A stretch of DNA of 37,297 bases, from assembly GCA_023266115.1 (NCBI GenBank), contig JAHFRU010000023.1, positions 1-37,297 of the forward strand, in the 5' to 3' direction. The position numbers and the translations under genes are program-made. The notes below the pieces were generated by a model that saw nothing but the letters and a program-made list of their open reading frames with translations, was not told where the DNA came from and ran no database searches. How positions within the stretch are numbered: the first letter of the stretch is position 1; each line of letters opens with the position of its first letter. This document shows, piece after piece, positions 1 through 37,297 of the stretch. Source of the stretch: Gammaproteobacteria bacterium (GTDB lineage Bacteria > Pseudomonadota > Gammaproteobacteria > VBWC01).

Positions 1-183
1 CCAACTCGTCCAACCTCACAAACCCACGAAACTTAATATACTTTGCGGCAACGCTCAGGCTTTTGTTGACCATTTGTTCCGACTGCCGCTGTCCATATGA
101 CAAACCTTGAGGTGCCCCCTTTATGATCGGCCAACCGAGATGGCGGCACGAGCCACCACGCTCCGGCACCAATCGCCCGATGG

Positions 184-204
184 ATCCTGAAACAAGTTCA
201 GGAT
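184..204. repeat. Intergenic dyad repeat
   Basis: Perfect 8-bp arms ATCCTGAA and TTCAGGAT flank a 5-base loop. Similar 'cctgaaacaagttcagg' elements recur between genes in sphingomonad genomes, which I recall as general knowledge rather than from a search. It lies inside the Tn3-type element, 50 bases from its end. The remainder of bases 1-255 shows no convincing coding frame: all three forward frames stop early and none resembles a transposase C-terminus. Confidence 0.5.
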
Positions 205-255
205 GACGCAAGGCGGGGGCGCGATGTCCGCTCCCCACCCCTTCTTGCCGTTTCG

Positions 256-293
256 CTTAGGGTGTCATTTCGCCCTCAGCCGGAACCGACCCC
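256..293 (-). repeat. Tn3-family terminal inverted repeat, left
   Basis: Read on the minus strand this 38-bp segment starts GGGGTCGG and ends CCCTAAG, the GGGG...TAAG layout and exact length of Tn3-family ends. It matches 36772-36809 at 37 of 38 positions in inverted orientation. The outer end (GGGG) faces the plasmid genes, so the transposon body extends left out of the window. The five flanking bases are TCTAA (294-298); those next to the right copy are ATTTT, so no shared target duplication is visible. Confidence 0.85.
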
Positions 294-569
294 TCTAAGG
301 CGGACGGGATCGGGACGGGTTAGCTTCAGCTCGTGCGCAATGCCGTTCAGCGCTGCCCCAAGGTTTTGATGGGCGCCTATCAATCGGTTGGGCTCGGCCT
401 GGGCGTCGAACTCCAGATATTCCCACAGATAGAGCAATCGCCAGCGGGTGACTTTGCCGCGCATGAAGCGAAGGGCCGCGACGACTTCAGGGCCGGTTTG
501 CGGCGCCTCTGCGATGCGATCGGCCGCCAGCTCAAGGATTATAAAGGCGTCGTGGCTAGGGTCGCTCAA
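276..569 (-). CDS. Small hypothetical protein, 3' end replaced by Tn3 end
   Basis: A 97-residue protein of unknown function, predicted soluble and mostly helical with an acidic N-terminal half. Its ATG lies inside the last codons of the upstream 338-residue frame (14-base overlap), suggesting translational coupling. The last five residues (GVGSG) and the stop are encoded by the Tn3-family inverted repeat, so the native C-terminus has probably been lost and replaced by transposon sequence. I recognise no domain. It is called a gene because of the tight coupling and coherent composition; it may be non-functional after the insertion. Confidence 0.5.
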   Translation of the reverse strand: MSDPSHDAFIILELAADRIAEAPQTGPEVVAALRFMRGKVTRWRLLYLWEYLEFDAQAEPNRLIGAHQNLGAALNGIAHELKLTRPDPVRLRGVGSG

Positions 570-1560
570 CGCGATAGCTCTTCTCTACGCTGCCTGTTTC
601 GATTCCAGGATTGACGATCGCCGGCCGGACCCACGTTGTCCGATCGCCTAGCCGGCGGATATGACCTCGGCGCAGATGCGAGCGCTTAGAGCTGCCATCC
701 TGCGCGCCACGGTCCGAACGCCGAGCTTCGGCCGCCTCACCTGTGAGGGTCAAAACCTTATAATCGTAAAACGGTAGTTTCCCGGACTTGGCTCGCGCTC
801 GCGCAAGTTTCTCGGGAACGGGTACGTCGGCCTGCTCGACGTTGCTGCAATTCAGAACGGTGCAAAGCTGCACCATCATGATTTGCTCATCTAAAAGATT
901 GCCAAGCATTACCGATTTTATTTCGTTATCGGTCATCATCCCTTTCTCGCGCATCCCGGTTAGAACTACCGGCCGGAGAGGAACTAGCGACGATCGGATA
1001 GCCATCTTAGAGAGTTTTCGACCCTCTGCCGCTACATCCTCAAGCATCGCAAGCGAAGCGGGCGTATTGTAGCCGGTGACGCTGTTATAGGCTTGTTGGT
1101 CATACGCAACGTATGCGCCGCAACCGCTCACTTCCCAATGCTTCATGTCATCAATGTAATAGACTGCGATGACAAGAACGCCTGTTGTACCTTCGGGCGG
1201 TTTCTCGGCTCCTGGGAACTGGCTTAATACCTCGGCCGCTGACATCTCGATATAAAGACCGATCCGGCGCGACGATACCTCTTTGGTATCTGCAAGTCGC
1301 TGTTCGGGACGCGGCGGAAATGGTGCCTCTATCACTGTAACAGGGTAGGGGAGCTTTATCAGCTCCGCGTGTCTTTGATCAAAACCGGTAAGATCAAGCA
1401 ACTCGCCACGATCTGGGAGGATGAACTTAACAGCCTGGTCTAGATGATCCAGCGTCCAATCTACCAACGGTTCGGCCATTTCGGGGTATTTGGCGAACTC
1501 GTCTTGCTGGCGTTGAATATCCTCGATCGCATGGGCCGTATAATTGAGCCGGTCAGTCAT
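556..1560 (-). CDS. Phage/plasmid hypothetical protein with HLRRGHIRRL tail
   Basis: About 334 residues. The function is unknown, but the C-terminal stretch with SHLRRGHIRRL followed by TTWVRPAIVNPG resembles a tail found in many phage- and plasmid-encoded hypothetical proteins. The first two thirds hold a mixed alpha/beta segment with a strongly hydrophobic strand (GVLVIAVYYID). The ATG at 1560 begins MTDRLNYTAH; an in-frame TTG at 1572 immediately after the stop of the 54-residue gene would add four residues. The downstream gene overlaps its end. A nucleic-acid-associated role is a guess from the basic tail only. Confidence 0.6.
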   Translation of the reverse strand: MTDRLNYTAHAIEDIQRQQDEFAKYPEMAEPLVDWTLDHLDQAVKFILPDRGELLDLTGFDQRHAELIKLPYPVTVIEAPFPPRPEQRLADTKEVSSRRIGLYIEMSAAEVLSQFPGAEKPPEGTTGVLVIAVYYIDDMKHWEVSGCGAYVAYDQQAYNSVTGYNTPASLAMLEDVAAEGRKLSKMAIRSSLVPLRPVVLTGMREKGMMTDNEIKSVMLGNLLDEQIMMVQLCTVLNCSNVEQADVPVPEKLARARAKSGKLPFYDYKVLTLTGEAAEARRSDRGAQDGSSKRSHLRRGHIRRLGDRTTWVRPAIVNPGIETGSVEKSYRVERP

Positions 1561-1572
1561 CGCTCTATCCAA

Positions 1573-1737
1573 TCAGCTTCGGCCGCCCGATCGCCAGATC
1601 GATCCGAGAACGAGAAGGGCGCTTAGGCTCACGCCGCGCCTGGGCGCCTCTGCGGGCGGCCGGTCTTTGACGAACCACACATAGGCGATCAATGCGGGGA
1701 TGCCGACCACAAGGGCAATGATGTCATACCAAGCCAT
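1573..1737 (-). CDS. 54-residue membrane protein
   Basis: This short frame runs from the ATG at 1737 to a TGA at 1573, touching the next gene. The product starts MAWYDIIALVVGIPALIAY, one clear transmembrane helix, followed by a charged linker (VKDRPPAEAPRR) and a second short hydrophobic segment near the C-terminus (LSALLVLGSIW). A GGAGG ribosome-binding sequence lies about 12 bases before the ATG. Position, RBS and membrane pattern support a real gene. The function is unknown; the arrangement of small membrane protein then phage-like protein suggests one operon of three genes with those downstream. Confidence 0.55.
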   Translation of the reverse strand: MAWYDIIALVVGIPALIAYVWFVKDRPPAEAPRRGVSLSALLVLGSIWRSGGRS

Positions 1738-1918
1738 AATGCTACGTCCTCCGTCTTCCGTATATAGTGACGCTCGAACCGTTCCGAAAGCTCCATACTC
1801 GATAAGCTAGGCGCAACAGAAACCGCTTGCTCCTTTCGTGGAGCATTCGCGCCGGCAAGGCCGGTGCGTCCTACAGTTGTTTTAAGTGCTGCCGTCTGGG
1901 TTGTTCACCTCAAAGCGC

Positions 1919-1937
1919 GTTGGCCGGCTAGGCCAAC
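1919..1937. terminator. Hairpin downstream of rep candidate
   Basis: A perfect 7-bp stem, GTTGGCC and GGCCAAC, with a 5-base loop sits 8 bases past the stop of the winged-helix gene. There is no U-tract on either strand, so it may be a weak or Rho-assisted terminator or an mRNA-stabilising hairpin. The 180 bases to its left hold a smaller GC-rich hairpin and no gene. Confidence 0.4.
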
Positions 1938-1944
1938 TCCCTAT

Positions 1945-2643
1945 CTAATTAAACTTTAGGTTAGTTTCATTACGAGCCGTTGAATCACGTTGATTGACGG
2001 ACGCGCCAAGGCTCGCAATCGCAAGCTGAAGCTGGGGGTCTTTCGTCATGTCGGCAAAGGCTGCGCGATCTTCCTTCCGCCGCCACGCCTCGTCGGCCGG
2101 CAAGGGTGCCTCGCTCCATGTCGCCGCGACTTCTGACGGAACGGTGATCCGGTAGGCGTTCGAGGATTGTTCGAGCTGCGGCCCTTTGCGACCGCGCCGG
2201 CCTGTCTCGACGTAACGCCGTATCCATTGGATGAAACCGGCCTTAGCGAGCCGCGCCAACGCATCGTGAATCCCTTGGATGGAATGTCCGGTTTCCTGGG
2301 CGATCGTAGCGTGGGAGGGGTCGAGCTGGCCCGTCGCGGCATTTACCGTGCGCAGTAGATAGCGAAGGACACTCAACCCGGTGTCGCCTAGCGGGCCGTT
2401 CCGACGCCGGTTCCTCGCAAGCCGGTTCGCCCGCTTGCCTAGCCGCTCTGCCTGCTCGGCCGCGAACATGATCTTCGCGCGCAACCGCTTATGCAGGCGC
2501 GTGTAGAACGCGCCTTCATCGCCTCGACGCTGCGAGCCGGGGTGAACCTTCCAGCGGTTTTCGCTGGGGTTCACGATCCCGCCTATGAGGTCGCCGATCG
2601 CAAACGCACCGATCTGCGATGCGTGTTGCTCCATCCGTTCCAT
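1945..2643 (-). CDS. Winged-helix protein, putative plasmid replication initiator
   Basis: About 232 residues from the ATG at 2643 (MERMEQHASQIG), chosen because GGGGACGG lies just upstream and the residues encoded further 5' look non-protein-like. A basic helix-rich segment (residues 45-85) precedes a winged helix-turn-helix around residues 90-170, with LDPSHATIAQETGHSIQGIH as the HTH and a basic wing ending in KGPQLEQSSNAYRI. Proteins with this wing and the 'QSSNAYRI' motif occur as replication-associated or regulatory proteins on alphaproteobacterial plasmids. No other Rep-like gene is visible, so initiator is the best guess. Plain transcriptional regulator is the alternative. Confidence 0.55.
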   Translation of the reverse strand: MERMEQHASQIGAFAIGDLIGGIVNPSENRWKVHPGSQRRGDEGAFYTRLHKRLRAKIMFAAEQAERLGKRANRLARNRRRNGPLGDTGLSVLRYLLRTVNAATGQLDPSHATIAQETGHSIQGIHDALARLAKAGFIQWIRRYVETGRRGRKGPQLEQSSNAYRITVPSEVAATWSEAPLPADEAWRRKEDRAAFADMTKDPQLQLAIASLGASVNQRDSTARNETNLKFN

Positions 2644-2727
2644 CTTCCGTCCCCTATTGGGGCTGGGACCGGGGCAAAAAGAATCCGTGGCGCAAAACGC
2701 GCATCCTTGAACCGAAGCTCTGAAACG

Positions 2728-2822
2728 GCTATGTGAGGATCGTTGATTTGATCCGTGGAAGCCCTGGCAGGCTCTCACATAGCGTTTCTGGGATGCCCGG
2801 CCTTTGCGCCGGGCTTTCCTTT
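2728..2822 (+). ncRNA. Candidate structured RNA upstream of rep
   Basis: The sequence can fold as a three-way junction. The outer stem is 10 bp (GCTATGTGAG at 2728-2737 with CTCACATAGC at 2774-2783); inside it are GGATC/GATCC (2737-2754) and AGCC/GGCT (2760-2773). A hairpin with a U-rich tail follows at 2795-2822 on the plus strand, antisense to the leader of the winged-helix gene. This resembles a counter-transcribed RNA controlling plasmid copy number. I see no strong promoter. Alternatives are a structured rep mRNA leader on the minus strand or a double-stranded binding site. Confidence 0.35.
2795..2822 (+). terminator. Rho-independent terminator, plus strand
   Basis: Perfect 7-bp stem GCCCGGC/GCCGGGC with a 6-base loop, followed by TTTCCTTT on the plus strand. 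No U-tract follows on the minus strand. No annotated plus-strand gene precedes it, which is the main argument for an antisense transcript here. Confidence 0.55.
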
Positions 2823-2828
2823 ATGTGG

Positions 2829-3308
2829 TCACAACCCAAGTTCCTTAGTCAGTGCTGGGTAGGCGAGCGCGGTGCGTAACACCTGCTCGATCGCCTGTGA
2901 GCGATTCTTAAAACCTTTGGCTGCGGCGATGCTGTCCAGCAGCTCGGCCGAGCTGGGCGACACGGAAACCCGCACGCGATCGGGATCGGCGCCCGGTAGC
3001 TCGTCCAGGATCAAGGCGACGGCATCGGACCTATTACGGAAACCGCGCGCCTTCTTGAACGCGTCCACCCTCTCGGCCGCTGCCTTCGGGATCATCAAAA
3101 CAACCTGAACTATACCGGCCTTGGTCGCCCTGGCGCGGTGGTTAGCTACGTGAGTGCGGACGCGCTGCCGCTTCTCCTGGCGCGCTTCTTCGCGCACAGA
3201 GGGGGGCACAGGGTCCAGCTCAAAGGGTTGATTCGTCTCCACGGACTGGATTGCTACGCTAGAACACCGGGTGAAGCAAAGCGGTAAATTACACGTAAGC
3301 CTTGGCAC
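2829..3308 (-). CDS. Tandem ribbon-helix-helix regulator
   Basis: Up to 159 residues, with two ribbon-helix-helix-like repeats in the C-terminal two thirds. The first is near VQVVLMIPKAAAERVDAFKK plus FRNRSDAVALIL, the second near DRVRVSVSPSSAELLDSIAA plus FKNRSQAIEQVL. Two RHH units in one chain would let a monomer form a pseudo-dimer on DNA. The N-terminal 60 residues are basic and low in structure, and the start is uncertain: GTG at 3308 gives the longest form, GTG at 3242 a shorter one. It faces away from a second RHH gene, so both probably read from the 3243-3366 interval. It may regulate replication or the transfer operon. Confidence 0.65.
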   Translation of the reverse strand: MPRLTCNLPLCFTRCSSVAIQSVETNQPFELDPVPPSVREEARQEKRQRVRTHVANHRARATKAGIVQVVLMIPKAAAERVDAFKKARGFRNRSDAVALILDELPGADPDRVRVSVSPSSAELLDSIAAAKGFKNRSQAIEQVLRTALAYPALTKELGL

Positions 3309-3366
3309 AGGGGGCTATAAGTTACCGGGTTCTCTCCCTACGCGGAATCTCACACTGTCGTTGGCT

Positions 3367-3537
3367 ATGCGTTGGGAAAAGAAAACGGAGCAAGTAAGGG
3401 TATCGCTGTCGGTGTCCGACGTGGAGCTGATTGACCAATATGCCGAACGGAAACGCATTCTGACCCGCCCCGAGGCCATCCGTCGATTGCTTCATGAGGG
3501 CTTGGTCGCCGTAGGCTCGTTGCCTGCCGATGAGTAA
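3367..3537 (+). CDS. Small ribbon-helix-helix protein
   Basis: 56 residues from the ATG at 3367 (MRWEKKTEQVRVSLSVSDVE). A single RHH fold is clear: strand VRVSLSV, helix DVELIDQYAERK, turn, helix RPEAIRRLLHEGL. An in-frame extension back to 3271 exists but looks unlike protein. Such proteins act as dimeric transcriptional repressors or antitoxins. The next gene starts 6 bases after its stop, so the two are probably co-transcribed, with the T4SS operon following in the same direction. Confidence 0.65.
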   Translation: MRWEKKTEQVRVSLSVSDVELIDQYAERKRILTRPEAIRRLLHEGLVAVGSLPADE

Positions 3538-3543
3538 CCGCGC

Positions 3544-3849
3544 GTGACACCCACAATCCGGGAGCGCCAGCTATCCAGTATGCGACCGCCTAACGGGATC
3601 GTGACTGCGGCGCGACTGTGCGAAAGTCTCGACGGTCTGTGGACCACGCAAGTCCGTGTGTCGTGGCGCCCCGAAGATTGGTTAACAGTTTACGACTATT
3701 CGGGGTCGAACGCCCGAACCTACAAGTCTGCGAGCCTAGCCGTCGAACACGTCCGGAGTGGTTATCGCTACTTCGGGCAAGTGATACTTGAGACGCAACG
3801 GCGCGAAGACAGCCCGCCGCGCCCGAAGAGGCGCAGCGACACCCTATAA
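3544..3849 (+). CDS. Hypothetical protein between RHH gene and virB1
   Basis: 101 residues from a GTG at 3544; an ATG at 3580 is an alternative. No domain recognised. The core (TAARLCESLDGLWTTQVRVS, then DWLTVYDYSGSNARTYKSA) looks like a small alpha/beta fold, and the tail is basic and proline-rich (SPPRPKRRSDTL). It sits just downstream of the RHH gene. A partner protein or toxin is possible but nothing in the sequence shows it. Confidence 0.45.
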   Translation: MTPTIRERQLSSMRPPNGIVTAARLCESLDGLWTTQVRVSWRPEDWLTVYDYSGSNARTYKSASLAVEHVRSGYRYFGQVILETQRREDSPPRPKRRSDTL

Positions 3850-4017
3850 GGTCCATTCCCGACCGAATTTTATTTCGGTTTGTGGCATTATGGCAATATC
3901 TATGTCGTTCTGATTCGTTCATGCTGCGGTCATGGTCCGAAAGGGTCAGGCGATAGCGTGTGAGTCTCATATGTCGAATTGTTGTGATTATCCGTCGTTT
4001 TGTGATAAACGAACGGA
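3850..4017 (+). promoter_or_regulatory. Leader and operator region of the virB operon
   Basis: This 168-base AT-richer gap precedes virB1. It contains an imperfect hairpin ACCGAA...TTCGGT (3863-3880) and, directly before the virB1 start, an imperfect inverted repeat (3992-4016: CCGTCGTTT and AAACGAACGG around tgtgat). A repressor bound there would cover the translation start. The RHH proteins encoded just upstream are the natural candidate binders; that link is inference. Confidence 0.45.
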
Positions 4018-4752
4018 ATGATCCTATCCCTCGCCGTCGCGGCTGGTCTGGCCGATAAATGCGCGCCCCGAGTGGCGCGCGAAACAATCCTGTCTGTAGC
4101 GTATCACGAGAGCCGGTTTGATACCCTGGCGATCGGCGACAATACGGGCCGCAAGAGCATCCATCCCAAAAGCCGGATGGAGGCCGTAGCCATCGCGCAA
4201 GACTTGATCGCTCGGGGTCACTCGATCGACATGGGTATCGGCCAAGTGAACAACCGGACCGCTGCCCGCCTGGGCCTTACGATCTTCTCCGCGTTCGATG
4301 CCTGCGCCAACATGGCCGCCGCTGGTAAGCTCATGGAGGCGAACTATCAGAGCGTCGCCAAGAAGGGCGGCAATACGCAGCAAGCGGTCGCGGCGATGCT
4401 GTCGATGTATAACACCGGCAACACATGGCGCGGCTTCGGCAATGGTTACGTCGGCTCGGTTTACCGCGTGGCCGCCAACATCGTTTCCAAGCTCGGCAAA
4501 ACAACGCGCGTCGATGTCGATCCGCGCGCCCTCGATCCGGTCGAGGCAGTAACCCCTATTCCTGTCGCGACGGTCCAGCCTTCAGCGCTGGCCGGTGATC
4601 CGCGCTCGATCCCAATGGGGTCGCCACTTTCCCCAATGGGGTCACCACTTCCGGCGCCCGTCGCGCCTGCTCCAATTCCAACGCCGGCACCACCGCCGGC
4701 ATGGATAGCGTTCGGCAATCCCTCGAACGTGATGGTCTTCGGGTCACGCTGA
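4018..4752 (+). CDS. virB1: VirB1 lytic transglycosylase
   Basis: 244 residues. VirB1 opens the peptidoglycan for assembly of the type IV secretion channel. The SLT-like fold is visible: catalytic Glu31 in VAYHESRFD, DMGIGQVNN at residues 71-79, and AMLSMYNTGN at about 125-134. After residue 165 the chain becomes Pro/Ala-rich with a PMGSPLSPMGSPLP repeat, as in VirB1 proteins whose tail is processed or spans the periplasm. The N-terminus (MILSLAVAAGLADK) is only mildly hydrophobic, so export is not certain. It is first in the T4SS operon, 34 bases before virB2. Confidence 0.9.
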   Translation: MILSLAVAAGLADKCAPRVARETILSVAYHESRFDTLAIGDNTGRKSIHPKSRMEAVAIAQDLIARGHSIDMGIGQVNNRTAARLGLTIFSAFDACANMAAAGKLMEANYQSVAKKGGNTQQAVAAMLSMYNTGNTWRGFGNGYVGSVYRVAANIVSKLGKTTRVDVDPRALDPVEAVTPIPVATVQPSALAGDPRSIPMGSPLSPMGSPLPAPVAPAPIPTPAPPPAWIAFGNPSNVMVFGSR

Positions 4753-4786
4753 CCCGTCGTCGTTAAACCCCAAAGGAGAAGTCCCA

Positions 4787-5086
4787 ATGAGTGGAAAGAA
4801 GAGCATCCTCCGGCAACCGGCCTTTTGGGCGATGGTGGCGCTGGTCACGCTGACCGCTACGGAACCGGCCCATGCGCAGACGGCCAACATTCAGAGCTTT
4901 GCGGACAACATCAAAAGCTGGCTGACCGGCGCGCTCGCTAAGAGCATCGCAGTCATTGCGCTTGCCGTGTGCGGCTATCGCTTCTTCTCCGGCCGCGCCA
5001 GCGCCGGCCCCCTGGTTGCCGTTCTCGGCGGTATCGCGCTGATCTTCGGCGCCGATTACATCCTTAACACGATGACCGGGGGCTGA
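4787..5086 (+). CDS. virB2: VirB2 major pilin
   Basis: 99 residues. The signal peptide ends at THE motif AHA|Q near residue 30, followed by two hydrophobic helices (KSIAVIALAVCGYRFF and AGPLVAVLGGIALIFGADYI) joined by a short polar loop, the pilin topology. It is preceded by AAAGGAGAAG, a strong ribosome-binding sequence suited to high expression of a structural subunit. VirB2 subunits form the extracellular T-pilus of the conjugation machine. virB3 follows one base later. Confidence 0.9.
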   Translation: MSGKKSILRQPAFWAMVALVTLTATEPAHAQTANIQSFADNIKSWLTGALAKSIAVIALAVCGYRFFSGRASAGPLVAVLGGIALIFGADYILNTMTGG

Positions 5087-5087
5087 T

Positions 5088-5420
5088 TTGTCCGACGAAG
5101 AGCCCCTAATCGTGGAGCCGGTCTATCTGGCCCTGTCACGGCCGGTAATGTGGTTGGGGCTGCCGATCGAAGCGGCGCTGTTGATCGCAATGGCCGCCGT
5201 CTTGGCCCTGCTCTTCGCTAACCCGCTCTATGCGGTTGGCGTGGGCGGGGCCGGGTTCGTGGCTGCACGTTTGATCGTGCGACACGAACCCAACGCCTTC
5301 CGCCTTCTCAATCTCGCGATGCGGACCAAGTGGGCCAACCGCGATCGTGGCCGGTGGGGCGGTAGCAGCTATTCGCCGCTGCCGGTCGCACCTCTCAAGC
5401 GCAAAGGCTTCCGCTGGTGA
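5088..5420 (+). CDS. virB3: VirB3 inner-membrane component
   Basis: 110 residues from a TTG one base after the virB2 stop. VirB3 is a small inner-membrane protein that works with VirB4 in pilus biogenesis. Two adjacent hydrophobic segments (IEAALLIAMAAVLALLFA, then LYAVGVGGAGFVAARLIV) are followed by the conserved-looking HEPNAFRLLNLAM. The C-terminus is basic. It overlaps virB4 by 4 bases, and these two proteins are fused in some systems. Confidence 0.88.
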   Translation: MSDEEPLIVEPVYLALSRPVMWLGLPIEAALLIAMAAVLALLFANPLYAVGVGGAGFVAARLIVRHEPNAFRLLNLAMRTKWANRDRGRWGGSSYSPLPVAPLKRKGFRW

Positions 5421-7825
5421 AATCTAAAAAGCTCGAACGTGCCGGCACGCCATCTTACAAGATGGCCGCTCGCGAGAAAGAACCGTCTGAATTTCTCCCC
5501 TATGCACGTCACGCAGACGAGGGCGCCATCGTTACCGATGGTGGCGCCCTTATCGCCGTGTTGCAGCTCCAAGGCGCTTCATTCGAGACGCTCGATCAAG
5601 GCGACCTCAATGGGATGCACGAAAAGATAAACGCGACGCTGCGGAATCTTTCAGATGAACGTGTCGAGTGGGTCACGCATACGATCCGGACGCGAAGCGA
5701 TGCCTATCCATCGGGCGTCTTCAAATCAGAGTTCGCGCGCATGTTCGATGAAGCCTACCGGCGCCGGACTGCGGGTGAACATGGTTTCATCAACGAACTT
5801 TACCTTTCCATCGTGGAAAAGCCGGCGGTCGGTGCAGCCGACAAAATCGCCGTTGCGTTTGGTGGCCTGTTCAACAAGCGCGAGAAGGTAGACGAGTTTA
5901 CGAACGTAGAAGTTGAACGCCTGCAACGCTTCAATGAGCGCGTACAGGAAACCATGAAGCTCCTGGGCCGGTTTTCGCCGCGTCACCTCAAGCTCTATGA
6001 GTTCAACGATCTTACCTTTTCGGAACCGCTAGAGGTATTCGAACTAATCTTGATGGGCCGGCGTCGCCGCGTGCCGCTGGTTCGCGGGCACCTGGGCTCG
6101 GCGCTCTACGGTGATCGCCTGATATTCGGTGCAGAGCTGGGCGAAGTTCGAGCGCACGACAGGAGCCATTTTTTCGGCATCTTCGGCATTCGTGAATATC
6201 CAGCAGCTACCCGGCCGGGTCAGCTCGACGCGCTTTTGAGCGCCAATTATCAGTGCTGCATTACCCAGAGCTGGGCGCCAAAAGCTCGCTCGGAAAGCGC
6301 CGAGAAAGTTAGGAAGGTTCGCCGCCAGCTAATCGCCACCGACGACGATTCCCGAAGCTCGCAAGAGGCGTTGGACGAGGCGTCGGACGATCTGGCGAAC
6401 GGCTATTTCGTCATGGGTGAACATCATTTCAGCCTCGCCGTGTTCGGCGATACCGTCCGCGATCTGAACGACAAGCTGTCGGCCGCGCGAAGTCTCATGG
6501 CTGACGCTGGGCTGGTTGCCGTTCGCGAAGAGAGCGCGAACGAGGCCGCGTGGTGGGCACAGCTCCCCGGCAATTCGCGTTGGCGGCCTCGGCCGGCAAT
6601 GGTCACGTCGCGCAACTTCGCGGCGCTGTCGCCCTTCCACACCTATCCAGCAGGGAAAGCTGACGGCAACCATTGGGGGCCGGCGATCATGATGTTTCAG
6701 ACGACGGCGCTCTCGTCCTATTACTTTAGCTTCCATGTCCATGATGTCGGATTTACCGGCGTGATCGGCCCTACGGGCTCGGGTAAGACGGTCGGGCTCA
6801 ACGCCTTGATGGCGATGACGGAGAAGACCGGCGCCCGTCAGATTTTTGTCGATAAGGATCGCGGCGCCGAAATCTATATTCGGGCCTCGGGCGGTACATA
6901 TCTGGCACTCAAGAACGGTCAGCCTACCGGCTTCGCGCCGCTCAAGGGCGGCGAATACACCACGCACTTTAGATCGTTCCTCGGGCGGTTCATCCGCCAG
7001 CTCGTCAAGATCGACGGCAAGCCCTTTTCGGTTGCTGAAGAGAGACTGATTGACGAGGGCCTGGTCGCGCTCGGCCGCCTGCCTATCGAGCTGCGCACGT
7101 TCGGCGAGCTGCGCGAAGTGCTTGGCTTCCGCGATGCGGAAGGCATTGGCGCCCGTCTAGAGCGCTGGGCGCAAGGCGGCGCCCTTGGTTGGGTCTTCGA
7201 TAACGAAGAGGATCTAGTCAGCCTGGAAGGGCGGTTTGTCGGGTTCGATATGACCGACTTTCTCGATAACGCGGAAGTCCGCACGCCGATCATGATGTAT
7301 ATGTTCGAGCGCATCGACGGTCTGCTCGAAAAGAAAGAAAAGCTCGTCGTCGTCATCGACGAGTTTTGGAAGGCCCTCGGCGACCCGCAATTTCAGACCT
7401 ACGTTGAAAATGCGCTTTTAACTTGGCGCAAGCTCAACGCCTTCCTGATTTTCGCAACGCAGAACCCAGAACATGCGCTGCGCTCGCCGATCGCGAGCAG
7501 CATCATAGGACAGACACCGACCTGGATTCTCTTCCCGAACCCGCGCGCGAATGAGGAAGATTACCGGGGCGGCCTTGGTCTTACTGCCAAGGAATATCGG
7601 CTCATTCGATATGAGCTGGTGCCGGAATCTCGCCAATTCCTAATCAAGCAGGGGCAAGATTCCATCGTCGTGAAGCTCGACCTCAATGGAATGGACGACA
7701 TTCTTGCGATCTTGTCGGGCCGTGCATCGACTGTCGAGCTAGTCGATGAACTTCGCGCCGAGCTGGGCGACGATCCAAAGGATTGGATGCCAGCGTTTCA
7801 AGCAAAGCGTTTGGGTTTACGATGA
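5417..7825 (+). CDS. virB4: VirB4 ATPase
   Basis: 802 residues, usual VirB4 size. It is the large hexameric ATPase at the cytoplasmic base of the T4SS that powers pilus assembly and substrate transfer. Walker A is VIGPTGSGKT near residue 450 and Walker B is VVVIDEFWKAL near residue 647; FATQNPEHAL follows as the usual sensor-like segment. The N-terminal half carries the CagE/TrbE/VirB-type region. It starts at a GTG overlapping the virB3 stop and ends 11 bases before virB5. Confidence 0.95.
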   Translation: MKSKKLERAGTPSYKMAAREKEPSEFLPYARHADEGAIVTDGGALIAVLQLQGASFETLDQGDLNGMHEKINATLRNLSDERVEWVTHTIRTRSDAYPSGVFKSEFARMFDEAYRRRTAGEHGFINELYLSIVEKPAVGAADKIAVAFGGLFNKREKVDEFTNVEVERLQRFNERVQETMKLLGRFSPRHLKLYEFNDLTFSEPLEVFELILMGRRRRVPLVRGHLGSALYGDRLIFGAELGEVRAHDRSHFFGIFGIREYPAATRPGQLDALLSANYQCCITQSWAPKARSESAEKVRKVRRQLIATDDDSRSSQEALDEASDDLANGYFVMGEHHFSLAVFGDTVRDLNDKLSAARSLMADAGLVAVREESANEAAWWAQLPGNSRWRPRPAMVTSRNFAALSPFHTYPAGKADGNHWGPAIMMFQTTALSSYYFSFHVHDVGFTGVIGPTGSGKTVGLNALMAMTEKTGARQIFVDKDRGAEIYIRASGGTYLALKNGQPTGFAPLKGGEYTTHFRSFLGRFIRQLVKIDGKPFSVAEERLIDEGLVALGRLPIELRTFGELREVLGFRDAEGIGARLERWAQGGALGWVFDNEEDLVSLEGRFVGFDMTDFLDNAEVRTPIMMYMFERIDGLLEKKEKLVVVIDEFWKALGDPQFQTYVENALLTWRKLNAFLIFATQNPEHALRSPIASSIIGQTPTWILFPNPRANEEDYRGGLGLTAKEYRLIRYELVPESRQFLIKQGQDSIVVKLDLNGMDDILAILSGRASTVELVDELRAELGDDPKDWMPAFQAKRLGLR

Positions 7826-7836
7826 AAGGAAACGAC

Positions 7837-8517
7837 ATGAAGAATTATCTATTGTTCGTGGTTCCGATGCTGGCGTTCACAACGCCGGCCGCTGCGCAAA
7901 TGGCCGTGTTCGACGTGAAGAGCTACGCAGAAATCGCCAAGCAGCTCAAGACGGCACAGGATACCTACAATCAGGCGGTACAGACCTATCAACAGGTCAG
8001 CGGAATTACGCAGATTAAGGACGTGTCTTCTTTGCTGAACAATCCAGCGGCGAAGACAATTCTTCCGCCAGATATGCAGAATATCCAACAGGTTTATAAC
8101 AGCTCCGGCCAGCTATCTTCAGCCGCTGCCAACATTCGCAACGGCCGGAAAGTCGAGCTTCCTGGTCTGTCGTCCAGCGCGACGGCCGGGGACAAAGCGA
8201 GCCGCGCCGCGCTGGAAGCCAATGGCAACCTCGCGGCGACGAACGCCGCCATTGCTGAAGCTGGCTACGCATCGACCGCCGTGCACACGACTGGTCTAGA
8301 TCAGCTCCAGACGGCTTTGGAGCAGGCGACGACGCAGAAGGATCGCGAGGCCATCACGGCGCGGATCGGCATCGAGCAGGCGCGGATTTCGAACCAATCC
8401 GTGCAGCTCCAAGCCCTCAAGATGCGCCAGGACGCGGAAGAGCAGTTGCGCGGGCAACAGGGGCGAGAAGCCTACATAGCCTCTATGACTTCCGACAACG
8501 CCGGTAAGTCACAGTGA
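7837..8517 (+). CDS. virB5: VirB5 minor pilin
   Basis: 226 residues from the ATG at 7837, chosen for GAAAGGA six bases upstream and for the signal peptide MKNYLLFVVPMLAFTTPAAA|Q. An in-frame TTG at 7783 would put 18 residues before the signal sequence and overlap virB4. The mature protein is helical and Gln/Ala-rich (LKTAQDTYNQAVQTYQQ), as in VirB5 tip adhesins that sit at the pilus end and contact recipients. It overlaps the next gene by 4 bases. Confidence 0.88.
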   Translation: MKNYLLFVVPMLAFTTPAAAQMAVFDVKSYAEIAKQLKTAQDTYNQAVQTYQQVSGITQIKDVSSLLNNPAAKTILPPDMQNIQQVYNSSGQLSSAAANIRNGRKVELPGLSSSATAGDKASRAALEANGNLAATNAAIAEAGYASTAVHTTGLDQLQTALEQATTQKDREAITARIGIEQARISNQSVQLQALKMRQDAEEQLRGQQGREAYIASMTSDNAGKSQ

Positions 8518-8753
8518 GGGTCGCGGCATCGCTCGCTATGCTCTGCGTCCTGGGGCTTGCCGGCTGCGACCGGGCACCGGTCGAGCCTCGGACACTTCAC
8601 TATTTCGAGACACATGCGGATGATCGCAAATCTGTGATTGACCAATGCAAGAATAGTGATCGCCAGTATCAGCCCCAAGAAGAGTGCGGCGCCGCGCTGA
8701 ACGCCGACTACATTGTGTCGATGAAGCAAGACAACGGGGCGAAGGTGAAATAG
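8514..8753 (+). CDS. eexN: EexN-like entry-exclusion lipoprotein
   Basis: 79 residues from a GTG overlapping the virB5 stop. The lipobox is LAGC with the lipidated Cys at 18, followed by Asp at position +2, which classically retains lipoproteins in the inner membrane. The mature part (HYFETHADDRKSVIDQCKN, then EECGAALNAD) follows the EexN pattern of a His-Pro/Ala-Asp-Asp segment and two Cys. EexN proteins reduce redundant entry of related plasmids. The position between virB5 and virB6 matches that of eex in IncN-type VirB operons. Family assignment is by motif memory. Confidence 0.7.
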   Translation: MRVAASLAMLCVLGLAGCDRAPVEPRTLHYFETHADDRKSVIDQCKNSDRQYQPQEECGAALNADYIVSMKQDNGAKVK

Positions 8754-8754
8754 C

Positions 8755-9768
8755 ATGGCTGAACCTACCAACACGTTCGGAAGCGGAACCATATTTTCCG
8801 ACAGCTACAAGTTCTTTGATGGACAGCTTGACAACTTCCTCAACGCGCATCTTTCGAACGTGTTGGATCAGGTGCGAGGCCCGCTAACAGCGGCGCTCGT
8901 CATCTACCTAGCTATATATGCAATTCTAATTATGCGCGGTGTCGTTCAAGAGCCGTTGCAAGACTTCATTTGGCGTGGGGCGAAGCTCGCCCTCCTGTTC
9001 GCGGCTGCGACTACGGTGGCCTATCAGGATTGGATCGTTGAGCCGCTGTTTAAGGGCGCTCCTGGCGCTGTCTCGCAAGCCATTTCTGGCGTGGATTACA
9101 CGACTGCCGGCGCGTCGTTCGACAAGCTCTTGAACAAAGCCGCTGCTGTTTACACTACGCTCCAAACTCAAGCCGCAGCGCTGCCAGTAACCAGCATCGG
9201 CCTAGCGCTTCAAATGACCTTTGCGGCACTAGCGCTAGAGTTATGCGCGGCTATCGCCTGCATCATTGGTTTTGCATTGACCGTATTTGCGTTGATCGGC
9301 CTAGCAATCACGATATGCCTTGGTCCGATCTTCATTGCCCTTTCGCTTTTTGAGTGGGGCAAGGGCATGTTTCAAGGCTGGCTGCGCCAAGCCTTCAATT
9401 ATGTCGTACAGCTCGCCGTTATTACGGTGATGTCCGAGCTTATAATTGCTCTTGGTACTGAGATATTGGCGAAAAACTCGTCAATTAATCCGGTCAATCA
9501 AGCCGTCTTCATGTGCATCTACTATCTCATGGGTGGATTCTTCTTTTTCCAGGCGCCTAGCGTTGCCTCGGGTATTACCGGCGGTAGCGGTCTATCAGCC
9601 GGCGAGCTGGTGGCCGGTGCTGCCGGCGCTGCTGGGTTTGCCGCTGGCAGGGCCGGCAAGGCGTTTGAAAGCGCGGGTAAGTCCGCCGCTGCAAGCGGCC
9701 GGAGCGCTCGCGGCGCTGGCCGCTGGGCCGCCAACAAAATTCGTAATCGCAACAGCATTGCAGGGTGA
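8755..9768 (+). CDS. virB6: VirB6 polytopic membrane protein
   Basis: 337 residues. VirB6 is the polytopic inner-membrane protein of the translocation channel. At least five hydrophobic helices are visible, including LTAALVIYLAIYAILIM, ALELCAAIACIIGFALTVFA and LIGLAITICLGPIFIALSLF, and the family's conserved Trp appears in WGKGMFQGWLRQ. A Gly/Ala-rich basic cytoplasmic tail ends the chain (GRSARGAGRWAANK). It begins one base after the eexN-like stop. Confidence 0.9.
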   Translation: MAEPTNTFGSGTIFSDSYKFFDGQLDNFLNAHLSNVLDQVRGPLTAALVIYLAIYAILIMRGVVQEPLQDFIWRGAKLALLFAAATTVAYQDWIVEPLFKGAPGAVSQAISGVDYTTAGASFDKLLNKAAAVYTTLQTQAAALPVTSIGLALQMTFAALALELCAAIACIIGFALTVFALIGLAITICLGPIFIALSLFEWGKGMFQGWLRQAFNYVVQLAVITVMSELIIALGTEILAKNSSINPVNQAVFMCIYYLMGGFFFFQAPSVASGITGGSGLSAGELVAGAAGAAGFAAGRAGKAFESAGKSAAASGRSARGAGRWAANKIRNRNSIAG

Positions 9769-9779
9769 ACGAGGTTCAT

Positions 9780-10049
9780 ATGAAACGATCCATTATCTCG
9801 ATCGCGGCGCTTGTGGCCCTCGGGGCTCCCTTAGCGTCGTGCGCTACGTCCAAAACCCCAAAGCTCGCGGTCTGTGACGGCAACCCGAAGCATCGCCGCA
9901 ACGCCAACCCTTACGGCTCTGTGCTTCCTGGCGCTCCGGCGCCGGGGCCTGTGCCTCTGGGGGATAAGAAACATCCTGTGATGTCGCCCCCGCCGCCGCC
10001 GCCGGAAACCTCGGCGATTAGTGTTCCCTCTCATTTTGCGAGTTGCTGA
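9780..10049 (+). CDS. virB7: VirB7-like lipoprotein
   Basis: 89 residues from the ATG at 9780; GTG at 9765 is possible but places residues before the signal peptide. The lipobox is LASC with Cys21 and Ala at +2, consistent with outer-membrane sorting. The mature protein contains VCDGNPKHRRNANPYGSVL and a run of prolines (PPPPPP). VirB7 lipoproteins anchor and stabilise VirB9 in the outer-membrane core complex. Its place between virB6 and virB8 supports the call; at sequence level it is recognisable only by the lipobox and length. Confidence 0.75.
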   Translation: MKRSIISIAALVALGAPLASCATSKTPKLAVCDGNPKHRRNANPYGSVLPGAPAPGPVPLGDKKHPVMSPPPPPPETSAISVPSHFASC

Positions 10050-10050
10050 T

Positions 10051-10740
10051 ATGCCAGCGGAAGGCGTTTTCTCGTCCGATCTGAAGAAGTATTTTTCAGA
10101 TTCCCGAAGCTGGGATGAAGAGCGGTTGCGTACCGCCAAGCGTTCGCAGCGCATCGCCTGGATGGTGGGCGGCGTCGGCGCTGTTGCCGGCATTGTCGGC
10201 CTCGGTGCTGTCGCTGCTCTCGCACCGCTCAAGCGCGTTGAAGTCGTCACCGTGAAAGTGAATCAAAACACTGGCGCGGTTGATGTTCAAACGGAGCTGA
10301 CCGGAAAGAAGGCCATCGCCTATGACGAGGCGGTCACAAAGTATTTCCTGGCGAACTATGTTCGTGATCGGGAAAGCTGGAACCCGGCTGCGGCGAAGGA
10401 CAACTTCAATACCGTGGCGATCCTCTCGGCAGTAGCCGAGCAAAACCGGTGGGCCACCTACTATTCGACGCGCAATCCTTTGAGCCCCCGCGTCGTCTGG
10501 GGTGACAGGGCTTTCGCCGATGCTGTGATTACGAACATCGCCTTCATCAACAACCGGGTCGCGAACGTCCGTTTCACCCGCACGGTGCAGACAGACACGG
10601 CCAAGGAATCAACCGATTGGATCGCCACTGTGACTTTTGGCTATACCAACGCGCCGATGGCGGAAGGCGATCGTTATCGCAATCCGCTTGGTTTCCAGGT
10701 GCAAACCTACCGCTCCGATCCCGTCGTGGTGCCAAAGTGA
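10051..10740 (+). CDS. virB8: VirB8 inner-membrane assembly factor
   Basis: 229 residues from the ATG at 10051, one base after the virB7 stop; an upstream in-frame start at 10021 would overlap virB7. A short cytoplasmic N-terminus with SDLKKYFSDSRSWDEER precedes one transmembrane helix (WMVGGVGAVAGIVGLGAVAAL) and a periplasmic NTF2-like domain including YDEAVTKYFLANYVRDRE and NPLGFQVQTYRSD. VirB8 nucleates the periplasmic part of the channel and contacts VirB9 and VirB10. It overlaps virB9 by 4 bases. Confidence 0.92.
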   Translation: MPAEGVFSSDLKKYFSDSRSWDEERLRTAKRSQRIAWMVGGVGAVAGIVGLGAVAALAPLKRVEVVTVKVNQNTGAVDVQTELTGKKAIAYDEAVTKYFLANYVRDRESWNPAAAKDNFNTVAILSAVAEQNRWATYYSTRNPLSPRVVWGDRAFADAVITNIAFINNRVANVRFTRTVQTDTAKESTDWIATVTFGYTNAPMAEGDRYRNPLGFQVQTYRSDPVVVPK

Positions 10741-11597
10741 TCCGCGCCTCGGCTCTCCTACTGTTGGCCGGCGTTGCATGTGCAACGCCCGCCTTCGCGT
10801 CCGAAACCCCCCGGCCTGGCTATGCGGATTCCCGCGTTCGCCAAGTCAATTACGATCCATCCGAGGTCTATCGCATCGTCGGTACGTTCCGGACTGCAAC
10901 GCAAATCGTGTTCGCTTCCGATGAAACGATCGTCAATGCGGCGGTCGGCGATACCGTATCCTGGGAGGTCGAGCCGCGTGGCTTCATGATCTTCGTGAAG
11001 CCCCGCGAGCGGGCCGGTCCTACGAACCTGATTGTCACCACACAGAAAGGCGGCGAGCTGCGCGACTATACGTTCGAGCTGGTCGCTCGGTCGGGAAGCA
11101 TCGCGGCCGGCACGCCGCAAACCGTCTTCCGCGTCCAGTTCCGCTACCCTGAAGACGAACGATTGAAGCAGGAACGGTTGAACGTGGTTCAAGCCGCAAT
11201 GCGCTTCTCGGCTCTGCAGAAGGAAGTGGTCAAATCCGCGCTCGATACTGGCGTGGTCGAGGGGACGCGTAATCTTCATTACACCGTCCAGGGCGCGAGC
11301 GATCTGCAACCCTCGGAGGTCAGCGACAACGGACAATTCACGGTGATGCGCTTTCCAGCAAATCACGAAGTCCCGTCGATTTTCCTGGTCCGCGAAGACG
11401 GCACGGAAACGATCGTTCCCTATGACGTGCGCGACGATTTCGTGATCGTCCATCTGGTCGCCAAGCAACTCCGGTTGCGACGGAACGGGGAGGTGCTGTG
11501 CATCTTCAACGAGGCGCCACAACCCTACGGCGTGAACTACGGCACCAACACGGCATCGCCCCATGTTGAGCGCACCATGAAGGAGGAGCCGAAGTGA
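10737..11597 (+). CDS. virB9: VirB9 outer-membrane core component
   Basis: 286 residues from the GTG at 10737 (GTGA overlap with virB8), selected because it yields a clean signal peptide IRASALLLLAGVACATPAFA. VirB9 features follow: DSRVRQVNYDPSEVYRIVGT at the mature N-terminus, then GFMIFVKPRE, and the C-terminal domain with NLHYTVQG and VIVHLVAKQLRLRRNGEVL that binds VirB7. The protein lies in the outer-membrane ring with VirB7 and VirB10. A longer frame back to 10617 lies inside virB8 and is rejected. Confidence 0.93.
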   Translation: MIRASALLLLAGVACATPAFASETPRPGYADSRVRQVNYDPSEVYRIVGTFRTATQIVFASDETIVNAAVGDTVSWEVEPRGFMIFVKPRERAGPTNLIVTTQKGGELRDYTFELVARSGSIAAGTPQTVFRVQFRYPEDERLKQERLNVVQAAMRFSALQKEVVKSALDTGVVEGTRNLHYTVQGASDLQPSEVSDNGQFTVMRFPANHEVPSIFLVREDGTETIVPYDVRDDFVIVHLVAKQLRLRRNGEVLCIFNEAPQPYGVNYGTNTASPHVERTMKEEPK

Positions 11598-12823
11598 GCA
11601 GCATTCCACCCGTCGGCAGCAGCGGCATTCCACCCGTCGGCAGCGATGATGCTGTCGAGTATCGCGAAACGATCGTCCGCGATCGGACGCCGGAGCGCGA
11701 GGAAGTCGAGCGCACTGTAACGCCTGTCGGCTCTAGCAAATTCGGGGGCAACAAAACCGGCGCGATCGTCGGCGTTGCCGCCGTCGTCGCTGCGCTGTTC
11801 TTCATCAACGTGGGCGGTAGCAACAAAGAGGCTACCACCAATTCGATGACCCTATCGGATCAGGCCAAGAACCGGCCGGAAGACCGCGCCGCTCAAACAG
11901 CGGCATACGATCCAGGCCAAGTCCCTCCTAACCTCGCCGGGGGGCCGCCAGCGCCGCCCGCTGCGGTTACATTGGCCGATGGCACGGTCGTTCCGGCGAT
12001 TCAGCCTGGTGCAGCTCCTACGGGCGCCCCTGTAGGCGGGGGCGCGCGGCCGAGCGGGGAATCGCTCGCCGATAAGACCCGCCGCGCCTCGATGCTGGTT
12101 AGCATCGGCGGGCAGGATGGCGGTCAAGGCGTCGCCGCTCAAGCGCCTGCTGGTTACGCGGGACAGGCGGAAGCACCTGGACAAGCTGCGGCGCCTCTCG
12201 GCGAGCTGGACAAGCTGCGGCAAGTGTCGGCGATCGGCACCTCGCGCGCGTCGATGCTCTCGAACCGTAACTACCTTATCACGGCCGGCACGCTCATTCC
12301 GTGCGTGCTGCAAACCGCGATGAACTCGTCTCAACCGGGCTATACGTCGTGCGTCGTTCCGCGTGATGTCTTCTCGGACAACGGCCGGGTCGTGCTGCTC
12401 GAAAAGGGCACAAAGGTTCTGGGACAATATCAGGGCGGGCTTAGTCAGGGTCAAAACCGGCTTTTCGTTCTGTGGACGCGTGCGACGACACCTCGGGGCG
12501 TTGCGATCGATCTGGCGTCGCCGGCCTCCGACGCGCTTGGCCGTGCTGGCATGGCTGGCGGGGTCGATACGTTCTTTTGGGCGCGCTTCGGCGGTGCGAT
12601 CATGCTGACGCTGATCGACGCGGCCGGACAGGCGGCCTCTAGCGCTGTCGCCAGCGGTGGAAGCTACAACGTGACGCAACCGTCACAGGCTGCGGCGCAG
12701 TCGCTTCAGCAGACGCAAGGCATCCGCCCCGTTCTTAAAAAGAACCAAGGCGAGGAAGTCGGGATTTTCGTGGCGCAGGACTTCAATTTCTCCGACGTTT
12801 ACAACGTCGGCGTTCGGCCATGA
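11594..12823 (+). CDS. virB10: VirB10 energy-sensing channel protein
   Basis: 409 residues from a GTG overlapping virB9. A cytoplasmic N-terminus is followed by one transmembrane helix (GAIVGVAAVVAALFFINVGG, residues about 55-75), a Pro/Ala/Gly-rich periplasmic stretch to about residue 210, and the conserved C-terminal beta-barrel domain with LITAGTLIPCVLQTAMNS, YTSCVVPRDVFSDNG and FVAQDFNFSDVY. VirB10 spans both membranes and relays ATP-driven conformational changes. The first residues contain a perfect tandem repeat, SIPPVGSSGIPPVGS, from a recent duplication of about 21 bp. Confidence 0.95.
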   Translation: MSSIPPVGSSGIPPVGSDDAVEYRETIVRDRTPEREEVERTVTPVGSSKFGGNKTGAIVGVAAVVAALFFINVGGSNKEATTNSMTLSDQAKNRPEDRAAQTAAYDPGQVPPNLAGGPPAPPAAVTLADGTVVPAIQPGAAPTGAPVGGGARPSGESLADKTRRASMLVSIGGQDGGQGVAAQAPAGYAGQAEAPGQAAAPLGELDKLRQVSAIGTSRASMLSNRNYLITAGTLIPCVLQTAMNSSQPGYTSCVVPRDVFSDNGRVVLLEKGTKVLGQYQGGLSQGQNRLFVLWTRATTPRGVAIDLASPASDALGRAGMAGGVDTFFWARFGGAIMLTLIDAAGQAASSAVASGGSYNVTQPSQAAAQSLQQTQGIRPVLKKNQGEEVGIFVAQDFNFSDVYNVGVRP

Positions 12824-13830
12824 TCGCACCAACCCGCGCCGTCCTCGAACATCATCTTGCGCCGATCCGGAGCCTCATGGCTCCGGACGACGTAACCGAA
12901 CTGGTCATAAATCAGCCGGGGCAGGCGGGCATAGAGCGTAAAGGCGGATGGGAATGGCACGATGTGCCCGAGCTTACGTTTGATTGGCTCCTGACGCTCG
13001 CACGCGCCGCCGCTGCGGCCACCAAACAAGACATTCGATCCGATGCGCCGATCGTCTCGACGGTGCTTCCCTCGGGGGAGCGTTGCCAATTCTTGATCCC
13101 TCCGGCGACGCTGGAAGGGATCGTTTCTGTGACGATCCGCAAGCCGTCATCGATCAACCTGACCCTTGCCGACATGATCGCGGGCGGTGTGTTCGATGAT
13201 ACGACGATCGTGGGGGAAACCCTGTCCGACGTAGATGCAAAGCTATTAGAGCTTTTGAAGGCTAAGAACTGGGGCGAGTTTCTCCCGCTCGCGGTTACTA
13301 GCCGAAAGAACATCATCATCAGCGGTGCCACTGGCTCCGGCAAAACCACGATTTCTAAGGCGCTAATTCAGCTCATTCCAGAGGATGAACGTCTTTTGAC
13401 TATTGAGGATGCGCGCGAGCTTGTCGTTCCTCACGTCAACCGCGTGCATATGATGTATTCGAAAGGCGACCAAGGGCTCGCTAAGATCGACGCCGAGCAT
13501 CTTCTAGAAAGTGCATTGCGGATGCGGCCTGACCGTATCCTGTTGCAAGAGCTGCGCGACGGTACAGCGTTCTACTATCTGCGAAACGTCAACTCGGGGC
13601 ATCCTGGCTCGATCACGACGGTTCACGCAAACTCCTGCGCTGGCGCCTTCGAACAGCTCACGTTGCTTGTGAAGCAATCTAACGCCGGCCGCGATCTGGG
13701 GCGCGATGACATTCGGGGCCTGCTCAAAAGCCTGGTTGATGTCGTCCTACAGGCCGCAAAGGTGAACGGTCGATGGGTAGTAAATGAGGCATATTTTGAC
13801 CCTATCTCGGCTGAACTCCCTACCGCCTAA
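12820..13830 (+). CDS. virB11: VirB11 traffic ATPase
   Basis: 336 residues, ATGA overlap with virB10. VirB11 is the hexameric secretion ATPase that switches between pilus assembly and DNA transfer. Walker A GATGSGKTT lies near residue 168; DERLLTIEDARELV is the Asp box, RMRPDRILLQELRD is Walker B, and GHPGSITTVHAN is the His box. All catalytic motifs are intact. A small gene begins inside its last 47 bases. Confidence 0.96.
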   Translation: MIAPTRAVLEHHLAPIRSLMAPDDVTELVINQPGQAGIERKGGWEWHDVPELTFDWLLTLARAAAAATKQDIRSDAPIVSTVLPSGERCQFLIPPATLEGIVSVTIRKPSSINLTLADMIAGGVFDDTTIVGETLSDVDAKLLELLKAKNWGEFLPLAVTSRKNIIISGATGSGKTTISKALIQLIPEDERLLTIEDARELVVPHVNRVHMMYSKGDQGLAKIDAEHLLESALRMRPDRILLQELRDGTAFYYLRNVNSGHPGSITTVHANSCAGAFEQLTLLVKQSNAGRDLGRDDIRGLLKSLVDVVLQAAKVNGRWVVNEAYFDPISAELPTA

Positions 13831-14080
13831 GGTCGCATTTGCGGGTGTAATCCTGGCGGCGCTGGCGACGTGGCGCCGCCTTCGTCGCCTCGATCGGCCG
13901 CCGGTCCAGGTCGCGGCGCCAAGTGTCGGCGTCATGGTTTTGTATCGTACGGAACAACAACAACGCGGCAAAGGCTGCGGGCAACTCTTCCCGCTGCTCG
14001 ATGACTGCGGCGCCTTCATCCCGATTGACGATCGCGGCGACTGCTACATCGCTGCACCAGCCCAAAGGACAATCCATTGA
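13784..14080 (+). CDS. Small membrane-anchored hypothetical protein
   Basis: 98 residues. The ATG at 13784 lies inside the virB11 end and the stop overlaps the virD4 start by 4 bases, so it fills the gap exactly and is probably real. The N-terminus has a short basic segment, a hydrophobic helix (PPKVAFAGVILAALATW) and an Arg-rich patch (RRLRRLDRPP); the rest holds three Cys (GCGQLF, DDCGAF, GDCYIAA). No family recognised. A T4SS accessory or coupling-protein partner is possible from position only. Confidence 0.5.
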   Translation: MRHILTLSRLNSLPPKVAFAGVILAALATWRRLRRLDRPPVQVAAPSVGVMVLYRTEQQQRGKGCGQLFPLLDDCGAFIPIDDRGDCYIAAPAQRTIH

Positions 14081-16047
14081 TCCACATCCCTGGAAAAAGC
14101 ACTGCGAGCAAGGCGGCCTTTCTGGTCGTCGTGGCCGTCGTCATGCTGGCGATCTGGACGGCGCTAGCGATCGTCGTCGCGTTGTTCGGGCTTCACCAAA
14201 TCAGCGCACATACGAACTGGTCGGTCCTGCCTGATTGGCTGTGGTTCTATCGCCACTCCCCGCAACTGCACGCGGCCTTGGTCAAAGGCTATACGCTCGG
14301 CGGGTTTGTCGTCGCGCTGCTCGTCATCTTCGTGTTCGCGAAGCTGTCGCGAGATAAGAAATCACAACATGGCGACGCGAAGTTTCAAGATCGCGCCGAA
14401 GTTGTCGAATCCAAACTCTACGAGAATAAAGGCATTCTCGTCGGCACCGCATACGGCCGGTACATTCGTGCTTCCGACGAAACCCACGTACTGCTTGAGG
14501 CTCCAACCGGCGCGGGTAAAGGCGTCGGCATCATTATTCCGAACATCCTAGAGCGCGATGGCTCTTCGATAATTCTCGATCTGAAAGGCGAGAATTACGA
14601 TACGTGCAGCGGCTATCTTGCCGCTCATGGCGTCCGCGTGATCCGCGTTGAGCTTTTGAACCCTAAGCTCCGCACTCACCGGTTTAATCCGCTTGGCTAC
14701 ATCAACCGCAAAAGCGAAATCGAAGTAATCGGCGAGCTGCGCAAATTCGCCGAACAGCTCTACCCCAAGGAAGGCGATCAGTCGTTTTGGACGGACAAAG
14801 CCAAGTCGGCCTTTGTAGGGGTCGGGGCGTATATTGCAGAGACGGAAGAACTGCCGTTCAACTTTACGGAAATCTATAAGCAATTCGTTAGCGACGATCC
14901 ACGCACGCGGTTCCCTGAACTTATCCGTCAGCGCGCAACCTCCGATCGCCCGCTCTCGACAGGCTGCACGCTCGCTCTCTCCGAGTTTACCGGCGCGAGC
15001 GAAAAGACGTTCTCGGAAATCATGTCCAGCGTGACGGCTAAGTTTAGCATCTTCCTCGATCCGCGCGTGCGTGCCGCAACAGAGGAAAGCGATTTCGACC
15101 TCGCCGATCTGCGCCATAAAAAAATGGCGATTTTCCTGGTGGTTCGGGTCGATGAAATTAAGGAAATTAAGACCTTCCTCAACATCATATTCCAGCAGGC
15201 TATCAGCCGCGCGCTCGCGCAAGGCGAAGCGAAGACAGCAGCCCGTCACCGGGTGTTGCTGGTCCTCGACGAGTTCTATCAGCTCGGCGAAATGCCAACG
15301 GTCAATCAAGCGGCGTCGTTCGTCCGTAGCTACGGCTTCAATCTGTTGTTCGTTTTCCAGAACCGGGGGCAGGCGCTAGAGGTCGATAAACCTAACCTCA
15401 TTCGTAGTAACTGCGACGTGCAAGTCGTCTTCGCGCCGAATGACGCGGACGACGCAAAGAAAATCAGCGAACGACTTGGCACGCATGGCATAGATTCGAC
15501 CTCGAAAAGCAATTCCCTTGGTATGTTCGCCAAGAGGAACAACTCTCAATCTGTGTCGTCGCAATCGCGGGCCTTGATGCTTCCGCAAGAGATTATGCAG
15601 ATGCCGGAACGGGAAATCATTGTCTTTATTCGTGGTAAAAACCCGCTGAAAGCGGACCGGATAACGTACTATGAATCTAAGGACTTCATGCCTCGGCTCA
15701 TGAAGGCTCCCGATCTTCCTTCGCCTGGCAAGACGCCGGCCCTGGTCGTGCCGCTCTCGATCGTGCCGGCATCGCCGGAAGCTGCGCCGGCTGGCTCGAT
15801 CGGCCCATCGCACGACGGCTCCGATCCGATCGCCGCGGCTCCCGAAGAGGAAACCCCCGCGGTTGTCGATCGCGAGCTGACCGACGCGGAGATAGATGGC
15901 GTCGAAGAGATCCCGGAAGATGCCCTTGTCCTGGGCGACCTAGATCCTCGGATTACCATCGCGCGCGGGGTCGAGCCGGAAACGGCTGTTTCGGCGTGGA
16001 TGACGGACTTTGTAGGCTCCGACGTGCGGGATCGTGCGGCGGCATAA
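14077..16047 (+). CDS. virD4: VirD4/TraG coupling protein
   Basis: 656 residues from a TTG (TTGA overlap). It is the hexameric inner-membrane ATPase that brings the relaxase-DNA complex to the VirB channel. Two transmembrane helices lie in the first 85 residues (AAFLVVVAVVMLAIWTALAI and LGGFVVALLVIFVFAK). Walker A is APTGAGKGVG near residue 142 and Walker B is VLLVLDEFYQLG near residue 394; SFVRSYGFNLLFVFQNRGQ follows. The last 110 residues are acidic and Pro-rich, probably a flexible tail. It is 17 bases before the primase gene. Confidence 0.95.
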   Translation: MIHIPGKSTASKAAFLVVVAVVMLAIWTALAIVVALFGLHQISAHTNWSVLPDWLWFYRHSPQLHAALVKGYTLGGFVVALLVIFVFAKLSRDKKSQHGDAKFQDRAEVVESKLYENKGILVGTAYGRYIRASDETHVLLEAPTGAGKGVGIIIPNILERDGSSIILDLKGENYDTCSGYLAAHGVRVIRVELLNPKLRTHRFNPLGYINRKSEIEVIGELRKFAEQLYPKEGDQSFWTDKAKSAFVGVGAYIAETEELPFNFTEIYKQFVSDDPRTRFPELIRQRATSDRPLSTGCTLALSEFTGASEKTFSEIMSSVTAKFSIFLDPRVRAATEESDFDLADLRHKKMAIFLVVRVDEIKEIKTFLNIIFQQAISRALAQGEAKTAARHRVLLVLDEFYQLGEMPTVNQAASFVRSYGFNLLFVFQNRGQALEVDKPNLIRSNCDVQVVFAPNDADDAKKISERLGTHGIDSTSKSNSLGMFAKRNNSQSVSSQSRALMLPQEIMQMPEREIIVFIRGKNPLKADRITYYESKDFMPRLMKAPDLPSPGKTPALVVPLSIVPASPEAAPAGSIGPSHDGSDPIAAAPEEETPAVVDRELTDAEIDGVEEIPEDALVLGDLDPRITIARGVEPETAVSAWMTDFVGSDVRDRAAA

Positions 16048-16064
16048 GCGAGGGAGTTTAGGCT

Positions 16065-18959
16065 ATGGCTGAACGACAATATCTCTCCGTTCCATTCAAT
16101 GAGAGGGACGCCGCGAAGGCGGCCGGCGCACGCTGGGACGCTAAGGCTAAAAGCTGGTGGGCGAGCGATCGTGTCGGCCGCGCTCGAATCGAACGCTGGC
16201 TTCCGGAAAACCAACAGGCACAGCAGACGGCGCGCATTTCTGAAGAGGAAGCGCGTTTGCAGTTTACGAAGGCAATGCGCGACCTGGGCCTGAAGGTCAG
16301 CGGTCAACATCCGATCATGGATGGTAAGACGCACCGCGTCCCCGTTGGCGACGATACCGGCGCAAGGGTGTCCGGCCGATACGTCGGCTATCTCGACGGG
16401 CATCCGGCCGGCCATATCAAAAACTACAAAACCGGCATCGACACGAATTGGAAAAGCGACGGCGCGATAAAGCCACCGGGGGACATGGCCGCCGCTCGGG
16501 CGGAAGATGCACGTCGGCGCCAAGAGCGCGACGACGCGCGCCTAGCCGCTTTCGAGGCCACCGCTCGGCGTGTGTCGCGGCAAGCTGAACGGCTCGCACC
16601 TCTGACGGCTGCGACGCCGTACATGCAGGCCAAGGGCATCGAGCCATCGGTCGGCGCTCTATCCGATCGCGACGGACGGACGCTCTACCTCCCCGCGATC
16701 GACGTCGAGGGGAAGCAATGGACGATGCAATATATTCGCGACGACGGTTCAAAGCGGTTCGCCAAGGATAGTCGCAAGGAAGGCGCGTTTCACGTCGTAG
16801 GCGGCGATATGGCGGTCGTTAGCGCTGCCGCTGTCCTGATTGTGGCGGAAGGCTACGCCACCGCTAAGACCGTCTCTGACGCGGCCAAATCGCCTACGAT
16901 CGTCGCGTTTGATTCCGGCAACCTCTCGCCTGTGGTCGAAGCGCTGCACGCGCGCTTTCCAGATAAGCCAATCCTGGTCGTCGGCGATGACGATCGGCGC
17001 GTCGAAATTGAAAAGGGGTTCAACCCTGGCCGCGATAAGGCGACGGACGCCGCCGCTTCCGTGGGTGGCGCTGTCATCCTGCCGGCGTTCGCGCCCGGTG
17101 AACAGGAAACCGATCTGCGCGGCTTCACCGATTTTAACGACATGGCGACGCGAAGCCGGCTCGGCCGCGAAGGGGTCGAGCTGCAAGTGATCGCCGGAAT
17201 CGAGGCGGCGATCCTGGCGCGTGAACTCGCGCGATCCGTCACCGACACACCAACGCCGGCACACACGCCGGAGCATATGGAAGGTAAGACTATGGCGGAT
17301 GATACCAAAGCCGGAGCTTCTACCGAACCGGCGCCCATCGCTCCTACGCCAGCGCCGGCCCCTGGGCCGGCCTCGGCGCGCAACGCTGACACCGATGTTT
17401 CGCGGGAAACCGAACGCCCGCCGGTCGTGGAAGAAAACACGATTGCGCCATCGTTGACGATCCCGCCGCCGGGTCGTGATGCGAAGCAGGATGGACCGGA
17501 GAAGGCGGCCGATGCGTCGCCACCTATCGAGCCTGGGCGGGCTGCTGCGGCATCGCCTGAAGCTGCCACGCAAGGCGACAAGCCCCGCGAACGATCGACC
17601 GATGTTGGCGACGTGCCCGACGAGATAGCGAAACGGTATTTCGTCCAGAAATCGAAGTGGTCGGGTGAACCGGCCTATCACGAAACGGCAACGTCCAAAG
17701 AGCCGGCGTTTCGCGATCAAGGCGCAAAGCTCGTTGCCGGGGGAGATAGCCCCGCGATCGCCCGCGATCTTGTCGCCATTGCGGAGCATCGTGGCTGGCA
17801 TCCCGTCCAGGTGGCCGGCGCGGAATCGTTCAAGCGTGAGATATGGCTAGCCGCTTCGGAAAAGGGGTTAGAGGTTCGTGGCTACAAGCCGAACGAGCGC
17901 GATATTCAAGAGCTGACGCGCCGCGCTGAAGCTCGATCCGATCGGGTTGGAAACTCGATCGCCCCTACCAACAGCGACGGGACCACGCGCGAAGCTGCTG
18001 GCCGTCCACAGGGGGCACGCGAGGCCGGCAACGCAACCGCGAAAGAGCCGACTTTTGAAACGGGAATAACCGGGCGGCTCGCCGGCTCCGGTGAGGCCAT
18101 TTATGACGAGAAGAAGGGCGGCAAGCCTACCCCTTATGTAGACATAGAGCTGGCCGGCGGTGCCACGAAACGCGCCTGGGGCGTCGGCCTACCAGATGCC
18201 CTAGCCGCATCAGGAAAGGCTGTTGGTGACGCTGTGACGGTCCAACGCCTGGGTAAAGAAACTGTCCAGGTCCAGGTTCCGGTTGTTGATCCAGAAACTA
18301 AGGCTCGAACGCTAGAAACCCGTGATGTCGAGCGGAACCGCTGGCTAGTCCAGGGCGCCGATCGTTCGGCCGATCACGCTCAACCGTCGCCTGTCGATCG
18401 TCAAGCAACCGGCACACAAGCGGAGCCGGCTGGCCCGAAAGTGGCCGGCGCTAGTCCGCAATCGGTAGCAACGCCAAAGCCGGCCGATCCGCCAGCGCCG
18501 CGCGAATATCTCGCGGTGCCGTACAAGGATCGTGATGCTGCGAAAGAGGCCGGCGCGCGCTGGGATGCGCAAGCGAAGTCCTGGTATGCCGGGGAAGGCG
18601 CTTCGCCTGGTGCCCTGGCGAAGTGGCAGGTTCGCGACCAAGGGGACGAACGGGCCGCGAAGCTCATTGGCGGCGACCGCAATGCACGCGCGCAAATGCG
18701 CGTGATCGAAACCGTCGTCGCTAAAAGCCTCGCCGACAATCCGGAAGCTGCGGCGCGCATCCTGAAGGAAGCGCGATCGGAGCTGGCTAAGAATGTCGAG
18801 CAAGGGCGCGAGGGAAAGCCGGCGTTAGTTCGTGAGAACCGCGCTCGAGCGCAGGAACCGGCGCGGCCGGCAACGGCTCGGCCGGTGATCGAACGCACCC
18901 CGCCAGCCCCCTCGCACACGCCTAAGCGCAAGCCTCCCGAAATTAGCAGGAGCCGGTAA
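16065..18959 (+). CDS. traC: TraC-like DNA primase, multidomain polyvalent protein
   Basis: 964 residues. Domains in order: DUF5710-type module (residues 1-46, YLSVPFNERDAAKAAGARWD); a primase N-terminal part with KTHRVPVGDDTG and HPAGHIKNYKTG (70-130); a Toprim catalytic core (255-320) with LIVAEGYATAKT, AFDSGNL and VVGDDD; a Pro/Ala linker; an LPD7-like domain (525-610, IAEHRGWHPVQVAGAESFKR); a segment like those in relaxase tails (665-740, TKRAWGVGLPDALAASG); and a second DUF5710 copy (810-850, YLAVPYKDRDAAKEAGARWD). Such primases prime the transferred strand and can be carried into the recipient. AGGGAG precedes the ATG. The two DUF5710 copies bracketing the protein are notable. Confidence 0.85.
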   Translation: MAERQYLSVPFNERDAAKAAGARWDAKAKSWWASDRVGRARIERWLPENQQAQQTARISEEEARLQFTKAMRDLGLKVSGQHPIMDGKTHRVPVGDDTGARVSGRYVGYLDGHPAGHIKNYKTGIDTNWKSDGAIKPPGDMAAARAEDARRRQERDDARLAAFEATARRVSRQAERLAPLTAATPYMQAKGIEPSVGALSDRDGRTLYLPAIDVEGKQWTMQYIRDDGSKRFAKDSRKEGAFHVVGGDMAVVSAAAVLIVAEGYATAKTVSDAAKSPTIVAFDSGNLSPVVEALHARFPDKPILVVGDDDRRVEIEKGFNPGRDKATDAAASVGGAVILPAFAPGEQETDLRGFTDFNDMATRSRLGREGVELQVIAGIEAAILARELARSVTDTPTPAHTPEHMEGKTMADDTKAGASTEPAPIAPTPAPAPGPASARNADTDVSRETERPPVVEENTIAPSLTIPPPGRDAKQDGPEKAADASPPIEPGRAAAASPEAATQGDKPRERSTDVGDVPDEIAKRYFVQKSKWSGEPAYHETATSKEPAFRDQGAKLVAGGDSPAIARDLVAIAEHRGWHPVQVAGAESFKREIWLAASEKGLEVRGYKPNERDIQELTRRAEARSDRVGNSIAPTNSDGTTREAAGRPQGAREAGNATAKEPTFETGITGRLAGSGEAIYDEKKGGKPTPYVDIELAGGATKRAWGVGLPDALAASGKAVGDAVTVQRLGKETVQVQVPVVDPETKARTLETRDVERNRWLVQGADRSADHAQPSPVDRQATGTQAEPAGPKVAGASPQSVATPKPADPPAPREYLAVPYKDRDAAKEAGARWDAQAKSWYAGEGASPGALAKWQVRDQGDERAAKLIGGDRNARAQMRVIETVVAKSLADNPEAAARILKEARSELAKNVEQGREGKPALVRENRARAQEPARPATARPVIERTPPAPSHTPKRKPPEISRSR

Positions 18960-18964
18960 TTCCT

Positions 18965-19807
18965 GTGAAGGGTCTAGGTACGATCGTCATCGCCGTGTTT
19001 GTGGCGGTGACGAATTGCTCACCGGAACACGGTTTGAATGTTCCGAATATCCCTGGCGCCGATGCTCCGGCCGGCGCCGGGGTCGGCTGCGCCTCATCTT
19101 ACCTCGCGGGACGATCGCCGGAGCTGCTGAACGGCAAGCTCCGGTCTGATACCACGCTGGTTTGCTACTCGGCCTTCTCGCTGCTGTTCTCCGGCGTCAC
19201 ACGCACCCCGCTTTGGTCTGCTGAACTGCTGACGGCCGGCAATGTCCGCGCCGCTCGCCAGCTCGATCGCGAAGGGGAGTTTCACGCGGACCCGCATCTA
19301 ACCAACCGCGATCGATCCGAACTGTGGGACTATCGGCGATCGGGTTACGATCGCGGGCACATGACACCATCCGGCGATATGCCGACACGCACCGCGCAAC
19401 AGGAATCCTTTTCGCTCGCCAACATCGTTCCGCAAACCGCGATCTTGAATCGAGGGCTATGGAGCGACCTAGAAAGCGACGTTCGTCGCCTCGCGGTTCG
19501 CTATGGCCGCGCCTACGTCGTCACCGGCCCATTGTTCGAGGGTGCGCAGCTCGATCGCATCGGGCACCGCGTCACGGTGCCAACGTCGGTATTCAAAGCC
19601 GTCTATGTTCCTGGTCTGGGTGGCGGCGCCTGGGTGGCATCGAATGGCGGCAACCCTACTCTTCGCGTGGTCAACCTGGTGCAGCTCGGCGAGCTGGCCG
19701 GCGTCGACGTTTTTCCTAGCCTGCCGCCTGCGGTCAAAGCATCCTCGATCGCGATCGGCGCCGGCTCGTCTCGCCAGCATCGGCGCCATAGGAGGATTGA
19801 GAATTGA
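18965..19807 (+). CDS. Exported DNA/RNA non-specific endonuclease
   Basis: 280 residues from a GTG five bases after the primase stop. The N-terminus (GTIVIAVFVAVTNCS) is a short export signal, possibly a lipoprotein signal with Cys18. The NUC1-type catalytic motif is YDRGHMTPSGDM, with His132 the general base, followed by SLANIVPQTAILNRGLWSDLE, whose Asn and Glu would bind the catalytic metal. The enzyme should cut DNA and RNA outside the cytoplasm. It overlaps the next gene by 4 bases and sits in the transfer operon, so a role in clearing extracellular DNA or affecting pilus contacts is possible. That role is inferred. Confidence 0.85.
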   Translation: MKGLGTIVIAVFVAVTNCSPEHGLNVPNIPGADAPAGAGVGCASSYLAGRSPELLNGKLRSDTTLVCYSAFSLLFSGVTRTPLWSAELLTAGNVRAARQLDREGEFHADPHLTNRDRSELWDYRRSGYDRGHMTPSGDMPTRTAQQESFSLANIVPQTAILNRGLWSDLESDVRRLAVRYGRAYVVTGPLFEGAQLDRIGHRVTVPTSVFKAVYVPGLGGGAWVASNGGNPTLRVVNLVQLGELAGVDVFPSLPPAVKASSIAIGAGSSRQHRRHRRIEN

Positions 19808-20058
19808 CCGAACCCTTCAAGCCCTTTGCCGATGATAAGTCCCTGACGATCGGCGATCTGACCATTGAGAACGACGCCGATCGTATCGCCTTCTACGGCG
19901 ACATCGACATAACCCGCGACAAGCTCGGGCGCGAACACGCGGAAAACCTAAAAGCCGTCCTCGATGCGATCTGCGCCGCCCTGGCTGGCGATGCCGCGTT
20001 GCCGGATAGGATAGCAGCGCCGGACAAGCCGGACCGTGTGAACAACCCATTCCAGTAG
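19804..20058 (+). CDS. Small hypothetical protein ending the transfer operon
   Basis: 84 residues from a TTG overlapping the nuclease stop. Acidic and probably soluble: KSLTIGDLTIENDADRIAFY then DIDITRDKLGREHAENLKAV, a beta-beta-alpha pattern. I believe similar short proteins occur on other sphingomonad plasmids but cannot name a function. It closes the run of tightly spaced genes that starts at virB1. Confidence 0.6.
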   Translation: MTEPFKPFADDKSLTIGDLTIENDADRIAFYGDIDITRDKLGREHAENLKAVLDAICAALAGDAALPDRIAAPDKPDRVNNPFQ

Positions 20059-20066
20059 GTGGCATG

Positions 20067-20091
20067 GCTGATTTTTGCGGTGTGAATCAGC
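20067..20091. repeat. Inverted repeat before the 23-bp repeats
   Basis: GCTGATT (20067-20073) and AATCAGC (20085-20091) form a perfect 7-bp dyad with an 11-base centre, overlapping the first 23-bp direct repeat. It could be a protein-binding half of the repeat array. Confidence 0.45.
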
Positions 20092-20146
20092 ACCCCCCCC
20101 CGGTGTGAATCGCCACCCCCTGCCGGTGTGAATCAGACCCCCCCCT
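20078..20146 (+). repeat. Three 23-bp direct repeats (iteron-like)
   Basis: CGGTGTGAATC occurs at 20078, 20101 and 20124, each followed by a C-rich filler (7-9 Cs), giving an exact 23-bp period. An AT-rich stretch (tttatcatttagta) follows. Regular spacing near two helical turns is typical of replication iterons or of operator arrays for the toxin gene downstream. The multiple repeats at IS21-family ends are an alternative origin. It lies in the 134-base gap between the transfer operon and the antitoxin candidate. Confidence 0.6.
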
Positions 20147-20192
20147 TTATCATTTAGTACGCATCGCGTCTTTTTTGTGCTAAGGCGTGGCT

Positions 20193-20429
20193 ATGAACAA
20201 AGCACTCGCCACCGCCCCCGCCGGCTCTGCCGATCTCTGGGATGTCATCGCCGCCGGTCTCGAACGCGATGGCGATTTCGCCGTGCGCGAACACCTCGCC
20301 GCTGGTCGGCCGGTTTACTCCTGGGACGATGACACGCCCGAAGGGTTGTCGATCAAGCGCTATCCGGACGGCCGGCGCGAGCTGGTCCGTCAGCGTCGCG
20401 AAGGCGACGAGGTTGTGAAGTCCCTGTAG
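20193..20429 (+). CDS. Putative antitoxin upstream of zeta toxin
   Basis: 78 residues from the ATG at 20193 (AAGG eight bases upstream; GTG at 20187 is an alternative). It overlaps the zeta toxin gene by one base. The N-terminus is helical (SADLWDVIAAGLERDGDFAV REH region) and the C-terminus basic (SIKRYPDGRRELVRQRRE). It does not resemble the epsilon antitoxin of streptococcal systems, so the antitoxin role is inferred from position and size only. Confidence 0.55.
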   Translation: MNKALATAPAGSADLWDVIAAGLERDGDFAVREHLAAGRPVYSWDDDTPEGLSIKRYPDGRRELVRQRREGDEVVKSL

Positions 20430-21592
20430 TGGATCAACCCCAATTATGGGTATTCGCCGGCCCTAACGGGGCCGGTAAATCGACCATTGCTGACCACTAC
20501 GTCAAAGACCGCATACCGGTCGTAAACCCCGATAATATCGCGCGCGATCTACCTCGGACACCTGACGGCCGGCTTGACGAACTGGAAGCCGGCAAGCGCG
20601 CTCTGGTTGAGCGTAAGGGCCGGCTAGCGGCTCGCGAGAATTTCGCGATTGAAACCACGATGTCCGGTAATTCCGAACTGAAGCTAATGCGCGATGCCTC
20701 GGCCGCCGGCTTCAAAGTGAACCTCGTTTACGTGGGTATCCCTAACGCGGCTGCGTCGGCCGCCCGCGTCTCAACGCGCGTCCAGGCTGGCGGGCATGAC
20801 GTACCCCTTGCCGAGACGGATCGCCGCTACGCTCGCACGATGGGAAATCTACCTGAAGCGATGCGGATCGCCGATCGGAGCTTTGTTCTCGATAATAGCG
20901 GCGAGCGTCACCGCCTGCTGCTGACCCGCGAGAATGACCGCACACGGTTTGAAGCTCGATCGCTGCCGGCCTGGGCGGTCGCGGCTATCCCTGCGGATAT
21001 GCGCCGCGATCCCCAGCTCGTCCGCGCCGATCACGCGAACTTGCGGGTTGTCGAGACGACGATCGCGCGCAACCTTCCGAACAATCCTGGTGAGGCTTCA
21101 GCGCTCGCAATGTCGGCAAAGCTCGCAATCCAAAAAGGCGCCATAGACGGGAAGCCGGCCCCTACCGTTGCGATCGGACGGCAAGCGGAGCGTGTACCTG
21201 ACGGCGCCGAAAAGGTGTCCGTGATGAACGGTAGCCGCCTGCATGAGAGTTACCGCGACGGGCAATGGACCGTGCAGACTTCGGACCCTCAAGGCATGTT
21301 GCCTCGGGGTGTCTATCGCTTGGACAAGGCAACGCCTGTGAAGCCGGAAACCGATCGTCGCTATGACGGCGCGGTTCTGCATGTCGGGAAAGCCGGCGTG
21401 TACCAGCTCCACGGCGATACCGTCCTGCGGCACGATCGCTCGCGGTTTCAACAAGTCCCGTCGATCGGCGAGGCGGCCAAGATTGAGTATTCGAACGGGC
21501 GTGCCACCCTGGCTAACCGTGCGCCTCAATCGCCAGCGCCGCCGGGACCGGGCAAGCCTCCGGAGCGCAAAGGTCCGGATCGCGAGCGCTAA
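20429..21592 (+). CDS. Zeta toxin kinase fused to a KfrB-like domain
   Basis: 387 residues from a GTG. Residues 1-170 are a zeta-toxin/UNG1 kinase fold: P-loop FAGPNGAGKST (9-19), NPDNIARDL (33-41), then ENFAIETTMSG. Zeta toxins phosphorylate UDP-N-acetylglucosamine and block wall synthesis. Residues about 198-245 (ANLRVVETTIARNLPNNPGE) resemble a C-terminal segment of the TraC-like primase (869-917). Residues about 260-365 look like a KfrB domain: GSRLHESYRDGQWTVQ, then GDTVLRHDRS and AAKIEYSNGRATL. The basic Pro-rich tail is disordered. Such a fusion links a plasmid-addiction kinase to conjugation-associated modules; the substrate may differ from classical zeta. Confidence 0.8.
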   Translation: MDQPQLWVFAGPNGAGKSTIADHYVKDRIPVVNPDNIARDLPRTPDGRLDELEAGKRALVERKGRLAARENFAIETTMSGNSELKLMRDASAAGFKVNLVYVGIPNAAASAARVSTRVQAGGHDVPLAETDRRYARTMGNLPEAMRIADRSFVLDNSGERHRLLLTRENDRTRFEARSLPAWAVAAIPADMRRDPQLVRADHANLRVVETTIARNLPNNPGEASALAMSAKLAIQKGAIDGKPAPTVAIGRQAERVPDGAEKVSVMNGSRLHESYRDGQWTVQTSDPQGMLPRGVYRLDKATPVKPETDRRYDGAVLHVGKAGVYQLHGDTVLRHDRSRFQQVPSIGEAAKIEYSNGRATLANRAPQSPAPPGPGKPPERKGPDRER

Positions 21593-21639
21593 ACGACTGG
21601 CCTAGCGTTCTTGTCCTGTTCTCATGTAGCTGGGCCGCT

Positions 21640-21873
21640 ATGGCGGCGAACTACAACAGGCCGAAGCCTATCGATCCGATCTGGTATCGGCGAAATTGCT
21701 TCCTCCGGATCAGTTGCGGTTGCGGCCGGCGGGTGTCGGTCGAGCTGGGCGCCTTCGCCGATGCCAACGGCATCCCGCATAAGCTCCTAGTGCATCGCTT
21801 GATTGCTCGGCTGCGGTGTAAGTCCTGCGGCGCTCGGCCTTATGCGGAAGTGACGCGCTCGCATCGTGGCTGA
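21640..21873 (+). CDS. Zinc-finger-like small protein
   Basis: 77 residues. Two Cys pairs, SCGCGRR near residue 26 and RCKSCG near residue 60, are spaced as in a treble-clef or zinc-ribbon fold, with basic residues between them. Conserved hypothetical in appearance; a DNA-binding or structural role is possible. It starts 47 bases after the zeta toxin stop and ends just before the convergent terminator of the mob operon. Confidence 0.55.
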   Translation: MAANYNRPKPIDPIWYRRNCFLRISCGCGRRVSVELGAFADANGIPHKLLVHRLIARLRCKSCGARPYAEVTRSHRG

Positions 21874-21876
21874 ATG

Positions 21877-21899
21877 AAAAACGCCCCGCTGCGTGGGGC
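21877..21899 (-). terminator. Rho-independent terminator of the mob operon
   Basis: On the minus strand, GCCCC and GGGGC pair around a 7-base loop and are followed by GTTTTTC. It lies about 100 bases past the relaxase stop and separates the convergent zinc-finger and relaxase genes. Confidence 0.7.
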
Positions 21900-22002
21900 A
21901 GCGAGGCGCTTGGTAGCCAGCAAAGGCAGGGGGGGGAAACCTCACCGGCTCCAATCAGAACGGGCGTTGCCGGCCTTCGTTCCCCGCTCCTGCCATTCAG
22001 TC

Positions 22003-23199
22003 CTAACGCTCGCGCTCTGGCTCGCTGGGACGCTTGCGGCTTACCTTTGGACCTGTCGCGCCTTGGTCGGCCGCCCGCGTCCTGGTGGGCTCCTGCGGCC
22101 GGCTGGGCGCCTGGGTCGGCTGCGCTTGGTCTTGATCGTCGCGGGCCTTGGGCTTCTGGCTCCTGCTTGCCTGGGCGATTAGCTGCGCTTCGGCTCGGTC
22201 GCGTGTCACCGGGCTTGGCATCGCCGCCACGAACGCGCGTGTCTGGCGGGCTAGATCGCGGTCGGCCTGGCTGTCGCTGCCGTCCAGCAACGCCGCTGCC
22301 TTGGTGTAGCTCTCTCGGATCGCCGCTTGTTTGACGAACGCCTGAACCTCCCACGGTCGCGGCTTGGCTGGTTGTTCCTTCGCCATGCTGCGCGCGGTCG
22401 CCTGACTGTCGCGCATGACCTGGGGAAGCTCGCCGCCAGTAGCGCTACGCTCCCGTATCTTCCTGACCGCGATTTGCTCGGGCTTCTGCACGATCCCGCG
22501 CGCACGTCGGGGCGTGGCCTCGGCCTCGATGCCTCGGGCTCGTAACTCGCGGGCGAAAGATTCCCGCCAAAGCGCAAGGTCGGGCTTGGTCGGGTGGAAG
22601 CGAACGCCGCCCTCGCCGCGAGCTGCGACCGTCAAATGAACGTGCGGGTGCGCCTCGTCGGTATGAAGCGCCATCGCATATTTGAAGGGCTCAAGCTCCA
22701 CGCGCGCAAAGGCACGAACCGCTTGCTGTAGCTTCTCGGGGTCTGTCCCTGGCGGCATCGACATAACCATAGATACGGAAGTCAGCGGTTCGCGTCGTTT
22801 GGTCGATGCTAGCTCGTCGTCAGTCCACTCGCGCGCTAGCTCGCGCAGCTCGGCTACGTTCTTGATCGTCTGCCCGTCGTTCGTTTCGACCTCTAGCTTT
22901 CCGTGTCTCGCGATATATTCCAGGTGCGCCGCTGTATGGGTGCCGCCTTTCTGGCGGCCCGACACCTTCACCATAACCTCGGGCGTTTTCTTGGTGACGC
23001 GTGCGAGCTTGTCCCTTGCTCCGACGCGGGCGCCGCCTTTTCCGACGCTGCCCTTCCCATCGCTCGGCCGGTGCGATCCCTTGGCTGCGGCGGCCAGCAG
23101 CGCACCCGCCACGATCTTCCCGCCGCGATCCTTCTTGCCTCGCCCGCCACTAGCCGGCCGGAAGCTGTCGTCTAGGAAGTCGATGTTCGGTCGGCTCAT
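22003..23199 (-). CDS. MOBP-type relaxase
   Basis: 398 residues. Relaxases nick oriT and stay bound to the 5' end of the transferred strand. Motif I is HLEYIARHG with the candidate nucleophile Tyr95; motif III is HTDEAHPHVHLTV, with His184, His186 and His188 (and Asp181) matching the HxDxxxPHxH metal site of MOBP enzymes. Basic low-complexity N-terminal (1-70) and C-terminal (340-398) parts may bind DNA or the T4SS. It is shorter than IncP TraI because no primase or helicase domain is fused; the priming function is in the separate TraC-like protein. The start codon overlaps the mobC stop (ATGA). Confidence 0.88.
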   Translation of the reverse strand: MSRPNIDFLDDSFRPASGGRGKKDRGGKIVAGALLAAAAKGSHRPSDGKGSVGKGGARVGARDKLARVTKKTPEVMVKVSGRQKGGTHTAAHLEYIARHGKLEVETNDGQTIKNVAELRELAREWTDDELASTKRREPLTSVSMVMSMPPGTDPEKLQQAVRAFARVELEPFKYAMALHTDEAHPHVHLTVAARGEGGVRFHPTKPDLALWRESFARELRARGIEAEATPRRARGIVQKPEQIAVRKIRERSATGGELPQVMRDSQATARSMAKEQPAKPRPWEVQAFVKQAAIRESYTKAAALLDGSDSQADRDLARQTRAFVAAMPSPVTRDRAEAQLIAQASRSQKPKARDDQDQAQPTQAPSRPQEPTRTRAADQGATGPKVSRKRPSEPERER

Positions 23200-23735
23200 G
23201 CTTCACCCTGCCAATATGCGAGGTCGCCTTTCAGCGCTGCCCCGATGGCTTCGGTCTGCTCGGTGATCGACGCGTGAAAAGTCGCGATGCGTCCCGCTTC
23301 CCTTTCGAGGTCGAGACGGCTTCCCTCCATGTTCGCGACGTGAAGGGCCTTCACGGCTTGGTTTAGATTCTTGCCGATCGAACGCAGCTCGATGCGAATG
23401 TCGATTAGCTTTTCGAGGTTGTCACGCGGCGGAACGGTCAAAGGCAGTCGCGATCGGATCGCCGCCGCCACCCAATCCGTGCGCTTCACCCCGCGCTCGG
23501 CTGCGGCTTGGTCGAGCTGCGAAAGCTCGTCGTCACTAAGCCGAACGGTAATCCGGTTCGAGCCTCGCGACCGCATGGCCGGCGATGGCGGCGACGTTGG
23601 CGCGTCTGTTTCTGGTGCCCGCGACACGCGCTCGATCAAGGCGCGAAGCGCGGAAGATCGACCACCGACGCCAGCCGCAACCGCATCAAAGCGGGCGGCT
23701 AGGTCGTCATCAAGGCGGAGTGTGAACGTAGCCAT
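23196..23735 (-). CDS. mobC: MobC-like relaxosome accessory protein
   Basis: 179 residues from the ATG at 23735 (MATFTLRLDDDLAARFDAVA); a longer frame starts at 23753. There are two RHH-like DNA-binding parts: residues 1-45, and about 60-105 with NRITVRLSDDELSQLDQAAA. The C-terminal helix (LEKLIDIRIELRSIGKNLNQ) matches the MobC pattern 'IGxNLNQ', which aids relaxase in strand opening at oriT. Its promoter and the nic-like sequence lie immediately upstream. Confidence 0.85.
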   Translation of the reverse strand: MATFTLRLDDDLAARFDAVAAGVGGRSSALRALIERVSRAPETDAPTSPPSPAMRSRGSNRITVRLSDDELSQLDQAAAERGVKRTDWVAAAIRSRLPLTVPPRDNLEKLIDIRIELRSIGKNLNQAVKALHVANMEGSRLDLEREAGRIATFHASITEQTEAIGAALKGDLAYWQGEA

Positions 23736-23756
23736 AGACCGTATGTAATACAAAAG

Positions 23757-23790
23757 CGCCGCTAAGGCTATCCTGCCATCATAACCTCAA
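23757..23790 (+). other. Candidate oriT with RK2-like nic sequence
   Basis: TATCCTG followed by CC occurs at 23769-23777, identical to the nic core of RK2 (TATCCTG|CC). A short dyad GCC-gctaa-GGC (23758-23768) sits immediately 5' of it. It lies between mobC and parB, the expected place for a MOBP oriT, and the relaxase has MOBP motifs. The cut would fall between 23775 and 23776 on the plus strand. By RK2 polarity the right side (parB, parA and beyond) would enter the recipient first. Confidence 0.65.
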
Positions 23791-23800
23791 AGAAAAAAGA

Positions 23801-23816
23801 CGTTGTATATACAACG
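23801..23816. repeat. 16-bp palindrome, parS candidate 1
   Basis: CGTTGTATATACAACG is a perfect palindrome 20 bases past the parB stop. A near-identical palindrome (14/16) lies inside parB at 24092. Symmetric sites near parAB fit ParB centromere sites; a role in oriT or MobC binding is the alternative because the nic core is only 25 bases away. Confidence 0.5.
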
Positions 23817-23835
23817 CCTCCCTTCCTCCCCCGCC

Positions 23836-24849
23836 TTAGCTGGGGTCGATTTTGCTCGCCGGGATCGTCACCAACTCGCCATCCTCAAACTGCACCTCAA
23901 CCACGTCCGGTAGCTGGATTGTCGCCGCCCGCCCCTCAACAAAAATGTGAAGGAGAACGGGTTTGGCCTCGCTCTTTGGCTTTGGTGCTGCCGGTGCCTT
24001 GCTTGACTTTTCGGCTTGGCCTCCACCTTCGTTTTTGGACGGTTCGCTTCCCGGTTGTTCGTTTTTTCGTTCGGCCTGTCCTCCCTCGGGGCGTTGTACG
24101 TACAACGGTTCACCCTGCCCGCCTTCGCCCTGCCGGCCTTCGCCTTGGTCGCCTTCGCGGCCTGGGTCTTCCTCTCGGGACTGCTCGCCTGGGTTCTTCA
24201 ATGACCGGACGAACGCCGCCGCCCTTGCCGTCGTCACCCCTGCTTGATGCTCTGCGACAAACGCTAGAACCTGCTCGGGCGCCGTCTTCCACGCGACGAA
24301 CAGATTGTAGACCGCCCGAATTGATGACCGCGCAAGGAAGTCGCCCGCCAGCTCGTCCGGAAATTCGGAAAGGGAAGCGTACATGGAAACGTCGGCTCTG
24401 GGTCGTCCAAGGCGCTTGCTTATCGTCTCTTTCGAAAGTCCGTCCGCGACCATCTCGTTGACCGCCTGGGCCATTTCGATCGGCGACAAGTCGGCGCGCT
24501 GGTCGTTCTCGATTACCTGGTCGATGCGCTCGTTTTCGTCGGCGCCTTCCTCGGTCACGATCGCCGGAATATCTGCCAAGCCAGCTAGGCCGGCTGCGCG
24601 CCAACGTCGTTCGCCAAACCGAATGACGTAGGTCTTGCCCTCGTCCAACGTCCGGAGCGTGATCGGCTGAATGACCCCGCGCGCCTCGATCGACCTTGCC
24701 AGCTCTTCTAAGGCGGTTTGATCGAACACCTTGCGAGGCTGCTTAGGGTCCGGCGTGATCCGGTTTAGGGCGATCTTCTGCACGCTCCGGCCATCGCTCT
24801 TGCGTGAAAGAGCGTCGCCCACGTCGTCCAGGCTGTCCATAAATGACAT
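23836..24849 (-). CDS. parB: ParB partition protein
   Basis: 337 residues. ParB binds parS centromeres, spreads along DNA and works with ParA in plasmid segregation. The ParB/Srx fold is visible at residues 22-110 with PKQPRKVFDQ and the CTP-binding motif GERRWRA (79-85). The HTH domain follows (SPIEMAQAVNEMVADGLSKE, ISKRLGRPRADVS). Residues 220-290 are an acidic, Gly/Glu/Lys-rich linker containing many low-complexity repeats (EGRQGEGGQGE), and the last 45 residues form a small beta-rich tail (TIQLPDVVEVQFEDG). It shares one base with the parA stop. Confidence 0.92.
   Translation of the reverse strand: MSFMDSLDDVGDALSRKSDGRSVQKIALNRITPDPKQPRKVFDQTALEELARSIEARGVIQPITLRTLDEGKTYVIRFGERRWRAAGLAGLADIPAIVTEEGADENERIDQVIENDQRADLSPIEMAQAVNEMVADGLSKETISKRLGRPRADVSMYASLSEFPDELAGDFLARSSIRAVYNLFVAWKTAPEQVLAFVAEHQAGVTTARAAAFVRSLKNPGEQSREEDPGREGDQGEGRQGEGGQGEPLYVQRPEGGQAERKNEQPGSEPSKNEGGGQAEKSSKAPAAPKPKSEAKPVLLHIFVEGRAATIQLPDVVEVQFEDGELVTIPASKIDPS
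24092..24107. repeat. 16-bp palindrome, parS candidate 2 inside parB
   Basis: CGTTGTACGTACAACG is a perfect palindrome inside the low-complexity linker part of parB, encoding PLYVQR. It differs from the copy at 23801 only at the two central bases. A centromere site inside the parB frame is known in other partition loci. Confidence 0.5.
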
Positions 24850-25613
24850 TACGCTTCCTTCTGTGTTTGAGTGGCGCCGATGCGCTCATGCACGGTCGCT
24901 AGAATGGTGCGTATCTCGGCGCCCGCGACCTTCGCGCCCGACGTTTTAATCGTCCAGACGGGGACGCGATCGTTCACCGCCTGCTCGTATCCGCGTCGCA
25001 CGGTGATGACGCCGGGGAACATCATCTTCGTTCCGACCTTCTCGACAACCATCCGTAGGTTGCTCTTCTCGCTCTCGTCGTGGCTGTTGAACCGCGACGC
25101 TATCAGCCCGAGAAAATTGATCGGGCGGCCCTGGCGGCCCTTCTCTTCAACCGCTCGGATCGATCGTAGAAGCTGGCCGATACCGTCCAGGGCGAACGCC
25201 TTAATCTCGATCGGTGCGAGCAAATGATCGCAAACCGCCATCGCCGCGAAGTTTCGCGCATCCCAAGCGGGCGGCGTATCGAAGACGCAAAAATCGAATA
25301 CGTCGGCCATCGCTTTGAAGTTGCGCACGACGTTTGCAACGCCCGCGATCTTCACGCCCTCGATCCGGTCATCTTTGCTCATGACCGATATACCGGCTTC
25401 GGCCGCGCTCGGCATCGTCGCTTCGGCCTCGAATAGATCAGCGGCAAAACCGACCTGACGCTCGCCTGATAGAACCTTTGTCGAATTGCCCTGGCCGTCC
25501 AGGTCCACGAAAAGCACGCGATAGCCTAGCTCGGACAAGTACCACGCCAGATGTAGCGCGAGCATTGTTTTCCCGACGCCGCCCTTCTGGTTGTTGATGA
25601 CGATCGTTTGCAT
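24849..25613 (-). CDS. parA: ParA partition ATPase
   Basis: 254 residues, the short Walker-type Ib length without an N-terminal HTH. The deviant Walker A KGGVGKT covers residues 10-16, DLDGQGNS follows, and the Walker B-like segment is FCVFDTPPAWD. ParA moves ParB-bound plasmids over the nucleoid. Because it lacks an N-terminal DNA-binding domain, autoregulation would be through ParB or another protein. A GCCGGC-gta-GCCGGC hairpin precedes it (25633-25648). Confidence 0.93.
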   Translation of the reverse strand: MQTIVINNQKGGVGKTMLALHLAWYLSELGYRVLFVDLDGQGNSTKVLSGERQVGFAADLFEAEATMPSAAEAGISVMSKDDRIEGVKIAGVANVVRNFKAMADVFDFCVFDTPPAWDARNFAAMAVCDHLLAPIEIKAFALDGIGQLLRSIRAVEEKGRQGRPINFLGLIASRFNSHDESEKSNLRMVVEKVGTKMMFPGVITVRRGYEQAVNDRVPVWTIKTSGAKVAGAEIRTILATVHERIGATQTQKEA

Positions 25614-25655
25614 TGCTGCTGCCTCCTGCCGGCGTAGCCGGCTAAAATTGATCGA

Positions 25656-26012
25656 CTAGGCGGCTGGGGTGTCCTGGCCGGCCGTCTGCGTGTTTCGGGT
25701 AGGTAGCGCCTCGATCTCTCGGCCGGCCTCCTGGGCGGCTAGCTGGATGTCGTAGACGCTTTGCAAATTCATCCAGGTTCGCGGGTCGTTCTCGAACCAA
25801 TGTCCAAGCCGCAAAGCCGTGTCGCCAGTGATGCCGCGCAATCCCTTCATGATCTGGGTTATCCGGTTCGCCGGGACATTGATCTGACGCGATAGCTCGG
25901 CCGGTCTGACGTTCAGCGCTGCTAGCTCCTTCTTCAAAACCTCGCCGGGATGAAGGGGAGTTTCGCCGATCCTGAAGGCATCGGCGGGGCTATCTGCATG
26001 ATCCTGATTCAT
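25656..26012 (-). CDS. HigA/VapI-family HTH protein without a partner toxin
   Basis: 118 residues. The XRE-type HTH of the HigA antitoxin family is clear: LHPGEVLKKELAALNVRPAE, INVPANRITQIMKGLRGIT, and ALRLGHWFENDPRTWMNLQ. HigA normally represses its own operon and neutralises the ribosome-dependent RNase HigB, usually encoded just upstream. No HigB-like frame is next to it: the upstream gene is the DUF6884 protein 49 bases away. It may be a stand-alone regulator of the leading region. A dyad lies directly in front of it. Confidence 0.8.
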   Translation of the reverse strand: MNQDHADSPADAFRIGETPLHPGEVLKKELAALNVRPAELSRQINVPANRITQIMKGLRGITGDTALRLGHWFENDPRTWMNLQSVYDIQLAAQEAGREIEALPTRNTQTAGQDTPAA

Positions 26013-26017
26013 GGCGC

Positions 26018-26050
26018 TGCGTAACCAAAGCTACGCACTACGTCAAACGT
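26018..26050. promoter_or_regulatory. Operator-like dyad in front of the HigA-like gene
   Basis: TGCGTA (26018-26023) and TACGCA (26032-26037) form a 6-bp dyad with an 8-base centre, followed by TACGTCAAACGT (26039-26050). The latter recurs with one mismatch at 27527-27538 in the divergent promoter region of the sprT-like gene. HigA-type proteins bind such dyads; shared control of both places is an inference. Confidence 0.45.
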
Positions 26051-26061
26051 CGTTAAGCGAG

Positions 26062-26550
26062 TCACGCGATGTTCTCGGTAGCCGGAAGCAAATCGAAAAG
26101 GTCGAGCTGGGCCGCCCGGTCTGCCTTGTCGCGAAGCTCGGCAAGCTGTCCGGCAAGCCAAGCCTTTTGCTCGCCGATCCCTAGACCCTCCATCGGGACA
26201 GTTGCCCGGTTTCCCGTCCAGCTCGCCAGCGGGTCGCGGTAAAGGCGGCCGGCTAGAATCACGACGCGGGTTCGCGGCCCGATCTTCTCGGCGAGCTGGG
26301 CCGCGACGCGCTCGCCCCACGCGCGCCGGTCGGCCGCGCTCATGGTCGCTAGGGTGACGTTGTAGGGGTCTATCACTCGGCCGGGGGGGACAAGTCCGTG
26401 AAGGGCTGAAAGGATGAACCAGCGGCCTCCCTGCGCCTCCACATAGGCGCGCGCCTTCTTGAACCAATCGGATTGATAGAGGTCACGCGCGCGCGCTGGG
26501 GTCGGGCGTTTCTGCCCGACGCACGCGACGAGGTAGACGGGCGCGCTCAT
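26062..26550 (-). CDS. DUF6884-family protein
   Basis: 162 residues. The pattern VYLVACVGQKRPTPARARDLY, WFKKARAYVEAQGGRWFILS, ALHGLVPPGRVIDPYNVTL, WGERVAAQLAE is that of DUF6884, a Rossmann-like family that is common on mobile elements and has no settled function as far as I know. The Cys/Lys near the N-terminus (VACVGQKR) and the SALHGLV segment would be the active-site-like residues. It is the last gene of a four-gene operon with overlapping ends. Confidence 0.75.
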   Translation of the reverse strand: MSAPVYLVACVGQKRPTPARARDLYQSDWFKKARAYVEAQGGRWFILSALHGLVPPGRVIDPYNVTLATMSAADRRAWGERVAAQLAEKIGPRTRVVILAGRLYRDPLASWTGNRATVPMEGLGIGEQKAWLAGQLAELRDKADRAAQLDLFDLLPATENIA

Positions 26551-26981
26551 GACGCGATCGGCTCAACGTCGCGCACCTCAACAAACGCGATCTTCTCGCT
26601 GCGCTCATTCCCTACGGCGTCCAGATAGACATAAACGCGATCGGCAAAAACCGGGCTGCACAAGCGCCAAACGACGCCTTCGCGCGCGGCGAACTGGTGG
26701 GGGCTGTCGGCCTCGATCCGCACGCGCTGTCGGGTGCGTAGCCAATTCGCCGCGCTGGCGAGCAACGCCGCCCGTTCGGCCGTGGTGAGGTCGGGGCGGC
26801 GCTTGTGCCGTGTCGGGCTCGCGATCGGCTTGGCTCTGCCGGTCGGGTGGTAATGCTCGATCGCTGCGCCTCCGAATAGGTCGGGCTGCACGGTCGCCAC
26901 GCGCTCGGCGTCGCGCTGGCGACGAAAGGCCGCGCGCCATGCGGCGTCGCTGCCTGGGGCCGGTTCTGCGGGCGCTCTCAC
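26547..26981 (-). CDS. Hypothetical protein of the leading-region operon
   Basis: 144 residues, overlapping both neighbours by 4 bases. Basic N-terminal half (AAWRAAFRRQRDAERV, then RHKRRPDLTTAERAALLA) followed by a beta-rich half (QRVRIEADSPHQFAAREGVV, VYVYLDAVGN). The last part looks like a small SH3-like or OB-like barrel. Function unknown; the operon context suggests a nucleic-acid-related role. Confidence 0.6.
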   Translation of the reverse strand: MRAPAEPAPGSDAAWRAAFRRQRDAERVATVQPDLFGGAAIEHYHPTGRAKPIASPTRHKRRPDLTTAERAALLASAANWLRTRQRVRIEADSPHQFAAREGVVWRLCSPVFADRVYVYLDAVGNERSEKIAFVEVRDVEPIAS

Positions 26982-27205
26982 TGCCCGTTCAACTCGTTGC
27001 GCTTCGCCTCGATCTGGCGTTGCGTCGGAACGCGATCGAACCGAACGATTTTGATGTGCCGGCCGCTTACGCCTCGGTCTTTGTGATCGTCGCGCTCAAA
27101 GTCCACGGCCTCGCGGTCCTTGTCGCCGAACTCGGGGGACCAGCCCGCGCCGTTGTCCGGCTCGCCATAGGCGCGGGCGTGCATGAACATTTGAAAATAG
27201 GCCAC
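26978..27205 (-). CDS. Small hypothetical protein
   Basis: 75 residues, charged (WSPEFGDKDREAVDFERDDH) with a beta-strand-like centre (HIKIVRFDRVP). ATGA overlap with the next gene and 2 bases from the previous stop support co-expression. No family recognised. Confidence 0.6.
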   Translation of the reverse strand: MAYFQMFMHARAYGEPDNGAGWSPEFGDKDREAVDFERDDHKDRGVSGRHIKIVRFDRVPTQRQIEAKRNELNGQ

Positions 27206-27207
27206 TG

Positions 27208-27456
27208 TCAGCGCTCCCCGGGTAGGGTGAGGGTGAAGCGCTCGCGCTGCTGCTCAAGCTCGCGGGTGGTCAGCTTCTCAAGCCAGCTCGGCCCAAGCCG
27301 GTTGCGGATCGCGCGAAGCTCTGCGCCGTGGGGCTGCAAAACGTCGTTGCCGTTCTGCCAAGCCGTCCACAGTGCGAAAGACCAGGTGCGGCCATGACGG
27401 TCGCGGAAGTCGCAAAGTGCAAGCCATTCTGCGTCGGTTGGGGTCTGTGCGCTCAT
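27208..27456 (-). CDS. Small hypothetical protein, first gene of the operon
   Basis: 82 residues (TDAEWLALCDFRDRHGRTWS, then LTTRELEQQRERFTLTLP). Helical, unknown function. The ATG at 27456 faces the sprT-like gene across the 149-base promoter region. Confidence 0.6.
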   Translation of the reverse strand: MSAQTPTDAEWLALCDFRDRHGRTWSFALWTAWQNGNDVLQPHGAELRAIRNRLGPSWLEKLTTRELEQQRERFTLTLPGER

Positions 27457-27605
27457 GCTGGGAACTCCAAAAAATCAGGGGGCGCGGTGCTTGCGCCGTC
27501 CCTCCTGTCTAAAGAAAAGTACGTGATACGTCAAGCGTACTTTTTGCTTGTACGGTGCTGATTTGATGTTATTGTATCGTACGAAACAACGGAAAGGGCG
27601 AGACG
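27457..27605. promoter_or_regulatory. Divergent promoter region with GTAC-centred repeats
   Basis: A 9-bp inverted repeat AAAAGTACG/CGTACTTTT (27515-27523, 27536-27544) lies in the middle of the gap. It encloses TACGTCAAGCGT, seen also before the HigA-like gene, and is followed by TTGTATCGTACGAAACAAC (27572-27590) with a TCGTACGA palindrome. Both flanking transcripts must start here, so a shared repressor site is likely. Confidence 0.55.
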
Positions 27606-28259
27606 ATGAACACCCCGACGAACCGCCACTATGACGAATTGAGCGCCGCTTACGATCACTTCAACCGCGAGCTTTTCGAAGGCCGGTTGCCGCTCTGCCT
27701 GCTGACGATGCAGCGCAAGAATAAGGCTTATGGCTACTTCGCCGGGGGCCGGTTCGGATCGCGCGACGGTGCCAACGTCACCGATGAAATCGCGCTCAAC
27801 CCGTCACACTTTCGCGAGCGGACGGTCGAGCAAAGCCTTTCGACCCTCGTTCACGAAATGACGCACGTAGAACAACACCACTTCGGCAAGCCGTCGCGCG
27901 CTGGCTACCACAATAAGGAATGGGCCGGCCTCATGCACTGCGTGGGCTTGATCCCGACCGATACGGGCCACCCTGGCGGCAAAGAGACGGGGCAGGCCGT
28001 GACGCACTACATTGAACCGAATGGCCGTTTCCAGGCGTCTTGCGCTGCCTTGATCGCCGGGGGTTTCAATCTCCCGTTTGTCGAGCTGTGGGACGAACAA
28101 GAGGGAAAGACCCGCGCGAAGAAGGCCGCGAGCAAAACCAAGTTTTCGTGCCCGAGCTGCGACGCGAACGCCTGGGCCAAACCTGACGCCAATTTGATCT
28201 GCGGCGACTGCCACGAAACGATGAAGGCGGAAGAGGCGGAAGAGGCCGACGACGGCTGA
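27606..28259 (+). CDS. SprT-like zinc metalloprotease with zinc ribbon
   Basis: 217 residues. The SprT/wss-type protease motif is VHEMTHVEQHH (His83, Glu84, His87), with a third ligand likely in AGYHNKEW (His102). A C-terminal zinc ribbon has Cys182/Cys185 and Cys199/Cys202. SprT-family proteases cut DNA-protein crosslinks (Spartan) or, in plasmid ArdC, form part of an antirestriction protein. Here the protease domain is N-terminal and there is no ArdC-type ssDNA domain. AAAGGG lies before the ATG. A role in protecting incoming DNA is inferred from position. Confidence 0.82.
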   Translation: MNTPTNRHYDELSAAYDHFNRELFEGRLPLCLLTMQRKNKAYGYFAGGRFGSRDGANVTDEIALNPSHFRERTVEQSLSTLVHEMTHVEQHHFGKPSRAGYHNKEWAGLMHCVGLIPTDTGHPGGKETGQAVTHYIEPNGRFQASCAALIAGGFNLPFVELWDEQEGKTRAKKAASKTKFSCPSCDANAWAKPDANLICGDCHETMKAEEAEEADDG

Positions 28260-28304
28260 AGGGGGGAGGGGGAAACTCCTTCCCTGTGGTGAAAACTGCC
28301 GCCG

Positions 28305-28865
28305 TTAGGCGGCATCGCCGACCGGCGGAATCCTGCCGATCGTTGCTGTGCTTACGCCCATGATCCGCGCCAAATGCCGGACGCTCTCGCCTTTGCCGCG
28401 CTCGGCCGCCACCCAGGCCCGTTGCTGGGGTGTAAGGCTGAACTTGGGACCGAACTTCACGCCGCGCGCCTTTGCGCGCTGGCGGCCCTCTCCGGTCCTG
28501 CTCAAGATTAGCTCGCGCTCGAACTCTGCGAGGCCGCCTAGAACGGTGACGATCAACCGGCCATGCGGCGTCGTGGTATCGGCCCACGGATCGCGCAACG
28601 ATCTGAACGCGGCCCCGCGCGCCTGGATGGTGTCTAGCGTGTTCAATAGGTCGCGCGTCGATCGCGCCAACCGATCTAACCTGGTCACGATAAGCGTGTC
28701 GCCGGCCTCAAGCGTTTTGAGCGCTCGCGCGAGCTGCACCCGCGCCGATCGCGCGCCCGATGCCGTTTCGGCGAACGTCTTGGCGGCGCCGGCCGCGTCC
28801 AGCTCGGCGAGCTGGGCCGCTAGGCTCTGGCCCTCTGTCGATACCCTGGCGTAACCGTAAATCAT
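28305..28865 (-). CDS. Serine resolvase of the Tn3/ParA type
   Basis: 186 residues from the ATG at 28865 (MIYGYARVSTEGQ), with catalytic Ser9. The usual resolvase motifs follow: TRLDRLARSTRDLL, TPHGRLIVTVLGGLAEFERE, and a C-terminal HTH (ESVRHLARIMGVSTATIGRI). It would resolve plasmid multimers or transposition cointegrates. The upstream residues of the longer frame (to 28970) are not resolvase-like. Direct repeats TGAGACG (28875 and 28888) right before the start are candidate res subsites. Confidence 0.88.
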   Translation of the reverse strand: MIYGYARVSTEGQSLAAQLAELDAAGAAKTFAETASGARSARVQLARALKTLEAGDTLIVTRLDRLARSTRDLLNTLDTIQARGAAFRSLRDPWADTTTPHGRLIVTVLGGLAEFERELILSRTGEGRQRAKARGVKFGPKFSLTPQQRAWVAAERGKGESVRHLARIMGVSTATIGRIPPVGDAA

Positions 28866-28991
28866 CCGGCTTAGTGAGACGGAATTATGAGACGCGCAAG
28901 GGCGCGGAAAAGCGTGGTGTGACCTCCGGCGCTGATTGGCACGGTTCTCCAGCGCTTGGCGGCACGGCAAGAGCGAGTTGCCTTCCGGGCA
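28866..28991. promoter_or_regulatory. Candidate res/promoter region of the first resolvase
   Basis: 126 bases between two same-strand resolvase genes. TGAGACG repeats 13 bases apart (28875-28881, 28888-28894) lie closest to the start codon. No gene seen. Confidence 0.35.
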
Positions 28992-29588
28992 TCAGGCGGC
29001 CTTGGCCGTCACCTCGCCCGCGCTGCGGCTCAGAGTACGATACACCGTTGGCCGCGAGATGGAGAACAGCTCGGCGAGGTCGCTGACCGAGTAGTCGCCG
29101 GTATCGTACATTCGCCGAAGCTCGCGCTGCTGCCGATCGGACAGCTTGGGCTTCTTGCCCCGGAGCTTACCCTTGGCCCGTGCGACCGCCATGCCTTCGC
29201 GGGTGCGCATGCGGATCAGGTCTGCCTCGAACTCGGCGAAGGTAGCGAGGATGTTGAAGAACATCTTGCCCATCGGATCGGTCGGATCGTGGACGCTGGA
29301 CCCGAGCTGCAGCTTCACCCCGCGCGCGGCGAGCGCGTCGGCGATGGCGCGGGCATCGGGGACCGAGCGGGCCAGCCGGTCGAGCTTGGGCACCACGAAC
29401 GTGTCGCCGGCCCTCACGGCCGCCAGTGCCTGGTCGAGTCCCGGCCTCAGCCGGTTCGATCCGGTGAAGCCGTGGTCGGTGTATATGCGATCGGCGGCGA
29501 TACCCATTTCGGCGAGGATGCCTTTTTGGGCAGCCAGGTCCTGCTTGTCAGTCGAGCACCGGGCGTAGCCGATCATAGTGTGGGTCAT
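28992..29588 (-). CDS. Serine resolvase next to the Tn552-like insertion
   Basis: 198 residues from the ATG at 29588 (MTHTMIGYARCSTDKQ); ATG at 29576 is equally possible. Catalytic Ser lies in ARCSTDKQ. Other motifs: KLDRLARSVPDARAI, MGKMFFNILATFAEFEADLI, and HTH DLAELFSISRPTVYRTLSR. A frame extending to 29705 exists only because the Tn552-like end supplies an ATG. Its res site should lie just upstream and seems interrupted by the transposon that begins at 29678. Confidence 0.88.
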   Translation of the reverse strand: MTHTMIGYARCSTDKQDLAAQKGILAEMGIAADRIYTDHGFTGSNRLRPGLDQALAAVRAGDTFVVPKLDRLARSVPDARAIADALAARGVKLQLGSSVHDPTDPMGKMFFNILATFAEFEADLIRMRTREGMAVARAKGKLRGKKPKLSDRQQRELRRMYDTGDYSVSDLAELFSISRPTVYRTLSRSAGEVTAKAA

Positions 29589-29620
29589 GGAGTCGATCTG
29601 TAACGATAGTGGCCCCATCA

Positions 29621-29644
29621 ATGCAAAAGATATAGTACCAGTCT
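29621..29644. promoter_or_regulatory. Left part of the split res site
   Basis: ATGCAAAAGATAT lies about 35 bases before the resolvase start. It resembles ATGCAAAACCTAT at 33593-33605, beyond the other end of the transposon, so the two probably formed one res region. Confidence 0.4.
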
Positions 29645-29677
29645 TGTGAGACTCGGCCCAGCCCGGGATTGTGGCCC

Positions 29678-29705
29678 TGTAAACGCTCACGCTAAGTGGC
29701 GGCAT
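29678..29705 (+). repeat. Tn552-like terminal inverted repeat, left
   Basis: TGTAAACGCTCACG begins the copy; tniB ends 18 bases inside it. The inward extension CGCGATCA/ATA is shared with the other end. Confidence 0.8.
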
Positions 29706-29722
29706 TCTGATCGCGGTATTTG

Positions 29723-30601
29723 TCAGTTGCCGGGCCCGATCACCAGGCAGTCGCGCGCGGCCTGAACGATGTCGGGCGACACCTCGCTGATGCGGTTGAG
29801 GGTCATGATCCTTCGCATCTGCGCGAACAGGCGCTCCATCAGGCGGAAGTTGCCACGCGTGATGCGGATAACCGCCGCCTGCGCCTCGATCGCGTCGAGC
29901 TGGGCCGGATCGAAGGTGATGCCGAAGTCGCTGGCATGGGTCGCGAGCAGCAGGCGCATCTCGGTCTCGGTGAGCGGCTTGAACTCATGCACGAAACCGA
30001 TGCGTGAGTAGAATTGTGCGTAACGAGCAAGGCGCTTTTCCAGGCCCGGCATGCCCATGAGGATCAGTCCGAAGCCTTGCCGGTCGGACAGGTCGCGCAA
30101 GTGTTCGAGCGATTTGATCGACAGGCGATCGGCCTCGTCGACGATGACGAGCGGACAGGCGACGCGGGCAACATCGTGGGTGGCTTCCTCGTGCGAGCCG
30201 CTGGCGACCGTCAGTCGCGCATAGCCCATCTTGATCAGGTTGAGGCCCAGCGCCGCGTCGATCGTCTTGGGGGTGTTGCTAACCGAGACGGTATAGAAGA
30301 CGGCCCGGCAACGCGCGACCTTTTCGGCAAGGTGCGGCGCAATGGGACGGAGCGCGGCATATTCCGCCAGGTCGGGGAAGCTGGAAAACTCGCGCGCCGA
30401 TCGGGTCTTTCCGACGCCCGGCCGCCCGTGACACACACCGATATAGCGGTAGTGCGCGCAGGCTTCGGCGAACTCGACGAACCGGGCATGTTCGCGCGTC
30501 GCCAGGAACGGCTGCTCGACCGGGAACTCAATCGTCAGCGGCGTAGAGCCGGAGGCCTCGATAGGTGATGGGCTGGGAAGCCGTATCCTCTTGGTCGCCA
30601 T
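29723..30601 (-). CDS. tniB: TniB-like transposition ATPase
   Basis: 292 residues from the ATG at 30601 (MATKRIRLPSP), overlapping tniA by 74 bases; ATG at 30637 is an alternative. AAA+ motifs: Walker A GRPGVGKT (59-66), Walker B LVIVDEADRLS near 160, then LMGMPGLEKRL. TniB/MuB-type ATPases choose the target and activate the transposase. The length matches the 271-residue Tn552 ATPase group more closely than longer Tn5053 TniB. Confidence 0.88.
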   Translation of the reverse strand: MATKRIRLPSPSPIEASGSTPLTIEFPVEQPFLATREHARFVEFAEACAHYRYIGVCHGRPGVGKTRSAREFSSFPDLAEYAALRPIAPHLAEKVARCRAVFYTVSVSNTPKTIDAALGLNLIKMGYARLTVASGSHEEATHDVARVACPLVIVDEADRLSIKSLEHLRDLSDRQGFGLILMGMPGLEKRLARYAQFYSRIGFVHEFKPLTETEMRLLLATHASDFGITFDPAQLDAIEAQAAVIRITRGNFRLMERLFAQMRRIMTLNRISEVSPDIVQAARDCLVIGPGN

Positions 30602-32000
30602 CGAAGGCCTCCGTGTTGGCGAGCGCCTGTTTGTCACGCTCCCTTGCGCTACGCCGCGCGTGCTGGATCGCCCGCAGCGACGGGTGGCCTACGTGCTCGG
30701 GACTGAGCGCGCGGCAGACGAACCGGCCTTGGTGGTAGACATGGATTTCGGTGAGATCGCGGGGATCATAGATCGCCTCGACTTGTTCACCGACGAAGGC
30801 GGCGAGCGTGGGTTCGACGTAGCGCCGGCCCATTAGGCGGATGCCGTCGCGCAGGACCTTGCGGGGCTTGGGCACGTGAACGAGCAGCATATCGAGCTGT
30901 TCGAGGCTGTCGGGCATGGCGGGCAGAAACCCGCCCTTTTGCCATCGCGTGATCGGCGGTTCCCCGGTGCCGCCATGTGAACGACGATGATAAACGTTAC
31001 ACACGAACGCCTCGAAACGCGTCCGCAGCTCGTCAAGCGTGAGGGCTGGTGCCGACAGCGGCTTGCCCGCGATCGTGTGTCCAGGCAGGTCGGGCAGGAA
31101 CATATCGTTGATGGTGCGAAATACCCGCTCGATCTTGCCGCGTCCGCGCGGGCGACCGGGCAGCGAATGGATGAGGCGAATTTTAAGGGCGATGCACGCC
31201 TGCTCGATATGGTCGGAGATGAAATCCGAGCCGTTGTCGACGTAGAGCTGTTCGGGAATGCCACTGACGATCCACTCGGGGTTGGGCTTGCGCCAGATCG
31301 CCTGTCGCAGTGCCAGCGCCGTGTTGAGGGCGCTAGGCGCATCGAGGGTGAGGAAATAGCCGGCGATGGCCCGACTGTGATCGTCGAGAACGACGGTCAA
31401 CCAGGGGCGCTCCGGCGCTCCGTCGTCATCGAGAACGAGGATGTCGAGAACAGTATGGTCCGCCTGCCACATCTCGTTCGAGGCCGCGGCTTCGCGCCGG
31501 TGCAGCAGCTCGTGCTCGTCGCGGTAGGCAGCCGGATTGGAAGCCACGGCGATCTGGCTTGCCGGTATTGCCCTGACGACGCGCGCGACTGCCGGGTAGC
31601 TTGGCGGCCGGTGCCCTTCTGCAACAGCGAGTTCCTGGACCTTTCGGTGAATGGCGCTGATCGGGGGCCGCGGGCGCTTGATGGCTAGATCGCGGGCAAG
31701 CCTGACTAGGTGGTCCGGCAGATGCAGCCTGCCCCGGTCGGCGCGCGAGATGCGTGCGAGACCGGAGAGGCCTTCGGATCGATAGCGGGCAAGCCAGCGC
31801 TGCAATGTTCGTTCGCTCACCGAGCTGCCGCGAGCAATATCCGCGAGCGTAACGCTATCGACAAGATGCGGTTCAAGAATGCGATAGCGCTCGATCGCCA
31901 GCGGCGGGGCGAGCGCCGGATGCGTCACCGCCGACCCGCCGACGCGCAAGTAAGGAAAACGGAGATTTGCTTGCCCATAGACATGCCAATCCGATCGCAT
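30528..32000 (-). CDS. tniA: TniA-like DDE transposase
   Basis: 490 residues from the ATG at 32000 (MRSDWHVYGQANLRF), close to the 480 of Tn552 transposase. The N-terminal HTH part includes SVTLADIARGSSVSERTLQR. The rve catalytic domain has Asp in MWQADHTVLD, Asp in LYVDNGSDF and Glu in GRGKIERVF. A Mu-type C-terminal beta-barrel follows (RRYVEPTLAAFVGEQVEAIY). The enzyme cuts the terminal inverted repeats and joins them to target DNA. All three catalytic residues are intact. Confidence 0.92.
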   Translation of the reverse strand: MRSDWHVYGQANLRFPYLRVGGSAVTHPALAPPLAIERYRILEPHLVDSVTLADIARGSSVSERTLQRWLARYRSEGLSGLARISRADRGRLHLPDHLVRLARDLAIKRPRPPISAIHRKVQELAVAEGHRPPSYPAVARVVRAIPASQIAVASNPAAYRDEHELLHRREAAASNEMWQADHTVLDILVLDDDGAPERPWLTVVLDDHSRAIAGYFLTLDAPSALNTALALRQAIWRKPNPEWIVSGIPEQLYVDNGSDFISDHIEQACIALKIRLIHSLPGRPRGRGKIERVFRTINDMFLPDLPGHTIAGKPLSAPALTLDELRTRFEAFVCNVYHRRSHGGTGEPPITRWQKGGFLPAMPDSLEQLDMLLVHVPKPRKVLRDGIRLMGRRYVEPTLAAFVGEQVEAIYDPRDLTEIHVYHQGRFVCRALSPEHVGHPSLRAIQHARRSARERDKQALANTEAFDGDQEDTASQPITYRGLRLYAADD

Positions 32001-32061
32001 TGCCAATCCGGCCTGTTCGACGTAAATCTACCCGGTAAAGAAAACTAGGGCAATTTAATCC

Positions 32062-32072
32062 TGTCGATGATG
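32062..32072 (+). repeat. 11-bp direct repeat, copy 1
   Basis: TGTCGATGATG; the second copy is at 32776-32786 and spans the start of the DUF6624 gene. The two bracket the internal resolvase gene. Confidence 0.4.
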
Positions 32073-32119
32073 ACTTTTCTGCCAAAAGCCCGTTGCCAGG
32101 GCCGCATCGCTCGCCCACG

Positions 32120-32692
32120 ATGAAAATCGGATATGCGCGCGTCTCGACGACCGAGCAGAATCTCGACCTGCAACGGGATGCCTTGCTGGCCGCCGGATGC
32201 GGGAAGGTTATCACTGACAAGGCTTCCGGCGCGACGACCGCCAGGCCCGGACTTGAGCAGATGAAGGAGCAGCTGCGCGCCGGGGACACACTGGTGGTGT
32301 GGCGGCTTGACCGCCTCGGCCGATCGCTGCGCGACCTCATAGGATGGATGACCTACCTCGAAGAGCACGAGGTCGGCCTGCTGAGCCTGCACGAAGCGAT
32401 CGACACGACCACCACCTCGGGCAAGCTCACATTCCACCTGTTCGGCGCGCTGGCGGAGTTCGAGCGCAACCTGATCCGCGAGCGCACCCAGGCTGGCCTC
32501 ACCGCGGCCCGCGCCCGTGGCAAAAAAGGTGGCCGGCCGACCGCACTCAACAAGGACAAGCGCGACCTGGCTGTTCGGCTCTATCACGAAAATACCATGC
32601 CGATCGCCAAGATTTGCTTGATGCTCGGCATCTCCAAACCGACGCTTTACGCTTACGTCCGGTCGGCCGAGGCCGCCGATAAAGCGGCGTGA
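32120..32692 (+). CDS. Resolvase of the Tn552-like element
   Basis: 190 residues from the ATG at 32120 (MKIGYARVSTTEQN), catalytic Ser9. Typical Tn3/Hin-type small resolvase: WRLDRLGRSLRDLIGWM, TSGKLTFHLFGALAEFERNL, C-terminal HTH (IAKICLMLGISKPTLYAYV). It is divergent from tniA across a 119-base gap that probably holds its res site, an arrangement like that of Tn552. It would resolve cointegrates made by TniAB. Confidence 0.9.
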   Translation: MKIGYARVSTTEQNLDLQRDALLAAGCGKVITDKASGATTARPGLEQMKEQLRAGDTLVVWRLDRLGRSLRDLIGWMTYLEEHEVGLLSLHEAIDTTTTSGKLTFHLFGALAEFERNLIRERTQAGLTAARARGKKGGRPTALNKDKRDLAVRLYHENTMPIAKICLMLGISKPTLYAYVRSAEAADKAA

Positions 32693-32775
32693 GAGCGCGG
32701 CCGTCTCAGGCTCTGGGCTCGTTGGAATTGGTCGCAGCTGGTGTGTTGCCTCGGCGCAAGAAACACAGCATCGTT

Positions 32776-32786
32776 TGTCGATGATG
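32776..32786 (+). repeat. 11-bp direct repeat, copy 2
   Basis: TGTCGATGATG, including the two ATG codons at the start of the DUF6624 gene; matches 32062-32072 exactly. Confidence 0.4.
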
Positions 32787-33494
32787 TTGCTACTGTTTCT
32801 CGCCGCAGTCGTATCTAGTCCCGTGCAGACGACCGCGCGGATGCGCGCAGCGCCGGCGTCCACGCCGACGCCGGCTTCGGCCATGTCGCCAAATGCGTTA
32901 GCGGCCCTGCGGCAATTCAAGGATGCAGTCGCGGCCGAGCAGGCAGCGTTTCAGACCCTGCCTGTCGCAAATGGGGCCGGACCTAATTTAGCAGTTCGCG
33001 TTGCATTGGAGCAGGCGATGCGGCGCGCGATCGATCCCGCTGTCGCGACGCTATCGGACGGCGATCGAGCCGCAGCGTCGGCGGTGATCTGGCAGCGGAT
33101 CGGTGAAGTCGATGCAGCGAATACTGCGTATGTGAAGTCGATCCTGCCGGCGGACGGCTGGTTCAGGAGCCGTCGCGATGGCGCGGATGTAGCCCGCAAT
33201 GCCTGGCTGATCGTCCAGCACTCGCCCGATCAAGCGTTCCAGCGCGTCGTCGTGACGCGAATGCGGCCGCTGGTTGCGTCGGGGGATGCGCGTGGGCCGG
33301 ACTATGCGCTGCTCTACGACCGGACCGAGATGTTCGCAGGACGGCCGCAGCTCTATGGCAGCCAAATGACGTGCGTTAGCGGGCGGTGGCAGGCAGCGCA
33401 GACTGTCGATCCGGCGAGCCTCGACCGTCGTCGCGCCGACATGGGGCTGCCACCAATGGCTGAATATCTGAAGAACTTCGAAGGTGGCTGCTGA
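32781..33494 (+). CDS. Exported DUF6624-family protein, transposon passenger
   Basis: 237 residues from the ATG at 32781. A signal peptide (MMLLLFLAAVVSSPVQTTA) is followed by an Ala-rich helical part and then the DUF6624 pattern: ILPADGWFRSRRDGADVARN, AWLIVQHSPDQAFQ, YALLYDRTEMFAGRPQLYG, and RRADMGLPPMAEYLKNF. The function of DUF6624 is not known to me. It ends 44 bases before the right transposon repeat, so it is the passenger gene of the element, in the place where Tn552 carries beta-lactamase genes. Confidence 0.75.
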   Translation: MMLLLFLAAVVSSPVQTTARMRAAPASTPTPASAMSPNALAALRQFKDAVAAEQAAFQTLPVANGAGPNLAVRVALEQAMRRAIDPAVATLSDGDRAAASAVIWQRIGEVDAANTAYVKSILPADGWFRSRRDGADVARNAWLIVQHSPDQAFQRVVVTRMRPLVASGDARGPDYALLYDRTEMFAGRPQLYGSQMTCVSGRWQAAQTVDPASLDRRRADMGLPPMAEYLKNFEGGC

Positions 33495-33538
33495 ACGATA
33501 CCGCGCTCGTCAGGGCCGACGACAGATAGCGCGATCAA

Positions 33539-33566
33539 ATGCCGCCAATTACCGTGAGCGTTTACA
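33539..33566 (-). repeat. Tn552-like terminal inverted repeat, right
   Basis: Ends CGTGAGCGTTTACA. Internally, GATACCGCGCTCGTCA (about 33497) and GATAGCGCGATCA (about 33526) look like further transposase-binding repeats. Confidence 0.8.
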
Positions 33567-33592
33567 CCCGGATTTCAGCCGTTTTCCAGGCG

Positions 33593-33616
33593 ATGCAAAA
33601 CCTATGAATTTTGCAT
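33593..33616. promoter_or_regulatory. Right part of the split res site
   Basis: ATGCAAAA and TTTTGCAT form a perfect 8-bp dyad with an 8-base centre (24 bp), the size of a resolvase-dimer subsite. The half-site ATGCAAAA also occurs at 29621 next to the resolvase gene. The rest of 33617-33812 is AT-rich, with no gene seen, and presumably holds the promoter for the next gene. Confidence 0.45.
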
Positions 33617-33812
33617 CATAACCAACTAGCTCCTTACAGGAGATATGCATAAGATACTGAAATCTTACCGTAATATGACATAGTTAATTATTCATCCGTC
33701 GCGATTACGGCACGTTCTACAGAAATATTATGTATCATTAGTATTATTGCAGATAGCATTAAGCGTCATACGGTGCTTGCACAGTCTGACTTCGTTATGA
33801 TGGGAGTGAAAC

Positions 33813-34103
33813 ATGAGAACTTCATTGTTGAAAGCTTTTGTCGGCATCGCAGTCAGTGGAGGGCTAACGTGCCTATCCACGGCCGCGCTCGCTGGTCCCC
33901 AGACGTACTCGCGCTGTGCTAATGCAGCGGCAGCATCACCCGTGAATGCGGGCCAACAGTCTACTGCTTGGTCAAATTTCTGCCAGAGCGTTCCCCTAAC
34001 ATCGAGCTACAAGTTTACGTGTTCGCGTGAGAACCTGACAAGTCGGCAGTCCAAGCAGAACTTCTGCTACAACTTCCGCTACGATGATGGCGAGACGCCG
34101 TAA
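33813..34103 (+). CDS. Small exported Cys-containing protein
   Basis: 96 residues. The signal peptide MRTSLLKAFVGIAVSGG... ends at ALA|G near residue 27. The mature part is about 69 residues with four Cys (SRCANAA, NFCQSV, FTCSRE, NFCYNF), enough for two disulfides. GGGAG lies before the ATG. No family recognised. Its place before a TonB-dependent receptor makes a periplasmic or secreted partner possible. Confidence 0.6.
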   Translation: MRTSLLKAFVGIAVSGGLTCLSTAALAGPQTYSRCANAAAASPVNAGQQSTAWSNFCQSVPLTSSYKFTCSRENLTSRQSKQNFCYNFRYDDGETP

Positions 34104-34199
34104 TAATACGAGCGTATAGCTCACCCTATACCCGGCTGGCCGCGATTGATTTCGTGTGCCAGCCGCATATCGTTAAAAATCGTCAATGAGGACATCGCA

Positions 34200-34523
34200 A
34201 TGAACGGCAGTCTCCATCCTGTATCGGAATATATCGATATTGATCATGCCGATTATGAGCGAAAGATAGTTCCGTTGGTAAAAGCCAATGGCCCTGAAAA
34301 AATCACGGTCAAAATTTGGAACCCAGTCCAGTTTGAAAACGGCGGATACGTTTCCGCGGTTAGCGTTGAAGGGCTGCCGATCCCGCTCCTTTCGGCAATG
34401 CCTGGAGAGGATAAGCTCGATGCACTGTTGAATGCTGTAGCATTTGTAAGTGAGACGTTGAATCGGCACGGAGTCGTGTGTGAGTGGCAAGGTAAGCCGC
34501 TGGGCGGTTTTCCACCGTTCTAA
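34200..34523 (+). CDS. Hypothetical protein upstream of the receptor
   Basis: 107 residues from the ATG at 34200, with GAGGA upstream; a longer frame from 34146 lacks support. Predicted cytoplasmic, alpha/beta: EYIDIDHADYERKIVPLVKA, then KITVKIWNPVQFENGGYVSA, then a helix (DKLDALLNAVAFVSETLN). No family recognised. Base composition is lower in GC than the plasmid backbone, as for the whole cargo segment. Confidence 0.6.
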   Translation: MNGSLHPVSEYIDIDHADYERKIVPLVKANGPEKITVKIWNPVQFENGGYVSAVSVEGLPIPLLSAMPGEDKLDALLNAVAFVSETLNRHGVVCEWQGKPLGGFPPF

Positions 34524-34552
34524 ACCGGCTTTTTTTGACGGTCTGGTGTACA

Positions 34553-36667
34553 ATGCGGAGCCCCTGGCAGCGCGGTATAACCGCGCTTAGCTATTTTCTA
34601 GCACCTGCGGTGCTAACTTATCAGGCACAAGGCCAGAACCGACCACCTAGCTTAGCGGCCGCAAAACAGCTGGAAAGTGAACATTCCCGAGGCCAACGAC
34701 GGGCGAATGTCGACGAGATAGTCGTTGTTGGCCGCCGATCGCGTATTCAGCTTGAGCCTCCTACATCTACCATCTCTACTCAACAGCTACGTCAAATTGG
34801 CGTCAAGACTGTTGGTGAAGTAGCAGAGAAGCTCCGCTTACAACTCGCGGGGGGTAATACCACACCAAATAGCCCGATAATAACACTTCTCAATGGTAAG
34901 AGAATATCGGGACAGGCCGCGATAGCTGATATACCGGTCGGTGCGATTCTGCGTGTTGACGTGTTGGCATCTACGGCTGCCGAGGTCTACGGTTATCCTT
35001 CGCCGCAGCAAATAATAGACATAGTTTTGAGGGATAAATATCAATCACGAGAATTTACAGCGACAACTAATATTGCTCGGGAAACTGGAACTGTAGAAGG
35101 TAAAGGTGATTACTCACAATTTAAATTGATAGGGAGTGATCGCCTTAGTTTACGTGTAACTCAGGAGTTCCGAGAACCCCTTATAGATCGTTCGCAATTT
35201 CTTAAAGATACCGGCTTTACCACCCGCCGTAATTCTACGAATGGATCTATCAACGGTGCAACTAATCTAGGCATTCTTCTACTTACGTCAGGATTAACCC
35301 TTTCAAAAGACAGTGACTTTTTGCCTACTCTTTGTCTCGAATGCGACGGCGTTAGCAAAACAGTGCCTCGACAATCACGCGACCAAGCCAGCTTCACAAT
35401 CGGGGGAGATGTTGAGAATGGGAATTGGACGTTCCACAATGATTTAGCTGCAAATATTGATAATACTACGCTAATAATTGATGGGATGGAACAATCTCGG
35501 TCTAGATCTAGTTATGTATTTTCCAATACAATTATTACCGGATCAGTGAAAAATTTATTAGAAAACGATCTAGTTTTTTCAATTAGAGAAAACTCTCGCT
35601 ATACAAAAATAGCGTCCAACCTTTCAGGTTTAGGACCATCTGTTGTATCTGGATCTTTGCATACTGGCACAGTGACTACTTCAACAGCCCTACTAGCCAA
35701 CAAGACAAAATTCCCTAAACTATATGCACATCTTACGATTGGTGCAATTAAATCGTCAGGTTCGCCGTTATCTTATAATACCAGCGGGGGCCTAAAGCTG
35801 CGCTTAAGCCCGCTTTTATCGCTAGAAGCGCGGTACGTGAAAGAACGTACCCCCCCCACGACTATGCAGATTGGTGATCCTACTGCAATCAGAACCGGGT
35901 ACTCGATTCTCGACTTACGCAACGGAACAGATACTCTCGTTGCCCTCGTCTCCGGAGGAAACCCTTCCCTTCAACCAGAAATTCGTGAAAGTTTCAATTT
36001 ATCAGCAACAGCAGTTTTGTCACCTCGGCGTGAAATCGCGATCAGTGCTGTGGTGCAGAGAGAAATGACGCAGGGAGCCATTGCATTTCCAAACCTTATC
36101 ACTTCTCTTTTGGAGGAGCAGTTTCCCGACCGGTTTGTTCGAAACTCGGCAGGAAAACTTGTATCGGTCGATGGACGATATCTTAATCTTCCCGCCGCAT
36201 CGATATGGACTGCCTCTGGTACTTTAACCGCACCCATATTGCGTCCAGACCGACCAACCGCAACTCGCCTAGACCTGGCGGTCGAATTACGATCGTTTTT
36301 CAATCGTACTGGTGCTGATATCAATCAGAACTATCGTCCATTTGATGGCAACATCAATATTAACGGTAGCAAGGGACGTATCGGAGCTACCGCGCAAATT
36401 GACTACTCAGCACCGTATACCTTGCGGTCTGATATTCAACGTGCATCTTTCTCCTCAAGCATTACGACCTCGTTTTCCGCGTTTATTGATCCTCGCATTA
36501 CTTCCGAAACTAGCAGATCTCCACGGATAGAAATAACAGTACACAACCTTTTCAATAAGTATCGAATACTTGATAGTAGACTTGCACAATCGAAAGATAT
36601 TTCACGGAGAATTGCGCAGGTTGATTTGCCTTTTAGTGCTAGCGTCGCCGTCCTTATGCCATTTTAG
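34553..36667 (+). CDS. TonB-dependent receptor-like outer-membrane protein
   Basis: 704 residues from the ATG at 34553 (MRSPWQRGITALSYFLAPAV), with an in-frame TTG at 34535. A signal peptide is followed by a plug-like part (VDEIVVVGRRSR, then QLRQIGVKTVGEVAEKLRLQ, ITLLNGKRISG) and a beta-barrel of alternating strands with VSGGNPSLQPEIRESFNLSA, which is typical of these receptors. The chain ends in Phe (VAVLMPF), as outer-membrane barrels do. It is at the short end of the family. Codon use is AT-rich and unlike the backbone, a sign of transfer. Ligand unknown. Confidence 0.8.
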   Translation: MRSPWQRGITALSYFLAPAVLTYQAQGQNRPPSLAAAKQLESEHSRGQRRANVDEIVVVGRRSRIQLEPPTSTISTQQLRQIGVKTVGEVAEKLRLQLAGGNTTPNSPIITLLNGKRISGQAAIADIPVGAILRVDVLASTAAEVYGYPSPQQIIDIVLRDKYQSREFTATTNIARETGTVEGKGDYSQFKLIGSDRLSLRVTQEFREPLIDRSQFLKDTGFTTRRNSTNGSINGATNLGILLLTSGLTLSKDSDFLPTLCLECDGVSKTVPRQSRDQASFTIGGDVENGNWTFHNDLAANIDNTTLIIDGMEQSRSRSSYVFSNTIITGSVKNLLENDLVFSIRENSRYTKIASNLSGLGPSVVSGSLHTGTVTTSTALLANKTKFPKLYAHLTIGAIKSSGSPLSYNTSGGLKLRLSPLLSLEARYVKERTPPTTMQIGDPTAIRTGYSILDLRNGTDTLVALVSGGNPSLQPEIRESFNLSATAVLSPRREIAISAVVQREMTQGAIAFPNLITSLLEEQFPDRFVRNSAGKLVSVDGRYLNLPAASIWTASGTLTAPILRPDRPTATRLDLAVELRSFFNRTGADINQNYRPFDGNININGSKGRIGATAQIDYSAPYTLRSDIQRASFSSSITTSFSAFIDPRITSETSRSPRIEITVHNLFNKYRILDSRLAQSKDISRRIAQVDLPFSASVAVLMPF

Positions 36668-36771
36668 TACGCTCTCTTACGCCCAAATTTAACAATTTCA
36701 TATTTTTCTTGATCGTAACTATAGTAATTGACATTACTCTATCGCTAATATGAAAAATATTTTGTCATTTT
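36668..36771. other. AT-rich spacer before the Tn3 end
   Basis: 104 AT-rich bases with no gene and no clear terminator. The last five (ATTTT) abut the transposon end. Confidence 0.4.
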
Positions 36772-36809
36772 GGGGTCGGTTCCGGCTGAGGGCGAAATGA
36801 CACCTTAAG
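36772..36809 (+). repeat. Tn3-family terminal inverted repeat, right
   Basis: Starts GGGGTCGGTTCC and ends CACCTTAAG, 38 bp. The outer end faces the cargo and the transposon body extends right, with the resolvase gene starting 129 bases inside. Confidence 0.85.
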
Positions 36810-36851
36810 CGCCAGTGTCCTTGGGCCAGAGGTATTCGCCGGTGAGAAGGA

Positions 36852-36883
36852 TGTCCCTGTTGAACAGAAGTCTGTTTTGGACA
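36852..36883. promoter_or_regulatory. Candidate res subsite of the Tn3-type resolvase
   Basis: TGTCC and GGACA arms span 32 bp, the size of a resolvase subsite, between the transposon end and the resolvase start. Confidence 0.4.
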
Positions 36884-36938
36884 ACACTGACCCCACGCAA
36901 ATCAAGGCTTTTCGAGGCCTAATTCCAGAAGGGTTCAA

Positions 36939-37297
36939 TTGGGACAGCGCGCCGCCATCTACGCCAGGGTTTCGACAGCCGACCAGTCGTGCGAACGGCA
37001 GCTCCGCGACCTGGCCGGCTTTGCCGAGCGTGGCGGCTATGAAGTGGTCGAGGTCTTCCGCGAAACCGCGTCGGGCATGAAGGCAAACCGTTCGGCGCGG
37101 GCTGAGGTGATGAAGCTGGCGCAGGCACGCCATATCGATGCGATCCTCGTTACCGAACTCAGTCGCTGGGGGCGTTCGACCCAGGACCTGCTCGATACAC
37201 TCAACCGGCTGTCGGGCTGGCGCGTGTCGGTGGTCGCGATGAGCGGCATGACGTTCGAGGTCGATACGCCGCATGGGCGGATGATGGCGACGATGCT
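36939..37297 (+). CDS. tnpR: Tn3-family resolvase, cut by the window end
   Basis: 119 residues visible from a TTG at 36939, with AGAAGGG (36927-36933) five bases upstream. It starts MGQRAAIYARVSTADQS with catalytic Ser12, then VFRETASGMKANRSAR, VTELSRWGRSTQDLLDTLNR and TPHGRMMATM, all resolvase catalytic-domain motifs. The DNA-binding part lies beyond the window. Position just inside a 38-bp Tn3-type repeat identifies it as the transposon's own resolvase; the transposase is not in the window. Confidence 0.88.
   Translation, partial: MGQRAAIYARVSTADQSCERQLRDLAGFAERGGYEVVEVFRETASGMKANRSARAEVMKLAQARHIDAILVTELSRWGRSTQDLLDTLNRLSGWRVSVVAMSGMTFEVDTPHGRMMATM

Follow-up and report, generated by a model that had tools for sequence, protein, structure and literature searches.

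The locus and its setting

The window, by which we mean the whole 37,297-nucleotide stretch of DNA analysed here, is contig C25 of a 3.1-Mb draft genome comprising 46 contigs. Its genes, as read from their translations, include conjugation-like and parA/parB-like genes, and the window looks like a plasmid. The closest relatives of the transposon it carries, and of a resolution site next to that transposon (res B, below), are nearly all found in sphingomonads, which points to a sphingomonad as the probable host of the plasmid. Searches within the family and within the order of the window covered two genomes each.

The gene of a separate resolution system, resolvase 1, lies at 28305-28865 on the minus strand (PF00239, 2e-41) with its own upstream region at 28866-28991. 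It adjoins the gene for resolvase A (28992-29588, minus strand), a serine recombinase of 198 amino acids (PF00239, 2.8e-39; HTH_7) whose upstream res is cut by the transposon. At the end of the contig, positions 36930-37295 hold a partial resolvase gene with 99.6% DNA identity to copies on Sphingomonas and Sphingobium plasmids.

A Tn552-like element

The transposon spans positions 29678-33566 and is 3,889 bp long. Comparison of its ends identifies terminal inverted repeats of 29 nucleotides that are 93% complementary; the left repeat (the tniB end, 29678-29706, plus strand) begins TGTAAACG, and the right repeat (the cargo end) occupies 33538-33566 on the minus strand. Similarity between the ends continues to 47 nucleotides at 89%.

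Four genes fill the interval from 29723 to 33494. The first, tniB (29723-30637, minus strand), encodes an AAA ATPase target-selection protein (PF13401, 3.6e-21) and has an alternative ATG start near 30602. TniB matches structure 8xvb weakly (1.5e-5), the chain of which we take, from the name given there, to be Mu B. The DD(35)E transposase gene tniA (30528-32006, minus strand; PF00665, PF09299) encodes a protein related to TnsB structures, the best being 7svw (4.7e-46); its D, D and E residues were located by eye in the translation. Divergent from tniA is the gene for the element's internal (cointegrate) serine resolvase (32120-32692, plus strand; PF00239, 8.7e-47). The spacer between these two genes (32007-32119), of which 79-90 nucleotides are kept at about 88% in most relatives compared, is the presumed internal res, a function suggested by its position and conservation. 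The fourth gene (32775-33494, plus strand) is cargo and encodes a DUF6624 protein (PF20329, 4.3e-23). It is present in none of the 13 related loci compared, and its plasmid relatives are all below 60% identity, with none close. None of the four genes encodes TniQ according to the domain search, and the element has no room left for tniQ. Tn552 is not known to carry a tniQ either.

Relatives of the element are mostly 3,073 bp long, about 85% identical, and without the DUF6624 gene; they are common in Sphingobium, Sphingomonas, and Novosphingobium. An earlier note on this DNA had named the element Tn552-like, and its gene content bears this out: a DDE transposase with rve and Mu C-terminal domains and likeness to TnsB, an AAA ATPase partner, and a serine resolvase of its own. 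The note was right that such an element lies here but gave its extent as 28992-33616, a span that also takes in the adjoining resolvase gene and a dyad on the other side. Its placement of the left end upstream of a resolvase start likewise holds, at a distance of 89 rather than 90 bases.

The left flank is the accessory half of res A

Resolvase A is 83-88% identical in protein sequence to its counterparts in loci L081, L082, L084, and L086, and 85% identical to that in L054; among the matches listed, its gene and upstream bases have 75-82% DNA identity to other alphaproteobacterial resolvase genes. The 89 bp between its start (29588) and the element, 29589-29677, consist of approximately 69 conserved base pairs followed by 20 bp of variable spacer. 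This segment is the resolvase-proximal, accessory-site half of a res that we call res A, conserved in all six homologous loci; the last 20 bp, 29658-29677, fall in the variable spacer and are assigned to res A by position alone.

The subsites of this and the other res sites described here are inferred from conservation and symmetry. In the six loci (L081-L086) conservation extends over some 60-69 bp ahead of the start codon; beyond it come a variable spacer and, at roughly 110-136 bp from the start, a dyad. The dyad reads GTCCG-N16-CGGAC in five of the six, as it does in L054; in L086 it is GTCC-N17-CGGAC and lies about 10 bp further out than in the other five. This arrangement matches the layout of Tn3-type res sites in the part of the literature available to us (PMC12217951), where the accessory sites lie beside the gene and site I is furthest away.

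Locus L054, from Sphingobium chungbukense, provides an intact insertion at this site. Its 6,690-bp relative of the element likewise lies 89 bp from the resolvase A gene, in the orientation opposite to that in the window. It is flanked by a perfect 6-bp duplication, CGACGT, and has a perfect res A site I beyond its far side. With L054 as the positive control, a pattern search finds no res A site I in the window, and across the genome it gives three matches, all with three mismatches, versus five for a reversed control pattern.

In L082, L083, and L085 the resolvase A relatives lie 148 bp from the divergent tniA of another Tn552-like element, with a whole res between the two genes. Because of this arrangement, resolvase A itself may be descended from the internal resolution module of a transposon.

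The right flank is the distal half of a second site, res B

The 53 bp to the right of the element are 89% identical to C23:247-299 and 83% identical to C24:4102-4153 of the same genome. Both matches begin exactly at the element's end. Leftward of the match, C23 and C24 continue with TGCATC repeats and then the start codon of a different resolvase, resolvase B, which has 31% protein identity to resolvase A. Homology within the genome and to plasmids thus identifies 33567-33619 (plus strand) as the distal half of res B, consisting of spacer and site I; the proximal half and the resolvase B gene are missing here. Pattern and alignment together identify the 24-bp dyad at 33593-33616, 26 bp beyond the element's right end, as site I of res B.

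This site is widespread. Matches to a 161-bp stretch of C24 that contains the res B region come from 37 plasmid records and cover at least 80% of the query in 23. In six further plasmids, examined from 25 res B matches listed (L091 was obtained separately), the res B bases lie upstream of a resolvase B gene and the DNA past site I is unrelated. The resolvase gene is annotated in five of the six; the record of the sixth, L114, carries no annotation. The right flank can be aligned gap-free to the DNA upstream of the resolvase B genes, beginning at position 39. Its local alignment scores against res B are 34-41 in C24, C23, L091, and L113 and 24-27 in L028, L111, L112, and L114, the weakest being L115 (12) and L116 (11). 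Against five res A distal halves the scores are 5-11. Among five res A spacers tested there is a short likeness to that of L081 (score 11; shuffling gives p 0.003) and to that of L082 (p 0.05).

As with res A, an intact insertion is available. In L028 a complete relative of 3,073 bp lies in res B, flanked by the duplication ATCTGC. Its position is one base from that of the window junction, and the res B half-site TGATGCAAAA is present on both sides of that insertion.

Other arrangements of these systems were also seen. In L088 (C23:1-208 of the window's own genome, G000) res B precedes a resolvase B gene cut to its first 29 codons, after which the sequence is unrelated. A Sphingomonas paucimobilis plasmid (L091, 3456-4034) has, besides an intact res B, a second site I of this type that stands alone about 550 bp from it. 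Resolvase 1 is 50% identical in protein sequence to resolvase B and 37.5% identical to resolvase A, and the bases upstream of its gene look, by eye, like the res B of L116 in layout, but their half-sites are different.

The flanks do not rebuild one res

The earlier note had taken the element for one insertion that interrupts a single res of resolvase A, so that rejoining the flanks would restore that site. Its starting point was the presence of ATGCAAAA half-sites on both sides of the element, at 29621 and in a perfect 24-bp dyad at 33593. These occurrences are as it described, the word being found in both arms of the dyad. The word is present four times in the window versus 0.90 expected, a count reached in one of 100 shuffles. 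The dyad pattern, with up to three mismatches allowed, is expected 0.11 times and appears at least once in 11 of 100 shuffles; by sequence alone the dyad is only moderately unlikely, and it is its conservation in homologues that marks it as real. A single insertion would also account for spacing, since with 5 bp removed the centre of the dyad falls, in a count by eye, about 122 bp from the resolvase start, near the distance of site I in the res A homologues.

However, the element is bordered by TGGCCC on the left and CCCGGA on the right, hexamers that agree at no more than three positions in register, and there is no target duplication between the flanks of the window element. The right flank corresponds to res B, and the site I of res A, as seen in L054 and most of its homologues, is absent from the window. 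ATGCAAAA was considered as the common half-site of one resolvase and rejected: the res A of L054 carries this word although its own site I lacks it, which makes the sharing incidental. Uninterrupted copies of the flanks show how each site continues: empty res A (L081, L084, L086, and L054 with the element removed) and empty res B (L089, L091, L111-L114) each run on into different DNA. The note itself named, as evidence against its reading, an uninterrupted sequence in which these flanks are not joined, and the homologues of both res A and res B are of this kind. We therefore regard a single insertion in one res as highly improbable.

Insertion sites of related elements

We scanned 91 loci for ends of the element. 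At least one end is present in 74, and 51 have both ends together with at least six flanking bases; the counts below refer to these 51. Perfect target duplications of 6-8 bp flank 11 of the 51 copies and represent nine distinct positions, L092, L093, and L094 sharing one insertion position that is counted once. (The window and L010 are likewise the same insertion.) Eight of the nine distinct insertions have, no more than 100 bp from one end, the start of a resolvase gene that points away from the element. The ninth, L062, has no resolvase, with just 140 bases available on one side. Elsewhere in these loci, at a distance from the element, the 100 bp before resolvase starts account for 1,200 of 690,525 positions (0.17%). 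Against this background the description of the element as a res hunter, also made in the earlier note, is well founded.

The targeted resolvases fall into at least five divergent groups, with between-group identity mostly 33-52% and at its lowest about 31-40%. A dyad beyond the far end is clear in L028, L054, L060, and L092 and weak in L050, and insertion between the accessory sites and site I looks typical for the family. In five of the eight insertions the tniB end is towards the resolvase and in three the other end is, although these are few events.

A 6-bp duplication is lacking in 40 of the 51 copies. The distal flank of the res targeted in L050 (res C) is carried by 33 of the 51, and 32 of these 33 are without the partner flank seen in L050. 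L013 and 32 other copies have the res C distal flank at one end and, mostly, several different non-res flanks at the other. These correspond to a widespread copy that is missing the side with the resolvase; its end point in L023 is 4 bp from that in L049 and L056. Since most copies without a duplication (32) join the res C flank to another end that is mostly unrelated, the family often loses the flank on one side. Apart from the window and L010, its twin, the only copy that lacks a duplication and lies beside a resolvase gene is L039, at a distance of 76 bp; it is possibly a second fusion of two res sites.

Origin of the junction

We conclude, with a probability of roughly 0.86, that the element in the window joins halves of two different res sites through a deletion. 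Its tniB end is situated within the res A spacer, its cargo end abuts the site-I half of res B, and the two sides have no duplication in common. Complete relatives occupy the same positions, within 1 bp, in an intact res A (L054) and an intact res B (L028). Both systems are incomplete here, res A being without site I and res B without its proximal half and resolvase gene.

The junction could have been produced in the assembly, by the collapse of two near-identical copies and the joining of the wrong flanks. The window does come from a draft in many contigs, and the element exceeds the length of a short read. However, L010, from another genome, has the same junction in an assembly that also contains one such element, with a single difference in 8,379 bp (99.99% identity), which speaks against misassembly. 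Each of the two genomes has only two ends of this sequence; G000 adds a third on contig C1 that is 92% identical over 96 bp and so differs from these. We consider an artefact very unlikely.

A deletion between the two res sites could be reached through two copies of the element. TniA and TniB would recognise res DNA with resolvase bound to it, at a point between the accessory sites and site I. They would insert the element once into res A and, on another occasion, into res B, in both cases with the tniB end facing the resolvase gene. Two copies in the same orientation would then be present on one molecule or cointegrate and would recombine through the element's own resolvase, for which such a crossover would be the normal job, or through homology. 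The crossover would delete everything between the site I of res A and the proximal half of res B. Two copies in the same orientation and a crossover within the element give exactly the product observed.

The same product is expected from a single element that began in res A (or res B) and moved into the other res on the same molecule. In intramolecular replicative transposition the DNA between the old and new sites is lost, and one flank of each remains, with no duplication. The prevalence of copies without a 6-bp duplication, and of res C distal flanks without their partner, fits this route, and Tn502 copies without repeats are likewise reported and explained by transposon activity after insertion (PMC7765201). 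On the other hand, the like orientation of the two half-insertions is required by a deletion between two copies, whereas under intramolecular transposition it is merely possible. The sequence fits both routes. We favour the two-copy route, to which we give slightly better than even odds, and regard a single intramolecular transposition as a serious competitor that falls somewhat short of them.

No parental plasmid with both copies was found, nor was the reciprocal junction: the genome contains no element ends other than the pair in the window and the one on C1, beside which searches with res A and res B give no match. Identity measured piecewise along the element shows no switch that would mark a hybrid of two copies. 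The element differs by 11-18% from the 3,073-bp relatives and by 11-17% from L011, with a slight lean to L011 and L061 in the 5' half of tniA.

Following the deletion between res A and res B, resolvase A appears to have lost its site I, and the site I of res B its neighbouring resolvase. Resolvase 1 (28305-28865) or the system of the element itself may still serve the plasmid.

Comparison with known res-targeting elements

In the parts of the account available to us, Tn552 of staphylococci inserts in res regions with 6-bp duplications (10 bp in the sin res), has terminal repeats of about 120 bp, and encodes a resolvase, Bin, for which deletions are reported (PMC3276174). The element described here resembles Tn552 in its combination of transposase, partner protein, and serine resolvase, and in its insertion into res. 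Its relatives also have duplications of at least 6 bp (6, 7, or 8 bp, in 11 of the 51 copies), although the copy in the window has none. It differs in its ends, which are 29-47 bp long, in having a DUF6624 gene where Tn552 carries a beta-lactamase as cargo, and in its sphingomonad host range. With likeness judged by gene content and duplications, we call it Tn552-like rather than an isoform of Tn552.

The Tn5053/Tn402 elements, known as res site hunters, also encode TniA, TniB, and a resolvase. According to excerpts of two papers they target res mostly between box I and box II (PMC7765201, PMC12217951), and one of these describes tniQ, 5-bp repeats, and one preferred orientation (PMC7765201). 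The present element is not a member of this group, since it has no tniQ, its relatives have duplications of 6-8 bp, and their orientation is divided five to three, few though these events are. A comparable split is that of In104 in SGI1, which in the portion of the source seen interrupts a res in the spacer between box I and box II, presumably disabling resolution, and where removal of the insert and one repeat restores the res (PMC12217951). In contrast, the flanks in the window derive from different systems.

We found no account of this element in sphingomonads in the open-licence literature. The type of event is already known, from Tn552 in staphylococcal res sites with resolvase-driven deletions, as far as the available parts of PMC3276174 describe it. 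What is new is the target set of this lineage and a clear junction of two res systems.

Implications

A more far-reaching proposal, which we put forward tentatively and consider rather unlikely as a whole, is that two-protein targeting without TniQ recognises resolvase-bound DNA whatever the sequence of the resolvase, and that the element acts as a joiner of modules. If this is true, insertion in res sites and deletion between them would fuse plasmid segments and leave hybrid half-res junctions such as the one described here. The nine insertions with intact duplications, spread over at least five divergent resolution systems, form a natural set in which to study target recognition by TniA and TniB without TniQ. 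To a type known best from staphylococci, the findings add a res-hunting lineage that has no tniQ and is common in the plasmids of sphingomonads. They show an element taking multimer resolution systems apart and joining plasmid segments at those sites, by steps that are each of a known kind.
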